DNA from: an uncultured Pseudokineococcus sp.
Lineage (GTDB): Bacteria; Actinomycetota; Actinomycetes; Actinomycetales; Quadrisphaeraceae
Assembly: GCF_947499845.1 (NCBI RefSeq)
Contig: NZ_CANMPM010000005.1
Location: forward strand, 124,001 to 188,000
Reading direction: 5' to 3'
DNA: 64,000 bases
In this document: one piece after another, positions 1-64,000 of the stretch
How the letters are laid out: each line of letters begins with the position of its first letter
Numbering within the stretch: position 1 is the first letter of the stretch
Made by a program: the position numbers and the translations under genes
The notes under the pieces: generated by a model
The model's input: only the letters and a program-made list of their open reading frames with translations
The model's database searches: none
Told to the model about the DNA's origin: nothing

Positions 1-4
1 TGGA

Positions 5-46
5 CGGTCGCTGCTGCGACCGGTGGGGCCGCGGCCGAGGGCCGCG
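5..46 (-). terminator. Paired GC hairpins 3' of xylA
   Basis: Two short hairpins sit just past the xylA stop (which is at 59-61 on the minus strand). One pairs CGGTCGC (5-11) with GCGACCG (16-22). The other pairs CGCGGCC (30-36) with GGCCGCG (40-46). CGACCGGTGG also occurs twice as a direct repeat. There is no U tract, as is common in GC-rich actinobacteria. The terminator role is inferred from position. Confidence 0.4.
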
Positions 47-58
47 ACCGGTGGTGCG

Positions 59-1258
59 TCAGCTCGCGGCGCCCATGAGGTGCTCGAGGGCGAGCTGGTC
101 GAGGCGCACGTGGCCGCCGTGGCGGGCGCCCGAGGCCTCGGCGTCGAAGTCCTCGAAGGCGGTGCGGTCCGCGGCGAGGTCGGCGAGGGTCTCGCCCTCG
201 GCGAGGGTCGGGGTCGCGAGCTCGGTGACCTGCGCCTGCTGCAGGGCCTCCTGGACGCGCGGGTCGGCGCGGAACGCGAGGGCGCGCTCCTTGAGCAGGA
301 GGTAGGTCGCCATGTTCGCCTCGGCCGACGTCCAGACGCCCTCGGTCGACTCCACGCGCAGCGGCTTGTAGTCGAAGTGGCGCGGACCGTCGTACGTGGG
401 ACCGCCGCCCGGGAAGCCGTTCTCGAGCAGGTCGACCGTGGTGAAGGCGTTGATGAGGTCGCCGTGGCCGAAGATGAGGTCCTGGTCGAACTTGGGCCCG
501 TGCTGGCCGTTGAGGTCGATGTGGAAGAGCTTGCCCGCGGAGAGCGCCTGGGCGATGCCCTGCGTGAAGTTGAGGTTGGACATCTGCTCGTGCCCGACCT
601 CGGGGTTCACGCCCACGAGGTGGGGGTGCTCGAGGGTGTGGGTGAAGGCGATGGCGTGCCCGACCGTCGGCAGGAGGATGTCGCCGCGGGGCTCGTTCGG
701 CTTCGGCTCGATGGCGATCCGGATGTCCCAGCCCTGCTCGACGATGTGCGTCGTCAGCAGGTCGACGGCCTCCTTGTAGCGGGAGAGCGCGCCGTGGACG
801 TCCTTGGCGACGTCGACCTCGCTGCCCTCGCGCCCGCCCCACATGACGAAGGTCTTGGCGCCCAGCTCGACGCCGAGCTCGATCTGCATCAGCGCCTTGC
901 GGAGGGCGTAGCGCCGCACGCCGCGGTCGTTCGCGGTGAAGGCGCCCTCCTTGAACATCGGGTGGCTGAAGAGGTTGGTCGTGACCATCGGCACCTGCAT
1001 GCCGGTGTCCCGCAGCGCCCCGCGCAGGCGGTCGAGGATGCGCGTGCGCTCGGCGGCGTCGCGCTGCGTCGTCTCGAAGGGGACGACGTCGTCGTCGTGG
1101 AACGTGATGCCGTAGGCGCCCATGTCCGACAGGCGGTGCACGGCCTCGACGGTGTCGAGCACCGGGCGGGTGGCCGCGCCGAAGGGGTCGTTGGCCGTCC
1201 AGCCCACGGTCCAGAGGCCGAAGGAGAACTTGTCGTCACGGGTGGGCGTGGGTGCCAC
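59..1258 (-). CDS. xylA: Xylose isomerase XylA
   Basis: Interconverts D-xylose and D-xylulose (and glucose and fructose) in the cytoplasm; a metal-dependent TIM-barrel enzyme. The 399-residue product carries the family blocks in order: [10 protein letters not shown] near the N-terminus, [45 protein letters not shown] and RHFDYKPLR, which supply the catalytic His and the metal-binding Glu/Asp residues. The length is close to the roughly 390 aa of Streptomyces XylA. I chose the GTG at 1258 because a GAGGAG box lies about 10 bases upstream and the protein then starts near the conserved DDKFSFGLW block; an in-frame ATG at 1300 would add 14 unconserved residues. It is divergent from a ROK regulator, the classical xylose-regulon layout, but no xylulokinase is adjacent. 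Confidence 0.97.
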
Positions 1259-1290
1259 GGGGAGGCTCCTCGTCGTCGAGTCGGGCTTTC

Positions 1291-1305
1291 GTCCAGTCAC
1301 TGAAC
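1291..1305. promoter_or_regulatory. Candidate ROK/XylR operator at xylA promoter
   Basis: GTCCAGTCACTGAAC is a near-palindrome: 7-base arms around one central base, with one mismatch. It lies about 35 bases upstream of the xylA start, in the only A/T-richer patch of this intergenic region (TTATGTTCAGTGACTGG on the xylA strand). ROK repressors bind such dyads at target promoters. The assignment is inferred from position and symmetry only. Confidence 0.4.
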
Positions 1306-1358
1306 ATAAGCGGTCGGCGGGGCGCCGTCAACGGGGAGGGCCGCCCGTCCTCCTCCGG

Positions 1359-1502
1359 GTGAAGGGGCGTCACCGTCGCCCGGGGGAGGCGCTCGGGGCG
1401 TGAAGGAGGCGTCACCTTCGCGGTGGGAGGGGGCTGGGGCGTGAAGGAGGCGTCACCTTCGCGGTGGGAGGGGGCTGGGGCGTGAAGGGGGCGTCACCTT
1501 CG
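1359..1502. repeat. 41-bp tandem repeat array (four units)
   Basis: Units start at 1359, 1400, 1441 and 1482, exactly 41 bases apart. The units at 1400 and 1441 are identical over all 41 bases; the first and last are diverged or truncated. Each unit begins GTGAAGG, has GCGTCACC next, and most have CCTTCGC, so GTGAAGG and CCTTCGC form an imperfect inverted repeat of about 22 bases. The array fills most of the 316-base gap between xylA and the ROK gene. No conserved protein is encoded across it. It could be a VNTR or an operator array. Confidence 0.85.
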
Positions 1503-1574
1503 CCGGAGGAGGCGGAGAGGGTGGGTCGTCGTTCCGGGAGCGGTGGGCACCGGGGGCTGTGGCACGGTGCGCGC

Positions 1575-2906
1575 GTGGACGTCACGCGGCAGGAGGACCT
1601 GCGCGAGCGCAACAGCGCCGCGCTCCTGTCGCGCGTCGTCGCCGCCGCCGAGCCGCCGTCGCGCGCGTCGCTGGCCGCGGCCACGGGGCTGACGCGCACC
1701 ACCGTCTCCGCGCTCGTCGACCAGATGCTGCTGGCCGGGCTGCTCGAGGAGGTCGACCCGCCCGGGCCGGCCCGGGGGCGACCGGCGCAGCGCCTGCGGC
1801 TGTCGGGACGGCGCGTGGCCGGCCTCGGCGTCGAGGTGGGGGTCCGGCACCTCGCCGCGGGCGTGCGCGACCTGGCGGGCGCGACCCGCGTCCTGCGCGT
1901 CGTCCCCGGCGACCAGCGCGGCGCGGAGCCCGAGCGGGTGCTCGACGCGGCGCTCGCGCTCGCCGACGAGGTGCTGGCCGCCGCGGCGGCGCAGAGGCTC
2001 GAGGTCGTCGGTGCGGCGTGGGGCCTCCCCGGGCTCGTGGACGCGAGCGCCGGCGTCGTCCGGATGGCGCCCAACCTCGGGTGGCGCGACGTCGACGTCC
2101 TCGGGCGCCTGCGGGACGGCGCGGCCGCGCGGGGCGGGGGCGCCGGGGCGCTGCCCACCGTCCTGGAGAACGAGGCGGCGCTCGCCGCCCTCGCCGAGGC
2201 GCGCTCGGTGGACGCCGCGGTCGGGTCGAGCGGCCCCGGGGCGGGTGAGGCGGCTGCGGCGAGCGCCCCGCCTGCGGACGGCCCCGCCCCCGGCAGCTTC
2301 CTCCTCGTCTCGGGCGAGGTCGGCATCGGCGCCGCCGCCGTCGTCGGCGGGCGCCTGCAGCGGGGCGAGCACGGCTGGAGCGGCGAGCTGGGGCACGTGG
2401 GGGTGGACCCGGGCGGCCCGGTGTGCGGCTGCGGGGCGACCGGCTGCCTCGAGGTCTACGCGGGGCAGGACGCCGTCCTCGCCGCCGCGGGGCTCGACCC
2501 GGGCGGGAGCAGCGCGGCCGAGGGGGGCGGGGCCGGCGCCGTCCTCGCCCGCGCCGCCGCCCGCGGCGAGGAGCGGGTGCTGCGGGCCCTCGACGCGGCG
2601 GGCCGGGCCCTGGGCGTCGCGACCGCCTCGGCGGTCAACGTGCTCGACGTCGACGCCGTCGTGCTGGGCGGCGTGTACGCGCCCCTCGAGCCGTGGCTCG
2701 GCCCACCGCTGCGGGAGGAGCTGGACCGCCGGGTGCTGCGCGCCCGCGTGCTGCCCGTCGCCGTGCGCGCGGCGCGCCTGGGCTCGGACGCCGTCGTGCT
2801 CGGCGGGGCCGCCCGCGTGCTGCAGGGCGTGCTCGAGCGGCCGGCGGCGCTCCTCGCGGCGGTTCCGCCGCCCGGCGCGGCAGGTGGCAGCACCACGTCG
2901 GCGTAG
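1575..2906 (+). CDS. ROK-family transcriptional regulator (XylR-like)
   Basis: Probable sugar-responsive repressor of the divergent xylA. The 443-residue product has an N-terminal winged helix-turn-helix (about residues 15-60, with LTRTTVSALVDQM as recognition region) followed by a ROK sugar-kinase-like domain. The ROK zinc motif is at residues 283-293 (VCGCGATGCLE; C284, C286, C291), preceded by the EHGWSGELGHVGVDPGG block. The GTG at 1575 was chosen because homology (QEDLRERNSAALL) starts there and upstream in-frame codons lie inside the 41-bp repeat array. A long low-complexity segment rich in Gly/Ala/Pro (about 215-235) interrupts the ROK fold. The ligand is inferred to be xylose from gene context only. 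Confidence 0.9.
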   Translation: MDVTRQEDLRERNSAALLSRVVAAAEPPSRASLAAATGLTRTTVSALVDQMLLAGLLEEVDPPGPARGRPAQRLRLSGRRVAGLGVEVGVRHLAAGVRDLAGATRVLRVVPGDQRGAEPERVLDAALALADEVLAAAAAQRLEVVGAAWGLPGLVDASAGVVRMAPNLGWRDVDVLGRLRDGAAARGGGAGALPTVLENEAALAALAEARSVDAAVGSSGPGAGEAAAASAPPADGPAPGSFLLVSGEVGIGAAAVVGGRLQRGEHGWSGELGHVGVDPGGPVCGCGATGCLEVYAGQDAVLAAAGLDPGGSSAAEGGGAGAVLARAAARGEERVLRALDAAGRALGVATASAVNVLDVDAVVLGGVYAPLEPWLGPPLREELDRRVLRARVLPVAVRAARLGSDAVVLGGAARVLQGVLERPAALLAAVPPPGAAGGSTTSA

Positions 2907-2929
2907 AGGCCGACCACGTGCTGCCACCT
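2882..2929 (+). terminator. Hairpin overlapping the ROK stop codon
   Basis: A 21-base arm at 2882-2902 pairs with 2909-2929. The outer 12 bases (AGGTGGCAGCAC) and inner 5 bases match perfectly, around a short internal mismatch. The TAG stop of the ROK gene lies in the loop, so the last codons of the gene form the left arm. It probably ends ROK transcription. Confidence 0.6.
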
Positions 2930-3082
2930 GGCCCTCTGCGGATCGCCGGCCACGAGGTCGAGGCGGAGGGCGGCCCGCTGCGCGTCCGCGGGGCCCGAGC
3001 GGGGCCGCTCGTCGCTCCCAGGGCCTGGTGCGCGGCGCCGTCGGACCGCACGATGGGCCCCCGAGCCGCGAGGGAGGACGCC

Positions 3083-3703
3083 GTGACCGTCGACCCGCCG
3101 ACGTCGGTGCGCGCCCCGCGACGCCCCGAGCAGCCCGAGCTGACGGTCGCCGACGCCGCCGCCTGGCGGGCCTGGCTCGACGAGCACGAGAGCACCAGCG
3201 ACGGCGTCTGGCTGCGGCTCGCGCGCAAGGCCGCGGCCGCCGACGGCGGCGGTCCGACGACGCTCGTCTACGCCGAGTCGCTGGAGGAGGCGCTGTGCAG
3301 CGGCTGGATCGACGGGCAGTCGCGCCGGGGGGACGAGCGCGCCTACTGGCAGCGCTTCACGCCCCGCCGGGCGCGGAGCCTGTGGTCCGCGCGCAACACG
3401 GTCGCCGTCGCCCGGCTCGCCGAGGCCGGCCGGATGCGCCCGCGCGGGGCGGCCGAGGTCGAGCGCGCGCAGGCCGACGGGCGCTGGGACCGCGCGTACG
3501 CCGGACCCGCCGACATGGTCGTCCCCGAGGACCTGCGGTCAGCCCTCGACGCGGACCCCGCCGTCGCCGCCGCCTTCGCGGCGCAGCCCGCGCAGGACCG
3601 CTACGCCGCGTGCTTCCGCGTCGTGACGGCGTCCACCCTGGCCGTCCGCGCCCGCCGCGTCGCCGCGGTCGTCGAGCGCTTGGCCGGCGCGCAGGGCGAG
3701 TAG
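3083..3703 (+). CDS. YdeI/OmpD-associated family protein
   Basis: Conserved cytoplasmic protein of the YdeI family (bacteriocin-protection/OmpD-associated); biochemical role unknown. The 206-residue product has the family hallmarks: a WLDEHESTSDGVWLRLARK block, then LVYAESLEEALCSGWIDGQSR, then YWQRFTPRRARSLWSARN, followed by the C-terminal helical part with a DAEPAVAAAF-like segment. The GTG start at 3083 has AGGGAGG 8 bases upstream. It stands alone between the ROK terminator hairpin and ktrB, on the same strand as both. Nothing suggests a link to potassium transport. Confidence 0.85.
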   Translation: MTVDPPTSVRAPRRPEQPELTVADAAAWRAWLDEHESTSDGVWLRLARKAAAADGGGPTTLVYAESLEEALCSGWIDGQSRRGDERAYWQRFTPRRARSLWSARNTVAVARLAEAGRMRPRGAAEVERAQADGRWDRAYAGPADMVVPEDLRSALDADPAVAAAFAAQPAQDRYAACFRVVTASTLAVRARRVAAVVERLAGAQGE

Positions 3704-3810
3704 GCGACGACTCGCCCCGGGGTGCGGCGCCCGGAGGCGGACTCGCCCGGGCGGGGCGCCCCGGGCGCCCCTGCGCACGCGCGCGGCCGCGGGGTGCCAG
3801 GGTCTGCGCC

Positions 3811-5256
3811 GTGCCCGAGGCCCCTCCGCCGTCGCCCGTCCCGCCGCCGCGGGGCGCTGCTGCGCGCCCGGGACGACGTCGCGGGGGACGCCGCCCGGGC
3901 GCCCTCGCCCCGGTGCGCGGGGCGGCCGGGCGGGGGACGGGCAACCCGGCCCTCGTCGTCGTCGGCGGCTTCGCGGGCGCCTCCGCGGTCGGGACGGCGC
4001 TGCTCTCGCTGCCCGTCGCGACGGCGTCCGGCCAGCGGGCGCCGCTCGTCGACGCCCTCTTCACCGCCGTGTCGGCCGTGTGCGTCACCGGGCTCGTGAC
4101 CGTCGACACCGGCTCGTACTGGTCGATCTTCGGCCAGGTCGTCATCCTCCTGCTCATCCAGGCCGGCGGGCTGGGGATCATGACGCTGGCGACGCTCATC
4201 GCGCTGCTGCTGCGCCACCGGCTCGGCCTGCGGGCCCGGCTCGTCGCCCAGACGGAGACGAAGACGCTCACGAGCGCGGACGTGCGCCGGGTCGTGCGCC
4301 GCGTCGTGCTCTTCAGCCTGGGCTGCGAGGCCGTCGTCGCCGTCGTCCTCACCGCCCGCTTCGCCGCGGGGTACGACGAGCGGCTCGGCGCGGCGCTCTA
4401 CGACGGCGTCTTCCACGCCGTCTCGGCCTTCAACAACGCGGGCTTCTCGACGAACGCCGACAGCCTCGTCGGGTACGCGGGCGACCCGGTGGTCCTCGGC
4501 GCGGTCTGCGCGGCCGTGGTCGTGGGCGGCCTGGGCTTCCCCGTCGTCTTCGAGCTCGTGCGCTCCTGGCGCCGCCCGTCGGGGTGGTCGGTCCTGACGC
4601 GCATCACGGTCGCGGTCACGGCGGTGCTCCTCGTCGTCGGCACGGTCGGGTACCTCGTGGGCGAGGTCAGCAACCCGGCGACGCTGGGGGCCCTGGACCC
4701 CGAGGACCGGGCGCTGGGGGCCTTCACGGCGTCCGTCATGGCCCGCACCGCCGGCTTCAACGCCGTCGACATCGGTGCGCTGCGCCCCGAGACGCTGTTC
4801 CTCACCGACGTCCTCATGTTCATCGGGGGCGGCAGCGCCGGCACGGCCGGCGGCATCAAGGTGACGACCTTCGGGCTGCTCGCCTTCGTCGTCTGGGCCG
4901 AGGTCCGCGGCGAGCCGGCCGTCGTCGTGGGGCGGCGCCGCGTGCCGCCGGCCACGCAGCGGCAGGCGCTCTCGGTGGCCCTCCTCGGGACGGCGCTCGC
5001 CGTCGTCGGCACCTCGCTCCTGCTCGACCTCACGAGCGTCTCCCTCGACCAGGCGCTCTTCGAGGCCGTCTCGGCCTTCGCCACCGTCGGCCTGTCGACG
5101 GGCATCACCGCCGACCTGCCCACCGACGCGCGGCTCGTGCTCGTGGCGCTCATGCTCGCGGGCAGGGTGGGGCCGCTGACGCTCGCCACGGCCCTGGCCC
5201 TGCGCGAGCGCTCGCGCCGCACGCAGTACCCCGAGGAGAGGACCATCGTTGGCTGA
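3811..5256 (+). CDS. ktrB: K+ uptake channel subunit KtrB/TrkH type
   Basis: Membrane-embedded K+ translocating subunit that works with the RCK subunit encoded directly downstream. About 481 residues with eight or more membrane segments. The four pore-loop filter glycines of the SKT family are visible: AVCVTGL, AFNNAGFS, MARTAGFN and AFATVGLSTG. The QAGGLGIMT and GGGSAGTAGGIKVTT blocks are typical of KtrB. The start is uncertain: the GTG at 3811 gives a Pro/Arg-rich cytoplasmic N-tail of about 47 residues, and a GTG at 3913 is possible; neither has a strong ribosome binding site. The 3' end overlaps the next gene by 8 bases, indicating translational coupling. Confidence 0.93.
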   Translation: MPEAPPPSPVPPPRGAAARPGRRRGGRRPGALAPVRGAAGRGTGNPALVVVGGFAGASAVGTALLSLPVATASGQRAPLVDALFTAVSAVCVTGLVTVDTGSYWSIFGQVVILLLIQAGGLGIMTLATLIALLLRHRLGLRARLVAQTETKTLTSADVRRVVRRVVLFSLGCEAVVAVVLTARFAAGYDERLGAALYDGVFHAVSAFNNAGFSTNADSLVGYAGDPVVLGAVCAAVVVGGLGFPVVFELVRSWRRPSGWSVLTRITVAVTAVLLVVGTVGYLVGEVSNPATLGALDPEDRALGAFTASVMARTAGFNAVDIGALRPETLFLTDVLMFIGGGSAGTAGGIKVTTFGLLAFVVWAEVRGEPAVVVGRRRVPPATQRQALSVALLGTALAVVGTSLLLDLTSVSLDQALFEAVSAFATVGLSTGITADLPTDARLVLVALMLAGRVGPLTLATALALRERSRRTQYPEERTIVG

Positions 5257-5911
5257 CCGCCTGACCCCCGTCGCCGTCATCGGGCTCGGCCGCTTCGGCA
5301 CCGCCCTCGCCCTCGAGCTCGTGCGGCGCGGCGCGGAGGTGCTCGCCGTCGACCGCGACCCCGTCGTCGTCCAGCGGATGGCGGGCCAGATCGGCCAGGT
5401 CGTGGCCGCGGACTGCACCGACCGCGAGGCCCTCGAGGAGCTGGGCGTCCCCGACTTCGACCGCGCCGTCGTCGCCGTCGGCAGCGACCAGCACTCGAGC
5501 ATCCTCACGACGGCGCTGCTCGACGAGCTCGGCGTCGAGCACATCTGGGCCAAGGCGCTCGACCGCCAGCACGAGCGGATCCTGCGCCGCGTCGGCGCCC
5601 ACCACGTCGTCCTGCCCGAGGAGGAGATGGGCGCGCGCCTGGCGCACCTCGTGTCCGGCGAGGTCAGCGACTACCTGCAGGTGAGCCGCGACTGGGTGCT
5701 GGCGACGGCGACCCCGCCGCAGGACCTCGTGGGCGTGCCGCTCGGCGAGAGCGGCCTGCGGCGCCGGCACCGCGTCACGGTCGTCTCCGTCAAGCACGCC
5801 GGGGCCGAGGAGTTCACCTACGCGGACGCGAGCACGACCCTCGCCTACGGCGACGAGATCCTGCTCGCGGGGCGCACGGCCGACGTCGACCGGTACGTGC
5901 GCTCGCGGTAG
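5249..5911 (+). CDS. ktrA: K+ uptake regulatory subunit KtrA (RCK)
   Basis: Cytoplasmic ring-forming regulator that gates KtrB in response to nucleotide. The 220-residue product starts with a Rossmann RCK_N domain (GLGRFG at 12-17, acidic D35 at the end of beta-2, VAADCTD block) and ends with an RCK_C domain (about 140-220, GVPLGESGLRRRHRVTVVSVKH). The start is TTG at 5249, supported by GAGGAGAGG about 8 bases upstream and by the conserved PVAVIGLGRFG beginning. It overlaps ktrB by 8 bases, so the two are co-translated. The RCK_C domain is a known binding site for cyclic di-AMP in this family, but ligand choice cannot be read from sequence. Confidence 0.95.
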   Translation: MADRLTPVAVIGLGRFGTALALELVRRGAEVLAVDRDPVVVQRMAGQIGQVVAADCTDREALEELGVPDFDRAVVAVGSDQHSSILTTALLDELGVEHIWAKALDRQHERILRRVGAHHVVLPEEEMGARLAHLVSGEVSDYLQVSRDWVLATATPPQDLVGVPLGESGLRRRHRVTVVSVKHAGAEEFTYADASTTLAYGDEILLAGRTADVDRYVRSR

Positions 5912-5928
5912 CCGGCCCGGCGCTCCTC

Positions 5929-5964
5929 GGGTCGAGGGCCCGGGTCGAGGGCCCGGGTCGAGGG
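5929..5964. repeat. 13-bp tandem repeat 3' of ktrA
   Basis: GGGTCGAGGGCCC occurs at 5929-5941 and 5942-5954, with a partial third copy at 5955-5964. It lies between the ktrA stop and its terminator hairpin. No coding potential is seen. Confidence 0.8.
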
Positions 5965-5995
5965 AAGGGCCGGGGCGACGAGGGGCGAGGGACGA

Positions 5996-6031
5996 CGAGG
6001 GGCCCGCACCCGGTCGGGTGCGGGCCCCTCG
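5996..6031. terminator. Bidirectional terminator, ktrA/wrbA
   Basis: A perfect 16-bp stem pairs 5996-6011 (CGAGGGGCCCGCACCC) with 6016-6031 around a 4-base loop. It sits between the convergent ktrA (+) and wrbA (-), so it can serve both. Confidence 0.85.
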
Positions 6032-6045
6032 GGGCGTGCGGGTGC

Positions 6046-6618
6046 TCAGGCGGTGAGCTTGCGGCTCACCGAGATGGCGCGGGTGACCATGTGGTCGAGC
6101 GCGCCGTTGGTGACGTCGTCGACCGGGGCGTCGTTGCCGCCGCCGGTGACGTGCCCGACGCCGTAGGGGTTGCCGTCGACGAACTTCGAGCCGTCGGTGT
6201 AGCCCGGGGTCACGACGATGCCGCCGAAGTGGTGGATGGTCGTGTACAGGCTCAGCAGGACGGCCTCCTGGCCGCCGTGCAGCGTCTGCGACGCCGTGAA
6301 GCCGGCGTAGACCTTGTCGGCCAGCAGCCCCTTGGCCCACAGGCCGCCGAGGCTGTCGATGAAGACCTTGAGGCGGCCGGCCACGTTGCCGTAGCGCGAC
6401 GGGGAGCCGAAGAGCACGACGTCCGCCCACTCCATGTCGTCGGCGGTCGGCTCCTGCGGGCGGTCCGTCGAGCCCTCGGCGCCAGCGGCGTCCTCGCGGC
6501 CCACGGCGAGGAGGCGCACCTCGGCGCCCTGCTCCTCGGCCGTCGCGGCCAGGCGGCGGGCCATCGTGTCGATGGTGCCGGTCATGGAGTAGTAGATGAT
6601 CGCGACCTTGGTCGCCAT
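6046..6618 (-). CDS. wrbA: NAD(P)H:quinone oxidoreductase, WrbA type
   Basis: FMN-dependent flavodoxin-fold enzyme that reduces quinones by two electrons and limits oxidative stress; cytoplasmic. The 190-residue product begins MATKVAIIYYSMTGTIDTMA, with the FMN phosphate-binding loop (SMTGTIDTM), then FGSPSRYGNVAGRLKVFID, the conserved ASQTLHGGQEAVLLSLYTTIHHFGG region and a GYTDGSKFVDGNPYGVGHV segment. All are diagnostic for WrbA rather than ordinary flavodoxin. The ATG at 6618 is preferred over one 12 codons upstream because homology begins there and GAGGAGG precedes it. It appears monocistronic, bounded by a hairpin terminator. Confidence 0.95.
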   Translation of the reverse strand: MATKVAIIYYSMTGTIDTMARRLAATAEEQGAEVRLLAVGREDAAGAEGSTDRPQEPTADDMEWADVVLFGSPSRYGNVAGRLKVFIDSLGGLWAKGLLADKVYAGFTASQTLHGGQEAVLLSLYTTIHHFGGIVVTPGYTDGSKFVDGNPYGVGHVTGGGNDAPVDDVTNGALDHMVTRAISVSRKLTA

Positions 6619-6678
6619 GGGGCCTCCTCGGATCGGTGCTCGTGCCACGCCCACGGGTATGTGAACGTTGGACTACCG

Positions 6679-7650
6679 TCAGCGTAGCCGAGGTCTCCGA
6701 CGGGTGCGCCCGGTCGTGCGCGAGACGTCCTCCGGACGGGCCTGCACCGGCTCGCCGCGCCGGCGCCCGAGCGCCACGCCCGCGCTCGCCGTGCTGACGA
6801 GCGCCAGCGCCACGAGCTCGGCCGGCGCCAGGCCCTGCCCCAGCACCACGAGCCCGGCGATCGCGGCGGCGACCGGCTGCAGGCTCATGAGGACGCCGAA
6901 GACGCGGGTGGGCAGGCGGCGCAGCGCCGCGAGGTCCGCCCCGTACGGCACGACGGACGACAGCAGCGCCACGGCCAGGGCCGCGAGCAGCAGGCCCGGG
7001 CGCTCGACGACCCCGAGCGCGCCCCCCAGCCCGAAGGGGGCCACGAGGACGGCGCCGACGAGCAGCGAGACGGCCAGCCCGCCCGTGCCCGGCACGAGGC
7101 GGCCGACCCGGGCGCTGGCGAGGATGTAGCCCGCCCAGCACGCCCCCGCCGAGGCGGCCAGCACGAGGCCGAGGACGTCGAGGCCCTCGCCGGCCCCGGC
7201 GTCGCCGAGCGCCCGGACGCCGAGGAGCACGACCCCGGCCAGGGCGAGCGCCGACCACAGCGCGTCCTGCGCGCGGCGGGCCTGCACGACCGACAGGACG
7301 AGCGGGCCGAGCAGCTCCACGGACACGGCGACGCCGAGGGGGAGGCGCTCGATCGAGAGGTAGAACAGCGCGTTCATGCCGGCCATGGCGGCCCCCAGCA
7401 GCGCGCACCCCGCCAGCGCGCCCGCCGACCAGCGGTGCACGCGCGGGCGCAGCAGCACCGCGAGGAGGCCGCCCGCGAGCAGCAGCCGCAGCAGGACCGT
7501 GCCGGGCGCCCCCAGCGCCGGGAAGAGCGTGCTCGCGACGGCGCTGCCGAACTGGACGCTGCCGATCGAGACCGCCATGAGCAGCGGCGCCGGCACCCGG
7601 TCGACCGGCCCCAGGACGGGAGGGGCTGCGGGAGGGGGCGCGGCGGTCAC
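6679..7650 (-). CDS. EamA/RhtA-family exporter
   Basis: Ten-helix drug/metabolite transporter; RhtA relatives export amino acids such as threonine and homoserine, but the substrate is unknown here. The 323-residue product has two EamA repeats of about five hydrophobic helices each (roughly 22-145 and 155-290). The EamA block MNALFYLSIERLPLGVAVSVELLGPLVLSV lies in the first repeat and VLMSLQPVAAAIAGLVVLGQ in the second. The C-terminus is a positively charged tail. It starts at GTG 7650, downstream of the 41-bp repeat array that separates it from PAC2. Confidence 0.88.
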   Translation of the reverse strand: MTAAPPPAAPPVLGPVDRVPAPLLMAVSIGSVQFGSAVASTLFPALGAPGTVLLRLLLAGGLLAVLLRPRVHRWSAGALAGCALLGAAMAGMNALFYLSIERLPLGVAVSVELLGPLVLSVVQARRAQDALWSALALAGVVLLGVRALGDAGAGEGLDVLGLVLAASAGACWAGYILASARVGRLVPGTGGLAVSLLVGAVLVAPFGLGGALGVVERPGLLLAALAVALLSSVVPYGADLAALRRLPTRVFGVLMSLQPVAAAIAGLVVLGQGLAPAELVALALVSTASAGVALGRRRGEPVQARPEDVSRTTGRTRRRPRLR

Positions 7651-7689
7651 CCGAGGTTCCTACCCCGGGCGGCCCCGACGGCGGGCGGC

Positions 7690-7866
7690 GGGCCCGCTGG
7701 GCGGACGCCCGTTTCGTCCGTGGAGGAGGCCACGGCGTCCGCCCGCGGGGGCTCGCTCGCCGGAAGAAGGGTACGAACTCCGCCCGCGGGAGCCCGCTCG
7801 GCGGACGAAGGCTACGAACTCCGTCTGCGGGAGCCCCCTCGACGGAAGAAGGCTACGAAGTCCGCC
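7690..7866. repeat. Second 41-bp-period tandem repeat array
   Basis: The motif TACGAACTCCG (or a variant) recurs at 7731, 7772, 7813 and 7854, exactly 41 bases apart, and a diverged unit precedes at 7690. Each unit also carries a GCGGGAGCCCGCTCG segment and a GAAGG segment. It lies between the PAC2 terminator and the EamA start. The sequence differs from the xylA array, although GAAGG, CG and GGGAG elements line up with one gap. No gene is evident in the 262-base gap. Confidence 0.8.
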
Positions 7867-7877
7867 AAGGGCGCCTC

Positions 7878-7905
7878 GGGGGAGGCGCGCGACGGCGCCT
7901 CCCCC
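7878..7905 (-). terminator. PAC2 gene terminator
   Basis: A perfect 11-bp stem, GGGGGAGGCGC (7878-7888) with GCGCCTCCCCC (7895-7905), lies directly after the stop of the minus-strand PAC2 gene. Confidence 0.7.
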
Positions 7906-7912
7906 ACGGGGC

Positions 7913-9037
7913 TCAGCCGCGGCTCTCGCCCTGCTCGCCCTCGGGGTCGTCGCGCTCCTCGCCGTCGACCGCCGCGTCGTCCGGCGTCGCCTCGCCCTCC
8001 GGCGTCGCCTCGCCCTCCGGCGCGGCCGTCCCCTCCGGCGCGGCCGTCCCCTCCGGTGCGGCGTCGGCGCCCGGCGCCGCAGGGTCCTCGGGCGCCCAGG
8101 GGTGGTCGCGGTCGTCGCCGGAGGCGTCGAGGCCGCGCAGGTAGGCCTCGAGGTCGGCGGCCAGCTCGTCGCCGTCGGGCATCTCGTCGGCCGGCAGCGA
8201 CGGCGCGAGCAGGCCCGGGCCCTCGAGCGCGCGGCCGGCGAGGACGGCGTCGTAGGTGTGCTCCATCGCCGTCACCGCGCTGCGGGTGTCCTCGTCGCCG
8301 GCGACCTGGCGGTCGACCTCGGCGAGGACGTCCTTCGACGCCGCGACGAGCGGCCCCGTCGGCAGCTCGAGGTCGGCCGTCTCGCCGAGGGCCTCCAGCA
8401 GCGCGATGGCGGCCGGCGGGAAGTCCGCCTGCGCGAGGTAGTGCGGCACGTGCGCGGTGAAGCCCACGGTCGGCAGGCCCGCCTGCCCGAGGCGCTGCTC
8501 GAGGAGCGCACCGACGTGGCCCGGCACCTCGACCTCGCCGATCCAGCGCGGGCGCCCCGCGATGAGGGACCGGTCGCTGGCGTGCGGGGTGAGCCCCACG
8601 GGGCGCGTGTGCGGCGCCGCCCAGGGGATGCCGTGCAGGCCCACGACCATGCGCACGTCGAAGCGCTCCGCGAGGAGGCGGACGGCGGCCGTGAAGCGCT
8701 CCCACTGCAGGTCCGGCTCCGGGCCCGACAGCACGAGGAAGGGTCGCCCGCCCTCGTCCCGGACGGCGTGCACGAGGATCTCGGGCATCGTCACGGAGTC
8801 GAAGCGGTCGGTGCGGAAGGTCATGCGCGGCCGGCGGTCGCGGTAGTCGACGAGCTGGTCGGCGTCGAAGCGCGCGACGGGCTCGTTCTCCAGCTCGGCC
8901 AGGAGCGTGCTGACCGCCAGCGAGCTCGCGGACCCGGCGTCGACGAAGCCGCGCAGGGCGTGGACGAGCACGGGCCGCTCGCCGGGGGTGAGGTCGGAGG
9001 TCTCGTAGACCTCGACGAGGTCGTGGGGATCGAGCAT
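7913..9037 (-). CDS. PAC2-family protein
   Basis: Actinobacterial member of the proteasome-assembly-chaperone (PAC2) fold; its cellular partner in bacteria is not established. About 374 residues. The PAC2 core spans roughly 20-290: VLVHALRGFVDAGSASSLA at the start, MPEILVHAVRDEGGRPFLVLSGPEPDLQWERF, VVGLHGIPWAAPHTRP and VGFTAHVPHYLAQADFPPAA. The C-terminal 70 residues are acidic and low-complexity, with tandem AAPEGT/EATPEG repeats encoded by an 18-base repeat. The ATG at 9037 has GGGGAGG 6-7 bases upstream. It is divergent from the SMP-30 gene. Confidence 0.9.
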   Translation of the reverse strand: MLDPHDLVEVYETSDLTPGERPVLVHALRGFVDAGSASSLAVSTLLAELENEPVARFDADQLVDYRDRRPRMTFRTDRFDSVTMPEILVHAVRDEGGRPFLVLSGPEPDLQWERFTAAVRLLAERFDVRMVVGLHGIPWAAPHTRPVGLTPHASDRSLIAGRPRWIGEVEVPGHVGALLEQRLGQAGLPTVGFTAHVPHYLAQADFPPAAIALLEALGETADLELPTGPLVAASKDVLAEVDRQVAGDEDTRSAVTAMEHTYDAVLAGRALEGPGLLAPSLPADEMPDGDELAADLEAYLRGLDASGDDRDHPWAPEDPAAPGADAAPEGTAAPEGTAAPEGEATPEGEATPDDAAVDGEERDDPEGEQGESRG

Positions 9038-9170
9038 GTCCTCCCCAACGCGCGAGGGGCGCTCCTGCATCCCGGCGCCCCTCCCGGGCCGCCCACGTGG
9101 CCCCGGGGACGGGGAGGAGGGCCGCCGCGCGCCCAGGACGCCGAGCCCCCGCGGCGGCACACTCGCGGGC

Positions 9171-10223
9171 ATGACCCCGCCGACCGGAGACCGTGACCCC
9201 CACGACGCCGCCCCCCACGACGACCGGCGCCCCGGCGCCCGCTCGGACGACGTCGAGGCGGGCCGCCCCGACCTCCGCGACCCGGCGGTCGGCCTGCGCC
9301 TGGAGGCCCGGCAGGTCACGTCGCCGCTGGCCCACCACGGCGAGGGCCCGGTGTGGGACGAGCGGGCGGGCGCGCTGCGCTGGGTCGACATGCTCCGCGG
9401 CGACCTGCTCTCGTGGACGCTCCCGGAGGGGTGGGACGGCGAGCGCGCTGCTGACGACGACGTCGAGCGGCACCACCTCGGCGACGTCCTCGCCGTCGTG
9501 CGCCCCCGCGAGCAGGGGGGCTTCGTCGTGGCCCTCGAGCGCTGCCTCGCCCTGCTCGACGAGGGCGACCTGGGCCGCGTCCCGCCGCGCCGCCTGCCCG
9601 ACGTGTGGGACGACCCGACGATCCGCTTCAACGAGGGGGCCTGCGACCCGCAGGGGCGCTTCTACGCGGGGTCGATGGCCTACGACGCCCGCGAGGGCGC
9701 GGCGAGCCTGTACCGCCTCGACCCGGACCACTCGGTGCACGTCGTCCTCGAGGGCCTGACGATCTCCAACGGCCTCGCGTGGTCCCCCGACGGGTCCTGC
9801 GCGTACTACCACGACACGCCCACCCAGCGGCTGTGGCGCCTCGTCGTCGACGACGCCGGCGAGGTCGTCGACCGCCGCGCCCTGTGGGAGACGCCGGAGG
9901 AGAAGGGCGGCCCCGACGGCCTCGCCGTCGACGAGGAGGGCTGCGTGTGGGCGGCCCTCTTCGGCGGCTCGGCGGTCCACCGCATCTCGCCGGACGGGGA
10001 CCTGCTGGCGGTCGTCGACGTCGGCGCCCGCCAGGTCACCGCGTGCGCCTTCGGGGGCCCGGACCTCGCTGACCTCTTCATCACGACGTCGGCCGAGGGC
10101 CTCGAGGAGGCCGAGCCGGGCGCCGACCCGGCCGCCGACCGCGACGACGACCCGCTCGCCGGGGCGCTCTTCACGGTGCGGCCGGGGGTGCGGGGCCTGC
10201 CGGTGCGGCCCTTCGCGGGCTGA
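9171..10223 (+). CDS. SMP-30/gluconolactonase-family lactonase
   Basis: Six-bladed beta-propeller, metal-dependent sugar lactonase that opens aldonolactones; cytoplasmic. The 350-residue product has an acidic N-terminal extension (1-40), then the propeller: LAHHGEGPVWDE (metal-binding Glu), TIRFNEGACDPQGRFYAGSM (metal Asn), LTISNGLAWSPDG (metal Asn) and KGGPDGLAVDEEGCVWAALFGG (metal Asp). The start is ATG 9171, immediately after GCGGGC; no strong ribosome binding site is seen. A role in aldose oxidation fits the nearby xylose gene but is not demonstrated. Confidence 0.9.
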   Translation: MTPPTGDRDPHDAAPHDDRRPGARSDDVEAGRPDLRDPAVGLRLEARQVTSPLAHHGEGPVWDERAGALRWVDMLRGDLLSWTLPEGWDGERAADDDVERHHLGDVLAVVRPREQGGFVVALERCLALLDEGDLGRVPPRRLPDVWDDPTIRFNEGACDPQGRFYAGSMAYDAREGAASLYRLDPDHSVHVVLEGLTISNGLAWSPDGSCAYYHDTPTQRLWRLVVDDAGEVVDRRALWETPEEKGGPDGLAVDEEGCVWAALFGGSAVHRISPDGDLLAVVDVGARQVTACAFGGPDLADLFITTSAEGLEEAEPGADPAADRDDDPLAGALFTVRPGVRGLPVRPFAG

Positions 10224-10446
10224 GGCCCGCGCCCGATCGCGCCGGGGGTCGCGACCGCCGCCCCGTAGGGTGGGCCGGGACGGCCGACGGGTCGGGCGCC
10301 CTCCTCCTGCGGGGCCGCGGGCACGCCCGCGGCCGACCACGGGGGACGGCGGCCGAGGTCCCGGCCGGTGCGCGGCGCCGCCGCGCGCAGCTCCGCACGG
10401 GTCGGGCCCCTCGGGCCCGGCCCACCGACCCGAGAGGCCGGTGCCC
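10224..10446 (+). promoter_or_regulatory. Structured leader of mrp operon
   Basis: A 223-base gap holding the promoter of the mrp operon. It contains a perfect hairpin, GGCCGCGGGC with GCCCGCGGCC (10312-10333), and a second dyad, GGGTCGG near 10400 with CCGACCC near 10427-10433, that runs into the GAGAGG ribosome binding site. I could not match it to a known riboswitch class, including the c-di-AMP and Na+ riboswitches. Confidence 0.35.
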
Positions 10447-13400
10447 GTGATCGCTCTCGTCGGCGCCCACGCCGTGGCCGCGCTCGTCGCGCCCGCCCTC
10501 GTCCGCGTGCTCGGGCGCCGCGCCTTCCTCGTCCTCGCGCTCGTGCCCGCCGCGTCGCTGGTGTGGCTGGTGTCGCTGCTCGTCGGCGGGGGCCCGGGCG
10601 TCGAGCGGGTCGAGGTGGTGCCGTGGGCGCCGTTCCTCGACCTCGAGCTGGCCTTCCGCGTCGACCCCCTGTCGCTCGTCCTGGGCCTGCTCGTCACGGG
10701 CGTCGGCGCGCTCGTCCTCGCCTACTGCACGTCGTACTTCGACGACGACGAGGAGGGCCTCGGCCGCTTCGCCGGCGTCCTCGTCGCCTTCGCGGGGGCG
10801 ATGCTCGGCCTCGTCCTCGCCGACGACGTCCTGCTCCTGTACGTCATGTGGGAGCTGACGACCGTCTTCTCGTACCTGCTCGTCGGCCACCTCACGGAGC
10901 AGCGCGCGAGCCGGCTGGCGGCCATGCGGGCGCTCGTCGTCACGACCTTCGGCGGGCTCGCGATGCTCGTCGGCCTCGTCGTCCTGGCCGAGCGGGCGAG
11001 CACCTACCGCCTCTCGGAGCTCGTCGCGGACCCGCCCGTCGTCGACGCGGCCACCACGACGGGGCTCGTCCTCGTCCTCGTGGGCGCGCTGTCGAAGTCC
11101 GCGATCTGGCCCTTCTCGCTGTGGCTGCCGAGCGCCATGGCCGCGCCGACCCCCGTCAGCGCCTACCTGCACGCCGCGGCGATGGTGAAGGCGGGCGTGT
11201 ACCTCCTCGCCCGGCTGGCCCCCGGCTTCGCCGACGACCCCGCCTGGCACCCGGTCGTCCTCGGCCTCGGCGGCGTGACGATGCTCGTCGGCGGCTGGCG
11301 GGCGCTGCGCCAGTACGACCTCAAGCTCCTGCTCGCCTACGGGACCGTGAGCCAGCTGGGCTTCATGACCGTCGTCGTGGGCCTCGGCGGGCCCGACGGC
11401 GCCCTGGCCGGCCTGGCGCTCGTCTGCGCCCACGCGCTCTTCAAGTCGACCCTCTTCCTCTCGGTCGGGGCCATCGACCACGCCACGGGCACGCGTGACC
11501 TGCGCCAGCTCTCGGGCGTCCCGCGCCGGCTGCCCGTCGTCACGGCCGCCGCGCTCCTGGCCGCGGCGTCGATGGCCGGCGTCACACCGCTGGCCGGCTT
11601 CGCGGCCAAGGAGTCGGCCTTCGACGCCCTGCTCCACCGGCCGGAGGGGTGGGCGACGGCGGCGCTCGTCGTCGTCGTGCTCGGCTCGGGGCTCACGGCC
11701 GGCTACACGATCCGCTTCTGCTGGGGCGCCTTCGCCGCCAAGGGCCGCGAGCCCTCGTCGGCGCACGGCGTCGGGCTCGGCCTCAACGCGGTGCCGGCGG
11801 TCCTGGCCCTCGGCGGCCTCGCCGTCGGCCTGGCCACCGGCCCGTGGGAGGCGCTGCTGGCCCCCTACGCCGAGAGCACCGGCGGCGAGCCGGAGGTGCA
11901 CCTGCAGGCCTGGTACGGCCTGTCGCCGGCCTTCGGGCTCAGCGTCGCGTCCCTGGCCCTCGGCGCCGCCCTCTTCGCCGCCCGCCGCGCCGTCCTGCGG
12001 GTGCAGGCGGCCGCGCCCGTCCTCGTCGACACCGAGCGGGGCTACGCGCGCCTCGTCCGCCTCACCGAGCGCCTGGCCGTCGAGGCCACGGGCGCCACGC
12101 AGCGCGGCTCGCTGCCCGCCTACCTGGCCATCATCTTCACGGTGCTCGTCGTCGGGCCCGGCCTCGCCGCGGCCCTCTCGGGCGCGTGGGACGTGCGCGT
12201 GCGCTGGTGGGACACGCCCGCGCAGCTCGCGGTCGCCGTCGTCGTCGCCGCGGCGGCGGTCGCGACGACGCGCTCGCGGCGGCGGCTCAAGGCGGCCGTG
12301 CTGCTCGGCGTCACCGGGTACGGGACGGCGCTGCTCTTCGCCCTCCACGGCGCACCGGACCTGGCCCTCACCCAGGTCCTCGTCGAGACGGTGAGCCTCG
12401 TCGTCTTCGTCCTCGTGCTGCGCCGCCTGCCCCCCTACTTCTCCGACCGGCCGCTGCGGCGCAGCCGCTTCCTGCGCGCCGGGCTCGCGGTGGCCGTGGG
12501 CGCCGCGGTGAGCGCCGCCGGTGTCGTCGCGGCGGGCGCCCGCACCGCCGTCCCCGTCTCCGAGCCGTTCCCCGACCTGGCCTACGACGAGGGCGGGGGC
12601 CGCAACGTCGTCAACGTGATCCTCGTCGACATCCGCGCGTGGGACACCGTCGGCGAGCTGTCGGTGCTGCTCGTGGCCGCCACCGGCGTCGCGAGCCTCG
12701 TCTTCCTCGGCCGCCGCTTCGGCCACCTCGACGTGGAGGAGGGGCGCGAGGCCGCCGTCGTGCCCGCCGCCTCCTTCCCCTCCGCCCGGGCGGCCCGCGC
12801 GGCCGCGGCGCTCGCCTCGCCCCCCGGCGCGGCTGCGGGCGACGGCGGGGGGCCGGGGCGCGGCGGGAGCGACGGCGCGGACGACGACGCCGAGCCGCCG
12901 GACGCGGGCGTGCCGGACGCCCGCGAGGAGTCGGCCCCCCGCAGCTGGACGCGCACGGCGCCGTCCCTGCCCGCGGAGCGGCGCTCGGTCATCTTCGAGA
13001 CGGTCACGCGGCTGACCTTCCACACCGTCGTGCTCTTCTCGCTCTACCTGCTCTTCGCCGGGCACAACCAGCCCGGCGGCGGCTTCGCCGGAGGGCTCGT
13101 GGCGGGCCTCGCGCTCATGGTCCGCTACCTGTCCGGGGGCCGGCGCGAGCTCGACCGCGCGGCGCCCGTGCCCGCGGGCCTCCTCCTCGGCTCGGGCCTC
13201 TTCCTGTCCGCCGGCGTCGGCCTGGCCGCGGCGCTGCTCGGGTACACGCCGCTGCAGAGCGCGGTGCGCGACCTCGAGGTGCCCGTCCTCGGCGAGGTGC
13301 ACCTCATCACGGCCCTGTTCTTCGACCTGGGGGTCTACCTGCTCGTCATCGGCCTCGTCCTCGACGTCCTGCGCAGCCTCGGCGGCGGCGTCGACGCCCA

Positions 13401-13608
13401 CATCGAGGCGGACGCCGAGGAGGGCCGCGCGACGGCCGCGCTGTCGGTCTCCGGCCCGCTCGCCGGGTCCGGGGTCGCCCCGGGGCCCGACGGCGCGGCC
13501 GGTGCGGCAGGGGCGCAGCCCGACCGCGAGGAGGTCGTGCGCGCCGCCGCGGCGCCGGGCCGGGGCCCGGGTGGTGCCGGCGACGACGCGGGGGAGGGGC
13601 GCTCGTGA
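10447..13608 (+). CDS. mrpA: Mrp Na+/H+ antiporter subunit A (A-B fusion)
   Basis: Largest subunit of the Mrp cation/proton antiporter, related to complex I subunit NuoL; membrane. About 1053 residues. Residues 1-780 are MrpA with the proton-conducting core (VMWELTTVFSYLLVGH, ALSKSAIWPFSLWLPSAMAAPTPVSAYLHAA, LLAYGTVSQLGFM). A low-complexity Asp/Gly/Ala linker follows, and the last about 220 residues are an MnhB domain (TFHTVVLFSLYLLFAGHNQPGGGFAGGLVAGLALMVRYL). This A-B fusion is normal for actinobacteria, so no separate mrpB is expected. GTG 10447 is 9 bases from GAGAGG; GTG 10441 is an alternative. The stop overlaps mrpC. Confidence 0.96.
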   Translation: MIALVGAHAVAALVAPALVRVLGRRAFLVLALVPAASLVWLVSLLVGGGPGVERVEVVPWAPFLDLELAFRVDPLSLVLGLLVTGVGALVLAYCTSYFDDDEEGLGRFAGVLVAFAGAMLGLVLADDVLLLYVMWELTTVFSYLLVGHLTEQRASRLAAMRALVVTTFGGLAMLVGLVVLAERASTYRLSELVADPPVVDAATTTGLVLVLVGALSKSAIWPFSLWLPSAMAAPTPVSAYLHAAAMVKAGVYLLARLAPGFADDPAWHPVVLGLGGVTMLVGGWRALRQYDLKLLLAYGTVSQLGFMTVVVGLGGPDGALAGLALVCAHALFKSTLFLSVGAIDHATGTRDLRQLSGVPRRLPVVTAAALLAAASMAGVTPLAGFAAKESAFDALLHRPEGWATAALVVVVLGSGLTAGYTIRFCWGAFAAKGREPSSAHGVGLGLNAVPAVLALGGLAVGLATGPWEALLAPYAESTGGEPEVHLQAWYGLSPAFGLSVASLALGAALFAARRAVLRVQAAAPVLVDTERGYARLVRLTERLAVEATGATQRGSLPAYLAIIFTVLVVGPGLAAALSGAWDVRVRWWDTPAQLAVAVVVAAAAVATTRSRRRLKAAVLLGVTGYGTALLFALHGAPDLALTQVLVETVSLVVFVLVLRRLPPYFSDRPLRRSRFLRAGLAVAVGAAVSAAGVVAAGARTAVPVSEPFPDLAYDEGGGRNVVNVILVDIRAWDTVGELSVLLVAATGVASLVFLGRRFGHLDVEEGREAAVVPAASFPSARAARAAAALASPPGAAAGDGGGPGRGGSDGADDDAEPPDAGVPDAREESAPRSWTRTAPSLPAERRSVIFETVTRLTFHTVVLFSLYLLFAGHNQPGGGFAGGLVAGLALMVRYLSGGRRELDRAAPVPAGLLLGSGLFLSAGVGLAAALLGYTPLQSAVRDLEVPVLGEVHLITALFFDLGVYLLVIGLVLDVLRSLGGGVDAHIEADAEEGRATAALSVSGPLAGSGVAPGPDGAAGAAGAQPDREEVVRAAAAPGRGPGGAGDDAGEGRS

Positions 13609-14138
13609 GTCCGGCGCTGGTCCTCGTCGCCGTCGTCTTCGTGCTCGTGGCGACGGGCGTCTACCTGGTCCTCGAGCGGAGCCTCACGCGCGTGCTCGTC
13701 GGCGTCATCCTCATGAGCAACGGCATCAACGTGCTCTTCCTCGTCGCCAGCGGGGCCGCCGGGGAGCCGGCGCTCGTGGGCAGCGCCGAGCCGGCGCGGA
13801 TGAGCGACCCGCTGCCGCAGGCGATGGTGCTGACGGCCATCGTCATCACGCTCGGGCTCACGGCCTTCCTGCTCGCCATGGCCTACCGCAGCTGGCAGCT
13901 GCACGGGCACGACGAGGTGCAGGACGACGTCGAGGACCGGCAGGTCCGGGGCCGCGCCGTGCGCGACGAGACCTCCGGCAGCTACGACCCGGACGACGAG
14001 GAGGCCCCCGTGGAGGAGCGCTCGGAGGACCGCCGGCGGGCCCACGCGAGCCCCTCGCCCCGCGACCCCTCTCCCCACGACCGGGCGCCCGACGACGGCC
14101 CGCGCCGGGCCGCGCAGCGGCGGGAGGAGGGCCCGTGA
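13605..14138 (+). CDS. mrpC: Mrp antiporter subunit C
   Basis: NuoK-like three-helix membrane subunit of the Mrp Na+/H+ antiporter. The 177-residue product has the conserved core in residues 1-105 (VLERSLTRVLVGVILMSNGINVLFL and DPLPQAMVLTAIVITLGLTAFLLAMAYR), followed by an unusually long, charged, Asp/Arg-rich cytoplasmic tail of about 70 residues with no recognised motif. Bacillus MrpC is about 113 aa. The start GTG overlaps the mrpA stop as GTGA, and its stop overlaps mrpD the same way. Confidence 0.95.
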   Translation: MSPALVLVAVVFVLVATGVYLVLERSLTRVLVGVILMSNGINVLFLVASGAAGEPALVGSAEPARMSDPLPQAMVLTAIVITLGLTAFLLAMAYRSWQLHGHDEVQDDVEDRQVRGRAVRDETSGSYDPDDEEAPVEERSEDRRRAHASPSPRDPSPHDRAPDDGPRRAAQRREEGP

Positions 14139-16003
14139 GCGGCGTCGGGGCCCTCGCCGCCGCCCTCCCGCACCTGCTCGCCCTCGGCGCCGACGACGCC
14201 CCCACGGGTCCGCAGGGCCTGGGGCTGCGCGCCACGCAGGGCCAGGTGCTCGAGTGGCCGACGCTCGTGCCGCTGCCCGTCCTCGTGCCCCTCGTGGCCG
14301 CGGGTCTCGCGCTGGCGCTGGCGCGGCACCGCAGGGCGCAGGCCGCCGTCAGCACCGTCGCGCTCTCGGTCGTCCTCGCCACGTCCGTGGCGATGCTCCT
14401 CGCGGTGCAGGACGTCGGGACCCTCGTCGTCACGGTGGGCGGGTGGCCGGCCGCCAGCGGCATCTCGCTCGTCGCCGACCAGCTGTCCACCCTCATGCTC
14501 AGCGTCTCGAGCGCCGTGACCCTCGGCGTCCTCGTGTACTCGGTGGCGCAGGGCGCCGCGGACGGGGACGACGGCGCGCCCGTCGCGATCTTCCACCCGA
14601 CCTACCTCGTGCTGTCCGCGGGCGTCTCCAACGCCTTCCTCTCCGGCGACCTGTTCAACCTCTACGTCGGCTTCGAGATGCTGCTCGCGGCGAGCTTCGT
14701 GCTGCTCACCCTCGGCGGCACCAGCGCCCGCATCCGCGCGGGGTCGACCTACGTCGTCGTGAGCATCGCCAGCTCGCTCGTCTTCCTCGCCGCCATCGCG
14801 CTGGTCTACGCGGCCACCGGCACGGCCAACCTCGCCCAGCTGCCCGAGCGCCTCGACGCCCTCGACGACGGCGTGCGCCTCGCCCTCCAGCTGGCGCTGC
14901 TCGTGGCCTTCGGCATCAAGGCGGCGGTCTTCCCGCTGTCGGCGTGGCTGCCCGACTCCTACCCGACGGCGCCCGCCCCGGTCACGGCCGTCTTCGCCGG
15001 CCTGCTCACCAAGGTCGGCGTCTACGCCATCATCCGCACCCAGACCCTGCTGTTCCCCGAGGGCCGCCTCGACGACCTCCTGCTCGTCGTCGCCCTCGCC
15101 ACGATGGTCGTCGGGATCCTCGGCGCCGTGGCGCAGAGCGACGTCAAGCGCCTGCTGTCCTTCACGCTCGTCAGCCACATCGGCTACATGGTCTTCGGCA
15201 TCGCCGTCGGCTCGGTCGCCGGCCTCGCCTCGGCGATCTTCTACGTCGTCCACCACATCACCGTGCAGACGACCCTCTTCCTCGTGCTGGGCCTCGTCGA
15301 GCGGCGGGGCGGCTCGACGTCGATGGACCACCTGGGCGGCATGGCCAAGCTGTCGCCGCTGCTCGGCGTCCTCTTCTTCGTGCCGGCGATGAACCTCGCG
15401 GGCATCCCGCCCCTGTCGGGCTTCCTCGGCAAGGTCGGGCTCATCCAGGCGGGCGTGGCCGACGGAGGGGTCCTGCCGCTGGTGCTCGTCGGCGGCAGCG
15501 TCGTCACGAGCCTGCTCACCCTCTACGCCGTCGCCAAGGCGTGGAACCGCGCCTTCTGGAGCCGGCCGGCGACGGTGGGCCGCGAGGAGGAGACCCGCTC
15601 GGACGACGACGAGGCGCCCGACGCGGCGACGACGCTGTCCGGCGTCGGCGAGGTGAGCCAGCGGCAGGACGCCGTGGAGCGGGCGCAGGGCGTCTCGGCC
15701 CTCGCCACGGAGGAGGACGACGAGGCCGCCGCCGCGGGCGCGCTCACCGGCGCCGCCGTCGACCCCGAGCGCACCCCCGTCGAGATGACGCGCGTGCCCC
15801 GCGGGATGGTCGCCCCGACGGCGGCGCTCGTGGCGCTGGGCCTGTCCCTCACCGTGCTGGCGGGGCCGCTGCTGCGCGTCGCCGAGGACTCGGCGCTCGA
15901 GCTCGACCAGCGCCAGCCCTACGTCCGCGCCGTCCTCGGGCAGGCGGCGGCCGACCGCGTCGCGCCGACGACACAGGTCGGCCCGGCGGGGGGCTCGCGG
16001 TGA
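14135..16003 (+). CDS. mrpD: Mrp antiporter subunit D
   Basis: NuoM/N-like proton-conducting membrane subunit of the Mrp antiporter. The 622-residue product has about 14 helices and conserved blocks: NLYVGFEMLLAASFVLLTLGG, ALLVAFGIKAAVFPLSAWLPDSYPTAPAPVTAVFAGLLTKVGVYAI (containing the key Lys residues) and VKRLLSFTLVSHIGYMVFGI. It is about 100 residues longer than Bacillus MrpD because of a hydrophilic Asp/Glu/Ala-rich insert between the last helices (about residues 480-550). GTGA overlaps join it to mrpC and mrpE. Confidence 0.96.
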   Translation: MSGVGALAAALPHLLALGADDAPTGPQGLGLRATQGQVLEWPTLVPLPVLVPLVAAGLALALARHRRAQAAVSTVALSVVLATSVAMLLAVQDVGTLVVTVGGWPAASGISLVADQLSTLMLSVSSAVTLGVLVYSVAQGAADGDDGAPVAIFHPTYLVLSAGVSNAFLSGDLFNLYVGFEMLLAASFVLLTLGGTSARIRAGSTYVVVSIASSLVFLAAIALVYAATGTANLAQLPERLDALDDGVRLALQLALLVAFGIKAAVFPLSAWLPDSYPTAPAPVTAVFAGLLTKVGVYAIIRTQTLLFPEGRLDDLLLVVALATMVVGILGAVAQSDVKRLLSFTLVSHIGYMVFGIAVGSVAGLASAIFYVVHHITVQTTLFLVLGLVERRGGSTSMDHLGGMAKLSPLLGVLFFVPAMNLAGIPPLSGFLGKVGLIQAGVADGGVLPLVLVGGSVVTSLLTLYAVAKAWNRAFWSRPATVGREEETRSDDDEAPDAATTLSGVGEVSQRQDAVERAQGVSALATEEDDEAAAAGALTGAAVDPERTPVEMTRVPRGMVAPTAALVALGLSLTVLAGPLLRVAEDSALELDQRQPYVRAVLGQAAADRVAPTTQVGPAGGSR

Positions 16004-16773
16004 CCCGCGCGCGCCGCGCGGTCGTCCAGTGGCCCGTCCTCGTCTGGACGGCCCTCGTCTGGGTGCTGCTGTGGGGCGACCTGTCGGTGGCCAACGTGCT
16101 CGCGGGCGCCGTGCTCGGCCTGCTCGTCGTCCTCGTCTTCCCCCAGCCGCCGGTGCGCTTCCCCGGCGCGGTGCGCCCGGGGCCGGTCCTGCGCCTGCTG
16201 CTGACCTTCGCCCTCGACGTCGTCCGCGCGTCGCTGCAGGTGGCCGCCCTCGTGCTGAGCCGGCGCACCCCGACGAGCTCGGTGCTCGAGGTGCACCTGC
16301 GCACGGCGAGCCTCGCGCACCTCACCGCCACGGCCGAGCTCATCTCGCTCGTGCCCGGCAGCGTCGTCGTCGAGGTGCGGCCGGGCACGCAGAGCCTCTT
16401 CGTGCACGTCATCGACACCCCGGACGCCGCCGCGGCGGAGCGGGAGCGGGCGGGGGTGCTGCGCGTGGAGGAGCGGGTCGTGCGGGCGTTCGGGACCGCC
16501 GAGGAGGTCGCCGACGTCGAGCGGGGCGACGCCACCGGCCGCGGCCGGCACCCGCGGCCGCCGGTGCGCCGCCGCGTCGTCGAGGGCGGCGCCCGCGCGG
16601 GCCGCTCGCCGCGGCCGGGCGAGCCCGTGCACGAGGTGGGCGAGCCCGGCGAGGACTCCGCGCGCCGCGAGGCGCCCGACGACGCCGCGGCGGCGGCCGC
16701 GACGCAGGAGGACGTGGAGGCGGGCCGGGGCAGGAGCAGCGGGAGCACGGGCAGAGGCGAGGAGGAGCGGTGA
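16000..16773 (+). CDS. mrpE: Mrp antiporter subunit E
   Basis: MrpE (CPA subunit E) supports assembly and activity of the antiporter complex; membrane-associated. The 257-residue product has two to three N-terminal helices (WPVLVWTALVWVLLWGDLSVANVLAGAVLGLLVVLVF), the conserved ALVLSRRTPTSSVLEVHLRT region and the LTATAELISLVPGSVVVEV motif. The C-terminal 110 residues are a hydrophilic Arg/Glu/Ala-rich extension absent from the usual 160-aa protein. The start is GTG in a GTGA overlap with mrpD. Confidence 0.94.
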   Translation: MTRARRAVVQWPVLVWTALVWVLLWGDLSVANVLAGAVLGLLVVLVFPQPPVRFPGAVRPGPVLRLLLTFALDVVRASLQVAALVLSRRTPTSSVLEVHLRTASLAHLTATAELISLVPGSVVVEVRPGTQSLFVHVIDTPDAAAAERERAGVLRVEERVVRAFGTAEEVADVERGDATGRGRHPRPPVRRRVVEGGARAGRSPRPGEPVHEVGEPGEDSARREAPDDAAAAAATQEDVEAGRGRSSGSTGRGEEER

Positions 16774-17087
16774 CCGGGGTGCTGGAGGGGCTGGGCCTGG
16801 GCGGGGCGTCGGTCGGCGGCGGCTGGTCGGGGGTGCTCGTGCTGCTGGCCGGGGCGGCCCTCCTGGTCGCCGGGCTGTGCGTGCTCGTGCGCGCGGTCGT
16901 GGGGCCGACGGTCCTCGACCGCGTGGTGGCGCTCGACGCGCTCGTCGTCGTCCTCGTCGCCGCCTTCGGGCTGCAGGCGGCCGTGACCCGCAGCACCGCG
17001 ACGCTGCCGGTACTCGTCGTGCTCGCCCTCGTCGGGTTCGTCGGGTCGGTCTCGGTGGCGCGCTTCGCCGCGAAGGAGACCCGGTGA
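16770..17087 (+). CDS. mrpF: Mrp antiporter subunit F
   Basis: Small three-helix membrane subunit of the Mrp antiporter; MrpF relatives also move bile salts and other substrates in some bacteria. The 105-residue product has the family core VRAVVGPTVLDRVVALDALVVVLVAAFGLQAAVTRS, where the conserved DRVVALD motif lies between helices 1 and 2, and ends in VGSVSVARFAAKE. The start is GTG within a GTGA overlap, preceded by GGAGGAG at the end of mrpE. Confidence 0.95.
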   Translation: MTGVLEGLGLGGASVGGGWSGVLVLLAGAALLVAGLCVLVRAVVGPTVLDRVVALDALVVVLVAAFGLQAAVTRSTATLPVLVVLALVGFVGSVSVARFAAKETR

Positions 17088-17536
17088 GCGGCGGCGCCGT
17101 GGGCGCCGTCCTCGACGTGCTCGCGGGGCTGTGCCTCGGCGCCGGCGTCCTCCTCGCGCTCGTCGCGGCCCTCGGCGTCCTCCGGCTGCCCGACGTCCTC
17201 ACCCGGCTGCACGCGGCCGCGAAGCCGCAGGCGCTCGGCGTCGTGCTCGTGGCGGTCGGGGTGGGCCTCGCCGTCCGGACCCCGACGGCGATCGGCGTCG
17301 TGGCGCTCGTCGTCGTCTTCCAGCTCGTGACGGCGCCCGTGGCCGCGCACATGGTCGGCCGGGCGGCCTACCGGACGGGCAAGGTGCGCCGCGACCTGCT
17401 CCTCGTCGACGAGCTCAGCGACCTCGAGGGCGGCGAGGCCCCCGAAGGCGGGCTGCCCGACGGCTGCACGGTCCACGACGCTGAGCCCGCGCCCGGTGCC
17501 CCCCGCGCCGACCACGAGGAGCCCCGCCGCGCCTGA
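17084..17536 (+). CDS. mrpG: Mrp antiporter subunit G
   Basis: Last subunit of the Mrp antiporter operon. The 150-residue product has three helices and the conserved GVLRLPDVLTRLHAAAKPQALGVVLV block typical of MrpG/PhaG, followed by VVFQLVTAPVAAHMVGRAAYR. A hydrophilic tail of about 40 residues ends the protein. It starts at a GTGA overlap with mrpF and is followed by a long inverted-repeat terminator. Confidence 0.95.
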   Translation: MSGGAVGAVLDVLAGLCLGAGVLLALVAALGVLRLPDVLTRLHAAAKPQALGVVLVAVGVGLAVRTPTAIGVVALVVVFQLVTAPVAAHMVGRAAYRTGKVRRDLLLVDELSDLEGGEAPEGGLPDGCTVHDAEPAPGAPRADHEEPRRA

Positions 17537-17540
17537 CGCG

Positions 17541-17647
17541 GGTCGACCTCGTGGGCCGGGGCCCTCGCGGGTGGACCCTGTGGGCCGACGCGCCGTGCGT
17601 CGTCCCACGGGGTCCACCGCGGTGGCCGGTGCCCCACGAGGTCGACC
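17541..17647. terminator. Large inverted-repeat terminator 3' of mrp operon
   Basis: The left arm 17541-17584 and right arm 17604-17647 pair at both ends: the outer 15 bases (GGTCGACCTCGTGGG) are perfect, and the inner 15 (GGTGGACCCTGTGGG with CCCACGGGGTCCACC) pair with one G-T. An internal bubble and a loop of about 19 bases separate them. It lies between convergent transcription units and can end both. Confidence 0.75.
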
Positions 17648-17677
17648 ACCGGCGCGTCCCCGGGTGCTGGCCAGGGG

Positions 17678-17741
17678 AGCTCGACCCCAGGGCAGCTCGA
17701 TCTCAGGGGAGCTCGACCTCAGGGCAGCTCGACCACGGGGC
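17678..17741. repeat. 16-bp tandem repeat spanning a gene's 3' end
   Basis: Four 16-base units (AGCTCGACCYCAGGGS-like) start at 17678, 17694, 17710 and 17726. The stop codon of the minus-strand exported-protein gene (17719-17721) lies in the third unit. Each unit read on the minus strand resembles the gene's last codons (V-E-L-P-stop), so it looks like serial duplication of a gene end. Confidence 0.75.
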
Positions 17742-19362
17742 CGACCGAGGACGTCGCCAGCCGCAGCGCCGTCGGCTGCACGAACCCGGCCAGCGCGGTG
17801 ATCCTCAGCGCCGCGACGTCGTGGACGCCGCCGGCGCTGCGCTGGTCGTTGACGACGAGGGAGACCGCCGACCGCAGCCCGGACAGGGCCGTGGACGCCG
17901 CCTGGGTCACCGCCGGCAGCGGCGCGCGGACGGCGGTGCCGAAGGTGGCGACGGCGCCGGAGGGGCCGAGGAGGTTCGTGAGGCTGGTCTGGACGAGGCC
18001 GGTGACGAGCGACGCGACGTTGGCCGGGACCAGCGAGAGGGGAGCTATGACGCCCACCAGCTGCACCTGCGCCGTCCCGGCGAGCACTTGGGCGGCCGTG
18101 GCGTCGAGGGACAGCAGCGGCAGCCCCGCGAGGCGCACGTCGACCACCACCCGCGCCGCCCGCAGCGCCGCGTCGACGGCGGTCTGCAGGCTCGTCGCCC
18201 ACTGGGTCAGCAGGGTGTCGACCCGGGTGGTCACCTGGGTCAGCAGGGCGTCGTCGAGCACCAGCTCGGTGCCCGGGGCGCGGCCGTTGAGCCCGCCCCG
18301 GCCGGACAGGAGCCGCTCGAGGTCGACCTCGACGACGCCCCGTCCCAGGTCGACGACGACCTCGGTGCCCTCGCCGAGCCGGGCGTTGAGCAGCGGGTTC
18401 ACGGCGGCAGCGAGGTCGACCTGGACGGTGACCGTCGTGAGCGAGCCCGACAGCCCGCTGATGGCCTTGATGCTCGAGACGAGCTGGCTCTCGAGGCCCC
18501 TCACGGACGACGTGGCGCTCGACGTCGCGGTGACGGCGCTCTGCCGCGCCGCGACGACCGCCGGCGACGCCAGCTGCAGGCGGAGCCCGGCCACCCGGTA
18601 GTCGCGCACCGGCCCGGCGCCCGTCTCGTCGCGCAGGCACCCGTCGAGCGCCGCCGTCGAGGACAGGGCTCCGACCTGGAGCTTGAGCCCCGCGAGGGAG
18701 GAGACGCCGGGGGCGAGAGCGGCGAGGTCGACCACCGCGGGACCGGGCAGGGACCCGTCGGGGCCGACGGTCGAGGAGGTCGTGCGCACCGCGCCGGTGT
18801 CCGTGACAGCGCCGGCGGCGGAGCGCGCCTCATCGTCGCTCCCGGCGTACGCCGTCTGGTGGAGCAGGGCGGCCTCCTGGCCGGCGGCCGGCAGGACGAC
18901 GACGGACGCCGCCTGCCCGCTCGCGACGCCGCTCAGGGCGGTGACCGACAGCGGTGCCGCGTAGGCGTCCGTCCCCACGGCGGGGGCGGTGCTCGGCGTG
19001 GCGACGGCGCTCGTCCCGGGCGCGCCGGTGTGCTGCGTCGTCACGCCCGAGAGCGAGGCGACGGGCGACAGGTCCGCCCCCAGCAGCGTGCCGGAGAGCA
19101 TCCGGGCGTCGGCGCGCGAGGCGTACCGGTAGGCGCGGTCGCAGTCCCGGGCGCCGCCGAGGAGCTCGGAGCGCACGTGCTCGGTGTCGAGCCACGAGGC
19201 GTCGGTGAGCCCCAGGGCCGGGAGGCCGACCGGCCCGTCACCGTCGGCCGCCCGGCCGAGGGCCGGCAGCAGGGCGACGGCGACGGCGAGCGCGCCGGCG
19301 CCGGCGATCACGCGCGCGCGGGTGCCACCGGCTCGGGAGCGACGGCGGGGGTGGCGGCTCAC
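17719..19362 (-). CDS. Large exported surface protein (choice-of-anchor G-like)
   Basis: About 547 residues. It has an Arg-rich N-region and a hydrophobic signal segment (about 15-38, ending ALGRAAD), followed by a long Ala/Val/Leu/Ser/Thr-rich extracellular domain with few aromatic residues and a single Cys pair (near 74 and 243). The ASRADARMLSGTLLGADLSPVASLSG region resembles choice-of-anchor G proteins of actinobacteria; that call is tentative. It has no LPXTG or C-terminal helix and ends VVELP. The start GTG overlaps the previous stop as GTGA, so it is the last gene of the sipW cluster. The function is probably structural at the cell surface. Confidence 0.6.
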   Translation of the reverse strand: MSRHPRRRSRAGGTRARVIAGAGALAVAVALLPALGRAADGDGPVGLPALGLTDASWLDTEHVRSELLGGARDCDRAYRYASRADARMLSGTLLGADLSPVASLSGVTTQHTGAPGTSAVATPSTAPAVGTDAYAAPLSVTALSGVASGQAASVVVLPAAGQEAALLHQTAYAGSDDEARSAAGAVTDTGAVRTTSSTVGPDGSLPGPAVVDLAALAPGVSSLAGLKLQVGALSSTAALDGCLRDETGAGPVRDYRVAGLRLQLASPAVVAARQSAVTATSSATSSVRGLESQLVSSIKAISGLSGSLTTVTVQVDLAAAVNPLLNARLGEGTEVVVDLGRGVVEVDLERLLSGRGGLNGRAPGTELVLDDALLTQVTTRVDTLLTQWATSLQTAVDAALRAARVVVDVRLAGLPLLSLDATAAQVLAGTAQVQLVGVIAPLSLVPANVASLVTGLVQTSLTNLLGPSGAVATFGTAVRAPLPAVTQAASTALSGLRSAVSLVVNDQRSAGGVHDVAALRITALAGFVQPTALRLATSSVGPVVELP

Positions 19363-20414
19363 GGGGTCCTCCGGCGGGTGCGGGTGCGGGCGACGCGGCC
19401 GAGGAGCAGACCGACCGCGACGGCGGCCGCGGCGGCGGCCGCGGCGGGCAGGGCGTCGGCGCCCGTGCGGGCGAGGCGCTGGGGCAGGGACAGGGGGGTG
19501 GTGCCGCTCGTCGTGCCGGCGGCGTCGGAGCGCACGCCGCTGCGCGACAGCGGGAGGAGGCCGGCGTCGCCGGTGGACGCGCCGATCGGCAGGGCGCCGC
19601 CCGAGGTGCCTTCGGGCGACCCGGGGACGCCTCCGGTGGTGCCCGGCGCGCCTCCCGTCGTGCCGGGGACGCCGGGCGTCCCGCCGGGAGCGCCGGGCGT
19701 GCCCCCCGGTGCACCGGGGGTGCCGGGAGTGCCTCCCGGACCACCCGGCGTGCCGGGCGTGCCAGGCGTGCCGGGCGTGCCCGGGCCGGGACCCGACGTC
19801 GGGCCGGGGCTCGGGAAGGGGGTGGGCGTCGGGCCGGGGCCCGGCACGGGGTCGAGCTCGTCGCCGATCGCCGTGACGCCGACGCCCATGAAGGACCGCT
19901 GGCCCTGCAGCTCGTCGGGCGCGTCCTCCGGGAGCGCCAGCGTCATGAGCAGGTGCTCCCCCTGGCGCGACGTGATGGACCGGTGCGGGATGGTCGTCAG
20001 GCGTGGCGCGTCGCCCAGCCGCTGCGCGGGGAGCATCACGCGCAGGCCGGAGGCGCAGGTGGGCTGGGCCGCCGACGTCGCGTGGAGCTGGCGCGAGACG
20101 CCCGCCCACGGCTGCGCGCACCCCGCGAGGGAGATGAGCAGGCCCTTCGGGTGGTCCACCATCGGGCCGTCGGCCACGAGCTGGAGGCTGAGCTCGCCGG
20201 TGGGGGCGCCCTCGATGCGGGCGTCGATCGTCCAGTCCACCTCCTCGCCCGGGGCGAGCCGGCTGAGGGCGTCCGGGTCGACGGTCGAGACGAGGCGCAG
20301 CACGTCGACCTCGTCGCGCGGCGTCGAGCTCGCGGCGGCCGGGGCGGCGGCGAGGACGGGGGCGAGCGCGGCGGCCGCCACCACGGCGACGGCGGCGCGG
20401 GACGCGGCGCTCAC
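19359..20414 (-). CDS. Gly/Pro-repeat wall protein with LAXTG sorting signal
   Basis: Predicted cell-wall-anchored protein of 351 residues. It has a signal peptide (1-28, AAAPAAASS), a globular domain (about 33-188) with a Cys pair, then a low-complexity stalk (189-268) of GTPG/GAPGGTPG repeats reminiscent of collagen-like spacers. At the C-terminus LARTG (314-318) is followed by a hydrophobic helix (320-340) and an Arg-rich tail, the layout of a sortase substrate. LAXTG is the signal of class E sortases in high-GC actinobacteria; no sortase gene is present in the window. It joins both neighbours by GTGA overlaps and is probably exported and anchored with the TasA-like partner. Confidence 0.8.
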   Translation of the reverse strand: MSAASRAAVAVVAAAALAPVLAAAPAAASSTPRDEVDVLRLVSTVDPDALSRLAPGEEVDWTIDARIEGAPTGELSLQLVADGPMVDHPKGLLISLAGCAQPWAGVSRQLHATSAAQPTCASGLRVMLPAQRLGDAPRLTTIPHRSITSRQGEHLLMTLALPEDAPDELQGQRSFMGVGVTAIGDELDPVPGPGPTPTPFPSPGPTSGPGPGTPGTPGTPGTPGGPGGTPGTPGAPGGTPGAPGGTPGVPGTTGGAPGTTGGVPGSPEGTSGGALPIGASTGDAGLLPLSRSGVRSDAAGTTSGTTPLSLPQRLARTGADALPAAAAAAAAVAVGLLLGRVARTRTRRRTP

Positions 20415-20938
20415 CGGGCCACCTGCTCGTGCTCGTGCGCCGCCTCGTCCTGCCGCCGCGGCCAGACCGCGAGGACGACGAGGCCGGCGACCGCCGCCGT
20501 GGCGGCGCCGAGGACGGCGGGGCGCTGGGCGGTCTCGACCCAGGTGCCGAGGTGCGGGAGGGCCCACACCACGCGGCCCACGCGGGTCACCTCGTAGGGC
20601 ATCGGGTCCACGGAGCTGTTGGCGTCGCCGCGCAGGACGAGCCGGGCGCCGCCGGGCACCGCCGGGTCGGGGTCCGCCTGCACCACGCGGTGCGTGATGG
20701 GCAGCCGGCCCTCCCGGGTGACGGTGACGACGTCGCCCATGCCGACGTCGGTGGCGTCGACCTGCCGGACCACCGCCAGGGCCCCGGTCGGCATGGTCGG
20801 CGACATCGAACCGGTCGTGAAGACGACCAGCGTGGCGTCGAGGACCGCGCCCAGCAGGACCAACGCCAGGCACGCGCAGCCCAGCACCGCTCCGGTCGTG
20901 AGGGCCGCCTCGCGCAGCCGCTCCCTCGTCGTGCTCAT
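20411..20938 (-). CDS. sipW: Signal peptidase I, SipW/archaeal-ER type
   Basis: Membrane serine protease that removes signal peptides from dedicated substrates. The 175-residue product has a first helix (about 14-40), then the catalytic Ser region TTGSMSPTMPTG (Ser44), the ITHRVV motif in which His83 replaces the usual Lys general base (the hallmark of the SipW/ER type), and the RGDAN box (Asp105). A second helix lies at 141-160. It follows the TasA-like gene, its probable substrate, by 59 bases and overlaps the wall-protein gene as GTGA. The start is ATG 20938. Confidence 0.92.
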   Translation of the reverse strand: MSTTRERLREAALTTGAVLGCACLALVLLGAVLDATLVVFTTGSMSPTMPTGALAVVRQVDATDVGMGDVVTVTREGRLPITHRVVQADPDPAVPGGARLVLRGDANSSVDPMPYEVTRVGRVVWALPHLGTWVETAQRPAVLGAATAAVAGLVVLAVWPRRQDEAAHEHEQVAR

Positions 20939-20997
20939 GTCCCACCCCCGTGGTGACGGTCGTGCGGGCGCCGGCCCGCGGAGGGCCGGTGCCGCGC

Positions 20998-21738
20998 TCA
21001 GCGGGACTGGCTGGTGAAGGACCAGACGGGCGTGGCGCCGAGACCCTGGAGGGAGTCGGGCGAGCCGCCGGGCAGGGTGATGGCGAAGCACAGGTCGACC
21101 GGCGCGCCGGCCGTCGTGGCCGTGGCGGCGCCGAGCTGGAGCGCGCCCGCGGTGGAGCCGGTGCTCAGCGGGGCGCTCGTGACGAGCTCGGTGCCCAGCG
21201 CCGTCGCCGGGGCGAAGGCGGCGTCGCCGCACGCGCCCTGCGGGACGCCGCTGCGCACCGAGTAGCGCAGCGCGCCGAAGAAGGTGGGGTCGCCGGCCTG
21301 GAGGAGGGCGGGGGCCACGGTGACGTTCGCGGCGGCGCTGCCGACCGCCGTCCGCAGCTGCATGGGCGCGTAGACGAGGTCGCTCGGAGAGAGGGCCCGA
21401 GCCTTGAGCGGCGAGAAGACGAGCCCGCCGGCGACCGGCTGCGTCTCGCGGTTGACGAAGTTGGCGACACCGCCGACGCCGTCCCAGACGTTCTGCTCGA
21501 CCTCGAAGACGCTGGCGGCGACGCCGCTGACGCCGCCGTCCGCCGAGCCGTCGCCGTACACCCACTCGGTGTCGGTCCAGGCGGCCAGGGTGGCGGCTGA
21601 GCCGACGCCGAGGACGAGGCCGCCCGCGAGGAGGGCCCGCACGAGGCCGCGACGGCGCCGAGGCTCGGGCCGAGCGGTGCGACGCCAGCCGTAGGCGGCG
21701 GTGGAGGCAGAATCGCTGGTGCTGGCGTCGGTGCTCAC
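20998..21738 (-). CDS. TasA-like protein with SipW-dependent signal peptide
   Basis: First gene of the sipW cluster. The 246-residue product has a 30-residue cytoplasmic Ser/Thr/Arg-rich leader, then GLVRALLAGGLVLGVGSAATLAAWTDTEW, a classic SipW-type signal peptide whose cleavage region is followed by a Trp-Thr-Asp segment. The mature part has the TasA/camelysin-like layout, with an FEVEQNVWDGVGGVANFVNRE-type beginning and the NVTVAPAL region. In Bacillus, TasA forms extracellular fibres after SipW cleavage. Here fibre formation is inference. The start GTG 21738 follows a GGGGGG stretch. Confidence 0.8.
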   Translation of the reverse strand: MSTDASTSDSASTAAYGWRRTARPEPRRRRGLVRALLAGGLVLGVGSAATLAAWTDTEWVYGDGSADGGVSGVAASVFEVEQNVWDGVGGVANFVNRETQPVAGGLVFSPLKARALSPSDLVYAPMQLRTAVGSAAANVTVAPALLQAGDPTFFGALRYSVRSGVPQGACGDAAFAPATALGTELVTSAPLSTGSTAGALQLGAATATTAGAPVDLCFAITLPGGSPDSLQGLGATPVWSFTSQSR

Positions 21739-21953
21739 GTCGGGACCCCCCGGTCGTCGGACCGGGGCCGTCCCCGGGTCCTCCTGTGCCAGGGGTCTCG
21801 GCACGCGGGGAGGAGGACCTGCGTCGTTGAAAGATGAATCTCCACCGGCCGGGGTAACTCACCGGGTGGAGAGACGACGCCCGTCGGTCCGGCCCGAGGC
21901 TCTCGATGGCGTGGGACCGGGGGCGACGCAACGGCAGCGGAGGGGTCGACGCC
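21739..21953 (-). promoter_or_regulatory. Promoter region of tasA-like/sipW cluster
   Basis: A 215-base non-coding stretch upstream of the cluster. It has the most A/T-rich patch nearby (GTTGAAAGATGAATCT, about 21826-21841) next to a dyad, TCTCCACC (21839-21846) with GGTGGAGA (21865-21872). A promoter or operator is likely here, but no defined sigma box could be assigned. Confidence 0.35.
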
Positions 21954-22100
21954 TCACGTGAGCAGTTCGAGCAGGCCTCGCAGCACAGGCACCAGCGTGG
22001 GGATCAGTGCGGCGACCAGACCGAGGACGAGAAGGACGGCCACCACGCGCACGCCCCGCGACGGCCCGCCCGCGGGGTCGCGGAGCGTGCGGAGGACCAC
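21954..22100 (-). CDS. Small single-helix membrane protein
   Basis: A 48-residue ORF starting at GTG 22100, four bases after the DUF4235 stop, with GAGAAGG about 12-18 bases upstream. The product begins VVLRTLRDPAGGPSRG and continues as one long hydrophobic helix (VRVVAVLLVLGLVAALIPTLVPVLRGLLELL). I recognise no family. Coupling to the upstream gene and the clean membrane segment support it as real; lack of a known homologue keeps confidence moderate. Confidence 0.5.
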   Translation of the reverse strand: MVLRTLRDPAGGPSRGVRVVAVLLVLGLVAALIPTLVPVLRGLLELLT

Positions 22101-22104
22101 GGGG

Positions 22105-22383
22105 TCAGTGGGCCTTCTCGAGGTTGCCAGGGAGGTGACCGGTGCTCTTGCGGTAGTACGACGCCGCGTTGCGGCGGAACGCGAGCCGCGCGACGCCGAC
22201 GACCGCGCCCGACAGGAGGGCCCAGGCGATGGCCTCCTTCCACGTCGTCTCGTCCGACTCGGGGTTGATGGGCGGCTCGCCGCCGAGGGTCTTGCGCCAC
22301 ACGGCGGTGAGGACCTTGTTCGCGGCGATGCCGGCGGCCACGGCGCCCCCCGTGCCGACGACCTTCCAGATGGCGTCTCCCAT
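22105..22383 (-). CDS. DUF4235 membrane protein
   Basis: Small actinobacterial membrane protein of unknown function, 92 residues. It shows the DUF4235 pattern: MGDAIWKVVGTGGAVAAGIAANKVLTAVWRKTLGGEPP, with a glycine/alanine-rich first helix, then TTWKEAIAWALLSGAVVGVARLAFRRNAASYYRKSTGHLPG with the second helix and basic tail. The start ATG 22383 is preceded by GGTGAG. It is probably co-transcribed with the 48-aa protein downstream. Confidence 0.88.
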   Translation of the reverse strand: MGDAIWKVVGTGGAVAAGIAANKVLTAVWRKTLGGEPPINPESDETTWKEAIAWALLSGAVVGVARLAFRRNAASYYRKSTGHLPGNLEKAH

Positions 22384-22628
22384 GCGGCTCACCCTGCCGC
22401 CGCCCCCGCCGACGGGCAAGGCAGGACGTCGAGGGTCGACGCGTCCACCGGTGCGTCGCCGGCGAGTGTCGTCACGCTGAGTGCCGACTTTGGACAGCCA
22501 GTGGCCAGATGGGGGTCTCTGGGGGGACGATGCCGGGGGCGTCGTCGCCCTGACGGCGCCAGCCGGACCCGTCCGCCCCCCGCGCGGACGCTGGGGGAGC
22601 CGTGCTGACGGCCGAGAGGAGCACGTCC

Positions 22629-22799
22629 ATGAAGGTCTTCCGCTGCGGCGACGTCGTGCCCGGCTGCACCACCGAGCTCCGCGGGGACGACGAGGAGGCG
22701 GTGCTCGAGGCCGTCGAGCGCCACGCCCGCGCGCAGCACGGCGTCGCGCCGGACGCCGAGCTCGTCGGCGCCGTGCGGGACCGGGTCCGCGAGGGGTGA
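22629..22799 (+). CDS. DUF1059 small protein
   Basis: A 56-residue cytoplasmic protein beginning MKVFRCGDVVPGCTTELRGDDEEAVLEAVERHARAQHG, the DUF1059 signature with two conserved Cys and an HARAQHG motif. Its role is unknown; some relatives are fused to other domains. The ATG at 22629 has GAGAGGAG 7 bases upstream. The stop is 5 bases before the chosen start of the EAL gene, so the two probably form an operon. Confidence 0.85.
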   Translation: MKVFRCGDVVPGCTTELRGDDEEAVLEAVERHARAQHGVAPDAELVGAVRDRVREG

Positions 22800-22804
22800 C
22801 CGCC

Positions 22805-23917
22805 GTGAGCGCCGCGCCGGGCACCGCCGGAGGGCCCGCGCCGGGGGCGGACCCCCGGAGCACCGCCCGGCGGGCGCTCGCGGCGGTGCTCGCCGAGCCG
22901 GAGCTGCTGGGGTGCGCGGTGCAGCCGGTCGTCGGCCTCGAGAGCGCCACGGTCGCGGGCTACGAGGTGCTGGCCCGTCCGGCCGCCCACCTCGGGGTCG
23001 GACCGGCGCCGCTCTTCGCCGCGGCCGGCGACGAGGGCGCGCTGGCGCACCTGCACGTGCTCGCCCTGCGCCTCGCGCGACCCCTGCTCGACACCCTGCC
23101 GCCCGACACCTTCCTCACCGTCAACGTCGACCCGCTGGCCCTCGCCGAGCCCGCCGTGGTCGACGAGCTGCTCTCCTGGGGGGACCTCGGCGGCCTCGTC
23201 GTCGAGGTGCTCGAGGGGCGCTGGCCGGACGACCACGCCCGCGTGATCGCTCCGCTCGACGCCCTGCGCACAGCGGGGGCGCTGGTCGCCCTCGACGACG
23301 TCGGCGCGGCCTGGGCCGGGCTCGCGCGCGTGCTCGAGGTGCGCCCCTCCTTCGTCAAGCTCGACGGGCGGCTCGTCGCGCAGCTGGGGCGGGACCCGGC
23401 CGTGGAGGCCGCGGTGCGCGCCGTCGGGGACATGGCCGCCACGCTCGACGCCTGGGTGTGCCTCGAGGGCGTCGAGCGGCGCGAGCAGCTGGCGACCGCC
23501 GTCCGCCTCGGGGTGCCGCTGGCGCAGGGCTACCTGCTCGGCCGCCCCGAGCGGGCGTGGCCCGCCGGGGACCTCGGCGACGCGCGGGACCTCGCCGCCG
23601 CCGCGCGGCGTGGCGAGGGCCTGGCGGACCTCGTCCGCAGCCCGTCGGCGGAGGAGCTGCGCACGGACGCGCGTGGCCGGCCGCTGGCCGTCCGCACGGC
23701 GCTGCCCGACGGCGGCCGGCACGAGCACCCCGTGACGTCGCTCTCGCCCGCCACCGCGCCGCACGAGGCGCTGGCCCGCGCGATGGCGAGGCCCCAGCAC
23801 GAGCGCTTCGCGCCGCTGGTCGTCACCGCCGCGGACGGGCGCACCCTCGGGCTCGTGCACGTGGACGTCCTGGCCACGGCGGTGGCGACGGCGGCCCACC
23901 GCGCCGCGGCGGGCTGA
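22805..23917 (+). CDS. EAL-domain protein with C-terminal extension
   Basis: Probable cyclic di-GMP phosphodiesterase or binding protein, 370 residues, no membrane segment. The EAL domain spans about 35-250: E54 in YEVLAR (the EAL motif reads EVL), N107, E134, D164-D165, K185, E221 and Q241, so the main metal and catalytic residues are present. Loop 6 reads DDVGAAW instead of DDFGTG, which may weaken activity. A C-terminal region (about 260-370) resembles a CBS-like or accessory sensor segment, ending FAPLVVTAADGRTLGLVHVDVL. GTG 22805 has GAGGGG 8 bases upstream; GTG 22796, overlapping the DUF1059 stop, is an alternative. Confidence 0.85.
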   Translation: MSAAPGTAGGPAPGADPRSTARRALAAVLAEPELLGCAVQPVVGLESATVAGYEVLARPAAHLGVGPAPLFAAAGDEGALAHLHVLALRLARPLLDTLPPDTFLTVNVDPLALAEPAVVDELLSWGDLGGLVVEVLEGRWPDDHARVIAPLDALRTAGALVALDDVGAAWAGLARVLEVRPSFVKLDGRLVAQLGRDPAVEAAVRAVGDMAATLDAWVCLEGVERREQLATAVRLGVPLAQGYLLGRPERAWPAGDLGDARDLAAAARRGEGLADLVRSPSAEELRTDARGRPLAVRTALPDGGRHEHPVTSLSPATAPHEALARAMARPQHERFAPLVVTAADGRTLGLVHVDVLATAVATAAHRAAAG

Positions 23918-23982
23918 CGCCGGGGCGTCGAGCGGGGCGGCGCTGCGACCCGCCGCCGCGCGGGGCTAGCATCGGCGGCGGA

Positions 23983-24070
23983 CGACAGGGGAGCGCCGGA
24001 GGGCGCTGAGAGTGCGGCGAGCGCCGCAGACCCTCGAACCTGACCCGGTTAGCACCGGCGTAGGGAGTCG
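23983..24070 (+). promoter_or_regulatory. TPP riboswitch (THI element)
   Basis: The leader has GGGGAGCG, then GGCGCTGAGAG (the CUGAGA element), and CCTGACCCGGTTAGCACCGG followed by TAGGGAGTCG, the conserved halves of the thiamine-pyrophosphate aptamer. CGAC (23983-23986) pairs with GTCG (24067-24070) in P1. It sits 67 bases upstream of ykoE. A translational or transcriptional off-switch by TPP is expected. Confidence 0.95.
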
Positions 24071-24136
24071 GGCTCGACGCCGTCGCGCACCCGCGCGCGG
24101 CGTCCCCCTCGTGCACCGCACGGGAGGAGCACCACC

Positions 24137-24757
24137 ATGTCCAGCACCGAGAGCACCACCGCACGCCCCACCGGACGCAGCCGCCGCAGCTGGCGCGTCG
24201 TCGACATCGTCACCTGCGCCGTCGTCGGCGTCGCCGCGGGCGTCGCCCTCTGGGCGTTCGGCGCCCTCTACGAGCCGATCACGGCCCCGCTGGCCTTCCT
24301 CGCGCCCCTGGCCGGCCTCGTCAACGGCGGCTTCCTCTTCCCCGGCCTCCTCGGCGCCCTCGTCGTGCGCCGGCCGGGGGCGGCCGTCTTCGCCGAGGTG
24401 CTCGCGGGCGTCACGTCGATGCTCATCGGCACCCAGTGGGGGGTCACCGTCCTCGTGTGGGCCCTCGTGCAGGGCCTCGCGGCCGAGATCGGGTTCGCCG
24501 TCCTCGGCTACCGGCGGTGGGGGCTGCCCGCCGCGCTCCTCGCCGGGGCCACCTCGGGCGTCGCCGTGGGCCTCATGGACACGACCTTCACCAGCTCGGT
24601 GACGTGGACCGCCGGCTGGAAGCTCATCTACATCGGCTCCTCGGTCGTCTCCGGGATCGTCCTCGCCGGCCTCCTGGCCCACCTCGTCGTCCGGGCGCTC
24701 GCCCGCACCGGGGCGCTGTCCGCCCTGCCCTCGGGCCGCACCGCCGAGCGGGTCTGA
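24137..24757 (+). CDS. ykoE: ECF substrate-binding subunit YkoE
   Basis: Membrane S-component for hydroxymethylpyrimidine/thiamine-related precursor uptake by an ECF transporter. The 206-residue product has about six helices: WRVVDIVTCAVVGVAAGVALWAFGALYEPI, LAGLVNGGFLFPGLLGALVVRRPGAAVFAEVLAGVTSMLIGTQWG and TWTAGWKLIYIGSSVVSGIVLAG. The PLAGLVNGG and AEVLAG blocks match YkoE. The start is ATG 24137, 67 bases after the TPP riboswitch, with GGGAGGAG upstream. It is followed by the ATPase and transmembrane subunits. Confidence 0.93.
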   Translation: MSSTESTTARPTGRSRRSWRVVDIVTCAVVGVAAGVALWAFGALYEPITAPLAFLAPLAGLVNGGFLFPGLLGALVVRRPGAAVFAEVLAGVTSMLIGTQWGVTVLVWALVQGLAAEIGFAVLGYRRWGLPAALLAGATSGVAVGLMDTTFTSSVTWTAGWKLIYIGSSVVSGIVLAGLLAHLVVRALARTGALSALPSGRTAERV

Positions 24758-24762
24758 CCGCC

Positions 24763-26475
24763 GTGCCCGCCCTCGCCGCCGCGGCGGGCGCCCGCGGCGG
24801 CGGGCGGGCCGCCCACCGCTCCCCGGACCGGACGGCAGACCGCTCCTCCGGTCGCCCCGACGACGGCGCTGCGGAGCCCGTGGGCGTCGTCGCCCGCGGG
24901 TGGTCGTGGCGCCACGGCGGCCGCCGCCGCGCGGCCGTCAGCGGCCTCGACCTCGTCGTCGACCCGGGGGAGCGCGTGCTCCTCCTCGGCCCCTCGGGGT
25001 CGGGCAAGTCGACGCTCCTCGCGGGGCTCGTCGGGGTGCTCCCCGACGCCGACGCGCAGGGCCCCGGCGACGAGGGGGCCGAGGGCGAGGCGACCGGTGA
25101 GCTCCTCGTCGGCGGGGCTCCCGCCGGCGCGCGCCGAGGGCGCGCCGGGCTCGTGCTGCAGGACCCGGAGAGCCAGGTCGTGCTCGCGCGGGTGGGGGAC
25201 GACGTCGCCTTCGGCTGCGAGAACCTCGAGGTGCCGCCCGCGGAGATCTGGCCGCGGGTGCGGGCGGCGCTCGACGCCGTCGGCCTCGACGTGCCCCTCG
25301 ACCACCCCACGGCCGCCCTGTCGGGCGGCCAGAAGCAGCGCCTGGCGCTCGCGGGCGTCCTCGCCATGCGGCCCGGGCTCGTGCTCCTCGACGAGCCGAC
25401 GGCCAACCTCGACCCCGCTGGCGTGCAGGAGGTCCGCGACGCCGTCGTGCGGGCGGTGGGGGCCACGGGGGCGACGCTCGTCATCGTCGAGCACCGCGTC
25501 GCCGTGTGGGCCGACGTCGTCGACCGGGTCGTCGTCCTCGGAGCTGGTGGGGGGGCCGGTGCGGGGGGCGGGGGCGCGGTGGTGGCGGACGGGCCGCCGG
25601 AGCGCGTCCTCGCCGAGCACGGCGACGAGCTGGCGGCCCGCGGCGTGTGGGTGCCGCCCCGCTACCGCTCCGGCCCGCTCGTCCCGGGGTGGGACGCCCC
25701 GGAGCCCGGCGGGGAGCTGCTCGCCGCCCGCGCGCTGGCGTGCGCCCGCCCGGGCGGCCCGGTGGCCGTGCGCTCCGCCGACCTCGCGCTGCGGGCCGGC
25801 TCGGCCACGGCGCTCACCGGCCCCAACGGCGCGGGCAAGACGACGCTCGCGCTGACGCTCGCGGGGCTGCTGGAGCCGGTCGGCGGCGCCGTCCGCGCGT
25901 TCCCGGACCTCGTGGGGGACCACGGTCCCGGTCCCGCGCCCGGCACCGCGCCCTGGCGCTGGCGCTCGCGCGACCTCCTCCGCCGGGTCGGCACCGTCTT
26001 CCAGGACCCGGAGCACCAGCTCGTCGCGGCGACGGTCGAGGGCGAGCTGGCGCACGGCCCCCGCCTGCTCGGCCGGCCCGAGGCGGAGGTCCGCCGCCGC
26101 ACCGACGAGCTGCTCGAGCGCCTCGGCCTCACCGCGCTGGCGCGCGCCCACCCCTTCACCCTCTCCGGCGGCGAGAAGCGCCGGCTGTCCGTGGCCACGG
26201 CCCTCGCCGTCGGGCCGCGCGTCGTCGTCCTCGACGAGCCGACCTTCGGCCAGGACGCGCTGACGTGGGCCGGCCTCGTCGAGCTCCTCCGCGAGCTCGT
26301 CGACGGCGGGGCGGCCCTGCTCGCCGTCACCCACGACGCCGACCTGGTCGGCGCCCTCGGCGCCCGGGTGCACCACCTCGCGCCGCCGGACCCGGCGGTG
26401 CCGCTCGCGCCGCGGGAGGACGACGGCCGGAGCGCCTCGGGGCTGCGGCGGCTCCTCGGCCGGAGGCGGGCGTGA
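24763..26475 (+). CDS. ykoD: ECF transporter duplicated ATPase YkoD
   Basis: Fused pair of ABC ATPases (EcfA-A') that energises the ykoE/ykoC transporter. 570 residues. Domain 1 has Walker A GPSGSGKST (76-84), LSGGQKQR (from 186) and LLDEPT (from 207). Domain 2 has Walker A GPNGAGKTT (353-361), LSGGEKRRLS (from 467) and VLDEPT. The Q-loops read VLQDPESQ and VFQDPEHQ, as in ECF ATPases. A Gly-rich insert lies at about 264-275. The GTG start is weakly supported: 5 bases after the ykoE stop, with an unconserved N-terminal stretch of about 45 residues. It overlaps ykoC as GTGA. Confidence 0.95.
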   Translation: MPALAAAAGARGGGRAAHRSPDRTADRSSGRPDDGAAEPVGVVARGWSWRHGGRRRAAVSGLDLVVDPGERVLLLGPSGSGKSTLLAGLVGVLPDADAQGPGDEGAEGEATGELLVGGAPAGARRGRAGLVLQDPESQVVLARVGDDVAFGCENLEVPPAEIWPRVRAALDAVGLDVPLDHPTAALSGGQKQRLALAGVLAMRPGLVLLDEPTANLDPAGVQEVRDAVVRAVGATGATLVIVEHRVAVWADVVDRVVVLGAGGGAGAGGGGAVVADGPPERVLAEHGDELAARGVWVPPRYRSGPLVPGWDAPEPGGELLAARALACARPGGPVAVRSADLALRAGSATALTGPNGAGKTTLALTLAGLLEPVGGAVRAFPDLVGDHGPGPAPGTAPWRWRSRDLLRRVGTVFQDPEHQLVAATVEGELAHGPRLLGRPEAEVRRRTDELLERLGLTALARAHPFTLSGGEKRRLSVATALAVGPRVVVLDEPTFGQDALTWAGLVELLRELVDGGAALLAVTHDADLVGALGARVHHLAPPDPAVPLAPREDDGRSASGLRRLLGRRRA

Positions 26476-27350
26476 GCGGCGCCCCCACGACCGGCACCTC
26501 GGCGACCGCCGCCGCGGCGGGTGCCCCTGCACCCACCGCGGGGACGACGACGCTCGGCGGGCTCGCCGGGGGCCTGCGGTCGACGCCGCTGACCCGGGCG
26601 AACCCGTTGGCCACCCTGCTCGGCGGGCTGCTCGTGGCCGCCGCCCTGCTGCTCACGGTCGACGTCGTCAGCGCGGCCGTCGCGCTGGTGCTCGAGGTGT
26701 GCCTCCTGCCCCTCGCCGGCCTGGCGCCGCGCCCGCTGCTCGTGCGGCTGCTGCCCGTGCTCCTCGCGAGCGTGCCCGCCGGCCTCGTCACCGCCGTCAT
26801 CGGCCGCGACGCCGGCGCCGTGCTCGTGGGGCTCGGGCCTCTCACCGTCACCGAGGGCTCGCTGGGGCTCGGCGCCGCCATCACGCTGCGGGTGCTCGCC
26901 GTGGGCGTCCCCGGCGTCGTGCTCCTGCTGGCGACCGACCCCACCGACCTCGCCGACGGGCTCGCCCAGCGGCTGCGCCTGCCCCACCGGTTCGTGCTCG
27001 GCGGCCTGGCCGGCCTGCGCCTCGTGGGCCTGCTCGTCGTCGAGTGGCGGACGCTCGCGATGGCCCGCCGGGCGCGGGGCCTCGGCGACGCCCGCGGCCC
27101 CCTCGCGGGCACCCGCGTCGTGGCCGGCCAGGTCCTGGCGCTCCTCGTCATCGCCCTGCGCCGCGCCACCCGGCTCGCGCTCGCCATGGAGGCCCGCGGC
27201 TTCGGGGTGCCGGGCGCCGGGCGCACCTGGGCGCGCACGAGCTCCTTCGCCGCGCGCGACGCGGGCGTCGTCGCCGTCTGCGCCGCCGTGGCCGCTGCCG
27301 CGACCGCCGCCGCCGTGCTCGCCGGCACGTGGGCGCCCGTGCTGGGCTGA
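26472..27350 (+). CDS. ykoC: ECF transmembrane subunit YkoC (EcfT)
   Basis: Coupling membrane subunit linking the ATPases to YkoE. The 292-residue product has a 30-residue Ala/Thr/Gly-rich N-tail, four to six helices and the EcfT coupling motifs: MARRARGLGD, matching the first Ala-Arg-Gly motif, and AMEARGFG, matching the second. It starts with GTG in a GTGA overlap. With the riboswitch, ykoE and ykoD it forms a TPP-regulated uptake operon, probably for a thiamine precursor such as HMP. Confidence 0.93.
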   Translation: MSGAPTTGTSATAAAAGAPAPTAGTTTLGGLAGGLRSTPLTRANPLATLLGGLLVAAALLLTVDVVSAAVALVLEVCLLPLAGLAPRPLLVRLLPVLLASVPAGLVTAVIGRDAGAVLVGLGPLTVTEGSLGLGAAITLRVLAVGVPGVVLLLATDPTDLADGLAQRLRLPHRFVLGGLAGLRLVGLLVVEWRTLAMARRARGLGDARGPLAGTRVVAGQVLALLVIALRRATRLALAMEARGFGVPGAGRTWARTSSFAARDAGVVAVCAAVAAAATAAAVLAGTWAPVLG

Positions 27351-27410
27351 GACCGGCCGCTCACCGGGGCGGGTCCGTGCTCCGTGCCTCTGCGTGACCC
27401 CGGGGTGCGT

Positions 27411-27480
27411 CGCGTCACACGCTCGAAACACTCCGCAACCACCGGGTGACACGCGTCGTGCACTGTCGCTCGCGTCACAC
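27411..27480. promoter_or_regulatory. Repeated CGCGTCACAC boxes upstream of GNAT gene
   Basis: The 10-mer CGCGTCACAC occurs exactly at 27411-27420 and 27471-27480, 60 bases apart, and GTGACACGCG lies between them (27446-27455). The interval includes the A/T-richer CTCGAAACACTCCGCAACC. The spacing is near six helical turns, which would suit a regulator binding one face. No family assignment. Confidence 0.4.
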
Positions 27481-27503
27481 CGGCTGAGCCGCAGGAGGAC
27501 CCC

Positions 27504-28493
27504 GTGAGCGCCATGACCGTCACCGCCGCCACCGCACCGGGCCGCGCGCCGTCCCGCTCCCGGAGCGGGCTGCCCACGCCGCCCGTCCGCACCCTCGACC
27601 GCACGGCCGCCGCCGTCGCGGGGCTGAGCGCCGCCGGCCGGGCCGCCCGCGCTGAGGGGCTGCGCAACCACCCCGCCGGCAGCCGCGCCCGGCGCGCCGG
27701 GGCTGCCGGCGTCGCGGCCCCCACCACGACCGCGCCCGCCGCGACCACCTCCGCCCCGCGGGCGCGGACGCGCCCGAGCCGGGCCCTCCCGCGCCGCACC
27801 GCGCCGCCGCCCGTGCCGGTCGCCGAGGGGCTCGACGTCGCGGGCCGCCCGTGGCAGCTCACGACCACCGGGCCGGGGCTCTCCCGCGCCGCGCTCGACG
27901 ACGACGCCCCGCTCGACGTCCTCGCCGGGCTGGAGGCGCGCGGCGCCGCCGGTGCCGCGCCGGCGCGGCTCGTCGTCCGCGCGGCGCAGCCCGCCGACCT
28001 GCCCGCCGTCGCGGCCATGCACGGGCGCTGCACCGGCACCACCCTCCTGCAGCGCTACCGCAGCGGTGGGCGGACGCCCTCCCTCACGGCGCTCGCGGAC
28101 CTGCTGCGCGAGCCCCTCGCCCTCGTCGTCCTCGCCGGGCCCCGGCAGGTCGTCGCCGTCGCGACGGCACGCGTGGGCGAGCGCCCCAGCGCCGACTTCA
28201 CCACCGAGGTCGGCCTCCTCGTCGAGGACGGCTGGCAGGCCCGTGGCGTCGGCCGTGCGCTGGCCCGCCACGTCGGCGCCTCCCTGCGCCTGCTCGGGTA
28301 CGGGCAGGTCGTGACGCGGTCGGCGACCTCGTCGCTGCCCCTCGCCCGGGTCATGGAGGGTGTCGGCACCACCCGCCACGTCGGCGCGCCGGACGGTGGG
28401 GCCCAGCTCACGACCCGTCTCGACGTCGACGCCCTCGACGGCCTGGCCGGTGGCGTCGCGGCGGCGCCGGCCGGGGCGCTCGCCGCCCGCTGA
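27504..28493 (+). CDS. GNAT-family acetyltransferase with disordered N-terminus
   Basis: 329 residues. The N-terminal 110 residues are low-complexity (Ala/Arg/Pro/Ser/Thr-rich), probably disordered. The GNAT fold spans about 155-290: RLVVRAAQPADLPAVAAMHGRCT (the SLLQRYR relative, TTLLQRYR), VVLAGPRQVVAVATA, then the acetyl-CoA site EVGLLVEDGWQARGVGRALARHV (Q-x-x-G-x-G/A). The substrate is unknown; some relatives acetylate proteins. The GTG start at 27504 has CAGGAGGA 6-8 bases upstream. Codon use matches its neighbours. Confidence 0.85.
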   Translation: MSAMTVTAATAPGRAPSRSRSGLPTPPVRTLDRTAAAVAGLSAAGRAARAEGLRNHPAGSRARRAGAAGVAAPTTTAPAATTSAPRARTRPSRALPRRTAPPPVPVAEGLDVAGRPWQLTTTGPGLSRAALDDDAPLDVLAGLEARGAAGAAPARLVVRAAQPADLPAVAAMHGRCTGTTLLQRYRSGGRTPSLTALADLLREPLALVVLAGPRQVVAVATARVGERPSADFTTEVGLLVEDGWQARGVGRALARHVGASLRLLGYGQVVTRSATSSLPLARVMEGVGTTRHVGAPDGGAQLTTRLDVDALDGLAGGVAAAPAGALAAR

Positions 28494-28555
28494 CGGCGCG
28501 GGCGCCCCGGTCCCGCTCCCCGGCTCCCCGGTCCCGCTCTCCCCGGTCGGGCGCC

Positions 28556-29734
28556 TCAGCGGGGGCGCAGGACGGCGGTGAGCGCGCGGTGGTCGCTGGC
28601 GCCCGCCGGGTCGACGACCACCCCGACGGGCTCCCAGGCGGCGGCGTCGAGGAGCACGTGGTCGATGGGGGCGGCCAGGGCGGCGGGCAGCCCGGCCGGC
28701 CAGGTGCCCGGGGGCGCCGCGGCCGCCGACCCGGCCCGGGCGCACGCCCCTCCCGCCAGGACGGCGTGGTCGGGCGTGGCGTTGAGGTCGCCCGCGACGA
28801 CGCCGCCAGGCAGGCGCCCGCACAGGTCGACGGCGGCCGCGGTCTCCTCCCGCCACAGGTCCATGTCGAACAGGAGCGGCACGGCGGGCAGCGTGTGCAC
28901 CGCGGCGAGCGGCGGCCCGTCGCCGTCGCGGGGCCGGGCCACGACGGCGCCGCCGCGCAGGTCCGGCGCCGGGGCGGCCTCGTAGGCGCCGAGGTCCTCG
29001 GCGACGAGCAGGTGGGTCTGCGGGCGCACGAAGGGCAGCAGCACCCCGCCCGCGCGCGGCCGCAGCAGCGCCTCGGCCGGGCCGGCGGAGCCCTGCTCCG
29101 CGTCCTCCCGCGACGCCGCGGAGAAGAGCTGCACCGGGCGGCCGGCGCGCGCCAGGGCGTCGGCGACGTCCCGCGCGAGCGGCTCCGGAGCCTCGGAGAG
29201 GGCCAGCACGTCCGCCTCGCGCCGCAGCGCGAGCGCGACGACGTCGCCGGCGTCCGCGCCCTGCGGGCCGACGTTCAGGGTGGTGACGACGAGGTCGCCG
29301 GGCTGGCGCACGGGCGCCCCGGTCGCCGGCGCCGCGTCCGCCGCGGGCGGGGGAGCGCGCCAGAGCAGGACGCCGGCGTGCCCGGCCGCCACCACGAGAA
29401 GGCAGGCGGTGAGCCCGAGGACCCACGGCGGCCACCCGCCGCGCGGACCCCGTCGTGGTCGACCGCGACGTCCCCTCCGCAGGCGCACGAGCGTGCCCAC
29501 GAGCAGCAGGACCAGGGCGAGGGCCAGGGAGCCCGCCGCGGTGACCGCCCGGAGCGTGACGAGCTGCGCCCAGGGCGTCCGCATCGACAGGCCGACGGCG
29601 GCGGGCGCCAGCGAGACCAGCGCCGTGGCGCCGACGACGACGGCGACGGCCGCGCCGAGCGCGTCGAGGACGCGGTCGGCCCGCGGCCGGGCGGCGCCGG
29701 CCGCGGACCCCCGTCGGCTCGAGGGCGTGCGCAC
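28556..29734 (-). CDS. Membrane-anchored endonuclease/exonuclease/phosphatase-family protein
   Basis: 392 residues. Three N-terminal helices (about 25-50, 62-85 and 103-125) are followed by an exposed EEP-fold catalytic domain (140-392). Visible EEP motifs are VVTTLNVGPQGAD (metal Asn), ADVLALSEAPEP (Glu replaced in a shifted position), VVAGDLNATPDHAVL (GDLN box) and GASDHRALTAVL (catalytic SDH). Such proteins cleave phosphodiesters of nucleic acids, lipids or inositol phosphates; the substrate is not evident. The start is GTG 29734. Confidence 0.85.
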   Translation of the reverse strand: MRTPSSRRGSAAGAARPRADRVLDALGAAVAVVVGATALVSLAPAAVGLSMRTPWAQLVTLRAVTAAGSLALALVLLLVGTLVRLRRGRRGRPRRGPRGGWPPWVLGLTACLLVVAAGHAGVLLWRAPPPAADAAPATGAPVRQPGDLVVTTLNVGPQGADAGDVVALALRREADVLALSEAPEPLARDVADALARAGRPVQLFSAASREDAEQGSAGPAEALLRPRAGGVLLPFVRPQTHLLVAEDLGAYEAAPAPDLRGGAVVARPRDGDGPPLAAVHTLPAVPLLFDMDLWREETAAAVDLCGRLPGGVVAGDLNATPDHAVLAGGACARAGSAAAAPPGTWPAGLPAALAAPIDHVLLDAAAWEPVGVVVDPAGASDHRALTAVLRPR

Positions 29735-29751
29735 GCCACGGAGCCTGGCGC

Positions 29752-29791
29752 ACGACGTCCCGGCCCCCGCGCGCGGGGGGCGGGACGTCGT
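29752..29791 (-). terminator. Strong hairpin 3' of formaldehyde dehydrogenase
   Basis: ACGACGTCCCG (29752-29762) pairs perfectly with CGGGACGTCGT (29781-29791), and the interior CCCCCGCG/CGCGGGGG also pairs. It lies 42 bases past the fdhA stop and upstream of the EEP-family gene. Confidence 0.8.
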
Positions 29792-29833
29792 GGGGCGCAG
29801 CCCCGGCTGCGGTCCGGGGGCGCCGCCGACGGC

Positions 29834-31054
29834 TCAGGCGGCGGGCACCATGCCGTGGGGGTCGAGCACGAACTTCTGCGCGACGCCGCTGTCGAACTCG
29901 GCGTAGCCCCGCGGCGCGTCGTCCAGGCCGATGACGGTGGCGTTGACGGCCTTCGCGATCTGCACCTTGTCGTGGAGGATCGCCATCATCAGCTGGCGGT
30001 TGTAGCGCATGACCGGGCACTGGCCCGTCGTGAAGGACAGCGACTTGGCCCAGCCCGTGCCCAGGCTGAGGGAGAGCGAGCCCTTCTTGGCCGCCTCGTC
30101 GATGCCGCCCGGGTCGCCGGTCACGTAGAGGCCCGGGATGCCGAGCGCGCCGCCGGCCGCCGTGATCTCCATGAGCGAGTTGAGGACGGTCGCGGGCGCC
30201 TCGGACTTCGAGCCCTCGCCGTGGCCGCGGGCCTCGAAGCCGACGGCGTCGACGCCGCAGTCGACCTCGGGGACCCCGAGGACCTGCTCGATCTGGTCCT
30301 TCGGGTCGCCCTTGCTGACGTCGACCGTCTCGCAGCCGAAGCTGCGCGCCTGGGCGAGCCGGCGCTCGTCGAGGTCGCCGACGATGACCGCCGCGGCGCC
30401 GAGCAGCTGGGCGCCGACCGCCGCCGCGAGGCCGACGGGGCCCGCGCCGGCGATGTAGACGGTCGAGCCCGGCTTCACGCCCGCCGTGTACGCGCCGTGG
30501 AAGCCCGTCGGGAAGATGTCCGACAGCATCGTGAGGTCGCGGATCTTCTCGAGCGCCTGGTCGCGGTCGGGGAAGGGCAGCAGGTTCCAGTCCGCGTAGG
30601 GCACGAGCACGTAGTCGGCCTGCCCGCCGACCCAGCCGCCCATGTCGACGTAGCCGTACGCCGACCCGGGCCGGTCGGGGTTGACGTTGAGGCAGATGCC
30701 CGTCTTCCCCTCCTTGCAGTTGCGGCAGCGGCCGCACGCGATGTTGAAGGGCACCGAGCAGATCTGCCCCTTCTGGATGAACTCGACGCCCGGCCCGGTC
30801 TCGACGACCTCACCGGTGATCTCGTGGCCGAGGACGAGGCCCTCGGGCGCCGTCGTGCGACCGCGCACCATGTGCTGGTCGCTGCCGCAGATGTTGCTCG
30901 TGACGACCTTGAGGATCGCCGCGTGGGGCAGCTGCCGGCCGACGTTGGCCGGGTTGACGCCCGGCCCGTCCTGCAGCTCGAAGGTCGGGTAGGGGATCTC
31001 GTCGACCGAGACCTTCCCCGGGCCCTGGTACGTCACTCCGCGGTTGCCTGCCAT
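29834..31054 (-). CDS. fdhA: Glutathione-independent formaldehyde dehydrogenase
   Basis: Zinc-dependent medium-chain dehydrogenase that oxidises formaldehyde with NAD+ without a thiol cofactor (Pseudomonas putida type). 406 residues. Catalytic zinc ligands are C56 (NICGSDQHM) and H77/E78 (GHEITGE). Structural zinc Cys are C107, C110, C113 and C121 (CGRCRNCKEGKTGIC). The Rossmann motif GAGPVG is at 203-208, with D at the end of beta-2 (VIVGDLDERRL). The C-terminal KSLSFTTGQCPVMRYNRQLM region is diagnostic. The start ATG 31054 has AGGAGG 7 bases upstream. It is not in the mycothiol-dependent subfamily. Confidence 0.95.
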   Translation of the reverse strand: MAGNRGVTYQGPGKVSVDEIPYPTFELQDGPGVNPANVGRQLPHAAILKVVTSNICGSDQHMVRGRTTAPEGLVLGHEITGEVVETGPGVEFIQKGQICSVPFNIACGRCRNCKEGKTGICLNVNPDRPGSAYGYVDMGGWVGGQADYVLVPYADWNLLPFPDRDQALEKIRDLTMLSDIFPTGFHGAYTAGVKPGSTVYIAGAGPVGLAAAVGAQLLGAAAVIVGDLDERRLAQARSFGCETVDVSKGDPKDQIEQVLGVPEVDCGVDAVGFEARGHGEGSKSEAPATVLNSLMEITAAGGALGIPGLYVTGDPGGIDEAAKKGSLSLSLGTGWAKSLSFTTGQCPVMRYNRQLMMAILHDKVQIAKAVNATVIGLDDAPRGYAEFDSGVAQKFVLDPHGMVPAA

Positions 31055-31074
31055 GCCGGACCTCCTGGGTGCGC

Positions 31075-31096
31075 CCGGCCGCGCCGTCGCGGCCGG
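31075..31096 (-). terminator. Hairpin between isomerase and fdhA
   Basis: CCGGCCGCG (31075-31083) pairs perfectly with CGCGGCCGG (31088-31096) around a 4-base loop, downstream of the minus-strand isomerase gene. Confidence 0.55.
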
Positions 31097-31162
31097 TGCC
31101 CCGGATCCTGCCCCTCTCGGCGCTGCTGTCAACGGGTCGTCCGACCCTGCTCGAGGGCCCGC

Positions 31163-32044
31163 TCAGAGCGCGTGCGCGGCCGACCAGCCGCGCCACGCGT
31201 CCGCGTCGCCCTCGACGACGACGTCGTCGCCCCGCCGCCACAGCGCGAGCAGCAGGTCGACCGCCCGGCCCCGCACGACGACGTCCGCCGGGGCTGCCTC
31301 GCCGGTGACGTCCCCGCCGGCTCCGGCGCCCGTGCCGACGACGGTGCTGCCGTCGGCGTCCCACCGGACGAGCCACCGACCGCCGGAGCGGCCGTCGGGG
31401 GACGGGCCCTCGAGGACCGGGCCGTCGGGGACCGGGGGCCGGTCCACCTCCTCCACGAGGAGGTGGACCGGGGGCCGGTCCACCTCCTCCACGAGGAGGT
31501 GGACCGGCGCGGCCGGCGAGGCGGCGGCCGCCCGCGCGGCGACGCCCGGGTTGAGGGGCACGACGAGCAGGTGCTCGTCGACCCCGTCCCGCGCCACCGC
31601 GACCGGCGTCGACGGCGTCCGGCCGGCGGACAGCGCGACGTCCGCGGCGTGGACGGCCGTCTCGTGGAGCAGCCGGCGCCGCCAGAAGCCCGCGGTCGGC
31701 TCCGGGCCGAAGGTCCAGGCCGGGGCCTGCGGGTCGCTCGCGCGCAGGGCGCTGAGCACGTCGTCGGCGCTGTCCCGCAGCCAGGTGCGCGGGTCCGGCC
31801 CGGGCGCCGGGACGACGTCGCGCCAGCGCGCGCGGGTGGTCGTGCCCGAGCGGACCATCGCCGCGGCCCAGCGGTAGGTGCCGCCCACGTGCTCCAGCAG
31901 CGCCCCGACGTCCCAGCCGGGGCAGGCCGGGACGGGCGCCGCGAGGTCGACGTCCTCCGCCTCCACGAGCAGGGCGTCCACCTGCTCGGCCAGGGCCTCG
32001 AGGTGGTCCACGTCGAGGTGGTCCGGGTCGTCCGCCGCGCTCAC
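31163..32044 (-). CDS. Mycothiol-type maleylpyruvate isomerase-family protein
   Basis: DinB-like four-helix protein of the maleylpyruvate isomerase family; relatives use mycothiol as cofactor. 293 residues. The N-terminal domain (about 8-160) has the metal-binding pattern VPACPGWDVGALLEHVGGTYRW (His in LLEHVG), RRRLLHETAVHAADVALS (HxxxHxxD). The C-terminal MDMPI_C domain ends WLVRWDADGSTVV and DLLLALWRRGDDVVVEGD. It contains a 24-residue stretch in which the 12-residue unit VHLLVEEVDRPP occurs twice, encoded by duplicated palindromes. GTG 32044 lies 31 bases after the DUF1992 gene, so the two are probably one operon. Confidence 0.88.
   Translation of the reverse strand: MSAADDPDHLDVDHLEALAEQVDALLVEAEDVDLAAPVPACPGWDVGALLEHVGGTYRWAAAMVRSGTTTRARWRDVVPAPGPDPRTWLRDSADDVLSALRASDPQAPAWTFGPEPTAGFWRRRLLHETAVHAADVALSAGRTPSTPVAVARDGVDEHLLVVPLNPGVAARAAAASPAAPVHLLVEEVDRPPVHLLVEEVDRPPVPDGPVLEGPSPDGRSGGRWLVRWDADGSTVVGTGAGAGGDVTGEAAPADVVVRGRAVDLLLALWRRGDDVVVEGDADAWRGWSAAHAL
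31439..31507. repeat. Duplicated 33-bp perfect palindromes in coding sequence
   Basis: Two identical elements, 31439-31471 and 31475-31507, each have 15-base arms (CCGGTCCACCTCCTC and its complement) around CAC. The period is 36 bases, exactly 12 codons, so the isomerase reading frame stays open. Confidence 0.9.
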
Positions 32045-32075
32045 GCGCGGACCCTCCCCGGCGAGGACCGGGCGG

Positions 32076-32759
32076 TCAAGGACGCCGCCGCCACCACGGG
32101 CGCCGGCGCGGCGCCGGTGCCGGTGGCGGGTCGGGTGCCGGCCGCGGCGGGTGGGCCTCGCGCCAGCGGTCCAGCTGCACCTGCAGGTCCAGCGGGCCGA
32201 CGGCGACCGGCGGTCCGGAGGCGGGGCGCAGGTAGGCGTCGCGCAGGCGGCCGTTGAAGTCGGCGACGAGCTCGCGGACCTCGCGCTCCGAGCGCATCCC
32301 CGGGACCGCGGCCCGCAGCTCGGCGCGCTCGCGGCGCAGGGCCAGGCCGACTGGCATCGCGGCCGAGAGGTCGGCGCCCTCGCGCTCGGCCCAGTCGAGG
32401 ACCCACTGGTAGCTCGTGCGCTGGCGGTGCAGGTCGGGGATGGGCCGGCCCTCGCCGCGCAGGCCGGAGAAGGAGCCGCGCGCCTGCGCCTCCCGGATCT
32501 GCTGCTCGACGCGGTCGGCGACCGGGACGCCGCGGTGCCAGCGGCGGTCCCGCGCACGCTCCGGCGACCCGCGCTCCGGCCCTGCGCGGTCGGCGACGGT
32601 CCCGTCTGGGGGGCCCACGGGAGCGCCGTCGCCCCCGGTCGGGCGCCCCGCCCGTCGGTCCTCCACCGCACCTCCCCGGTCTCTCGCGCGACCCCCATCG
32701 TCAGTCGCCGGGCGCAGGAGCGTCCAGCCGGGGTGCTGCTCCTCCTGCTGCTGCGACAT
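32076..32759 (-). CDS. DUF1992 (DnaJ-homologue C28-like) protein
   Basis: Cytoplasmic protein with the DnaJ homologue subfamily C member 28 conserved domain (DUF1992); it lacks a J-domain and its role is unknown. 227 residues. The N-terminal 80 residues are low-complexity and charged. The domain lies at about 80-150: VADRVEQQIREAQARGSFSGLRGEGRPIPDL, then LRRERAELRAAVPGMRSEREVRELVADFNGRLRDAYLRPASGPPV. The tail is Pro/Arg-rich. ATG 32759 is chosen because the in-frame upstream sequence runs into the cspA promoter region. It is probably co-transcribed with the downstream isomerase gene. Confidence 0.83.
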   Translation of the reverse strand: MSQQQEEQHPGWTLLRPATDDGGRARDRGGAVEDRRAGRPTGGDGAPVGPPDGTVADRAGPERGSPERARDRRWHRGVPVADRVEQQIREAQARGSFSGLRGEGRPIPDLHRQRTSYQWVLDWAEREGADLSAAMPVGLALRRERAELRAAVPGMRSEREVRELVADFNGRLRDAYLRPASGPPVAVGPLDLQVQLDRWREAHPPRPAPDPPPAPAPRRRPWWRRRP

Positions 32760-33010
32760 CCCGCCGGCGGCCTCGCCGACGGTCTCTCCGGCGGTCCCGA
32801 CGGCGCTCCGGGAGACCCCGGGGAACACGACGGGCCCCGGAGGTGCTACACATGTCCGGTCGTCCAGTTTCGTGTGTCGTGTCATCCACGCTCGCGGTAA
32901 CGAGGTGGCGGTGCGCACGAGGTCCCGAAAGGCGGGGCCGAGGCGCCGTCACCTGGGTCGGCCGGTCGCGCAGAGTGCGCGACCGACACCCGTGAAGGAG
33001 TGGTGGTCAC
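32760..33010. promoter_or_regulatory. Divergent promoter region and cspA leader
   Basis: A 251-base non-coding stretch between the DUF1992 gene (-) and cspA (+). A locally A/T-richer patch (TGCTACACATGTCC and CCAGTTTCGTGTGTCGTGTCATCC, about 32842-32886) is the likely promoter zone. The remaining roughly 120 bases could be a long 5' UTR of cspA, as is common in cold-shock genes. No -10/-35 boxes could be fixed. Confidence 0.4.
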
Positions 33011-33214
33011 ATGGCACAGGGAACCGTGAAGTGGTTCAACCCGGAGAAGGGCTTCGGCTTCATCTCGCCGAGCGACGGCAGCGCTGACGTCTTCGTGCAC
33101 CACAGCGAGATCGACATGCAGGGCTACCGCACCCTCGACGAGGGCCAGCAGGTCGAGTTCGAGGTCGGGCAGGGCCAGAAGGGCCCCCAGGCCCAGGGCG
33201 TCCGCCCGGTCTGA
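33011..33214 (+). CDS. Cold-shock protein (CspA family)
   Basis: A 67-residue single-stranded nucleic-acid-binding OB fold that acts as an RNA chaperone. It begins [22 protein letters not shown], containing RNP1 (KGFGFI), followed by [12 protein letters not shown]2. Length and all aromatic surface residues fit the family. The ATG at 33011 has AAGGAG 11 bases upstream. A perfect-stem terminator follows, so the gene is monocistronic. Confidence 0.97.
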
Positions 33215-33283
33215 TCCTCGGCAGGCTCGTGAGCCCCGGCTGAGCTCCGGCTCTCCGGCACCACGCAGTCGCAGGAGCAGCGT

Positions 33284-33315
33284 GAGCCCGCCTCCCCCTC
33301 GGGGGAGGCGGGCTC
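33284..33315 (+). terminator. cspA terminator
   Basis: A perfect 15-bp stem, GAGCCCGCCTCCCCC (33284-33298) with GGGGGAGGCGGGCTC (33301-33315) and a 2-base loop, lies 70 bases after the cspA stop. Confidence 0.85.
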
Positions 33316-33402
33316 TCGTGCGTCATGGGGAGGGCGCGACGGCGCGTCGTGGCTCCCGGGCTCCCCCTCCCCCCGCGGGCTCGCACGCATCGGCCCGACC
33401 AG

Positions 33403-33450
33403 GAGCTGTGTGCTGAGGGCGTGGTCGACCGCGTCCTGGGCGCACAGCTC
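33403..33450. repeat. 48-bp loopless imperfect inverted repeat
   Basis: Arms 33403-33426 and 33427-33450 pair with 19 Watson-Crick pairs, 4 G-T pairs and 1 mismatch, centred on GGTCGACC. It lies in the non-coding interval between the cspA terminator and the rhodanese gene. Nothing else is evident in that interval (33316-33503). Confidence 0.6.
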
Positions 33451-33503
33451 TGCCGGGCTCCCGTCGTCGTCGCCGCAGCCCCTCGCCGTCGGACGACGAC
33501 GCG

Positions 33504-33899
33504 TCAGGGGCGCACGTCGGCGGGCCCGTCGCGCATCGGCAGGCCGGCGGCCACCCACGCCTGGACGCCGCCCTCCAGGTCCGTCGCCCGCGGCAGCCCG
33601 ACGGCGCGCAGCGACGCCGCCGCCAGGCTCGAGCTGTACCCGTGCCGGCACACGACGACGACCTGCAGGTCCGGGCCGGTGGCCTCGGGGATGCGCCAGG
33701 GGCTCGTCGGGTCGAGGCGCCACTCGAGCACGGTGCGGTCGATGACGAGCGCGCCCGGGAGCTCGCCCTGCTCCCGGCGGTGCGCCTCGGTGCGGGTGTC
33801 CACGACGAGCGCACCGCGCGCGGCGGCCTCCACGACCTCGTGCGGGCCCAGCCGCCGCACCCCCTGCCGCGCCGCGGCCCGCACCTCGTCGACGCCCAC
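33504..33899 (-). CDS. Rhodanese-like domain protein
   Basis: Single-domain sulfurtransferase of about 131 residues. The fold starts with HEVVEAAARGALVVDTRTEAHRREQGELPGALVIDRTVLEW, and the active-site loop is VVVCRHGYSSS with catalytic Cys84, followed by DLEGGVQAWVAAGLPM, the usual C-terminal rhodanese block. The CRHGYSS loop (6 residues after Cys) fits rhodanese rather than Cdc25. The start is uncertain: GTG 33899 with GGGGCAGG upstream is preferred; a GTG at 33929 is possible. It sits next to the PIG-L gene on the same strand, 63 bases apart. Confidence 0.88.
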   Translation of the reverse strand: MGVDEVRAAARQGVRRLGPHEVVEAAARGALVVDTRTEAHRREQGELPGALVIDRTVLEWRLDPTSPWRIPEATGPDLQVVVVCRHGYSSSLAAASLRAVGLPRATDLEGGVQAWVAAGLPMRDGPADVRP

Positions 33900-33962
33900 G
33901 CCCGCAGCCTGCCCCACGCCGCGCGGCACGTCGCGGGGCGCCGCCCGGTGCGTCCCGGTGCG

Positions 33963-34700
33963 TCAGCCCGCCTGCAGCACCTGCCGCCGCACGAGGACGG
34001 CGGTGCCCACGCCCTGCTGCGCCCCGGCCTCCGCGGCGCCGGCGCGGAGCATCTCCTCGGGCGAGCTGCCGAGGATCTCCCAGTAGGTCTCGTGCGCGCG
34101 CAGGGAGGCCATGCCGCGGTCCAGCGTGGCGGTCGTGTCGACGGCGTGCGTCGGCTCGGCGTCCATGACGTGCACGACCTCGCGGACCCCGCCCCACGGC
34201 TCGAGGCCCTCGTCGAGCAGCTCGCGGAAGACCCAGCGGTTCCCGGCGTCGCGGACGGCGTCCACGAGCACGGCCGCGAGGGCGCGGTGGTCGGCCTGGT
34301 CGGGCACTCCGCCCCAGTCGCGCGAGGCGTTCGCGACGACGACCTCGGGGCGCACCCGCCGCACCGCCCGGGCGATCGCGCGGCGCACCGCGAGGTCGGG
34401 CTGCAGGACGCCGTCCGGCAGCCCGGCGAAGTCGACGTCGTCGGCGCCCACCGCGGCGCAGGCCGCCCGCTGCTCCCGCTCGCGCAGGGGCGCGGACTCC
34501 TCCGGCGACACCGTGTCGATGCCCGCCTCGCCGCGCGTGAGCAGCAGGTACGCCACCTGCCGGCCCTGGTCGGTCCAGCGGGCGACGGCGGCGGCAGCGC
34601 CGTACTCGAGGTCGTCCGGGTGCGCGGCGACGGCGAGCGCCGTCCCGAAGTCCTCGGGGAGCCAGGGGAGCGGGGGCTGGGGGCGCTGGGTGCTCGTCAT
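33963..34700 (-). CDS. PIG-L family deacetylase
   Basis: LmbE-like zinc-dependent N-acetylglucosamine-type deacetylase; relatives include the mycothiol enzymes MshB and Mca, but this one cannot be assigned to either. 245 residues. The zinc motif AHPDD is at 26-30, the TRGEAGID segment follows, and the third ligand His is in VPDQADHRAL. PEVVVANASRDWGG matches the family block. The start ATG 34700 begins MTSTQRPQPP. It stands upstream of the rhodanese gene in the same direction. Confidence 0.9.
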   Translation of the reverse strand: MTSTQRPQPPLPWLPEDFGTALAVAAHPDDLEYGAAAAVARWTDQGRQVAYLLLTRGEAGIDTVSPEESAPLREREQRAACAAVGADDVDFAGLPDGVLQPDLAVRRAIARAVRRVRPEVVVANASRDWGGVPDQADHRALAAVLVDAVRDAGNRWVFRELLDEGLEPWGGVREVVHVMDAEPTHAVDTTATLDRGMASLRAHETYWEILGSSPEEMLRAGAAEAGAQQGVGTAVLVRRQVLQAG

Positions 34701-34905
34701 CCGCCCAGCCTGCTCCGTCGCGCCGCCGCGGTCGAGGGCGGCGCCGGGTGCCGCGCCGGGGGACCTGCGGAAGGGCCGACCGCGGGGCGTCGTCGCAGGT
34801 CAGCGCGTCGGCGACCACCCCTTCCTCGTGCTCCGCAGGTCCTCCGGCGGGGGCCGGCCCGGGCGGACCGTGGTGCGGCCCCGCCTGCGCTGGCAGGCTG
34901 GCGGC

Positions 34906-35316
34906 ATGCCGACGCCCCCCATGCCCGCCGACGTCGCCGCGCTCTTCGCCCGGCCGAACCCCGCCGTCATGGCGACGGTGGCCGCCGACGGGCGCCCGGT
35001 CAGCGTGGCCACCTGGTACCTCGTCGAGGACGACGGCCGTGTCCTCCTCGGCCTCGACGCCGGGCGCGCACGCCTGGAGCACCTGCGCCGCGACGGCCGC
35101 GTCTCCCTCACGGCTCTCGCCGAAGGCGACTGGTACACGCACGTGAGCGTCCAGGGCCGCGTCGTCGAGATCGTCGACGACGAGGGCCTCGCCGGCATCG
35201 ACCGGCTCTCGCGGCACTACACCGGCCGCGACTACCCGCAGCGGGACCGGCCGCGCGTCCTCGCGTGGGTCGAGGTCGACCGCTGGCACGGCTGGGGCGG
35301 CGCCGGGCAGGGCTGA
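34906..35316 (+). CDS. PPOX-class FMN/F420-binding protein
   Basis: Split-barrel flavin-binding protein of 136 residues, PPOX class; actinobacterial relatives often use coenzyme F420. Features: LFARPNPAVMATVAADGRPVSVATWYLVEDDGRVLLGLDAGRARLEHLRRDGRVSLTALAEGDWYTHVSVQGRVVEIVDDEGL, the complete PPOX barrel with the RLEHLRRDGRVSL motif. The C-terminal DYPQRDRPRVLAWVEVDRWHGWGG tail is typical of F420-type members. The start is ATG 34906. The substrate is unknown. It is divergent from the PIG-L gene. Confidence 0.85.
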   Translation: MPTPPMPADVAALFARPNPAVMATVAADGRPVSVATWYLVEDDGRVLLGLDAGRARLEHLRRDGRVSLTALAEGDWYTHVSVQGRVVEIVDDEGLAGIDRLSRHYTGRDYPQRDRPRVLAWVEVDRWHGWGGAGQG

Positions 35317-35433
35317 GAGCCCGGCGACCCCGCGAGCACCCGGGGTGAGCGCCGCGGGCGGGAGTGAGCGGCCTCACGCCGCCCGCGCCTCCCGGGCGGC
35401 GTCGCCGGCCGCCGGCTCCGCCAGGATGCCCGG

Positions 35434-37059
35434 GTGGTCAGCATCGACGTGCCCGAGCCGCAGGTGGTCGTCGCCGCCGACGGCACCCGCATCGCCTCCT
35501 ACGTCTGGGAGCCGGAGGGCGGGGACGGCGACGCGCCCGTCGTCGTGGCCGTCCACGGCTTCGCCTCCAGCGCGGCGGCGAACTTCGCCCAGACGGGCTG
35601 GACGCGCGACCTGCCGCGCGCCGGCTTCCGCGTCATCGCGCTCGACCAGCGGGGGCACGGGGCCAGCGACACCCCGCACGACCCGGCGCGCTACGACCTC
35701 GACGTGCTCGTCGACGACGTCGTCGCCGTGCTCGACCACCACGGCGTGGACGCCGCCCACTACGTCGGGTACTCCCTCGGCGCGCGCGTCGGCTGGCGGG
35801 CGGCCCTCCGCGCTCCCGTGCGGGTGCTGTCCGCGGTGCTCGGCGGCGTCCCCGACGGCGAGCCGCTCGAGCGCTTCGACCTCGCGCAGGCCCGCGCCCA
35901 CGTCGAGGAGGGCGCCGAGGTCACCGACCGCATCACGGCCGCCTACCTGACGATGGCGGACTCGGTGGCGGGCAACGACGTCCGCGCGCTCATCGCCCTC
36001 GTGGAGGGGATGCGGGGCAGCGGGAGCCTGGACCCGGAGGACCCGCCGCACCAGCCGGTGCTCGTGGCGACCGGCAGCGAGGACGGCATCCTCGAGCGCT
36101 CCCGCCGGCTCGCCGCGGCGCTCCCGCAGGGCTCCTTCGTCGAGATCCCCGGGCGGCACCACTTCAACGCGCCCACCTCGCGGCACTTCCGGACCGCTGC
36201 CGTCGACTTCCTCACGGACGCGCCGGCCCCGGCGCCGCCGGCGGAGCCGGTGCCGCTCGAGCTCGCGCGGTCGTGGCTGCTCGTGCCCGCGCTCGGGGAC
36301 GTCGACGCGGCCGCGCGCTCCGGCTGCGACGCCCTGGTCCTGGACCTCGAGGACGCCGTCGACGGCACCCGCAAGGACGAGGCCCGGGACGCCGCCGTGG
36401 CCTGGCTGCGGCGAGGGGGCCGCGCGTGGGTGCGGGTCAACGGCCGCGCGAGCGAGCACTGGTCGCGCGACGTCGACGCCCTGCGCGGCCTGCCCGGGCT
36501 CGTCGGCGTCGTGCTCTCCAAGACCGAGCAGGGCACGCAGGTCACCGAGACGGCGGACCGCCTCGGCGGCGAGGTCCCCGTCGTCGCGCTCGTCGAGTCC
36601 GCGCTCGGCGTCGAGGCCGCCGTGGAGGTCGCCCGGGCGCGCGGCTGCGTCCGCCTCGCCTTCGGCAGCCAGGACTACCGGCTCGACACGGCGACCGCGG
36701 ACACCGAGGTGGCCATGGGCTACCCGCGCTCGCGGCTCGTCGTCGCCAGCCGCATCGGCGGGCTGCCGGCACCCGTCGACGGCCCGACGACGGGCGGCGG
36801 CCGGGCCGAGCTGCGGCGGGCCTGCGAGGCGGCGACGGCGCTCGGGCTCACCGGGAAGCTGTGCCTGGCGCCGGAGGACGCGGGCGTCGTCGCCGAGGCG
36901 CTGAGCCCCGCGCGCACGGACGTCGCCTGGGCGCGAGAGGTCCTCGCCGACTTCGCGGCCCGCGGCCGGGTGGTCCGCGACAGCAGCGACCTCCCGCGGG
37001 TCGGCCGCGCCGAGCGCCTCGACCGGCTCGCACGCGCCTACGGCGTCGAGCCGGGCTGA
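35434..37059 (+). CDS. Alpha/beta-hydrolase : CitE-like lyase fusion
   Basis: A 541-residue two-domain protein. Residues 15-262 are an alpha/beta hydrolase: HGFASS oxyanion loop (41-46), nucleophile GYSLG (Ser114), acid D217 and His242/243. A short Pro/Ala linker (263-275) leads to a CitE/HpcH-type TIM barrel (278-541): LLVPALGD, LVLDLEDAVDG (E306), RVNGR (R334), VALVESALG (E388) and AFGSQDY (D414). CitE-type enzymes cleave or hydrolyse malyl-CoA-like esters; the hydrolase could serve as a thioesterase. The substrate is unknown. The start is GTG 35434, weakly supported. The gene converges tightly (7 bases) on the LigD-type gene. Confidence 0.88.
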   Translation: MVSIDVPEPQVVVAADGTRIASYVWEPEGGDGDAPVVVAVHGFASSAAANFAQTGWTRDLPRAGFRVIALDQRGHGASDTPHDPARYDLDVLVDDVVAVLDHHGVDAAHYVGYSLGARVGWRAALRAPVRVLSAVLGGVPDGEPLERFDLAQARAHVEEGAEVTDRITAAYLTMADSVAGNDVRALIALVEGMRGSGSLDPEDPPHQPVLVATGSEDGILERSRRLAAALPQGSFVEIPGRHHFNAPTSRHFRTAAVDFLTDAPAPAPPAEPVPLELARSWLLVPALGDVDAAARSGCDALVLDLEDAVDGTRKDEARDAAVAWLRRGGRAWVRVNGRASEHWSRDVDALRGLPGLVGVVLSKTEQGTQVTETADRLGGEVPVVALVESALGVEAAVEVARARGCVRLAFGSQDYRLDTATADTEVAMGYPRSRLVVASRIGGLPAPVDGPTTGGGRAELRRACEAATALGLTGKLCLAPEDAGVVAEALSPARTDVAWAREVLADFAARGRVVRDSSDLPRVGRAERLDRLARAYGVEPG

Positions 37060-37066
37060 CGCGCCC

Positions 37067-38041
37067 TCACTCCTCCGACGCCCGGCGAGCACGGGCGCGA
37101 CGGCGCCCCTCGTGCATCGCGGCCGCCCGCGGCGGGGGGATGGTGCGCCCCTCGGCGACCAGCGTGGCGGGGACGACCTGCGGGTCGGGCAGGGCGGCCC
37201 GCCACGGGTCCGCCCCGGCGGCCCGCCCGGCGAGCAGCGCCGCGGCCTCGCGCAGCGACGGACGCCCGGGCGCCCAGGCGTCGAGGTCCTCCCAGCCCAG
37301 CGGCCAGGACACGGGCGTGCCGGGGCGCACCCGGGGGCTCCAGGCGCAGGCGAGCGTCCCGCCGCCCGCGCGGGTCGGGTCGAGGAAGACCCGGCCGCCG
37401 CGGTCGGCGAGGAGGTAGGCCGTGGTCGCCACCTCCGGGTCGAGGCGCTCCGCGCGCGCCGCCAGCGCCCGGGTGGCCGCGGCGGCGTCCTCGACGTCGA
37501 GGCCCCGCACCGGCACGACGACGTGGAGCCCCTTGGCCCCGCTGGTCTTGACGGCCGAGGCCAGGCCGGCGTCGTCGAGCGCCGCGCGCACGAGCCGGGC
37601 CGCGGCCACGACGGCGTCAGCCCCGGCGCCCTCGGGCGGGTCCAGGTCGAGGACGAGCCGGGACGCCCGGCCCTCGCCGTCGAGGACGGTGGGGTGCAGC
37701 TCGACGGCCCGCTGCCCGGCGAGCCACACGAGGGTCCGGACGTCCTCGACGAGCGGGTGCCGGACGCTCCGGTGCGAGGCCTCCGACCACACCTCCCGCA
37801 CCGCGACCCACGCCGGCGCCGAGGCGGGCAGGTTCTTCTGGACGAAGGGCCGCTGGCCCGGTCGGACCCGGACGACGGTCAGCGGGCGGCCCGCGAGCTC
37901 GGGCAGCAGGCGGTCGGCGGCCGCCTCGACGTGGTCGACGAGGTCGCGCTTGGTGGCGTCGGCGCCGTCGAAGAGCGCGTCGTCGAGGGAGGTGAGGGGG
38001 ACGCCGTGGCGCTCCTCGACGGGGCCGGCGCTGCGGGGCAC
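37067..38041 (-). CDS. Stand-alone LigD-type polymerase (PrimPol) domain
   Basis: Archaeo-eukaryotic primase-type polymerase of the bacterial NHEJ family, able in relatives to add ribonucleotides during double-strand-break repair. 324 residues. Motif I is LVLDLDPPEG (metal D132, D134), motif II VKTSGAKGLHVVVPV (S167, H173), and the third acidic residue lies in the FLDPTRAGGG region. The TRVRPGQRPFVQKN-like block is typical. Ligase and nuclease domains of LigD are absent. GTG 38041 fits the start of homology and lies before two palindromes shared with the divergent padR gene. Confidence 0.87.
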   Translation of the reverse strand: MPRSAGPVEERHGVPLTSLDDALFDGADATKRDLVDHVEAAADRLLPELAGRPLTVVRVRPGQRPFVQKNLPASAPAWVAVREVWSEASHRSVRHPLVEDVRTLVWLAGQRAVELHPTVLDGEGRASRLVLDLDPPEGAGADAVVAAARLVRAALDDAGLASAVKTSGAKGLHVVVPVRGLDVEDAAAATRALAARAERLDPEVATTAYLLADRGGRVFLDPTRAGGGTLACAWSPRVRPGTPVSWPLGWEDLDAWAPGRPSLREAAALLAGRAAGADPWRAALPDPQVVPATLVAEGRTIPPPRAAAMHEGRRRARARRASEE

Positions 38042-38071
38042 GGGCGAAGTCTGCGCCCAGAGGGCTGGTGG

Positions 38072-38100
38072 CACGAGGCCTCGTGGTGCTATGCATAGCA
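38072..38100. promoter_or_regulatory. Twin palindromes between ligD-type and padR genes
   Basis: CACGAGGCCTCGTG (38072-38085) and TGCTATGCATAGCA (38087-38100) are two perfect 14-base palindromes one base apart. They lie 31 bases upstream of the LigD-type start and 46 bases upstream of padR. The second, with its TATGCATA core, looks like a PadR-type operator. Autoregulation and control of the divergent gene are inferred. Confidence 0.65.
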
Positions 38101-38145
38101 GCGTAAGGTGTCGAGCCGGCGTGCGGACGCCGGGAGGAGGCGGTC

Positions 38146-38514
38146 GTGCGGATCGACAAGGACCTCGTGGCCGCGTCGGCGTCACCGCTGGTGCTGGGCC
38201 TGCTCGCTGAGGGCGAGACCTACGGCTACGCGCTGCTGCAGCGCGTGCGGGAGGTCAGCCGCGGGGAGCTGGAGTGGGCCGACGGGATGCTCTACCCGCT
38301 CCTGCACCGGCTCGAGCGCCAGGGGTGGGTCGTCGCCGAGTGGCGCACCCCGCCCGGGGAGCGGCGCCGGAAGTACTACGCCATCACCGACGGCGGCCGC
38401 GCGGCCCTCGTCGAGCAGCGCCGCCAGTGGGGCGCCGTCGTCCGGGCGCTCGAGGGCGCGTGGCCCGCCGCGGCGTCGCCCGCGGCGGGCGGCCCCGCGC
38501 TGGGGACGGCGTGA
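38146..38514 (+). CDS. PadR-family transcriptional regulator
   Basis: Winged-helix repressor, 122 residues. It begins VRIDKDLVAASASPLVLGLLAEGETYGYALLQRVREVS and contains the PadR signature LEWADGMLYPLLHRLERQGWVVAEWRTPPGERRRKYYAITDGGRAAL. The short C-terminus fits subfamily 1. GTG 38146 has GGGAGGAGG 5-7 bases upstream. Its stop overlaps the start of the permease-prefix protein (TGATG), so the two are translationally coupled, a common arrangement for this regulator type. The twin palindromes upstream are its probable operator. Confidence 0.93.
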   Translation: MRIDKDLVAASASPLVLGLLAEGETYGYALLQRVREVSRGELEWADGMLYPLLHRLERQGWVVAEWRTPPGERRRKYYAITDGGRAALVEQRRQWGAVVRALEGAWPAAASPAAGGPALGTA

Positions 38515-39902
38515 TGGCGCACGTGACGGAGCCCGGCGGCGGGGCGCCCGGCCGCGCGGACGGCGAGCTCGAGGTGCGGGTGGCGCAGTGGCGGGCCCAC
38601 GTCGGCCGCTCGCCCGCCGTGTCCCCGGGGGACGTCGACGAGCTCGAATCGCACCTGCGCGACCAGCTCGACGACCTGCGCGCCGCGGGGCTCACGGACG
38701 ACGAGGCCTTCCTCGTCGCCGTCCGCCGCCTGGGTGCCGTCGACGCCCTGTCCGCCGAGTACGCCCGCGAGCACGGCGACCGGCTGTGGAAGCAGCTCGT
38801 CCTGGCTCCGCCGGGTGCGGGTGCGGGACGCCGGCGACTGCGGCGGGCGGTGCTCCTCGCCGTCGGCGCCGCCCTGGCGGTGCAGGTGCTGCGGCTGCTC
38901 GGTGGGACGCTGGGCGAGGTGGTGGTCGCGGGCCTCGCGCCCGTCGTCACCCTGCCCTTCCTCGCCGCCCTCGTCGGGGCCGGGCGCGAGGACGGCGAGC
39001 GCCTCGGAGCCCGCTGGCTCGTCGTGACCGCCCCCTTCGTCGCCGGTGCGGCGCTCGTCCTCCTCCCACCGTGGGCGGAGGGCTCGTCGACGCAGGTGCT
39101 CGTCGCCCTCCACCTGCCCGTCGTGCTCTGGGCCGCCGTCGGGTACGCGCTCGTCGGGGGTCGGTGGCGCTCGCCGTCCGCGCGCATGGACGTCGTCCGC
39201 GCCACGGGCGAGTGGGTCGTCTACTACGCGCTCATCGCCCTCGGCGGTGGCGTCCTCGTCGGGGCGACCGTCCTCCTCCTCGCCCCGCTGGGGGACGACG
39301 TCGTCGAGCAGGTGCTGCTGTGGCTCGTGCCGTCGGGGGCCGCGGGCGCCGTCGTCGTCGCGGCGTGGCTCGTGGAGGCCAAGCAGTCCGTCGTCGAGAA
39401 CATGGCGCCGGTGCTGACGGCCGTCTTCACGCCGCTGTTCGCCGTCGTGCTCACGGCGTCGGCGACCGTGTACGCGCTCACGGGGCTGGCGGCGGACTTC
39501 GACCGGGACCTGCTGCTCGGCTTCGACCTGCTGCTGCTCGTCGTGCTCGGGCTCGTGCTCTACGCGCTGTCCGCCCAGCGGCCCGACCGACGGCCGGGCG
39601 CGACGGACGTCGTCCAGCTCGTCGCCGTCGTCGCGGCGCTCGTGCTCGACGCCCTCGTGCTCGTCGCCCTGCTGGGGCGCGTCGGCGACCTGGGCCTGAC
39701 GCCCAACCGCGTGGCGGCGCTGGGGCTGAACGGCGTGCTGCTCGTCGACCTCCTCGTGGCCGCCGCGCTCGCGGCCGGCTTCCTCGTCGGCCGGGTCCGC
39801 GCCGACCGGCTGGCGCGCTGGCAGACGTCGTACCTGCCGGTCCTCGTCGCCTGGGCGGCGCTCGTCGTCCTCGTCCTGCCGCCGGTCTTCGGCTACCGCT
39901 GA
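38514..39902 (+). CDS. Permease-prefix-domain-1 membrane protein
   Basis: 462 residues. The N-terminal soluble part (about 20-90) matches permease prefix domain 1, found next to PadR regulators: VRVAQWRAHVGRSPAVSPGDVDELESHLRDQLDDLRAAGLTDDEAFLVAVRRLG. It is followed by about ten hydrophobic helices (roughly 105-460) without ABC or MacB motifs, of the DUF4153-like kind. Function unknown. The ATG shares one base with the padR stop. Its last 10 bases overlap the convergent TfoX-like gene. Confidence 0.85.
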   Translation: MAHVTEPGGGAPGRADGELEVRVAQWRAHVGRSPAVSPGDVDELESHLRDQLDDLRAAGLTDDEAFLVAVRRLGAVDALSAEYAREHGDRLWKQLVLAPPGAGAGRRRLRRAVLLAVGAALAVQVLRLLGGTLGEVVVAGLAPVVTLPFLAALVGAGREDGERLGARWLVVTAPFVAGAALVLLPPWAEGSSTQVLVALHLPVVLWAAVGYALVGGRWRSPSARMDVVRATGEWVVYYALIALGGGVLVGATVLLLAPLGDDVVEQVLLWLVPSGAAGAVVVAAWLVEAKQSVVENMAPVLTAVFTPLFAVVLTASATVYALTGLAADFDRDLLLGFDLLLLVVLGLVLYALSAQRPDRRPGATDVVQLVAVVAALVLDALVLVALLGRVGDLGLTPNRVAALGLNGVLLVDLLVAAALAAGFLVGRVRADRLARWQTSYLPVLVAWAALVVLVLPPVFGYR

Positions 39903-40261
39903 CCGCCTCCCCGCGCTCGGCGCCCGCGGTCCTGCGCGGCCGCGCGGCGCGCCGCGCGGGCGCCCCGCTCGACCCACCCGCGCAGCTCGTCGTCGTCCGC
40001 GAGGGCCGCCGGGGCGACGAGCACCCAGCCGCGGGTGGGCCGGCCCCGCATGACGACGGGGCCGACGCCGTCCCGCTCGAGGAGCGCGGGGGCGTCCTCC
40101 GGGTCCACCCGCACCATGAGCCCGCCGCCGCCGCTGACGGCGACCGCCATCCGCCCGCCGAGCAGGACGGCGAGCCCGCCGAACATCGCCTTCTCGGCCC
40201 GGTCGCGCTCGGCCGCCAGCGCCTCGCGGACGCGCTCGGCGAGGTCCTCGTCGTGGGCCAC
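39893..40261 (-). CDS. TfoX/Sxy N-terminal-domain protein
   Basis: A 122-residue protein with the TfoX N-terminal fold: LAERVREALAAERDRAEKAMFGGLAVLLGGRMAVAVSGGGGLMVRVDPEDAPALLERDGVGPVVMRGRPTRGWVLVAP. In gamma-proteobacteria full-length TfoX regulates competence, but free N-terminal domains like this one are widespread and unassigned. The tail is Arg-rich. The start is GTG 40261. The gene overlaps the convergent membrane-protein gene by 10 bases. Confidence 0.87.
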   Translation of the reverse strand: MAHDEDLAERVREALAAERDRAEKAMFGGLAVLLGGRMAVAVSGGGGLMVRVDPEDAPALLERDGVGPVVMRGRPTRGWVLVAPAALADDDELRGWVERGARAARRAAAQDRGRRARGGGQR

Positions 40262-40381
40262 GGCGGCAGTCTGGCGCCGTCCCGCCCGCCGCGGGGCCGA
40301 TGAGCTCAGCCGTCCGGCCGGGTCGACCCCGGTGAGGGGCGCCGCAGCGGGCGGCGCCGTCCGCGGACCTGAGGGGGAGCG

Positions 40382-40954
40382 GTGCGCACGCTCGCGATCA
40401 CGCAGAACGTCACGCTCGACGGCCGGGTGGAGATGCTCGGCGACTGGTTCGACGACCAGGAGCAGGGGCACGCCGACAACGCGGACATGATGGCGGAGAA
40501 CCGCCGGCAGGACGCCGCCGCCGACGCCCTCCTCGTCGGCCGCCGCACCTTCGAGGACTTTCGCGGGTACTGGCGCGACCTCGAGGGGGACACCACGGGC
40601 ATCTCGGAGTACCTGGACGGTGTCCGCAAGCACGTCGTCTCGTCGACGCTCGAGGACCCGGACTGGGACGGGACGACGGTCCTGCGGCCCGCCGGGCCCG
40701 ACGACCTGGTCGCGCAGGTGCAGCGGCTCAAGCAGGCGGACGGGAAGGACGTCGTCTGCACCGGCTCGATCGCCCTGTGCCACGCGCTCGTCGTGGCGGA
40801 CCTCGTCGACGAGTACCGGCTCTTCACCTACCCCGTCGTCCAGGGCGCCGGGCGCCGCCTCTTCCCCGACGGCCACGAGGCGTCGGGGCTGCGGCTGGCG
40901 GAGGCGACCGCCTTCCGGTCCGGCATCGGCTACCAGCGCTGGGTGCGCCGCTGA
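40382..40954 (+). CDS. Dihydrofolate-reductase-family (RibD C-like) protein
   Basis: NADPH-binding reductase fold of 190 residues: TLAITQNVTLDGRVEMLGDWFDD at the start, ALLVGRRTFEDFRGYWRDL as the nucleotide-binding region, HVVSSTLEDPDWDGTTVL and VVCTGSIALCHALVVADLVDEYRLFTYPVVQGAGRRLFPDG. It is closer to RibD C-terminal/YyaP-like proteins than to true DHFR, which would need the folate-site Asp/Glu. GTG 40382 has GAGGGGGAG 3-5 bases upstream. A second paralogue lies at 52896. Confidence 0.87.
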   Translation: MRTLAITQNVTLDGRVEMLGDWFDDQEQGHADNADMMAENRRQDAAADALLVGRRTFEDFRGYWRDLEGDTTGISEYLDGVRKHVVSSTLEDPDWDGTTVLRPAGPDDLVAQVQRLKQADGKDVVCTGSIALCHALVVADLVDEYRLFTYPVVQGAGRRLFPDGHEASGLRLAEATAFRSGIGYQRWVRR

Positions 40955-40998
40955 CGGGGGCCGCCCGGGCGTCCCGCGGGACGTGGCCGCCTCTGCGC

Positions 40999-41490
40999 TC
41001 AGCCCTCGGCGGCCGCCGCTGCCGGAGCACGGGCGACGCGCGGCCGCCCGGCCCGGCGCGCGGCCGGGGGCAGGCGGTGCACGGCCAGGGCGATGAGCGG
41101 GGTCCCCACGAGCGTGGGCAGCACCCAGGCGAGCGGGCTCGACCACTGCGTGAGGAGGAAGGCCGTGACGAAGGAGAGGTAGGACGCGCCCATGAGGCGG
41201 ACGTGGGCCGGCAGCCAGCCCGGCGGGCGGCGGCGGGCCAGCGCCGTCCCGGCGAGCGCGCAGACGAGCGTCGCGACGGCGATGGTCGCGAACCCCCACA
41301 GCCGGCCCGGGTCGAGGGCGGCCAGGGCGAGGGCCGTCGTCGTCATGACCACGGTGACGGGGACGTAGACCCGGCCCGCCACGCCGTGCCGGTCGCGCCG
41401 CTTCGGCAGCGCCATGACGACGGGGCCGAGGAGCAGCCCGGCGCCGCCCGCGACGACGTGGGGGACGAGCAGGGCGGTGTGCAGGTCCAT
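40999..41490 (-). CDS. Five-helix membrane protein, DUF2306-like
   Basis: 163 residues with five predicted helices (about 5-27, 41-60, 66-86, 98-115 and 119-140) and a basic Ala/Arg tail. The HVVAGGAGLLLGPVVMALPKRRDRHGVAGRVYVPV and HVRLMGASYLSFVTAFL parts resemble DUF2306 membrane proteins; the match is by pattern only. Function unknown. The start ATG 41490 is divergent from a PadR regulator, with a palindrome between them, so it may be that regulator's target. Confidence 0.7.
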   Translation of the reverse strand: MDLHTALLVPHVVAGGAGLLLGPVVMALPKRRDRHGVAGRVYVPVTVVMTTTALALAALDPGRLWGFATIAVATLVCALAGTALARRRPPGWLPAHVRLMGASYLSFVTAFLLTQWSSPLAWVLPTLVGTPLIALAVHRLPPAARRAGRPRVARAPAAAAAEG

Positions 41491-41503
41491 GACGGCTCCC
41501 GTC

Positions 41504-41516
41504 GTCCACTGTGGAC
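41504..41516. promoter_or_regulatory. Candidate PadR operator
   Basis: GTCCACTGTGGAC is a perfect 13-base palindrome in the 104-base interval between the divergent membrane-protein and padR genes; a half site (CTGTGGA) recurs at 41546-41552. Confidence 0.5.
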
Positions 41517-41594
41517 TGTGCTAGCCGAGAGCGTGGCACCGCCTACTGTGGAACGTCAAGGGGGACGGACGAGGACGGTGACGAGGAGGAACAG

Positions 41595-42122
41595 GTGGCG
41601 ACCACGCTCAACGCGACGGCGGCGTCGCTGCTGGGCTTCCTGCACGACGGCCCGCAGTCGGGCTACGACCTCGTCGGCACGGCGGAGCGGTCGATCGGCG
41701 ACTTCTGGAGCCTCACGCGCAGCCAGGTCTACCGGGAGCTCTCGGCCATGGCGGGCGCCGGGCTCGTCGTCGCGCAGGAGGCCGGCCCGCGGGACCGTCG
41801 CGCGTACGCCCTCACCGACGACGGGCGCGCCGCCTTCCGCGCGTGGCTGGCCCGGCCGCCGGGGGAGGAGCAGATCCGGTACCCGCTGCTGCTCACCCTG
41901 GCCTTCGCCCGCCACCTGCCCGCGGGCGAGCTGGCGGCCTTCGTCGCCCAGCACCGCGCCGTCCACGCCGCCCGGCTCGCGGAGTACCGCCGTGAGCGGG
42001 CCGAGGCGCTCGCCGCCGGCGCCCGGCCCGTCGACCTCGTGACCCTCGACTTCGGGCTGCGCTACGAGGAGGCGGTGCTCGGGTGGTTCGACGCGCTGCC
42101 GCCGGAGGTCACCGGCGGCTGA
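41595..42122 (+). CDS. PadR-family regulator with C-terminal helical domain
   Basis: 175 residues, subfamily 2 type (Vir-like C-terminal domain). The N-terminal winged helix is ASLLGFLHDGPQSGYDLVGTAERSIGDFWSLTRSQVYRELSAMAGAGLVVAQEAGPRDRRAYALTDDGRAAFRAWL. The C-terminal part (about 95-175) is helical and includes LTLAFARHLPAGELAAFVAQHRAVHAARLAEYR. GTG 41595 has GAGGAGGA 4-7 bases upstream. The ligand is unknown. Confidence 0.92.
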   Translation: MATTLNATAASLLGFLHDGPQSGYDLVGTAERSIGDFWSLTRSQVYRELSAMAGAGLVVAQEAGPRDRRAYALTDDGRAAFRAWLARPPGEEQIRYPLLLTLAFARHLPAGELAAFVAQHRAVHAARLAEYRRERAEALAAGARPVDLVTLDFGLRYEEAVLGWFDALPPEVTGG

Positions 42123-42125
42123 GGG

Positions 42126-42172
42126 CGGCGCCGGCCGGACCGGGACCGCGTCCGGTGGCGATGGCCGGCGGC
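42126..42172. terminator. Bidirectional hairpin, padR/lipoprotein
   Basis: A nested dyad (GCGCCGGCC with GGCCGGCGG outside, ACCGG with CCGGT inside) fills the 51 bases between the convergent padR and lipoprotein genes. Confidence 0.5.
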
Positions 42173-42173
42173 C

Positions 42174-42548
42174 CTACGAGGTGGGTACCGGGTCCGGGGT
42201 CGTGCACGTCCCGGCGGCGAGGTCGACCCGCTCACCCGGCCCGCCCGTGGCCTCGTCGAGGACCTCGCCGTCGGCGACGAGCTGGACGGTGCCGCTCCCC
42301 GTCGTCGCCGTCATCCAGGTGGGCAGGTCGTACAGGGCTCCCATGCTCCCGACCGTCCGGTCGTCCTGGACGACCGACACGTAGCCGAAGGGGTCGACGC
42401 CGGCGTCCTCGCCGACGCAGACGGCGACGGTCATCCGCATCGCGGGCCCCGCCCCGGTGCCGTCGCCGCCCCCGTCGGCCCCGCACCCGGCGACCGCGGT
42501 CGCCGCGAGGAGCGCGAGCAGCGCTGCGGTGGACCTCGTCGTGGTCAT
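42174..42548 (-). CDS. Putative lipoprotein
   Basis: 124 residues with a lipoprotein signal: MTTTRSTAALLALLAATAVAGC, where the lipobox is VAGC (Cys22) followed by a Gly/Asp-rich linker. The mature part of about 85 residues has a repeated beta-strand pattern (VAVCVGEDAGVDPFGYVSVVQDDRTVGSMGAL) and one further Cys near the end. I recognise no family. Predicted to be exported and lipid-anchored. It converges on padR and is divergent from the GNAT gene. Confidence 0.75.
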   Translation of the reverse strand: MTTTRSTAALLALLAATAVAGCGADGGGDGTGAGPAMRMTVAVCVGEDAGVDPFGYVSVVQDDRTVGSMGALYDLPTWMTATTGSGTVQLVADGEVLDEATGGPGERVDLAAGTCTTPDPVPTS

Positions 42549-42678
42549 GCGCCATGGCACCACACGAGACGCTCCCCGGAGCGGTCCGCGGCGCTCTCGT
42601 CGTCGGCGGTGGGTGCCACGCTCCGGGGGTGGACGACGACAGGCGGGCGCCCACCCCGCTCGCGCTGCTGGTGCGCTC

Positions 42679-43200
42679 ATGACCGCCCCCGACCCCGACC
42701 CCGAGACTGGCCCGCGCCCGCCGGCCGGCCTCGCGCTGCGCCGCCTCGGCGAGGAGGACTGGCCCCTGTGGCGCCGGCTGCGGCGAGCGGCGCTCGCGGA
42801 CGCCCCGGGCGCCTTCGGGTCGACTCTCGCGCAGTGGAGCGGGGACGGCGACCGCGAGGAGCGCTGGCGCGCCCGGCTGCGCGAGGTCGCCCTCCACCTC
42901 GTCGTCGAGCGGGACGGCGAGCCGGTCGGCGTCGTGGCCGCCGCCGCGCCGGTGGAGGAGGACGTCGTCCAGCTCATCTCGCTGTGGGTGGACCCGGAGG
43001 CGCGGGGCACCGGGGCGGGCGACGTCGCCGTCCGCGGCGTCGTCGCGTGGGCCGCCTCGGAGCACCCCGGCGTCGACGTCGTCCTCTCCGTCGCGTCCGG
43101 GAACGACGCGGCGGCGCGCCTCTACGCGCGGCACGGCTTCGTCGAGGACGGGCCCTCGCCCGACGCGGGCTGCGAGCGGCGCCTGCGGCGCCGGTCGTGA
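42679..43200 (+). CDS. GNAT-family N-acetyltransferase
   Basis: 173 residues with a complete GNAT fold: LALRRLGEEDWPLWRRLRRAALADAPGAFGSTLA at the N-terminus, VVERDGEPVGVVAAAAP, the acetyl-CoA segment VVQLISLWVDPEARGTGAGDVAVRGVVAWA (R-G-T-G-A-G) and NDAAARLYARHGFVEDG. It is the type whose relatives acetylate small amines or aminoglycosides, but the substrate cannot be deduced. The start is ATG 42679. Confidence 0.92.
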   Translation: MTAPDPDPETGPRPPAGLALRRLGEEDWPLWRRLRRAALADAPGAFGSTLAQWSGDGDREERWRARLREVALHLVVERDGEPVGVVAAAAPVEEDVVQLISLWVDPEARGTGAGDVAVRGVVAWAASEHPGVDVVLSVASGNDAAARLYARHGFVEDGPSPDAGCERRLRRRS

Positions 43201-43242
43201 GCGGCGCCCGGGCCCCTGCGGAGCCCGGGCCCCGGGCCGACC

Positions 43243-43270
43243 GGGCCGCCGGAAGGCGTCCCGGCGGCCC
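43243..43270. terminator. Bidirectional hairpin 3' of GNAT gene
   Basis: GGGCCGCCGG (43243-43252) pairs perfectly with CCGGCGGCCC (43261-43270) between the convergent GNAT gene and the small gene at 43325. Confidence 0.7.
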
Positions 43271-43324
43271 CGTCGGTGCCCCGCCGCGCTGCGGGAGGCG
43301 TGGGCTCCTGGTGCTCGAGCGCGG

Positions 43325-43525
43325 TCAGCGGCCGCGCAGGCCCCGCAGCACCTTGCCCACGACGCCGCCGCCGGCGCCGCTCCCGGCCCCGGTCCTCGCG
43401 GTGGCGCCGCTCCTCGGCGCGCCACCACCCCGGCGGCCCGCCCCGCCGGCGCCCTGCGTGGCACCGCGGGCTCCGCCTCGAGCGGCCTGCTTGGCTGTGC
43501 CCATCAGCTTGTTCACGATGCTCAT
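43325..43525 (-). CDS. Small basic Gly/Arg-rich protein
   Basis: 66 residues: MSIVNKLMGTAKQAARGGARG followed by Gly/Ala/Arg/Thr-rich sequence and the ending GGGVVGKVLRGLRGR. The helical N- and C-termini flank a low-complexity core. GAGGAAGAG lies 5-8 bases before the ATG at 43525, and a terminator follows, so it is probably expressed. No family is recognised; the high Arg and Gly content would fit nucleic-acid binding, but that is inference. Confidence 0.6.
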   Translation of the reverse strand: MSIVNKLMGTAKQAARGGARGATQGAGGAGRRGGGAPRSGATARTGAGSGAGGGVVGKVLRGLRGR

Positions 43526-43722
43526 GACTGCTCTTCCTCGTGCCCCCGCGCCGTCGCGGGGGCACCCGACCGTAGGGCCGCGGTGCGGCCCTCGCCCGTC
43601 AGCCGCCGGCCCCCCGCGGTGGACACAACCGGCGGCCGCCGTCACCCGGTCGGAGCAGCGGGCTCCGCACGGGTCCCCCCGAGGGGGTCAAGTCGGGCGC
43701 GCCGCAGGACGACGGAGCAGGG

Positions 43723-45261
43723 GTGAGACGACACCGCGACGCTGCCGCTGCTGCTGCGCCGATGCCCCGCGACGTCGAGGCGCTCGAGAAGGTCCTCCAG
43801 GTCCTCGACGAGGGCGTGGCCGACGAGGCCGACGCCCACGCGCGGATCATCGGGGCCCTCGTGCCGGCCCTCCACCTGACGTACGGCGCCGTGTGGCTGC
43901 CGACGCCGGAGGGCACGCTCGCGCTCGCCCACGAGGCGGGCGAGCTCGTCGGCGCCCTGGCCACCGCGGCCGGGGGCGCGCGCGTCCTGCGCCGCACCGA
44001 CGGCCTGCTCGGCGAAGCCGTGCGCACGCGCCGGCCCGTCGTCGCGACCGGCGACGGCGCCAGCGCCTCGTGCCAGCGGTGGCAGGCGGCGGTGGGCGCC
44101 GGCGCCACGGGCGGGTGCGCACTGCCGGTCCTGCAGGGCGGGGACGTCGTCGCCGTCCAGGAGTTCTACACGCGCGAGCAGCTGCCCTTCTTCGGCGCCC
44201 GCGCCGAGAAGTGGGAGGCCATCGGCCGCATCACGGCGCAGGCGCGCGAGCGCGCGCTCGTGGCCGCCGAGCTGGCCGAGGTCTCGGCGTCGCGCCTCGC
44301 CGTCACGACCGTCGTCAGCCGCATCACCGCGACCCGCGACGAGGCAGCGGCCATCACGACGGCGCTCGAGACGGTGCGCGACGCCTTCGGCTGGGTCTAC
44401 GGCTCCTTCTGGGTCGTCGACGGCGACGTGCTGCGCTTCGCCGTCGAGTCCGGCTCCGCCGGTGACGAGTTCCGGCAGGTCACCCGCTCCGCGACCTTCG
44501 CCGAGGGCGTCGGGCTCGCCGGGCGGGCCTGGAAGGCGCGCGACCTCGTGCACGTGCGCGACCTCAGCCGCCTCACCGACTGCGTCCGCGCCCCCGCCGC
44601 CGGCCGCGCCGGCGTCCGGTCGGGCGTGTGCCTGCCCGTCCTCGTCGACGACCGGGTCGTCGCGACGATGGACTTCTTCACGACCGAGGAGAGCGACCTC
44701 TCCGAGTCGCGCGCCTCGGCGCTGCGCAACGTCCAGCAGCTGCTGTCGCAGCACCTCGAGCGGCTGCGCCGCCTGCAGTACGACGAGGAGAAGGCCCAGG
44801 AGCTCCTCGGCACCGTCTCGCAGGTGCGGGGCGCCACGGAGGACGCGCACGCGGTGGCGGGCGCCGCCGTCGCGCGCACCGCGACCCTGACGACCGACGT
44901 CGACGCGCTCGCGAGCGCCTCGGCGGCCATCAGCGACGTCATCGGGATCATCTCCAAGATCGCCGCGCAGACGAACCTCCTCGCGCTCAACGCGACGATC
45001 GAGGCGGCCCGCGCCGGCGAGGTCGGCCGCGGCTTCGCCGTCGTCGCGGGCGAGGTCAAGGAGCTGGCCCGCGAGACGGCCGCCGCCACCGAGCGGGTCG
45101 CCGAGCAGGTCCGCACCATCCAGGCCAGCAGCGTCGCGGTGTCCTCGGGCATCCACGAGACGAGCGAGATCATCAGCCGGATGGACGCCGTCCAGTCCCG
45201 GATCTCCGAGGTGCTCGCCCAGCAGGCCGCCATGGCCGAGGAGTTCGCGGCCCGGGGCTGA
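43723..45261 (+). CDS. Soluble chemoreceptor, GAF-GAF-MCP
   Basis: 512 residues without membrane segments. There are two GAF-type sensor domains (about 30-180 and 200-355), each with a [15 protein letters not shown] or [11 protein letters not shown] strand typical of this class. A methyl-accepting signalling domain follows (about 370-512) with the conserved hairpin tip [41 protein letters not shown]. The signalling domain is short, ending shortly after the tip's descending helix. It should couple to CheA/CheW; no other che gene is in the window. The GTG at 43723 has GGAGCAGGG upstream; ATG 43762 is an alternative. Confidence 0.93.
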
Positions 45262-45352
45262 CGCGAGGTCGACCCGGGGGCGCCCCGTCGCCGTCGTCGC
45301 CGCCATGATGGCCCGCGGCGCACGGACGACGAGGACCGCGGGAGGACCGGCG

Positions 45353-46978
45353 ATGACGACGGACGCAGCAGAGGCCATCACCTCGGGGAGGACGGCCCTG
45401 GGCCTCGAGCTGGGCTCGACCCGGATCAAGGCGGTGCTCGTCGGCCCCGACCGGGAGGTCCTGGCCTCGGGCGGGTCCTCGTGGGAGAACGAGCTCGTCG
45501 ACGGGCGGTGGACGTACGCGCTCGAGGACGTCTGGGACGGCGTCGCCGCGGTGTTCGGTGCGGTCGCCGCGCAGGTGCGCGAGCGGCACGGGGTCGCCCT
45601 GGAGCGCCTCGGCGCCCTGGGCGTCTCGGCGATGATGCACGGCTACCTCGCGCTCGACGCCGACGACGAGCTGCTCGTGCCCTTCCGCACGTGGCGCAAC
45701 ACGAGCACGGGCGAGGCCGTGGAGCGCCTGTCCGGGCCGCTCGACTTCAACGTGCCGCACCGGTGGACCGTCGCCCACCTCGTGCAGGCGGCGATGGACG
45801 GCGAGGAGCACCTGTCGCAGCTCGCGGCCGTCACGACGCTGGCCGGGTACGTGCACCGTCGCCTGACCGGTGAGCTCGTGCTCGGCGTCGGGGACGCCAG
45901 CGGCGTCTTCCCGGTCGCGTCCGCCGGGGGCGCCCCGGACTACGACGCCGACCGCCTCGCCACCGCCCAGCGCCTGATCGACGAGGCGCTGCCCGAGGGC
46001 GTCGCCGTCTCCCTCGCCGACGTGCTGCCGCGCGTGGCGGTCGCCGGGGAGGGCGCGGGGGAGCTCACCGAGGCCGGCGCCCGGCTGCTCGACCCGTCCG
46101 GCGCCCTGCAGCCGGGGGCGCTCGTGTGCCCGCCGGAGGGCGACGCGGGCACGGGCATGGTCGCCACCGGGTCGGTCGCGCCGCGCACCGGCAACGTCAG
46201 CGCCGGCACGAGCATCTTCGCGATGGTGGTCCTCGAGGGGCCGCTCGACCGGGTGCACCGCGAGCTCGACATGGTCACGACCCCTGCCGGCGACCCGGTC
46301 GCGATGGTCCACTGCAACAACGGGGCCAGCGAGCTCGACGCCTGGGCGCGCCTGTTCCAGCAGTTCGCCGCGGCGATCGGCGCCCCCGCGGACGACGGCG
46401 CCGTCTTCGGGGCGCTCTTCCGCGCCTCGCTCGACGGGGCGCCCGACGGCGGCGGGATGCTCGCCTACAACTACCTCTCGGGCGAGCCCATCACCGAGCT
46501 CGAGGAGGGGCGGCCGCTCTTCCTGCGGACGCCGGGGCGGCCCTTCGACCTGCCGACCTTCATGCGCACCCAGATCTACGCGGCCTTCGCGACGCTGAAG
46601 ATCGGCATGGACGTGCTGGCCGGCGAGGGGGTCCGCCTCGACGGGATGTTCGCCCACGGCGGCGTCTTCGCGACGCCGGGCGTGGCCCAGCGCCACCTCG
46701 CCGCGGCCATCGGTGCGCCGGTGTCGGTGGGCGACCTGGCCTCGGAGGGCGGGGCGTGGGGCGCGGCCGTCCTCGCCACCTACGCCGCCGACCGCGCGGC
46801 CGGGCGCGACGGCGGGCTGTCGCTGGCCGACTACGTCGCCGAGCGGGTGGTCGCCGGGGCGCGCATCGAGACGGTCGAGCCGGACCCGGACGACGTCGCG
46901 GGCTTCGACGCCTACCTGCGGCGCTACGTCGACGGCCTCGCCGTCGAGCGCGCCGCCGTCGAGGCGGTGACGAGCTGA
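45353..46978 (+). CDS. FGGY-family carbohydrate kinase
   Basis: ATP-dependent sugar kinase of 541 residues. N-terminal phosphate-1 motif: LGLELGSTRIKAVLVG. It continues with VSAMMHGYLALD, then GTGMVATGSVAPRTGNVSAGTSIFAMVVLE (phosphate-2 region, the usual TGT replaced by AGTS) and the C-terminal GMFAHGGVFATPGVAQRHLAAAIGAPV block with the adenosine-binding glycines. The length and TWRNTSTGEAVERLSGPLDFNVPHRWTVAHL segment set it apart from ordinary xylulokinase (about 480 aa); it may act on another ketose. GGGAGGA precedes ATG 45353. Confidence 0.87.
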   Translation: MTTDAAEAITSGRTALGLELGSTRIKAVLVGPDREVLASGGSSWENELVDGRWTYALEDVWDGVAAVFGAVAAQVRERHGVALERLGALGVSAMMHGYLALDADDELLVPFRTWRNTSTGEAVERLSGPLDFNVPHRWTVAHLVQAAMDGEEHLSQLAAVTTLAGYVHRRLTGELVLGVGDASGVFPVASAGGAPDYDADRLATAQRLIDEALPEGVAVSLADVLPRVAVAGEGAGELTEAGARLLDPSGALQPGALVCPPEGDAGTGMVATGSVAPRTGNVSAGTSIFAMVVLEGPLDRVHRELDMVTTPAGDPVAMVHCNNGASELDAWARLFQQFAAAIGAPADDGAVFGALFRASLDGAPDGGGMLAYNYLSGEPITELEEGRPLFLRTPGRPFDLPTFMRTQIYAAFATLKIGMDVLAGEGVRLDGMFAHGGVFATPGVAQRHLAAAIGAPVSVGDLASEGGAWGAAVLATYAADRAAGRDGGLSLADYVAERVVAGARIETVEPDPDDVAGFDAYLRRYVDGLAVERAAVEAVTS

Positions 46979-47028
46979 CCGCCGGCGCCTCGGCCGCCGG
47001 CGCCGCGAGCGGGCCCGCGGCCGCCGTC

Positions 47029-47625
47029 GTGCGGCCCTACCGCGAGCAGGACCGGGCGGACCTCTACGACGTCTGCGTGCGCACGGGCGCGGCCGGCGGC
47101 GACGCGCGGGGCCGCCACGGGGACGACGACCTGCTCGGCGACGTGTGGCTCGGGGCCTACCTGCACCTCGAGCCCGAGCTGGCCTTCGTGCTCGACGACG
47201 GCGGCCGCGCCGTCGGCTACTGCGTCGGCACCGCCTCGACGGCGCGCTTCGTGCGCGGCTACCGCGACGTCTGGATCCCCCGCCTGGGGAGCCGGCGACC
47301 CGTGCCGCCCTCCCCGCCGAGGACGCCCGACGAGGAGGTGCTGGCCCTCCACCACGACCCCGAGCGCCTGCTGGTGCCCGAGCTCGCGGACCACCCCGCG
47401 CACCTGCACGTCGACCTGCTGCCCTCCCACCAGGGCGCCGGGCACGGGCGGGCGCTCGTCCACGCCTTCCTGGCGTCGGCGCGCCGCGCGGGTGCGCGGG
47501 CGGTCCACCTCGGTGTCGCCGCGGAGAACACCCGGGCCCGCGCCTTCTACGCGCGCCTCGGGTTCACCGCGCTCCCCGTGCCGGGGGCCGTGCCGGGCAC
47601 CGTCCTGGGCCGCAGCACCACCTGA
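47029..47625 (+). CDS. GNAT-family acetyltransferase downstream of FGGY kinase
   Basis: 198 residues from GTG 47029, with a full GNAT fold: VRPYREQDRADLYDVCVRTG, AYLHLEPELAFVLDDGGRAVGYCVGT, then HLHVDLLPSHQGAGHGRALVHAF (acetyl-CoA motif Q-G-A-G-H-G) and GVAAENTRARAFYARLGF. In an O-GlcNAcase-linked subtype, similar proteins occur with hexosamine genes. No good ribosome binding site precedes 47029. A CTG at 46975 overlaps the kinase stop (CTGA), has GAGGCGG at -7 and would add 18 low-complexity residues. The gene is almost certainly co-transcribed with the kinase. Confidence 0.82.
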   Translation: MRPYREQDRADLYDVCVRTGAAGGDARGRHGDDDLLGDVWLGAYLHLEPELAFVLDDGGRAVGYCVGTASTARFVRGYRDVWIPRLGSRRPVPPSPPRTPDEEVLALHHDPERLLVPELADHPAHLHVDLLPSHQGAGHGRALVHAFLASARRAGARAVHLGVAAENTRARAFYARLGFTALPVPGAVPGTVLGRSTT

Positions 47626-47661
47626 GCCCCGCCCGTCGCCGGGCGTCGGCGCCGTCGCGCC

Positions 47662-48486
47662 TCAGGGCGGCGGCAGGGGCTCCCCGTCGGCACGGGCGGC
47701 ACGGGAGGTCGAGCGGTAGTCGCGGGCCGTGCGGCCGAGGACGGTGCGGAAGTCGTGCGCCAGGTGGGCCTGGTCGGCGTACCCGAGGTCGGCCGCCACC
47801 TGCGCGACGGTCGTCCCCGGCTCCTCGCGCAGCCGCTGCGCCGCCTCCTGCAGCCGGTAGCGGCGGATGACGGCGAGCGGCGGCAGCCCGATGCAGCGCT
47901 CGGCCGCCCGCTGCACGGCGCGCGTCGAGACCCCGAGGTACCGGGCCAGCTGGTCCACGCGCACGAGGCCGCGGTCGGCCGCGACGACGTCCTCCAGGGC
48001 GTTCGCCAGGCGCCCGACCTCGTCGGGGGCGGGCAGGTGCTCCTCCGCCCAGGCGAGGAGCGCCGCCACGGCGCCCCGGCGGCCGGCGTCCTCGTCGGGG
48101 CGCGCCATGGCCGCGGCGACGTCCCGCTGCAGGTCCGGCGCCGCCACGGGCACGGTCGTGTCGCGCAGCTCCCGGGGGCGCGGGTGCAGCGCCGCCAGGC
48201 CCGCCGGGCGCAGCAGGGCCCCGACGACCCAGCCGGCGCCCTCGAGGTCGACGTGGGAGGCGCGGGTCGTCGGTCCGGCGAGCTCCACCCCGTCCGGGCC
48301 GACGACGAGGTTGGCCGACGGGAAGGGCAGCAGGTGCTGGCGCGAGACCTCGCCCGGCGGCAGGTCCCAGCGGGGCACCCAGCACCAGCGGACCCGGTCG
48401 GCGAGCCGGGGCGGCGCGGCCTCGCGCGCGAAGACGGGCAGGCGCCCGGGGAACAGGACGCCGCGCCGGTCCTCGAGGTCGGCCAC
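47662..48486 (-). CDS. AraC-family transcriptional regulator
   Basis: 274 residues. The N-terminal sensor domain (about 8-160) has the FPGRLPVFAREAAPPRLADRVRWCWVPRWDLPPGEVSRQHLLPFPSANLVVGPDGVEL pattern of DUF6597-like sensor domains. The C-terminal AraC DNA-binding domain (about 175-270) has two HTH motifs: VDQLARYLGVSTRAVQRAAERCIGLPP and TTVAQVAADLGYADQAHLAHDFRTVLGRTARDYR. GTG 48486 has GGGAAGG 4-5 bases upstream. The divergent VOC-protein gene is a likely target. Confidence 0.92.
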   Translation of the reverse strand: MADLEDRRGVLFPGRLPVFAREAAPPRLADRVRWCWVPRWDLPPGEVSRQHLLPFPSANLVVGPDGVELAGPTTRASHVDLEGAGWVVGALLRPAGLAALHPRPRELRDTTVPVAAPDLQRDVAAAMARPDEDAGRRGAVAALLAWAEEHLPAPDEVGRLANALEDVVAADRGLVRVDQLARYLGVSTRAVQRAAERCIGLPPLAVIRRYRLQEAAQRLREEPGTTVAQVAADLGYADQAHLAHDFRTVLGRTARDYRSTSRAARADGEPLPPP

Positions 48487-48552
48487 CGCACCTTCCCGAC
48501 GTCGTCGCAGATCTCCAAGACGCCCGTGCGGCGGCGTCCCTACGGTCGCGCC

Positions 48553-49089
48553 ATGCCTGATGAGCAGCCCACCGACGACAGCCCCTCCGACAGCCCGCGC
48601 CCCGGCGTGACGGGCGAGCACACCACCGACGGGGTCCCGCACGGCGCGACGAGCCTGACGCCCTTCCTGGCCCTCCGCGGCGCCGCGGAGGCGGTCGAGT
48701 TCTACCGCACGGCCTTCGGCGCGCGGGTCGTCGACGTCACCGAGATGGGCGGTGTCGTCGTCCACGCCGACCTCGACCTCGGGCACGGCCACCTCCAGCT
48801 GGGCGAGCCGAGCCCCGACTTCGGCCTCGTCCCGGCGCCCGAGGAGGGGGCCTGCTACTCGCTCGGCCTCTACTGCGCCGACGCCGACGCGCTGGTGGCC
48901 CGCGCGGTCGAGGCCGGGGCGACGGTGCGGGAGCCGCTCATGACCTTCGTCTCGGGCGACCGCTACGCCTCGCTGCTCGACCCCTTCGGCGTGCGGTGGT
49001 CGGTGATGTCCCGCGTGGAGGACCTCTCCGAGGAGGAGAGCGCCCGCCGCGTCGCCGCGTGGGCGGCGGAGCAGGCGGGATCCGCCTGA
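48553..49089 (+). CDS. VOC-family (PhnB-like) protein
   Basis: 178 residues. A disordered charged N-tail of about 30 residues precedes one glyoxalase/PhnB-type domain: TSLTPFLALRGAAEAVEFYRTAFGARVVDVTEM, HADLDLGHGHLQLGEPSPDFG, DADALVARAVEAGATVREPLM and GDRYASLLDPFGVRWSVMSRVEDLSEEE. The ending VEDLSEEE is characteristic of PhnB-like proteins. The function (antibiotic binding or a lyase-type reaction) is unassigned. The start is ATG 48553, 66 bases from the divergent AraC gene. Confidence 0.9.
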   Translation: MPDEQPTDDSPSDSPRPGVTGEHTTDGVPHGATSLTPFLALRGAAEAVEFYRTAFGARVVDVTEMGGVVVHADLDLGHGHLQLGEPSPDFGLVPAPEEGACYSLGLYCADADALVARAVEAGATVREPLMTFVSGDRYASLLDPFGVRWSVMSRVEDLSEEESARRVAAWAAEQAGSA

Positions 49090-49245
49090 GCCCGGCGGCC
49101 CCCGCCGAGGACGTGGCGCACGGCGACCTGCGCAACGCCTCACTCGACACCCGCGCACTCCTCTGACCTGGGACGACGCTGTGTCACCGCCCCTTCCGCA
49201 GGTCGGTGTGCGCGCGACCGCGCCCACGGCGGGGTCGGCGCTCCC

Positions 49246-49684
49246 TCAGTCGAGGCAGAACTCGTTCCCCTCCGGGTCGGCCATGACGACGTGGCCGGCG
49301 TCGAGCGGAGGTCGGGGCTCGTGGCGGGAGAGCCGGGTGGCGCCGAGGGCCACGAGCCGCTCGGCCTCCTGCTCCAGCGCCCCCATCCGCTCGTCGCCGG
49401 TGAGCCCCGGCGCGGCGCGGACGTCGAGGTGCAGCCGGTTCTTGCCCCGCTTCGGCTCCGGGACGCGCTGGAAGTACAGGCGCGGGCCCGCGCCGGACGG
49501 GTCGACGACGGCGGAGGCGTCGTCCCACCGCTCCGGCGGCACGCCCATCGCCGCGAGCGCCTCCTCCCACGAGGCGAACCCCGCGGGCGGGGCCTGGACC
49601 TCGTAGCCCAGCGCCTGCGCCCAGAAGGCGGCCGGGCGCCCGGGGGCCGGCGCAGTCGACCGTCACCTGCAGCTCGCGGGGCAC
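49246..49684 (-). pseudogene. VOC-family gene with +1 frameshift
   Basis: The gene starts at GTG 49684 (VPRELQVTVDCA) but loses frame within a run of five C near 49642-49646 on the coding strand. From there another frame continues with PAAFWAQALGYEVQ, then ASWEEALAAMGVPPERWDDASAVVDPSGAGPRLYFQRVPEPKRGKNRLHLDVRA and ends DPEGNEFCLD. Removing one C gives a continuous glyoxalase-like domain of about 145 residues. A 100-residue fragment from ATG 49548 remains open. It is a real mutation or a sequencing error. The GTG is 4 bases from the upstream DinB-like stop. Confidence 0.8.
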
Positions 49685-49688
49685 GCCG

Positions 49689-50255
49689 TCACGCCTCCTC
49701 GGGCGGCCGCCACGGCTGGACGAAGTCGTTCGCGGGCCAGCCCTCGACGGCGGCCAGCAGCGAGGTGCTGCTCGCGCCGTCCAGCTGCTCGCGGACGATG
49801 TCGGCGTGGCCCGCGTGCCGGGCGACCTCGGTGACGAGGTGGACCATCCGGTAGCGCTCGACGGACGGCGTCGGCTCCGGGCGCCCGAACCACGGAGCCG
49901 GCGGCTCGAGGGCGTCGCCGCCCGGGTCGGTGGTGCGCCAGCGGTCGAGGAGCTCGGCGCGGACGCGGTCGAGGTCGGCCACCGCGCCGGCCAGCGTCTC
50001 GTCGTCGCCGAGCGCGAAGCTCGCCTCGAAGCGGGCTCGGTCCTCCGGGGTGGGCGCGCCGTCGGCGACGAGCCGGCCGCCGAGGACGTGCGCCACGTGC
50101 TTGACGAGCCCGCCGACCGACAGGCTGCTCCGGCAGGGGGTGGCGCGCGCCTGCTCCTCGGTGAGGCCGTGCGCCGCGGCGCGCAGCGCGTCGAGGTGCT
50201 CCTCGAGGTGCCCGACGAGCACCTCGCGCTCCGAGTACGTGCCGGGACCGAACAC
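49689..50255 (-). CDS. DinB-like (mycothiol-transferase fold) protein
   Basis: 188 residues with the four-helix DinB/DUF664 pattern: SEREVLVGHLEEHLDALRAAAHGLTEEQARATPCRSSLSVGGLVKHVAHVLGGRLVADG, where LVKHVAHV holds the first metal His, and VERYRMVHLVTEVARHAGHADIVREQLDG supplies HAGHAD, the second pair. Probably a metal-dependent thiol-linked enzyme; the substrate is unknown. GTG 50255. Followed 4 bases later by the frameshifted VOC gene, so once an operon. Confidence 0.88.
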   Translation of the reverse strand: MFGPGTYSEREVLVGHLEEHLDALRAAAHGLTEEQARATPCRSSLSVGGLVKHVAHVLGGRLVADGAPTPEDRARFEASFALGDDETLAGAVADLDRVRAELLDRWRTTDPGGDALEPPAPWFGRPEPTPSVERYRMVHLVTEVARHAGHADIVREQLDGASSTSLLAAVEGWPANDFVQPWRPPEEA

Positions 50256-50347
50256 CGCGACCTCCGAGGCCGGCTGCTGCTGCGGACGGCCCGAACGGTA
50301 GGACCTCGGGCCCCCCGTGCCCAGCCCCCGGCGCTACCGTCCTGCCC

Positions 50348-51004
50348 GTGGTCCTCCAGGTGCCGGTGGACGTCGCCCGCCCGGCCTTCGCCGACTCCGT
50401 CAGCGGTCTGCTCGCGGCCGTCGAGGGCCTCGACGAGACGGCCCTCCTCGGCGCCTCGCGCTGCCACGGGTGGACGCGGCTCGACGTCGTCGTCCACGTC
50501 CTCGGGGGGTGGCAGGAGGTGCTCGGCGGGCTGGTGTCGCGCACCGAGGAGCCGCCGACCGTCGACGCCGCCACGTACTGGCTCACCTTCGCGGCGGCCG
50601 CGGCCGACGAGGACCCCGTCGCGGAGCTCATGGCGCAGCGGCGGCGGACGGCGTCCTACGCCCGGCCGTCCTCGGCCGTGACGCACCTGCGCGCCGTCGG
50701 TGCGGCGGTGCTGCGGGGCGCCGCCGTCGCCGACGACCGCCACGTCTTCCAGGGCGACATCCTCGCCACCGGTGACTTCCTCGCCACCTGGGCCGTCGAG
50801 CACGCGGTGCACCACCTCGACCTGCTCGTCGAAGAGGCTCCGCCGTCCACCGCGCTCGCGCTCGCGCGCACCACCGTCGAGGCGCTCGCCGGCGGCCCGC
50901 TGCCGACGAGCGACGACGTCGAGGCCGTGCTCGTCGGCGCCGGTCGCCGGCCCGTGCCCGAGGGCTGGGGCGAGGTCGGGCGGCGGCTGCCGGCGCTGGG
51001 GTAG
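50348..51004 (+). CDS. Maleylpyruvate isomerase-family protein
   Basis: 218 residues of the mycothiol-dependent maleylpyruvate isomerase N-domain family: GASRCHGWTRLDVVVHVLGGWQEVLGGLV (metal His in VVVHVLGG) and DFLATWAVEHAVHHLDLLVEEAPP (HxxxHxxD). The C-terminal sterol-carrier-like domain is absent or reduced to the VEALAGGPLPTSDDVEAVLVGAGRRPVP segment. GTG 50348; divergent from the DinB-like gene of the same fold, with a 92-base gap. Confidence 0.85.
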   Translation: MVLQVPVDVARPAFADSVSGLLAAVEGLDETALLGASRCHGWTRLDVVVHVLGGWQEVLGGLVSRTEEPPTVDAATYWLTFAAAAADEDPVAELMAQRRRTASYARPSSAVTHLRAVGAAVLRGAAVADDRHVFQGDILATGDFLATWAVEHAVHHLDLLVEEAPPSTALALARTTVEALAGGPLPTSDDVEAVLVGAGRRPVPEGWGEVGRRLPALG

Positions 51005-51010
51005 CGGCCC

Positions 51011-51793
51011 TCAGTCCGTCGCGTCGACCTCCACGGTCACCAGGGTGTCGTCGAAGCAGACGTGCCCGGCCGCCAGCAGGACGTTGTGCAGCGGCTCCTC
51101 GTAGCTCCACGCGGCGTCCGCGACGACGCGCCCGGAGGAGGTGCGCAGCGACCAGTAGGTCGACCAGCCCTTGTACGGGCACGCCGTCTTCGTCGACGAG
51201 ACGTGCAGCGCGGCGACGACGTCCTCGCGCGGCAGGTAGAAGCGCGGCGGCAGCTGCGCCTCGAACACGGCGACCGGCTCGGTGCTCTCGGCGAGCAGCT
51301 CGCCGTCGAGCGTGACCCGCACCCGGCGGGCGCTCGGCAGGGCGTCGACCCGGTGGAAGGGGTCGCGGGGGTGGCCGACGTTCTCCTCCTCCTCGTGCCA
51401 CCAGGGGCCGAGGGCGTCGAAGTCGACGAGCACGAGGCCCGCGAGGTCCTCGTCGTCGGGCCGGAAGGCCGCGCCCGGGCGCACGACGCCGCCCGCGGAC
51501 AGGTCGAGCGCCGTCCCGGCGGTGGTGTGCGCGGCGAAGGGGACGTCGGGGCCGAGCATCCCGTCGGCGGGCGCCGCGTCGCCGAGGTCGCGGGCGGGCG
51601 CGAGGTCGGCGCGCACGTCCTCCTCCGGGACGGCGTACTGGCACAGGAAGCGTCGCGGCTCCCACACCGCGACGGCGCGCGTCGTGTCGAGCACCACCCC
51701 GCCCCCCAGCGCCGCCCGCACGCGCTTGCCGAGCGGCTCGAACCGCAGCGCGTCCGTCGCGCCGCCCAGGACCTGCTGCTGCCTCGTGGCCAT
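51011..51793 (-). CDS. Tandem DUF427 protein
   Basis: 260 residues with two DUF427 domains (about 20-105 and 150-245). The second has the family motif TACPYKGWSTYWSLRTSSGRVVADAAWSYEEPLHNVLLAAGHVCFDDTLVTVEVDG-like. The first contains RFEPLGKRVRAALGGGVVLDTTRAVAVWEPRRFLCQYAVPEEDV. Structure suggests a small-ligand-binding fold; enzymatic role unknown. ATG 51793 is preferred. The gene converges (6 bases) on the isomerase-family gene. Confidence 0.92.
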   Translation of the reverse strand: MATRQQQVLGGATDALRFEPLGKRVRAALGGGVVLDTTRAVAVWEPRRFLCQYAVPEEDVRADLAPARDLGDAAPADGMLGPDVPFAAHTTAGTALDLSAGGVVRPGAAFRPDDEDLAGLVLVDFDALGPWWHEEEENVGHPRDPFHRVDALPSARRVRVTLDGELLAESTEPVAVFEAQLPPRFYLPREDVVAALHVSSTKTACPYKGWSTYWSLRTSSGRVVADAAWSYEEPLHNVLLAAGHVCFDDTLVTVEVDATD

Positions 51794-51864
51794 GGCGCCA
51801 TCGTCGGTCGACGCCGCCCGGCCCACACCTCGGCGACTCACCGCGTGGCGCCCCGGCAGCCGTC

Positions 51865-51904
51865 GGGGCGGTCACCGGTGCCCGCGAGCACCGGTGACCG
51901 CCCC
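51865..51904 (-). terminator. Terminator of CHRD-like gene
   Basis: GGGGCGGTCACCGGTGC (51865-51881) pairs perfectly with its complement at 51888-51904: a 17-bp stem and 6-base loop, 15 bases past the gene's stop. Confidence 0.85.
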
Positions 51905-51919
51905 GAGAGGTGCTGCGGC

Positions 51920-52678
51920 TCAGACCTCCTGGCTGCGGCGGCGACGGAGCGCGAGGAGGCCCGCGCCGCCGGCAGCGGCGAGCGCGGCGCCGCCGACGAG
52001 CGAGGCCGTGGGGACGCCACCGGCCGTCCCGCCGTCACCGGCGTCGGCGCCGCCGCCCGGCATCGCCATCGAGGCGACGTCGAGCGTGCCGCAGGCGGCC
52101 GGGTCGGTGGCCTCCTCGGGCAGCGAGGGGTCGAGGTCGGACACGACGTCGCCGTCGTAGCTGCCCGACCCGTTGAGGTCGACGCCGTGCAGGACGACGA
52201 CGCCGTCACCGTCCGCGATCTGCTGGGCCACCTCCGGCGAGACCTCGAGGGTGCGCGAGTAGGACGCGTCCCCGACCGGGAAGCGGTCGACGGCGAGGCC
52301 GCTGTCGGGGGAGGAGTCGCCCTCGGTGGTGAGGGAGACGGCGATGCCGCCGTAGCTGCCGGCGGCGTCGCTCACCTGCAGGGCGCCGTCGGCGCCCGAG
52401 CCCTCGGTGTCGTTCGACGGGCAGGAGTTCGTCCCGCCGATGTGGATGTGCTGGGCGTGCGGGGCACCGGCGAGCAGGCCGCTCGGCGTGATGCTGATGG
52501 TCAGCTCGGTGCCCGAGATCGAGCCGGTGACGTCGGCGGTGACGCCCGAGTCGTTGAGCTGGGTGAGCGAGCCCGTGAGGTCGGTCGAGCTCGACGTCGA
52601 GGCCATCGCGGGTGCGGCGAGCGGCAGAGCCGCGAGGCTCAGGGCGGCTGCCAGGGCGAGCGTGCGCTTCGGGTCCAT
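51920..52678 (-). CDS. Exported CHRD-like surface protein
   Basis: 252 residues. Signal peptide 1-27 (LAAALSLAALPLAAPAMAS), a CHRD-like beta-sandwich (about 30-190) with the HAQHIHIGG motif, DLTGSLTQLNDSGVTADVTGSISGTELTISITPSGLLAG and later DGVVVLHGVDLNGSG, an Ala/Gly/Asp linker, and a C-terminal hydrophobic helix (222-243) followed by RRRRSQEV. It has no LPXTG motif. Topology predicts a cell-surface protein held by the C-terminal helix. It is followed by a strong terminator. ATG 52678. Confidence 0.85.
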   Translation of the reverse strand: MDPKRTLALAAALSLAALPLAAPAMASTSSSTDLTGSLTQLNDSGVTADVTGSISGTELTISITPSGLLAGAPHAQHIHIGGTNSCPSNDTEGSGADGALQVSDAAGSYGGIAVSLTTEGDSSPDSGLAVDRFPVGDASYSRTLEVSPEVAQQIADGDGVVVLHGVDLNGSGSYDGDVVSDLDPSLPEEATDPAACGTLDVASMAMPGGGADAGDGGTAGGVPTASLVGGAALAAAGGAGLLALRRRRSQEV

Positions 52679-52895
52679 GGGGCGCCTTCCGTGGTGGTGA
52701 CCGCTCACCCGGCGCAGGGCGCGACGGCAGCGGTACGGGCGAGAAGCCCGCATGGCGAAGAAGATCACCTATCGCGCCGCTTGGCTACCCTTCGTGAGAT
52801 CCGATGACGTGAGGTGACGACGGGTCGGTGGTGGGGACGACGTCCGCAACTCCCGTCCCTTGCCCCGCCGCGACGCCCGGAAGGAGGCTGCAGCC
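52679..52895. promoter_or_regulatory. Divergent promoter region, CHRD-like/DHFR-like
   Basis: A 217-base non-coding interval with an A/T-richer stretch around 52750-52805 (AAGAAGATCACCTATCG and GCTTGGCTACCCTTCG). Promoters for both divergent genes should lie here; none can be fixed from motif alone. Confidence 0.3.
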
Positions 52896-53486
52896 GTGCG
52901 CCGGCTGGTCGTCTCCGTCCTCACCTCCCTCGACGGCGCCTACGTCGGCCCGGGGGGCGACCTGTCGGTGCTGCCCTTCGAGGACGCCTTCAACGACCAC
53001 AACCTGGCGCTGCTGAGGCGGGCGGGGACGCTGCTCTACGGCTCGACGTGGTTCTCCGAGAACTGGTCGCACTGGTCCGCCGTGGCGCAGGACCCGGCGT
53101 CGGGGGAGCGCGACCGGGAGATCGCGCGGCTCGTGACGTCGCTGGACTCGCTCGTCGTCAGCGACACGACCGACGTCGACACCGGCGCCCTCTGGGCCGC
53201 GACTACGCGCGTCGTCCGGCGCGACGACGCGCCCGCGGAGATCACCCGGCTGAAGGCCGGCGACGGCGGCGACCTGCTCCTCTTCGGCAGCGCGACGACG
53301 TGGAACCCCCTGCTGGCGCAGGGTCTCGTCGACGAGCTCGTCGTCCTCGTCGGGGCCGGGCTCGCCGGCGACGGCGCACGGCTCTACGCCGGGCCGCCGG
53401 CGGGGCTCCGCCTGCTCGAGGCGCAGGTGCTCCCGGGCTCGCAGCTCGTCCGGCTCCGCTACGACGCGACGCCGACCGCGGGCTGA
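52896..53486 (+). CDS. Dihydrofolate-reductase-family protein
   Basis: 196 residues with the RibD C/DHFR-like fold: RRLVVSVLTSLDGAYVGPGGDLSVLPFEDAFNDHNLALLRRAGTLLYGSTWFSENWSHW, VSDTTDVDTGALWAATTRVV, GGDLLLFGSATTWNPLLAQGLVDELVVLVGAGLAGDGARLYAG. It is a paralogue of the protein at 40382. Likely an NADPH-dependent reductase; substrate unknown. GTG 52896 has AAGGAGG 8 bases upstream. It ends before the truncated GNAT gene, which is convergent. Confidence 0.88.
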   Translation: MRRLVVSVLTSLDGAYVGPGGDLSVLPFEDAFNDHNLALLRRAGTLLYGSTWFSENWSHWSAVAQDPASGERDREIARLVTSLDSLVVSDTTDVDTGALWAATTRVVRRDDAPAEITRLKAGDGGDLLLFGSATTWNPLLAQGLVDELVVLVGAGLAGDGARLYAGPPAGLRLLEAQVLPGSQLVRLRYDATPTAG

Positions 53487-53520
53487 GCCGGGGCGGGCGC
53501 GCGGCGCTACGCCGGTCGGT

Positions 53521-53850
53521 TCAGCCGGGCGACCAGGCGTAGGTGGCGTCCGGCTCGCCCTCCTCGGTCGTGGAGCCGTCGCTCGTCCCGACGAGCACGA
53601 AGCCGGCGCGCTCGTAGAAGGCCCGGGCCCGGGCGACCACGCGGCCGCCCTCCTCGGCGACGGTCACGACCTGCGACGGCAGGACGACGTCGGTGAACCA
53701 GGCGCGCGTCTCCTCGCGCGGGTGCAGCCGCGGCAGCCACGGCATCGCCTGCTCGCGGGCGTCGTGGTGGACGGCGGCCAGCGCGACGGCGTCGGCCGGG
53801 GTGGCCGGTCGCAGGCGCGCTGCGGCGCGGCGTCCCTCGCCGTCAGCCAT
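53521..53850 (-). pseudogene. GNAT gene with internal in-frame deletion
   Basis: 109 residues. The N-terminal half is a normal GNAT start (RLRPATPADAVALAAVHHDAREQAMPWLPRLHPREETRAWFTDVVLPSQVVTVAEEGGRVVA) and the C-terminal end is normal (RARAFYERAGFVLVGTSDGSTTEEGEPDATYAW). The middle strands and helix with the acetyl-CoA loop, about 50 residues in relatives, are missing, with the frame intact. It probably lacks activity. The start overlaps the upstream GNAT gene by 8 bases. Confidence 0.75.
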
Positions 53851-54340
53851 GGAGGGGGAGCTTGTAGCCGCGGTGCGAGGCGACGAAGCCGAGCCGCTCG
53901 TAGAAGCGGTGGGCGTCGGTCCGCGAGCCGTCGGTGGTGAGCTGGACGACGGCGCAGCCGCGCCGGCGCGCCTCGTCGACCACCCAGCGCAGCAGCGCCG
54001 TCCCGAGACCGGTGCCGCGCAGGTCGCCCCGCACGCGGACCGCCTCCACCTGCGCTCGCGTGGCGCCGCGGCGCGAGAGCCCGGGCAGCACGCCCAGCTG
54101 GAGGGTCCCGACGACCTCGCCGGCGCGCTCGGCGACGACGACCTGCTGGGCGCCGTCGGCGTCGACGCGGGCGAGCGCCGCCCGGTAGGGCTCGAGGTCC
54201 TCGGGTCCGTCGAGGCGCTCTCGACCCGCTCCGAGGGGGTCGTCGGCGAGCATCGCCACGACCGCCGGGAGGTCGCCGGCGACGGCGTCCCGCAGCACGA
54301 CCGACGTCCCGCCCACCACCAGCTCGGCCAGCACCGTCAC
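53843..54340 (-). CDS. GNAT-family acetyltransferase
   Basis: 165 residues with a complete GNAT fold: VLRDAVAGDLPAVVAMLADDPLGAGRE, VVAERAGEVVGTLQLGVLPGLSRRGATRAQVEAVRVRGDLRGTGLGTALLRWVVDEA (acetyl-CoA loop R-G-T-G-L-G) and RTDAHRFYERLGFVASHRGYKL. The RGATRAQVEAVRV segment is typical of a common actinobacterial subtype. The start GTG 54340 lacks a clear ribosome binding site. It is followed by the truncated GNAT gene in an 8-base overlap. Confidence 0.87.
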   Translation of the reverse strand: MTVLAELVVGGTSVVLRDAVAGDLPAVVAMLADDPLGAGRERLDGPEDLEPYRAALARVDADGAQQVVVAERAGEVVGTLQLGVLPGLSRRGATRAQVEAVRVRGDLRGTGLGTALLRWVVDEARRRGCAVVQLTTDGSRTDAHRFYERLGFVASHRGYKLPLHG

Positions 54341-54405
54341 AGGGCCAGCATGCCGCCGTCGGTGGCCCGGGGTGTCGGGTCGGTCCTGGACCGGCCCGGC
54401 GGCGC

Positions 54406-54462
54406 CGAGTCCGACGTTGCGCGGGTCCCGGAGGGCTCCCGACCCGCGCGACGTCGGACTCG
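54406..54462 (-). terminator. 22-bp inverted repeat 3' of VOC gene
   Basis: The left arm 54406-54427 and right arm 54441-54462 are complementary at 21 of 22 positions around a 13-base loop. A further copy of the inner part (GACGTCGGACTCG) follows at 54469-54481. The element lies between the VOC gene stop and the GNAT start on the minus strand; the terminator role is inferred. Confidence 0.65.
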
Positions 54463-54530
54463 CGGCATGACGTCGGACTCGAGCCACCCGCCCTTCGCCC
54501 AGGACGGGTCGGGGCGGGGGTCGGCGCTCC

Positions 54531-55484
54531 TCAGGCCGCGTCGGCGGCGCTGACCTCGAGGAGGCTGCGCCACGGGTCCTCGAAGCGCAGGGTGCGCCCG
54601 TCGTGCTGCGCGTCGACGCCGTGTCGCCGCAGCCGCTCGGCGAGGGCGTCGACGTCGGACGCGGAGGGGACGACGACGGAGACCTGCCCGAGCCCGATGG
54701 TCGCCGCGCGGGCGCCGGCGCCGCGGCTGCCCCAGCTGTTCATGGCCATGTGGTGGTGGTAGCCGCCGGCCGCGACGAAGATCGCCCCGTTCCACTCGGC
54801 GGTGAGCTCGAAGCCGAGGGCGTCGACGTAGAAGTCCTTCGCGGTCGCGACGTCGCCGACCTTGAGGTGCACGTGGCCCACCTCGGCGCTCGTCGCGGGG
54901 CGCTCGACGAGGTGGTCGCGCAGGAAGCCCTGCGGGTCCAGCGGCTCGGCGCCCATGACGACCCGGCCGTCGCGGTAGGACCAGTCCTCGCGGGGCCGGT
55001 CGCGGTACAGCTCGATGCCGTTGCCCTCGGGGTCGATGAAGTAGAAGGCCTCGGAGACGAGGTGGTCCGCGGACCCCACGTAGACCGACCGCGGGTGGCG
55101 GGCGGCCGAGGCGACGACGTCGGCCAGCGCCGAGCGGTCCGGGAAGAGGAGCGCCGTGTGGAACAGGCCCGCCTGCCCCGGCGCGGGGGCGGGGAGCCCG
55201 GGGGTGAGGACGAGGACGACGAGCGCCGTGCGCCCGCGGCCGAGCACGACGACGTCGCCCGCCGCCGCGCCCGGTGCGCCGCGGTCCGTCGCGGTGCGGG
55301 CGTCGTCGCCGGAGAGCTCCTCGAGGCCCAGCGCGTCGCGGTAGTACGCCGTCATCCCCGCGAGGTCGGCGACGTGGAGGGTGACGGCGTCCATCGTCGT
55401 CGCGCTCGGCAGGAGGTCGTGCGCGGGCCGGGGCGCCGCGGTCGCGCCGTCGAGGACGGCGGAGGGGGTCGGGCGGTCCGGCAT
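54531..55484 (-). CDS. Two-domain VOC-family ring-cleavage dioxygenase-like protein
   Basis: 317 residues with two glyoxalase/extradiol-dioxygenase-type domains: domain 1 (about 30-160) with VTLHVADLAGMTAYYRDALGLEEL, FHTALLFPDRSALADVV and AFYFIDPEGNGIELYRDRP; domain 2 (about 195-310) with VGHVHLKVGDVATAKDFYVDALGFEL, GGYHHHMAMNSWGS and LLEVSAAD. Metal ligands His and Glu (VHL, HHH, YRD/LEV) are present. It is a CatE-like catechol-2,3-dioxygenase relative. The start ATG 55484 is divergent from a MarR regulator that probably controls it. Confidence 0.9.
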   Translation of the reverse strand: MPDRPTPSAVLDGATAAPRPAHDLLPSATTMDAVTLHVADLAGMTAYYRDALGLEELSGDDARTATDRGAPGAAAGDVVVLGRGRTALVVLVLTPGLPAPAPGQAGLFHTALLFPDRSALADVVASAARHPRSVYVGSADHLVSEAFYFIDPEGNGIELYRDRPREDWSYRDGRVVMGAEPLDPQGFLRDHLVERPATSAEVGHVHLKVGDVATAKDFYVDALGFELTAEWNGAIFVAAGGYHHHMAMNSWGSRGAGARAATIGLGQVSVVVPSASDVDALAERLRRHGVDAQHDGRTLRFEDPWRSLLEVSAADAA

Positions 55485-55497
55485 GACGGTCTCCAGA

Positions 55498-55554
55498 GGT
55501 TGTCGCGTGAACCAGAGAGGTCGACGGTACGCCGATACAGTCGTCGCGACAACC
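55498..55554. promoter_or_regulatory. Inverted MarR operator pair
   Basis: GGTTGTCGCG (55498-55507) and its exact complement CGCGACAACC (55545-55554) flank the 84-base divergent promoter region symmetrically, one near each start codon (55484 and 55569). GTCGCGAC in the right copy is itself an 8-base palindrome. Binding by the adjacent MarR protein is inferred. Confidence 0.6.
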
Positions 55555-55568
55555 ATCGAGGGGGATGC

Positions 55569-56060
55569 ATGAGCACGGAGTGGCTCGACCGGCGCCAGCT
55601 GGCGGCGTGGGTGCGCGTGGCGTCCGTGCTGGAGGTGCTGCCCGGCGTGCTCGACGGGCAGCTGCGGCGCGACGGCGGCGTCACGCTCTTCGAGTACTTC
55701 GTGCTGGCCGTCCTCACCGAGGCGCCCGGCGGGACGATGCGCATGAGCGCGCTGGCGCAGCGGACGAACGCCACCCTCCCGCGGCTGTCCAACGTGGTGC
55801 GGCGCATGGAGTCCCGCGGGCTGCTCGTCCGACGCCGGGCCGACGACGACGCCCGCGCCACCGACGTGGGCCTCACCGAGGAGGGGTGGGCGACGACGGA
55901 GCGGGCGGCGCCGGGCCACGTCGCCGCGGTGCGCCACCACGTCGTCGACGCGCTCACGCCCGAGCAGCTCGACCAGCTCGTCGCCATCACCGACGCCCTC
56001 CTCGAGCGCCTCGACCCGACCGGCGGCATGGCGGCGACGTACCGCCGCTACGACGGCTGA
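55569..56060 (+). CDS. MarR-family regulator
   Basis: 163 residues. Winged helix-turn-helix: VTLFEYFVLAVLTEAPGGTMRMSALAQRTNATLPRLSNVVRRMESRGLLVRRRADDDARATDVGLTEEGWATTE, with helices on both sides for dimerisation (LAAWVRVASVLEVLPGVLDGQLRRDGG and LTPEQLDQLVAITDALLERLDP). ATG 55569 has GAGGGGGA 3-6 bases upstream. It probably represses itself and the divergent VOC dioxygenase-like gene through the inverted repeat pair. Confidence 0.93.
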   Translation: MSTEWLDRRQLAAWVRVASVLEVLPGVLDGQLRRDGGVTLFEYFVLAVLTEAPGGTMRMSALAQRTNATLPRLSNVVRRMESRGLLVRRRADDDARATDVGLTEEGWATTERAAPGHVAAVRHHVVDALTPEQLDQLVAITDALLERLDPTGGMAATYRRYDG

Positions 56061-56078
56061 CGGCGGACCGGCTCCCGC

Positions 56079-57518
56079 TCACCCGCCCGCGACGCGGGCC
56101 CTCTCCTCCGCGGGGGTGCGGCGCCCGAAGACGCCCACGCCGAGGCCGACGGACACCACGAGCAGCAGCGACATGACGACGAGCAGCGGCACGGGCCCGA
56201 GCTGGGCGATGAGCGGCAGCGCCGCCGCGGTGACGAGCCCGCCGCCGAAGAAGGGCTCGAAGGCGAGCTGCTTGTAGCCGAACGCCTCCATGGCCGGGGT
56301 GGCGGCGTGCGGGTCGGCGACCCGGATGAGGATGAGGCCGGTGGCGGTGACGCCGAGGGACTGGCCGAGGTCGCCCACCCCGCGCTCGAACCAGAAGCGG
56401 GGGATCATCCGGCGGGCCAGGACGACGAAGACGCCGATGTTCCAGGCGAGGCCGGCGACGGCCAGCAGGAGGAACGTCACCCAGTTCGACGCGATCGCCT
56501 GGAGGGACAGCGTGGCCAGGGCGCTGATGATGAGCAGGTCGAGGGCGATGCCCTGGATCCGCAGCATCATCTGGCGGTCGACGATGCCCGTGGTGTCGTA
56601 GCGGTCCACGAGCTTCTGCACGAGGACGCCGCCGATCATGGCGAGCGGGAACAGCGGCACGTAGGCGAAGAGCTCGATGGTGTCGGCCCACAGCGCGGCC
56701 TCGAGCGCCTGCAGCCCCTCGAGCACGGCGAGGCCGACGAGCACGGCGACCGCGACGACGGCGAAGTGGATGGCGAGCGGCTCCACCGACGCCGTGCGCA
56801 CCGTGAGCATGGCCGCCGGCTCCTGCTCGTCCTTCTCGTAGAGCCCGCGCTGCTCGGCGAGCGACGTCTTCGCGTCCGCCTCGAGCACCTCGGCGCGCCC
56901 CGTCCGCACCCCCCAGTTGATGAGCGCGATGCCGACGACGACACCCGAGACGACGCCGATCGTGGCGAGCCCGAGCGCCAGGTCCTGCCCCTCGGGGAAG
57001 CCGAGCTCCTCGAAGGTGGAGCCGAGGCCGGCGGCCGTCCCGTGGCCGCCCTCGAAGCCGACCTCGATGAGCGCGCCGACGAGCGGGCTCTGCCCGAGCA
57101 GGGGCACGAGGACGAGCACCGCGAGGAGCAGGCCGATGACGTACTGGCCGGACGCCATCGTCACGCCGAGGGCGAGCTGCGGGCCGGCGAGCTCGGCGGC
57201 CTGACGCGCCTTGGGGATGCGCTCGCCGAGGAAGAGGGTGGCGAAGACGACGGAGATGAGCAGGCCCGGCAGGGAGGACCAGACCTCGAGGAACTCCTCC
57301 GGCCAGGCGCCGCCGGCGAGGGGTGCGCCCTCGCCCCCGATCGCGCGGGCGACGGCGCCGACGACGCCCGGCCCCAGCACGAGGGCGAGGAAGCCGCCGA
57401 TGATCGAGCTGGGCAGGAACAGCTTCTGCGCCGTCCTCGACCGGATGCGGAGGAACTTGGCGACGAGGAGGACGACCCCCAGCACCAGCAGGCTCAGACC
57501 GACGACCTCTGCGGACAC
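56079..57518 (-). CDS. GltS-type sodium/glutamate symporter family protein
   Basis: 479 residues with about 12 helices. Family features: QKLFLPSSIIGGFLALVLGPGV, PGLLISVVFATLFLGERIP, GVTMASGQYVIGLLLAVLVL, FEGGHGTAAGLGSTFEELGFPEGQDLALGLATIGVVSGV and GVTATGLILIRVADPHAATPAMEAFGYKQL. The last block and GGHGTAAG are diagnostic of GltS. Longer than E. coli GltS (401 aa) because of a charged cytoplasmic loop (about 225-255). Predicted Na+-coupled organic-anion uptake. GTG 57518 has GGGAG 5 bases upstream. Confidence 0.88.
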   Translation of the reverse strand: MSAEVVGLSLLVLGVVLLVAKFLRIRSRTAQKLFLPSSIIGGFLALVLGPGVVGAVARAIGGEGAPLAGGAWPEEFLEVWSSLPGLLISVVFATLFLGERIPKARQAAELAGPQLALGVTMASGQYVIGLLLAVLVLVPLLGQSPLVGALIEVGFEGGHGTAAGLGSTFEELGFPEGQDLALGLATIGVVSGVVVGIALINWGVRTGRAEVLEADAKTSLAEQRGLYEKDEQEPAAMLTVRTASVEPLAIHFAVVAVAVLVGLAVLEGLQALEAALWADTIELFAYVPLFPLAMIGGVLVQKLVDRYDTTGIVDRQMMLRIQGIALDLLIISALATLSLQAIASNWVTFLLLAVAGLAWNIGVFVVLARRMIPRFWFERGVGDLGQSLGVTATGLILIRVADPHAATPAMEAFGYKQLAFEPFFGGGLVTAAALPLIAQLGPVPLLVVMSLLLVVSVGLGVGVFGRRTPAEERARVAGG

Positions 57519-57634
57519 GGTGGCTCCCAGGGCTCCGGGGGCGGGGGCCCCGGCGGGGGCCCGATGGGTCCGCACACCGTGACGGCTCGGGACGGACCGG
57601 ACAACCCCCCTCGCGCGGGCCGGGGCGGCGCGCG

Positions 57635-58693
57635 TCAGCGCAGGTGCTGCACGAGGCGGCGCTCGCCGGCGGCCGGGTCGACGACGACCTCGGCGAGGGC
57701 GCCGTCGACGAGCGCGAGCTGCGGCGGCACGTGCCCGCAGTCGACGTCGACGACGACGGGGACCTCGAGGCCGGCGAGGGCGCTGCGGACGGCGTCGTGC
57801 TGGGAGAAGGAGCCGCTCGCCGGTGCGCCCGTCCGCCCGACGAGGACGGCGGAGGCGACGTCGAACCAGCCGGCGAGGCGCATGCGCCACAGGTCGCGGG
57901 CGACGTCTGTGGCGCCGTCCCCGCCGGCCTCCAGGTGCAGCAGCAGGCCGTCGTCGCCGGCGTGCGCCGCGGCGAAGGCGCGGACGTCGCCGTAGGGGGT
58001 GCCCGCGAGGATCGACGTCGTCTCGACGCACCCGCCGAGGAGCCGCCCGCGGGCGCGCACGGGCCCGGCGCCGGGGTCGAGCAGCTCCCACGTGCCGGTG
58101 CGGTCGTGGGTGGGCTCGGTGACGGCGGGGTCCGCCTCCCAGTCGTCGAAGCCCTCGGCGCGGTGGGCGGTCGAGGGCCCCTGCGCCAGAGCCGCTCCGG
58201 CGGGCGCGGAGACCACGTCGAGCCAGGGGAGCAGCGGCTCGGGCACCCGGTAGGGCGTGTCGAGGAGGTTCGGGCCGTGCAGCGTCGCCCACGCGAGCCG
58301 CGTCGTCAGGGCCAGCGTCAGCGTCGAGGTGTCGGAGTAGCCGACGAGCCACGTCGGCTCGGCGGCGGCGAGGGCGTCCCAGTCGAGCAGCGGCAGCACC
58401 TCGACGGCCAGCTCGCCGCCCCACGGCGGGACGACGGCGCGGACCTCGGGGTCGAGGAGCATCGCCTGCAGCTCCGCGGCCCGCTCGGCCGCCGGGGCGC
58501 TGACGTGCTCGCCGTGGCGCAGGCCCGGCCGGTCGACGACGCAGGCGCCGACCCGCACGCGCAGGCCCCGCCGGCGCAGGACGTCGACCGCGACGTCGAG
58601 CCGCGGCGCCAGCGGTGCCGGCACCCCGCTGGACGGCGCGGTCACCCCCACGACGTCGCCGGGGCGCAGGGGGCGGGGGAAGCGGACGGTCAC
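57635..58693 (-). CDS. S66 family LD-carboxypeptidase-like protein
   Basis: 352 residues of the serine peptidase S66 family (LD-carboxypeptidase/microcin immunity MccF fold). The catalytic Ser120 is in WLVGYSDTSTLTL, Glu255 in LLHLEAGGDG and His321 in VDCGHVPPQ. The start LRPGDVVGVTAPSSGVP is typical. Family members trim murein tetrapeptides or cleave toxic peptide conjugates; the MccF-like side is plausible because it acts on charged substrates, but no signal peptide is present. GTG 58693. Confidence 0.92.
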   Translation of the reverse strand: MTVRFPRPLRPGDVVGVTAPSSGVPAPLAPRLDVAVDVLRRRGLRVRVGACVVDRPGLRHGEHVSAPAAERAAELQAMLLDPEVRAVVPPWGGELAVEVLPLLDWDALAAAEPTWLVGYSDTSTLTLALTTRLAWATLHGPNLLDTPYRVPEPLLPWLDVVSAPAGAALAQGPSTAHRAEGFDDWEADPAVTEPTHDRTGTWELLDPGAGPVRARGRLLGGCVETTSILAGTPYGDVRAFAAAHAGDDGLLLHLEAGGDGATDVARDLWRMRLAGWFDVASAVLVGRTGAPASGSFSQHDAVRSALAGLEVPVVVDVDCGHVPPQLALVDGALAEVVVDPAAGERRLVQHLR

Positions 58694-58742
58694 GGCGCGA
58701 GCGTGCCACCGCGGGTGCCACCCAGGGCGGGGAGCCGGCGGG

Positions 58743-59867
58743 CTAGGAGGCCTCGCGGGGGTGGCGGGGCCACGGCCGCGGCACGCGGCCCTCGCTCTCG
58801 GGCCACCCGACGTCGTTGAGCTCGTAGACTACCTGACCCTGCTCCGTGGTGGTGCCGGAGGCGTCGGTCAGCGTCAGGGCGCCGCGAGCCCGGTAGCGCT
58901 CGTAGGAGGGCCGGACCCCGAGCTCGTCGTAGCGGGCGCGCTGCTCGCCGCCCGGCTCGGTCGCGGCGTGAGCGTCCAGCTCGACGAGCGGGTGGCCGCG
59001 CTCGACCACGAGCTCGACGACGCGCCCGCCGTCCCGGGCGACGTGCCGCGCCCGCGCCGGGCGCTCCCCGCCGCTCTCCGGGTCCCGCTCGGTCTCGACC
59101 GTGCTCTCCACCGCGCCGCGGCGGTCGACGACGACGGCGCCGGTGCTGTCCATGACGCCGAGGAGCGGCATCCGGGTGAGCCCGTAGCGGTCGCTCGTCA
59201 CGAGGTCGAAGACCATGGCGGTGAGGCGCTCGCCGTGGAAGCGGCCCCACAGCCAGTGGTGCCACGAGCCCACCAGGTCGACGTCCGTCCACTGGTGGTC
59301 GGAGTAGCCCTGGCCGGCGACGTCCCACGTCCGGCCGTCGACCGTCACGGTGCCCGACACGCGGCAGCGCGCCACCGCCTGGACGGCGAAGTGGTGCTCG
59401 CCGTCGCCCCCGAGCGCGACGTGCCCGGTGCCGCCGGGGCGGTAGGGACGGACGAGCGCCTCGCAGACCAGGTGCAGCCCCGGGCCGTCGTCGGGGGCGA
59501 CCTCGACGTCCAGGTGCCGGAGGTCACCGCTGGTGCGGTGGGGGCCGAAGGGGAGCTCGCAGCGGGTGGTCCCGACGTCCGCCACGTCGACGACGCCCGG
59601 GACGGCGCGCTGGTGCCGGCGCCCGTCGGGCGTCGTCAGGAACAGGTTGACGAGCGTGGCGGCGCGGCCCTCGCCCGCGGGCCCCACCAGGCAGAAGGCG
59701 ACGGCGACGGCGGTCCCGTCGTCCGTCCCCGCCTCGACGTGCCACAGCTCGCTGCGCCCCTCGGCGACCTCCTGCCGGCGGCCCACCTCCCACGGCTCGG
59801 TCTCACCGGGGCGGAGCCCCAGCCGGGCGAGGTCCTCGGGGGCGGTCAGCAGGCGTGCGCGCGTCAT
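58743..59867 (-). CDS. CrtC/AttH-like lipocalin-fold protein
   Basis: 374 residues. The core shows the AttH/hydroxyneurosporene-synthase pattern: GDGEHHFAVQAVARCRVSGTVTVDGRTWDVAGQGYSDHQWTDVDLVGSWHHWLWGRFHGERLTAMVFDLVTSDRYG. The GYSDHQW...SWHHWLWGRF block is characteristic. Such proteins include carotenoid 1,2-hydratases and antibiotic-related pathway proteins; no carotenoid genes are nearby. A start at ATG 59867 gives MTRARLLTAPEDLARLG. The gene precedes the S66 gene on the same strand. Confidence 0.7.
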   Translation of the reverse strand: MTRARLLTAPEDLARLGLRPGETEPWEVGRRQEVAEGRSELWHVEAGTDDGTAVAVAFCLVGPAGEGRAATLVNLFLTTPDGRRHQRAVPGVVDVADVGTTRCELPFGPHRTSGDLRHLDVEVAPDDGPGLHLVCEALVRPYRPGGTGHVALGGDGEHHFAVQAVARCRVSGTVTVDGRTWDVAGQGYSDHQWTDVDLVGSWHHWLWGRFHGERLTAMVFDLVTSDRYGLTRMPLLGVMDSTGAVVVDRRGAVESTVETERDPESGGERPARARHVARDGGRVVELVVERGHPLVELDAHAATEPGGEQRARYDELGVRPSYERYRARGALTLTDASGTTTEQGQVVYELNDVGWPESEGRVPRPWPRHPREAS

Positions 59868-59937
59868 GCGGGTCCTCTCGACGGACGTGGCGGTCGGTCG
59901 CGGTGGCGGTCGTGGTCGGGGCGTCCGCGGCCGGCGC

Positions 59938-60681
59938 TCAGTGCTTGAGCACCTCGTGGCGCAGCATGTGGAGCACGCCGACCCGCAGGCCCGGCGTCGC
60001 GGCCGCGGCGGTGCGGCGGACGAAGCGGTCGTCCTCCAGCTGGTCCAGCAGCATCGCGGCGAGGTCGCCGCGTGCCATCAGCGGCCCGTCGATCCGGGTC
60101 TCCGCGACCGCGTAGCCGGTGCCGTCCCGGTCGACGAGCCCGGGCGGCCGCACGACCGTCCAGTCGAGGTCGCTCGCGGTGACGAGGTCCTCCATGCGCT
60201 GCATGTCGTCGTACACGGTGCGCCCCAAGTGGTCCCGCATGAGCGAGCGCGACAGCCGGGCGACGGCGCGGGGTGCCGGGTGCCCGGTGTCGACGCCCCC
60301 GGAGGTGACGACGACGAGCCGCCGCCTCCCGTGGCGGCGCATCGCCGCGACCAGGAGCCGGGCCGTCACGGAGTAGACCTCGACGGGCTTCCGCGTGAAG
60401 GCCGTGCCGATGGTGCAGACGACGGCGTCCGCCTCCGCCACCGCGGCGTCGACGACGGCCTCGTCCGTCGCGTCCCCGGCGACGACGCGCAGCCGGGGGT
60501 GCCCGTCGGGGTGGCGCTCCAGGGAGAAGGACTCGGGGTGGCGGGTCAGCGCGTGGACCTCGTGGCCGCGCTCGAGCGCCTGGTCGACCGTGCGGCGGCC
60601 CGTCGGTCCGTTGGCGCCGAGCACGAGGAGCCGGCGGTGGCGCAGGGGCGCGCGCTCGGCGCTGTCCGGTGAGGAGGGCAT
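59938..60681 (-). CDS. NAD(P)H-binding reductase (SDR atypical)
   Basis: 247 residues. An N-terminal Rossmann motif LLVLGANGPTGRRTVDQAL (G-A-N-G-P-T-G) is followed by HEVHALTRHPESF and the VVVTSGGVDTG segment, the pattern of the NmrA/NAD(P)H-binding atypical SDR family. The C-terminus has RTVYDDMQRMEDLVTASDLDWTVVRPPGLVD. Probable quinone or flavin-type reductase, or a redox-state sensor; no substrate can be named. The start ATG 60681 is divergent from a MarR regulator only 59 bases away. Confidence 0.9.
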   Translation of the reverse strand: MPSSPDSAERAPLRHRRLLVLGANGPTGRRTVDQALERGHEVHALTRHPESFSLERHPDGHPRLRVVAGDATDEAVVDAAVAEADAVVCTIGTAFTRKPVEVYSVTARLLVAAMRRHGRRRLVVVTSGGVDTGHPAPRAVARLSRSLMRDHLGRTVYDDMQRMEDLVTASDLDWTVVRPPGLVDRDGTGYAVAETRIDGPLMARGDLAAMLLDQLEDDRFVRRTAAAATPGLRVGVLHMLRHEVLKH

Positions 60682-60740
60682 GCGGCGAGCCTGCACCCGA
60701 CTAGCAGAGACCTGCAAGTGGACGCTGCGACGATGCGGTC

Positions 60741-61229
60741 GTGGACGCGGACCGTGCCCTGACCGAGGCGGAGCTGGACGGCGTCGTGACGTGGAACGTC
60801 GTCCGCGTCGCGCGCTACCTGGGCCAGCGCCTGGCCGAGCGCCTCGCCGAGCTGGACCTGCACCCGGTGCACTTCGGCGTCCTCGCGCAGCTCGACATCA
60901 CCGGGCCGATGTCGCAGGCCGACCTGGCACGGGCGGTGCTCCTGCGCCCGCAGAGCATCGCCCCGCTGCTCGACGGCCTCGAGCGGCGAGGTCTCCTCGA
61001 GCGCACGGGCGAGCGCGCGCGCGGACGGCGGAACCCGGTGCGCCTCACCGCGTCCGGCCGGGAGGCCCTCGAGGGGGCGTGGGGTGTCGCCCTGTCGAGC
61101 AACGACCTCCGCGACTCCGGGCTGACTGCCGAGGAGGGCGGCGAGCTGAACCGCCTCCTGCTCAAGGTCGTCGGGGCGAGCCGGGGGCGGGTCGACGACG
61201 ACGCGGCGTGGGACCTCAGGGGGACGTAG
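60741..61229 (+). CDS. MarR-family regulator
   Basis: 162 residues. Core winged helix: LDLHPVHFGVLAQLDITGPMSQADLARAVLLRPQSIAPLLDGLERRGLLERTGERARGRRNPVRLTASGREALE, with N- and C-terminal dimer helices. GTG 60741 follows GCGGTC; the ribosome binding site is weak. In the shared promoter, CCTGCA occurs twice (60690-60695 and 60711-60716). Probably controls the divergent NAD(P)H-binding protein. Confidence 0.92.
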   Translation: MDADRALTEAELDGVVTWNVVRVARYLGQRLAERLAELDLHPVHFGVLAQLDITGPMSQADLARAVLLRPQSIAPLLDGLERRGLLERTGERARGRRNPVRLTASGREALEGAWGVALSSNDLRDSGLTAEEGGELNRLLLKVVGASRGRVDDDAAWDLRGT

Positions 61230-61329
61230 GTCGACACGGAGACGGGGCGCCGCGCCGTCGTGGCGCGACGCCCCGCGCGCCGCCGGTGCCCCTCGCCGGG
61301 GCGCGGCCCCGCGACCGGCTCGGGCCGCC

Positions 61330-62220
61330 TCAGGCGCCGAGCCGCTCCAGGTCCTCGAGCAGGCCCGGGTGGGTCGGGGTCCAGCCGAGCGCCTCGCGGG
61401 TCCGGGCGCTGGAGGCGGGCTGGTCGAGGGCGAACACCGGCCCGAAGGGGCCGAAGTCCTCGACGGGCAGCGACCGCACCGGGAGGCCCAGGCGGCGGCC
61501 GATGACGGCGGCGATGTCGCGGACGGCGTCGCCCTCGTCGGCGACGGCGTGCCAGGCCGTCCCTGCGGGAGCGCCCTCGAGCACGAGGCGGAACAGCGAC
61601 GCCGCGTCCGCGGCGTGGACGGCGGGCCAGCGCTGGGTGCCGTCGCCGGGGTAGCCGGCCACGCCGCTGGCGCGGGCGGCGTCGGTGAGCAGCCCGGCGA
61701 AGCCGCCCCGTCCGTCGGCGTGGACGGTCCGGGGCATGCGGACCGCCGCGGAGCGCACGCCGCGCTCGGCCAGGGCGAGGACGGCGGTCACGGTCTGCGC
61801 CCGGCGGGCGACGGGGCCGTCGAGGGGCAGGGGGTCCTCCTCGGTGGCGGCGCGGCCCGCGACCCACGGCGTCCCCGAGACGGTGACGAGCGGCCGGTCG
61901 CTGCCCACGAGCTCCTCGCTGAGGGCGGTGGCCGCGGCCTCCTCCTCGGCCATGCCGGCCTCGACGGACTCGGTGGACCCGTAGTCGCGGCTGAAGGCGA
62001 GGCTGACGACGCCGTCGGCGTCGCGGGCGCCGGCGCGCAGGACGTCGAGGTCGGCGAGGCCGCCGCGCAGCGGGCGGGCGCCGGCGGCCGTGAGGGCGTC
62101 GGCGGAGCCCTGCGAGCGGGCGAGGGCGGTGACGGTGTGGTCGTGGGCGAGCAGCTCGGCGACGACGGCGGTGCCGATCGTTCCGGTGCCCCCGGTGCCC
62201 CCGGTGACGAAGACGTGCAC
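61330..62220 (-). CDS. SDR-family NAD(P)-dependent oxidoreductase/epimerase
   Basis: 296 residues, extended-SDR type. The nucleotide-binding loop reads VFVTGGTGGTGTIG, three residues longer than usual; the coding DNA has three 9-base repeats there (62183-62209). VVSLAFSRDYGSTESVEAGMAEEEAAAT and the VHADGRGGFAGLLTDAARASGVAGYPGDGTQRWPAVHAADAASLFRLVLE block follow, as in the NAD-dependent epimerase family with a C-terminal substrate lobe. GTG 62220. It is divergent from a TetR regulator. Confidence 0.9.
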   Translation of the reverse strand: MHVFVTGGTGGTGTIGTAVVAELLAHDHTVTALARSQGSADALTAAGARPLRGGLADLDVLRAGARDADGVVSLAFSRDYGSTESVEAGMAEEEAAATALSEELVGSDRPLVTVSGTPWVAGRAATEEDPLPLDGPVARRAQTVTAVLALAERGVRSAAVRMPRTVHADGRGGFAGLLTDAARASGVAGYPGDGTQRWPAVHAADAASLFRLVLEGAPAGTAWHAVADEGDAVRDIAAVIGRRLGLPVRSLPVEDFGPFGPVFALDQPASSARTREALGWTPTHPGLLEDLERLGA

Positions 62221-62257
62221 GACGTTCTCCTCGGGTGGGTGGGCTCCCAGCCGTCAC

Positions 62258-62314
62258 TGATGCGACTGGTGTCCCGTCACCGTAGCCCACCGATGCGACA
62301 GGTGTCGCGTCGGT
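62258..62314. promoter_or_regulatory. TetR operator pair upstream of SDR/tetR
   Basis: A 26-base near-perfect palindrome at 62289-62314 has 12-base arms ACCGATGCGACA and TGTCGCGTCGGT (one mismatch). A related but weaker element lies at 62258-62279. They share GATGCGAC at 62259 and 62292, 33 bases (about three helical turns) apart. Both fit a TetR dimer pair. Confidence 0.65.
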
Positions 62315-62325
62315 AGTCTCGGCCC

Positions 62326-62904
62326 ATGCCGCGATGGGAGCCGGGAGGCCGGGAGCGCCTCGTCGTGGCGGCCGTGGACCTCTTCACCGAGCAGGGTTAC
62401 GACGCCACGACCGTCGCCGAGATCGCCGAGCGCGCCGGCGTCACGCGCAGCACCTTCTTCCGCCACTTCTCGGACAAGCGCGAGGTGCTGGTGGCGGGGC
62501 AGGAGTCGCTGAGCCGGCTCCTCGTCGAGGGGGTCGCCGAGGCGCCTCCGGGGGCCACCCCGCTGGAGGCGGTGGCGGAGGGCCTCGCCCGCGCGTCGGG
62601 CGCCATGGGCCCGCTGAACCGCGAGCTCGGTCCCCGGCTGCGGGCGGCCGTCGCGGCCAGCGCCGAGCTGCAGGAGCGCGACGCGCTGAAGAGCGTCGGC
62701 ATGGCGGCCGCCGTCACCGGGGCCCTCGTCGAGCGGGGGGTGCCCGACGCCGCGGCGCACCTGGCCGCCGAGATGGGCGTCCTCGCCTTCAAGCTCGGCT
62801 ACGCCCGGTGGTCCGAGGGCGACCGGGCCGAGGACGAGCCGTTGGCCCCCCACACCGCGGCGGCCCTGCAGGAGCTCGTGGCTGCGAGCGCCTCCCTGTC
62901 CTGA
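62326..62904 (+). CDS. TetR-family regulator
   Basis: 192 residues. N-terminal HTH: RERLVVAAVDLFTEQGYDATTVAEIAERAGVTRSTFFRHFSDKREVLVAGQES, the standard TetR pattern with RSTFFRHF as recognition helix. The helical C-terminal domain (about 65-190) is unassigned. ATG 62326 lies 11 bases after the palindromic operator. It probably represses itself and the divergent SDR gene. Confidence 0.95.
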   Translation: MPRWEPGGRERLVVAAVDLFTEQGYDATTVAEIAERAGVTRSTFFRHFSDKREVLVAGQESLSRLLVEGVAEAPPGATPLEAVAEGLARASGAMGPLNRELGPRLRAAVAASAELQERDALKSVGMAAAVTGALVERGVPDAAAHLAAEMGVLAFKLGYARWSEGDRAEDEPLAPHTAAALQELVAASASLS

Positions 62905-62946
62905 GGGGAGCGCCACCGGCCCGACGTGGTGGACCGGGGGCGCCGG

Positions 62947-63849
62947 TCAGAAGACGGCGACGGGGTTCACCGGCACGCCCGTGGCGCCGCGCAGCCGCGG
63001 GGGCGCCAGCACGAGCAGGAAGGCGCTGCGGCCGAGCTCGGCGCACACCGCGGCGAGCTCCTCGACGGCGGCGCTGTCGACGAGCGGCATCCCGAGCCGG
63101 GCCAGCCCGACCATGTGCAGCGGCATCGGCACCGGACCCTCGAGCGGGGGCACGGCGTCCCCGACGTCGCCCGCGTAGACGGCCACGTCGCGCCGGTGCA
63201 TCCAGGCGACCGCGTCGAGCGTCATGCCGGGCGTCGGCTCGTCGGCCTCCCAGGAGACCTCCCAGCCGGTGCGGACGACGAGCGCGTCACCGGGCTCGAG
63301 CCGGACGCCGGCGCGCTCCTCGGCGGCGTCGAGGTCGGCGGCGGTCACCGGGTGCGCCGGCGGCAGCCGGTCGCCCGGCGCGAGGTCGAGGAGCACCCCG
63401 CGGGTCACCACCCCGTCGGCGAAGGCCGTCGTCGAGCCGTGCTGGACGCCGGCCGCCGTGACGGCCTCCGCGAGCGGGCGCCGGGGGTGCACCTCGCCGT
63501 CCAGGGGCATGTGGACGACGGCGTCGAGGTGGGTCAGGCGCGGGTCGTGGGGGACGACGGTGAGGACCTCCGACATCCCCATGGGCGGCACCCCCGTCCA
63601 GAGGAGGGCCTGCTGGACGGGCGGGGAGGCCGGCGCGGGCGGGGCGAAGGGGTTGCTCGCGACCGGCGCCGGGTCGATCGGGCGGGCCAGCGGCACGTGC
63701 CGCCCCGTGCGCACCTCGGCGGCGGCCCGGGCGCGCACCGCGTCGGTGACGAGGTTGAGCGTCCCCCGCTCGTCGTCGTCACCCCAGCGACCCCGGTCGT
63801 CGGGCAGCTGCTCCCGGTCGTGCGAGCGGTCCTCGTCGGTCTCGGCCAC
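62947..63849 (-). CDS. Cyclase/kynurenine formamidase-like protein
   Basis: 300 residues of the cyclase (metal-dependent hydrolase) family: RWGDDDERGTLNLVTDAVRARAAAEVRTGRHVPLARPID at the N-terminus, LTHLDAVVHMPLDGEVHP (metal-site H-x-D-A-x-x-H), VVTRGVLLDLA, LEPGDALVVRTGWEV. HLDAVVH is the family zinc site. Substrates of relatives include formylkynurenine and isatin; choice unknown. ATG 63849. Confidence 0.9.
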   Translation of the reverse strand: MAETDEDRSHDREQLPDDRGRWGDDDERGTLNLVTDAVRARAAAEVRTGRHVPLARPIDPAPVASNPFAPPAPASPPVQQALLWTGVPPMGMSEVLTVVPHDPRLTHLDAVVHMPLDGEVHPRRPLAEAVTAAGVQHGSTTAFADGVVTRGVLLDLAPGDRLPPAHPVTAADLDAAEERAGVRLEPGDALVVRTGWEVSWEADEPTPGMTLDAVAWMHRRDVAVYAGDVGDAVPPLEGPVPMPLHMVGLARLGMPLVDSAAVEELAAVCAELGRSAFLLVLAPPRLRGATGVPVNPVAVF

Positions 63850-64000
63850 GCGGTCCGTCCCTCCGTCGTCGTCCGCCCCCGAGCAGCGAGCACCCCCGGA
63901 GCCGTGCGCCCCGCGTCCCGGCCAGGCTGCGGCGTGGTCGTCCTTCGCGCACCTCGCGGCGTCGACGGCGGCGTCCGGCGGACGGCCTAGCTGGTGGCCA
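63850..64000. other. Window end, no gene assigned
   Basis: The final 151 bases include the promoter side of the cyclase-family gene. I see no start, RNA or repeat I can support. Another gene may begin or end beyond the window edge. Confidence 0.3.

Follow-up and report, generated by a model that had tools for sequence, protein, structure and literature searches.

The window analysed here, a stretch of 64,000 nucleotides from an uncultured Pseudokineococcus, carries on its forward strand a gene of 541 codons in which an alpha/beta hydrolase and a CitE-like lyase are encoded one after the other, without a single internal stop between 35434 and 37059. The gene, its parts and the gene that lies before it are as follows:

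34909-35316 (+): upstream gene, outside the fusion, for a PNPOx_N (pyridoxamine-phosphate-oxidase-like) protein
35434-37059 (+): whole fusion gene, 541 amino acids, with a GTG start and a TGA stop in one open frame
35434-36219 (+): alpha/beta-hydrolase half, residues 1-262, with the triad Ser114-Asp217-His243 (Pfam PF00561/PF12697)
36220-36258 (+): linker rich in Ala and Pro, residues 263-275 (from the alignment of five fused proteins)
36259-37056 (+): CitE-like (HpcH_HpaI) half, residues 276-541 (Pfam PF03328 and PDB alignments)

In Pfam searches, Abhydrolase_1 covers residues 35-139 of the protein (E 2.4e-25), Abhydrolase_6 residues 37-246 and HpcH_HpaI residues 291-480 (E 3.5e-18). The linker between the halves differs in both sequence and length among the five fused copies aligned. 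Residue 273 is encoded by an in-frame GTG that could in principle serve as the start of a free lyase; in another Pseudokineococcus genome, G004, this residue is Leu. A structure prediction for the fusion, made from an input of three sequences of which two are 98% and 88% identical to that of the window, gave a mean pLDDT of 46, too low for the model to be of use, and scans for repeats, promoters and terminators returned nothing usable.

The genes around the fusion had been called unrelated to it in the initial annotation, and the present scan agrees: no obviously related gene was found among the six flanking genes scanned, one of which had no match. The PNPOx_N gene precedes the fusion on the same strand in the window and at loci L050 and L051, and at L049 it was recognised by its C-terminus only. 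On the other side, a gene for a stand-alone LigD primase-polymerase domain (37067-38041, reverse strand) ends 7 bases past the stop codon of the fusion.

Occurrence and single origin of the fusion

Four other genomes have the same uninterrupted frame, with 77-98% identity, and the joining of an alpha/beta hydrolase to a CitE-type lyase, as described in the initial annotation, is therefore true. Since the frame is intact in all five, neither chance nor a sequencing error affecting two separate proteins can account for it, and a frameshift or assembly artefact was rejected on the same ground. Among the 13 genomes of the window's family, the fusion is found in all four of Pseudokineococcus (G000, G004, G005 and G006; the copy of G005 ends at a contig end, at residue 538), and the remaining nine are without it: at E 1e-20, six of them have both halves as separate genes, one the lyase alone and two neither. 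A sample of 396 genomes of the order contains at least five carriers among the matches listed, namely the four of Pseudokineococcus plus G042, which belongs to another family in which 1 of 12 genomes has the fusion. In a sample of 396 genomes of the phylum, the window's genome is the only one with the fusion, other Pseudokineococcus being absent among the matches. The searches of order and phylum scored the best few candidates per genome, so distant relatives may have been fused independently elsewhere. Among the genomes sampled, the fusion is thus almost confined to one genus; the pairing is real and new, restricted to that genus, and made from families that are known. In the nine sampled genomes that have both genes unfused, these lie on different contigs (six genomes) or about 92, 100 and 309 kb apart (three genomes). 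A search of the open-licence full-text literature with few terms found neither a paper on such a fusion nor an assayed enzyme with the hydrolase-CitE-like architecture, which is weak evidence of absence.

Two of the cases needed closer scrutiny. An apparent sixth fusion, in G317, matches over residues 5-528 and was rejected because it is a hydrolase only, the match continuing past a stop codon into sequence that has nothing to do with the fusion. Contamination of G042 was rejected because its fusion contig, of 5.7 kb, also has purK and an alpha/beta-hydrolase gene typical of its genus, which are 85-89% and 73-79% identical, respectively, to those of five genomes of the same genus and are both single in G042; the hydrolase neighbour, identified by its Pfam match, looks like a proline iminopeptidase. 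Besides the fusion, G042 retains the separate lyase that is usual in its genus.

In evolutionary terms, the fusion formed once. The five fused rows make up one clade in the tree of 23 hydrolases (support 100/98) and in that of 32 lyases (100/100), and G042 is the outermost fused row in both when these are rooted at the midpoint. The simplest reading of the presence of the fusion in the lineages of both G042 and Pseudokineococcus is a transfer between them, with old retention as the alternative. Purifying selection acts on both halves: over ten pairs of fused copies, dN/dS is 0.06-0.43 in the hydrolase half and 0.13-0.38 in the lyase half, compared with 0.35-1.63 for the 13 codons of the linker in nine pairs (undefined in one), and dS among the five fused genes lies between 0.08 and 0.51.

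The stem of the fused clade measures 0.73 changes per column in the lyase and 0.26 in the hydrolase. Of the columns conserved to 90% or more among unfused proteins, all five fused rows have altered 12/127 in the lyase, counted over 25 of 27 unfused rows with the divergent L083 and L084 left out, and 5/108 in the hydrolase. For three rows (L056, L068 and L084) the gene caller may have placed the start too late. Among the altered lyase positions are Gly413 and Arg417, close to Asp414, which is a ligand of Mg. As Leu417 is present also in the solved lyase 9nzb, these alterations may equally well reflect another substrate or decay. In addition, the loop that follows the RSWLL motif is one to two residues shorter in all five fused rows than in all 25 readable unfused rows, two truncated rows being unreadable at this point.

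Active sites and relatives of the two halves

The N-terminal half scores 90.1 bits with PF00561 (cut-off 25.8), and both this score and its triad place it in the alpha/beta hydrolase superfamily. The initial annotation had listed Ser114, Asp217 and either His242 or His243 as catalytic residues; all are present, and the triad is kept in the five fused proteins. The doubt about the histidine is now settled, for Ser114-Asp217-His243 is invariant in 23/23 aligned hydrolases (5 fused and 18 unfused) and His242 is replaced by Asn in three of the 18 unfused ones, so that His243 is the catalytic residue. Models of narrower scope fit much less well. The PcaD 3-oxoadipate enol-lactonase (TIGR02427) gives 62.4 bits against an equivalog cut-off of 255.85, and among 25 of the 28 NCBIfam matches listed the half falls far below the cut-offs of enol-lactonase and esterase-like models and has no match to an acyl-CoA thioesterase model. 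Among solved structures, epoxide hydrolases and other hydrolases come closest to it in sequence. Stand-alone alpha/beta hydrolases from the same order (L055, L054 and L056) are 55-63% identical and share the triad but, unlike the protein of the window, are unfused. No shared neighbours were seen among five unfused hydrolase loci examined, and the plasmid collection yielded no relative of this half at E 1e-25. A parallel in architecture is that of PcaDC/PcaCD (NF051488 and NF051487), in which a related alpha/beta hydrolase is likewise fused to a pathway enzyme, although the partner there is a decarboxylase and here a CitE-like lyase; the fusion scores 66.5 against a cut-off of 390 with the former model and 43.9 against 430 with the latter.

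The C-terminal half scores 66.1 bits with PF03328 (curated cut-off 25), matching the CitE-like superfamily, and its best solved relatives are the CoA lyases 9nzb and 8khl (E about 1e-27). Aligned with PDB entries, it has the residues described for this superfamily (PMC3832036, PMC6689899), namely the Mg ligands Glu388 and Asp414, Arg334 and the D-x-E-D motif formed by Asp304, Glu306 and Asp307, all of which are invariant in 5/5 fused and 27/27 unfused rows. Three of them, Glu306, Arg334 and Glu388, had already been named in the initial annotation and are indeed present and kept in every fused protein; to that list we add Asp414 as the second Mg ligand, Asp304 and Asp307, and the lid residue Asp519. 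Catalytic loss was not seen in the homologous fusions, ten positions being kept in five of five. Counting along the PDB alignment, Arg334, Glu388 and Asp414 correspond to Arg64, Glu112 and Asp138 of Rv2498c from Mycobacterium tuberculosis, of which the first is reported to lie near the substrate hydroxyl and the other two to bind Mg (PMC6689899). Equivalents of the Arg and of the Mg ligands are conserved across the CitE-like superfamily, according to another report, in which Glu replaces the lid Asp in the subgroup of malyl-CoA thioesterases (PMC3832036). In the window's protein the lid residue is Asp519, as in lyases, and it is kept in 5/5 fused and 26/27 unfused rows, which sets the fused lyases apart from that subgroup. 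Taken together, the conserved residues suggest that both halves are apparently active.

Among NCBIfam models, the lyase half matches the citramalyl-CoA lyase RipC/Ccl (NF038242) best, at 78 bits, an enzyme of itaconate degradation with an equivalog cut-off of 375 bits; it also lies far below the cut-off of 443.4 of the CitE model, and malate synthase PF01274 is absent from the Pfam matches of the fusion. Rv2498c and RipC/Ccl have the Mg ligands, the catalytic Arg and the D-x-E-D motif in common with it, but not the N-terminal hydrolase that the window's protein carries. The lyase half represents a subfamily of its own among CitE-like lyases.

No neighbour is common to all 27 loci of unfused lyases among the 25 largest neighbour clusters, in which L058 and L065, which coincide with L080 and L081, were counted once; the neighbours that recur mostly follow lineage. 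Of the nine loci of family f6, seven have genes for a MaoC-type dehydratase and a MurB-like protein at 2-7 kb downstream of the lyase (Pfam on L063), with a FAS1-type dehydratase gene beside the MaoC-type one in at least six of those seven; the set is presumably a housekeeping block. An amidohydrolase is close to the lyase in 4/7 loci of family f14. Uricase is encoded near the lyase at three of the 27 loci (L066, L067 and L080), all of one genus, and at L080 (9649-14562) the CitE-like lyase forms part of a cluster for urate and allantoin degradation with uricase, OHCU decarboxylase and allantoinase. Glyoxylate is a possible product of urate breakdown.

Two plasmids of Rhodococcus opacus encode an unfused lyase (e.g. 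WP_160094463.1) that is 57-59% identical to the lyase half, in clusters (L094, 9184-15990; L097, 7220-13990) with the gene order SLC13 permease, PrpF-like protein, CoA ester lyase, CoA transferase and second CoA ester lyase. In comparison with a second CoA ester lyase of R. opacus, the subfamily of the window's lyase lacks four residues just before the lid Asp. The PrpF-like protein is closest to 4-oxalomesaconate tautomerase, below the cut-off, and the whole cluster may constitute a route for carboxylic-acid degradation, in keeping with a pathway of carboxylic-acid CoA esters. The R. opacus lyase is not fused, and none of the genes scanned next to the fusion encodes the permease, the PrpF-like protein or the CoA transferase. 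Small carboxylic-acid CoA esters would fit both the urate and the Rhodococcus settings. A further link, from an operon of Tsukamurella tyrosinosolvens in which two genes labelled alpha/beta hydrolase precede a 45% identical lyase, was rejected, for both match the esterase family PF00756 only, and no relation was seen between the nearer one and the hydrolase half of the fusion (best E 0.026).

What the joined protein may do

Whether the two halves travel together when unfused was evaluated in the 396 genomes of the order, taking as orthologues hydrolases at E 1e-60 (40 genomes) and lyases at E 1e-72 (47 genomes). With the five fusion genomes set aside, nine genomes have both, while 26 have just the hydrolase and 33 just the lyase. 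The nine compare with 3.8 expected when the window's own family is included (Fisher p 0.007, only a guide because the test treats related genomes), and six of them belong to that family; when it is left out, both are found in 3 genomes against 2.7 expected (p 0.74), so that there is no sign of coupling outside it.

In all four Pseudokineococcus genomes the fusion is the sole match to PF03328, and malate synthase PF01274 has no match in any of them (G000, G004, G005 and G006), whereas it is present in four of the five other genomes of the family that were searched. The four genomes are 95-98% complete, and a malate synthase gene could thus have been missed in one of them, less so in all four. 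PF01274 is absent also from G011 and from the three genomes tested in the family of G042 (G042, G111 and G085). A full-length isocitrate lyase was not found in the four Pseudokineococcus genomes, G004 having one weak partial match, and hence the glyoxylate shunt is not visible in them.

How, then, should a protein with two conserved active sites and so narrow a distribution be understood? The explanation that we favour, and to which we would give about an even chance, is that of a bifunctional polypeptide, made once, in which a CoA-ester lyase and a serine hydrolase are held in fixed ratio and proximity. Two genes of ordinary actinobacterial metabolism would have been joined on a single occasion into one chain, the C-terminal half of which would be a Mg-dependent lyase making or splitting 3-hydroxyacyl-CoA of malyl-CoA or citramalyl-CoA type, and the N-terminal half a serine hydrolase opening an ester, a lactone or a thioester by means of Ser114-Asp217-His243. 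What the fusion would bring is mainly the constant ratio and closeness of the two activities. It is somewhat unlikely, but conceivable, that the join arose from a chance deletion between adjacent genes for unrelated housekeeping activities and that drift has preserved it, the two activities being chemically unconnected. The lack of co-inheritance outside the window's family, the neighbours of the unfused genes, which vary between lineages, and the restriction of the fusion to one genus plus one further genome are in accord with such an accident. Yet the fusion has been retained in 4/4 genomes of the genus, and G042, from another family, has it besides its native separate lyase, both of which suggest that the joined form is useful. 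Less probable is that the lyase half serves as a scaffold, keeping the CitE trimer and fold with little catalysis and leaving the hydrolase as the working part. Its long stem, the shortened loop after RSWLL and the alteration of Gly413 and Arg417 by the Mg ligand in all five copies could be interpreted in this way; on the other hand, the Mg site and catalytic residues are kept in 5/5, dN/dS is as low in the lyase half as in the hydrolase half, and the occurrence of Leu417 in 9nzb makes the changes look non-inactivating.

The two halves may be linked chemically, although little besides the fusion itself speaks for this. In its general form, the lyase would condense acetyl-CoA or propionyl-CoA with glyoxylate or pyruvate and the hydrolase would then cleave the CoA thioester, as a malate synthase does or a malyl-CoA lyase together with a thioesterase. 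We regard this two-step reaction as distinctly improbable, even if several of the above results accord with it: PF01274 has no match in the four genomes of the genus and is present in most of the other family genomes searched, the fusion is the only PF03328 match in those four, a gene for uricase, from a pathway that can lead from urate to glyoxylate, lies near three unfused lyases, and the unfused orthologues occur together more often than expected with the own family included. Weak malate synthase activity is also ascribed to Rv2498c (PMC6689899). Against it stand the failure to find a full-length isocitrate lyase in the four genomes, the absence of malate synthase also from G042, G111, G085 and G011, the missing thioesterase model among 25 of the 28 NCBIfam matches listed and the lack of co-inheritance of the halves once the own family is left out. 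The initial annotation had proposed that the fused esterase might release the acid or supply the lyase with substrate; the fusion and the kept residues on which this idea was built have stood, but the coupling draws no support from the NCBIfam models (no thioesterase among 25 of the 28 matches), from inheritance outside the family or from the lid Asp. A still more specific version, to which we attach very little probability, is that of a replacement for malate synthase (or citramalate synthase) in a single chain, the hydrolase splitting the CoA ester and so making the condensation by the lyase one-way, in a genus where no malate synthase of known type was found. A lyase and a thioesterase likewise work as a pair in Rhodobacter sphaeroides, namely malyl-CoA lyase and malyl-CoA thioesterase, the latter of which is itself CitE-like and has the lid Glu (PMC3832036); in the fusion, by contrast, an alpha/beta hydrolase takes the part of the partner and the lid carries Asp.

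The interest of the protein lies in the neat joining, by nature, of two folds that are very common. Should the halves act one after the other, the fusion would name the partner, and hence the reaction, for each of the two orphan families, and might reveal a further way of building a step like that of malate synthase; if they do not, it provides a well-bounded case of gene fusion without a pathway link.

Elsewhere in the window, the protein encoded at 31163-32044 on the reverse strand has a tandem repeat of 12 residues, in which VHLLVEEVDRPP occurs twice.
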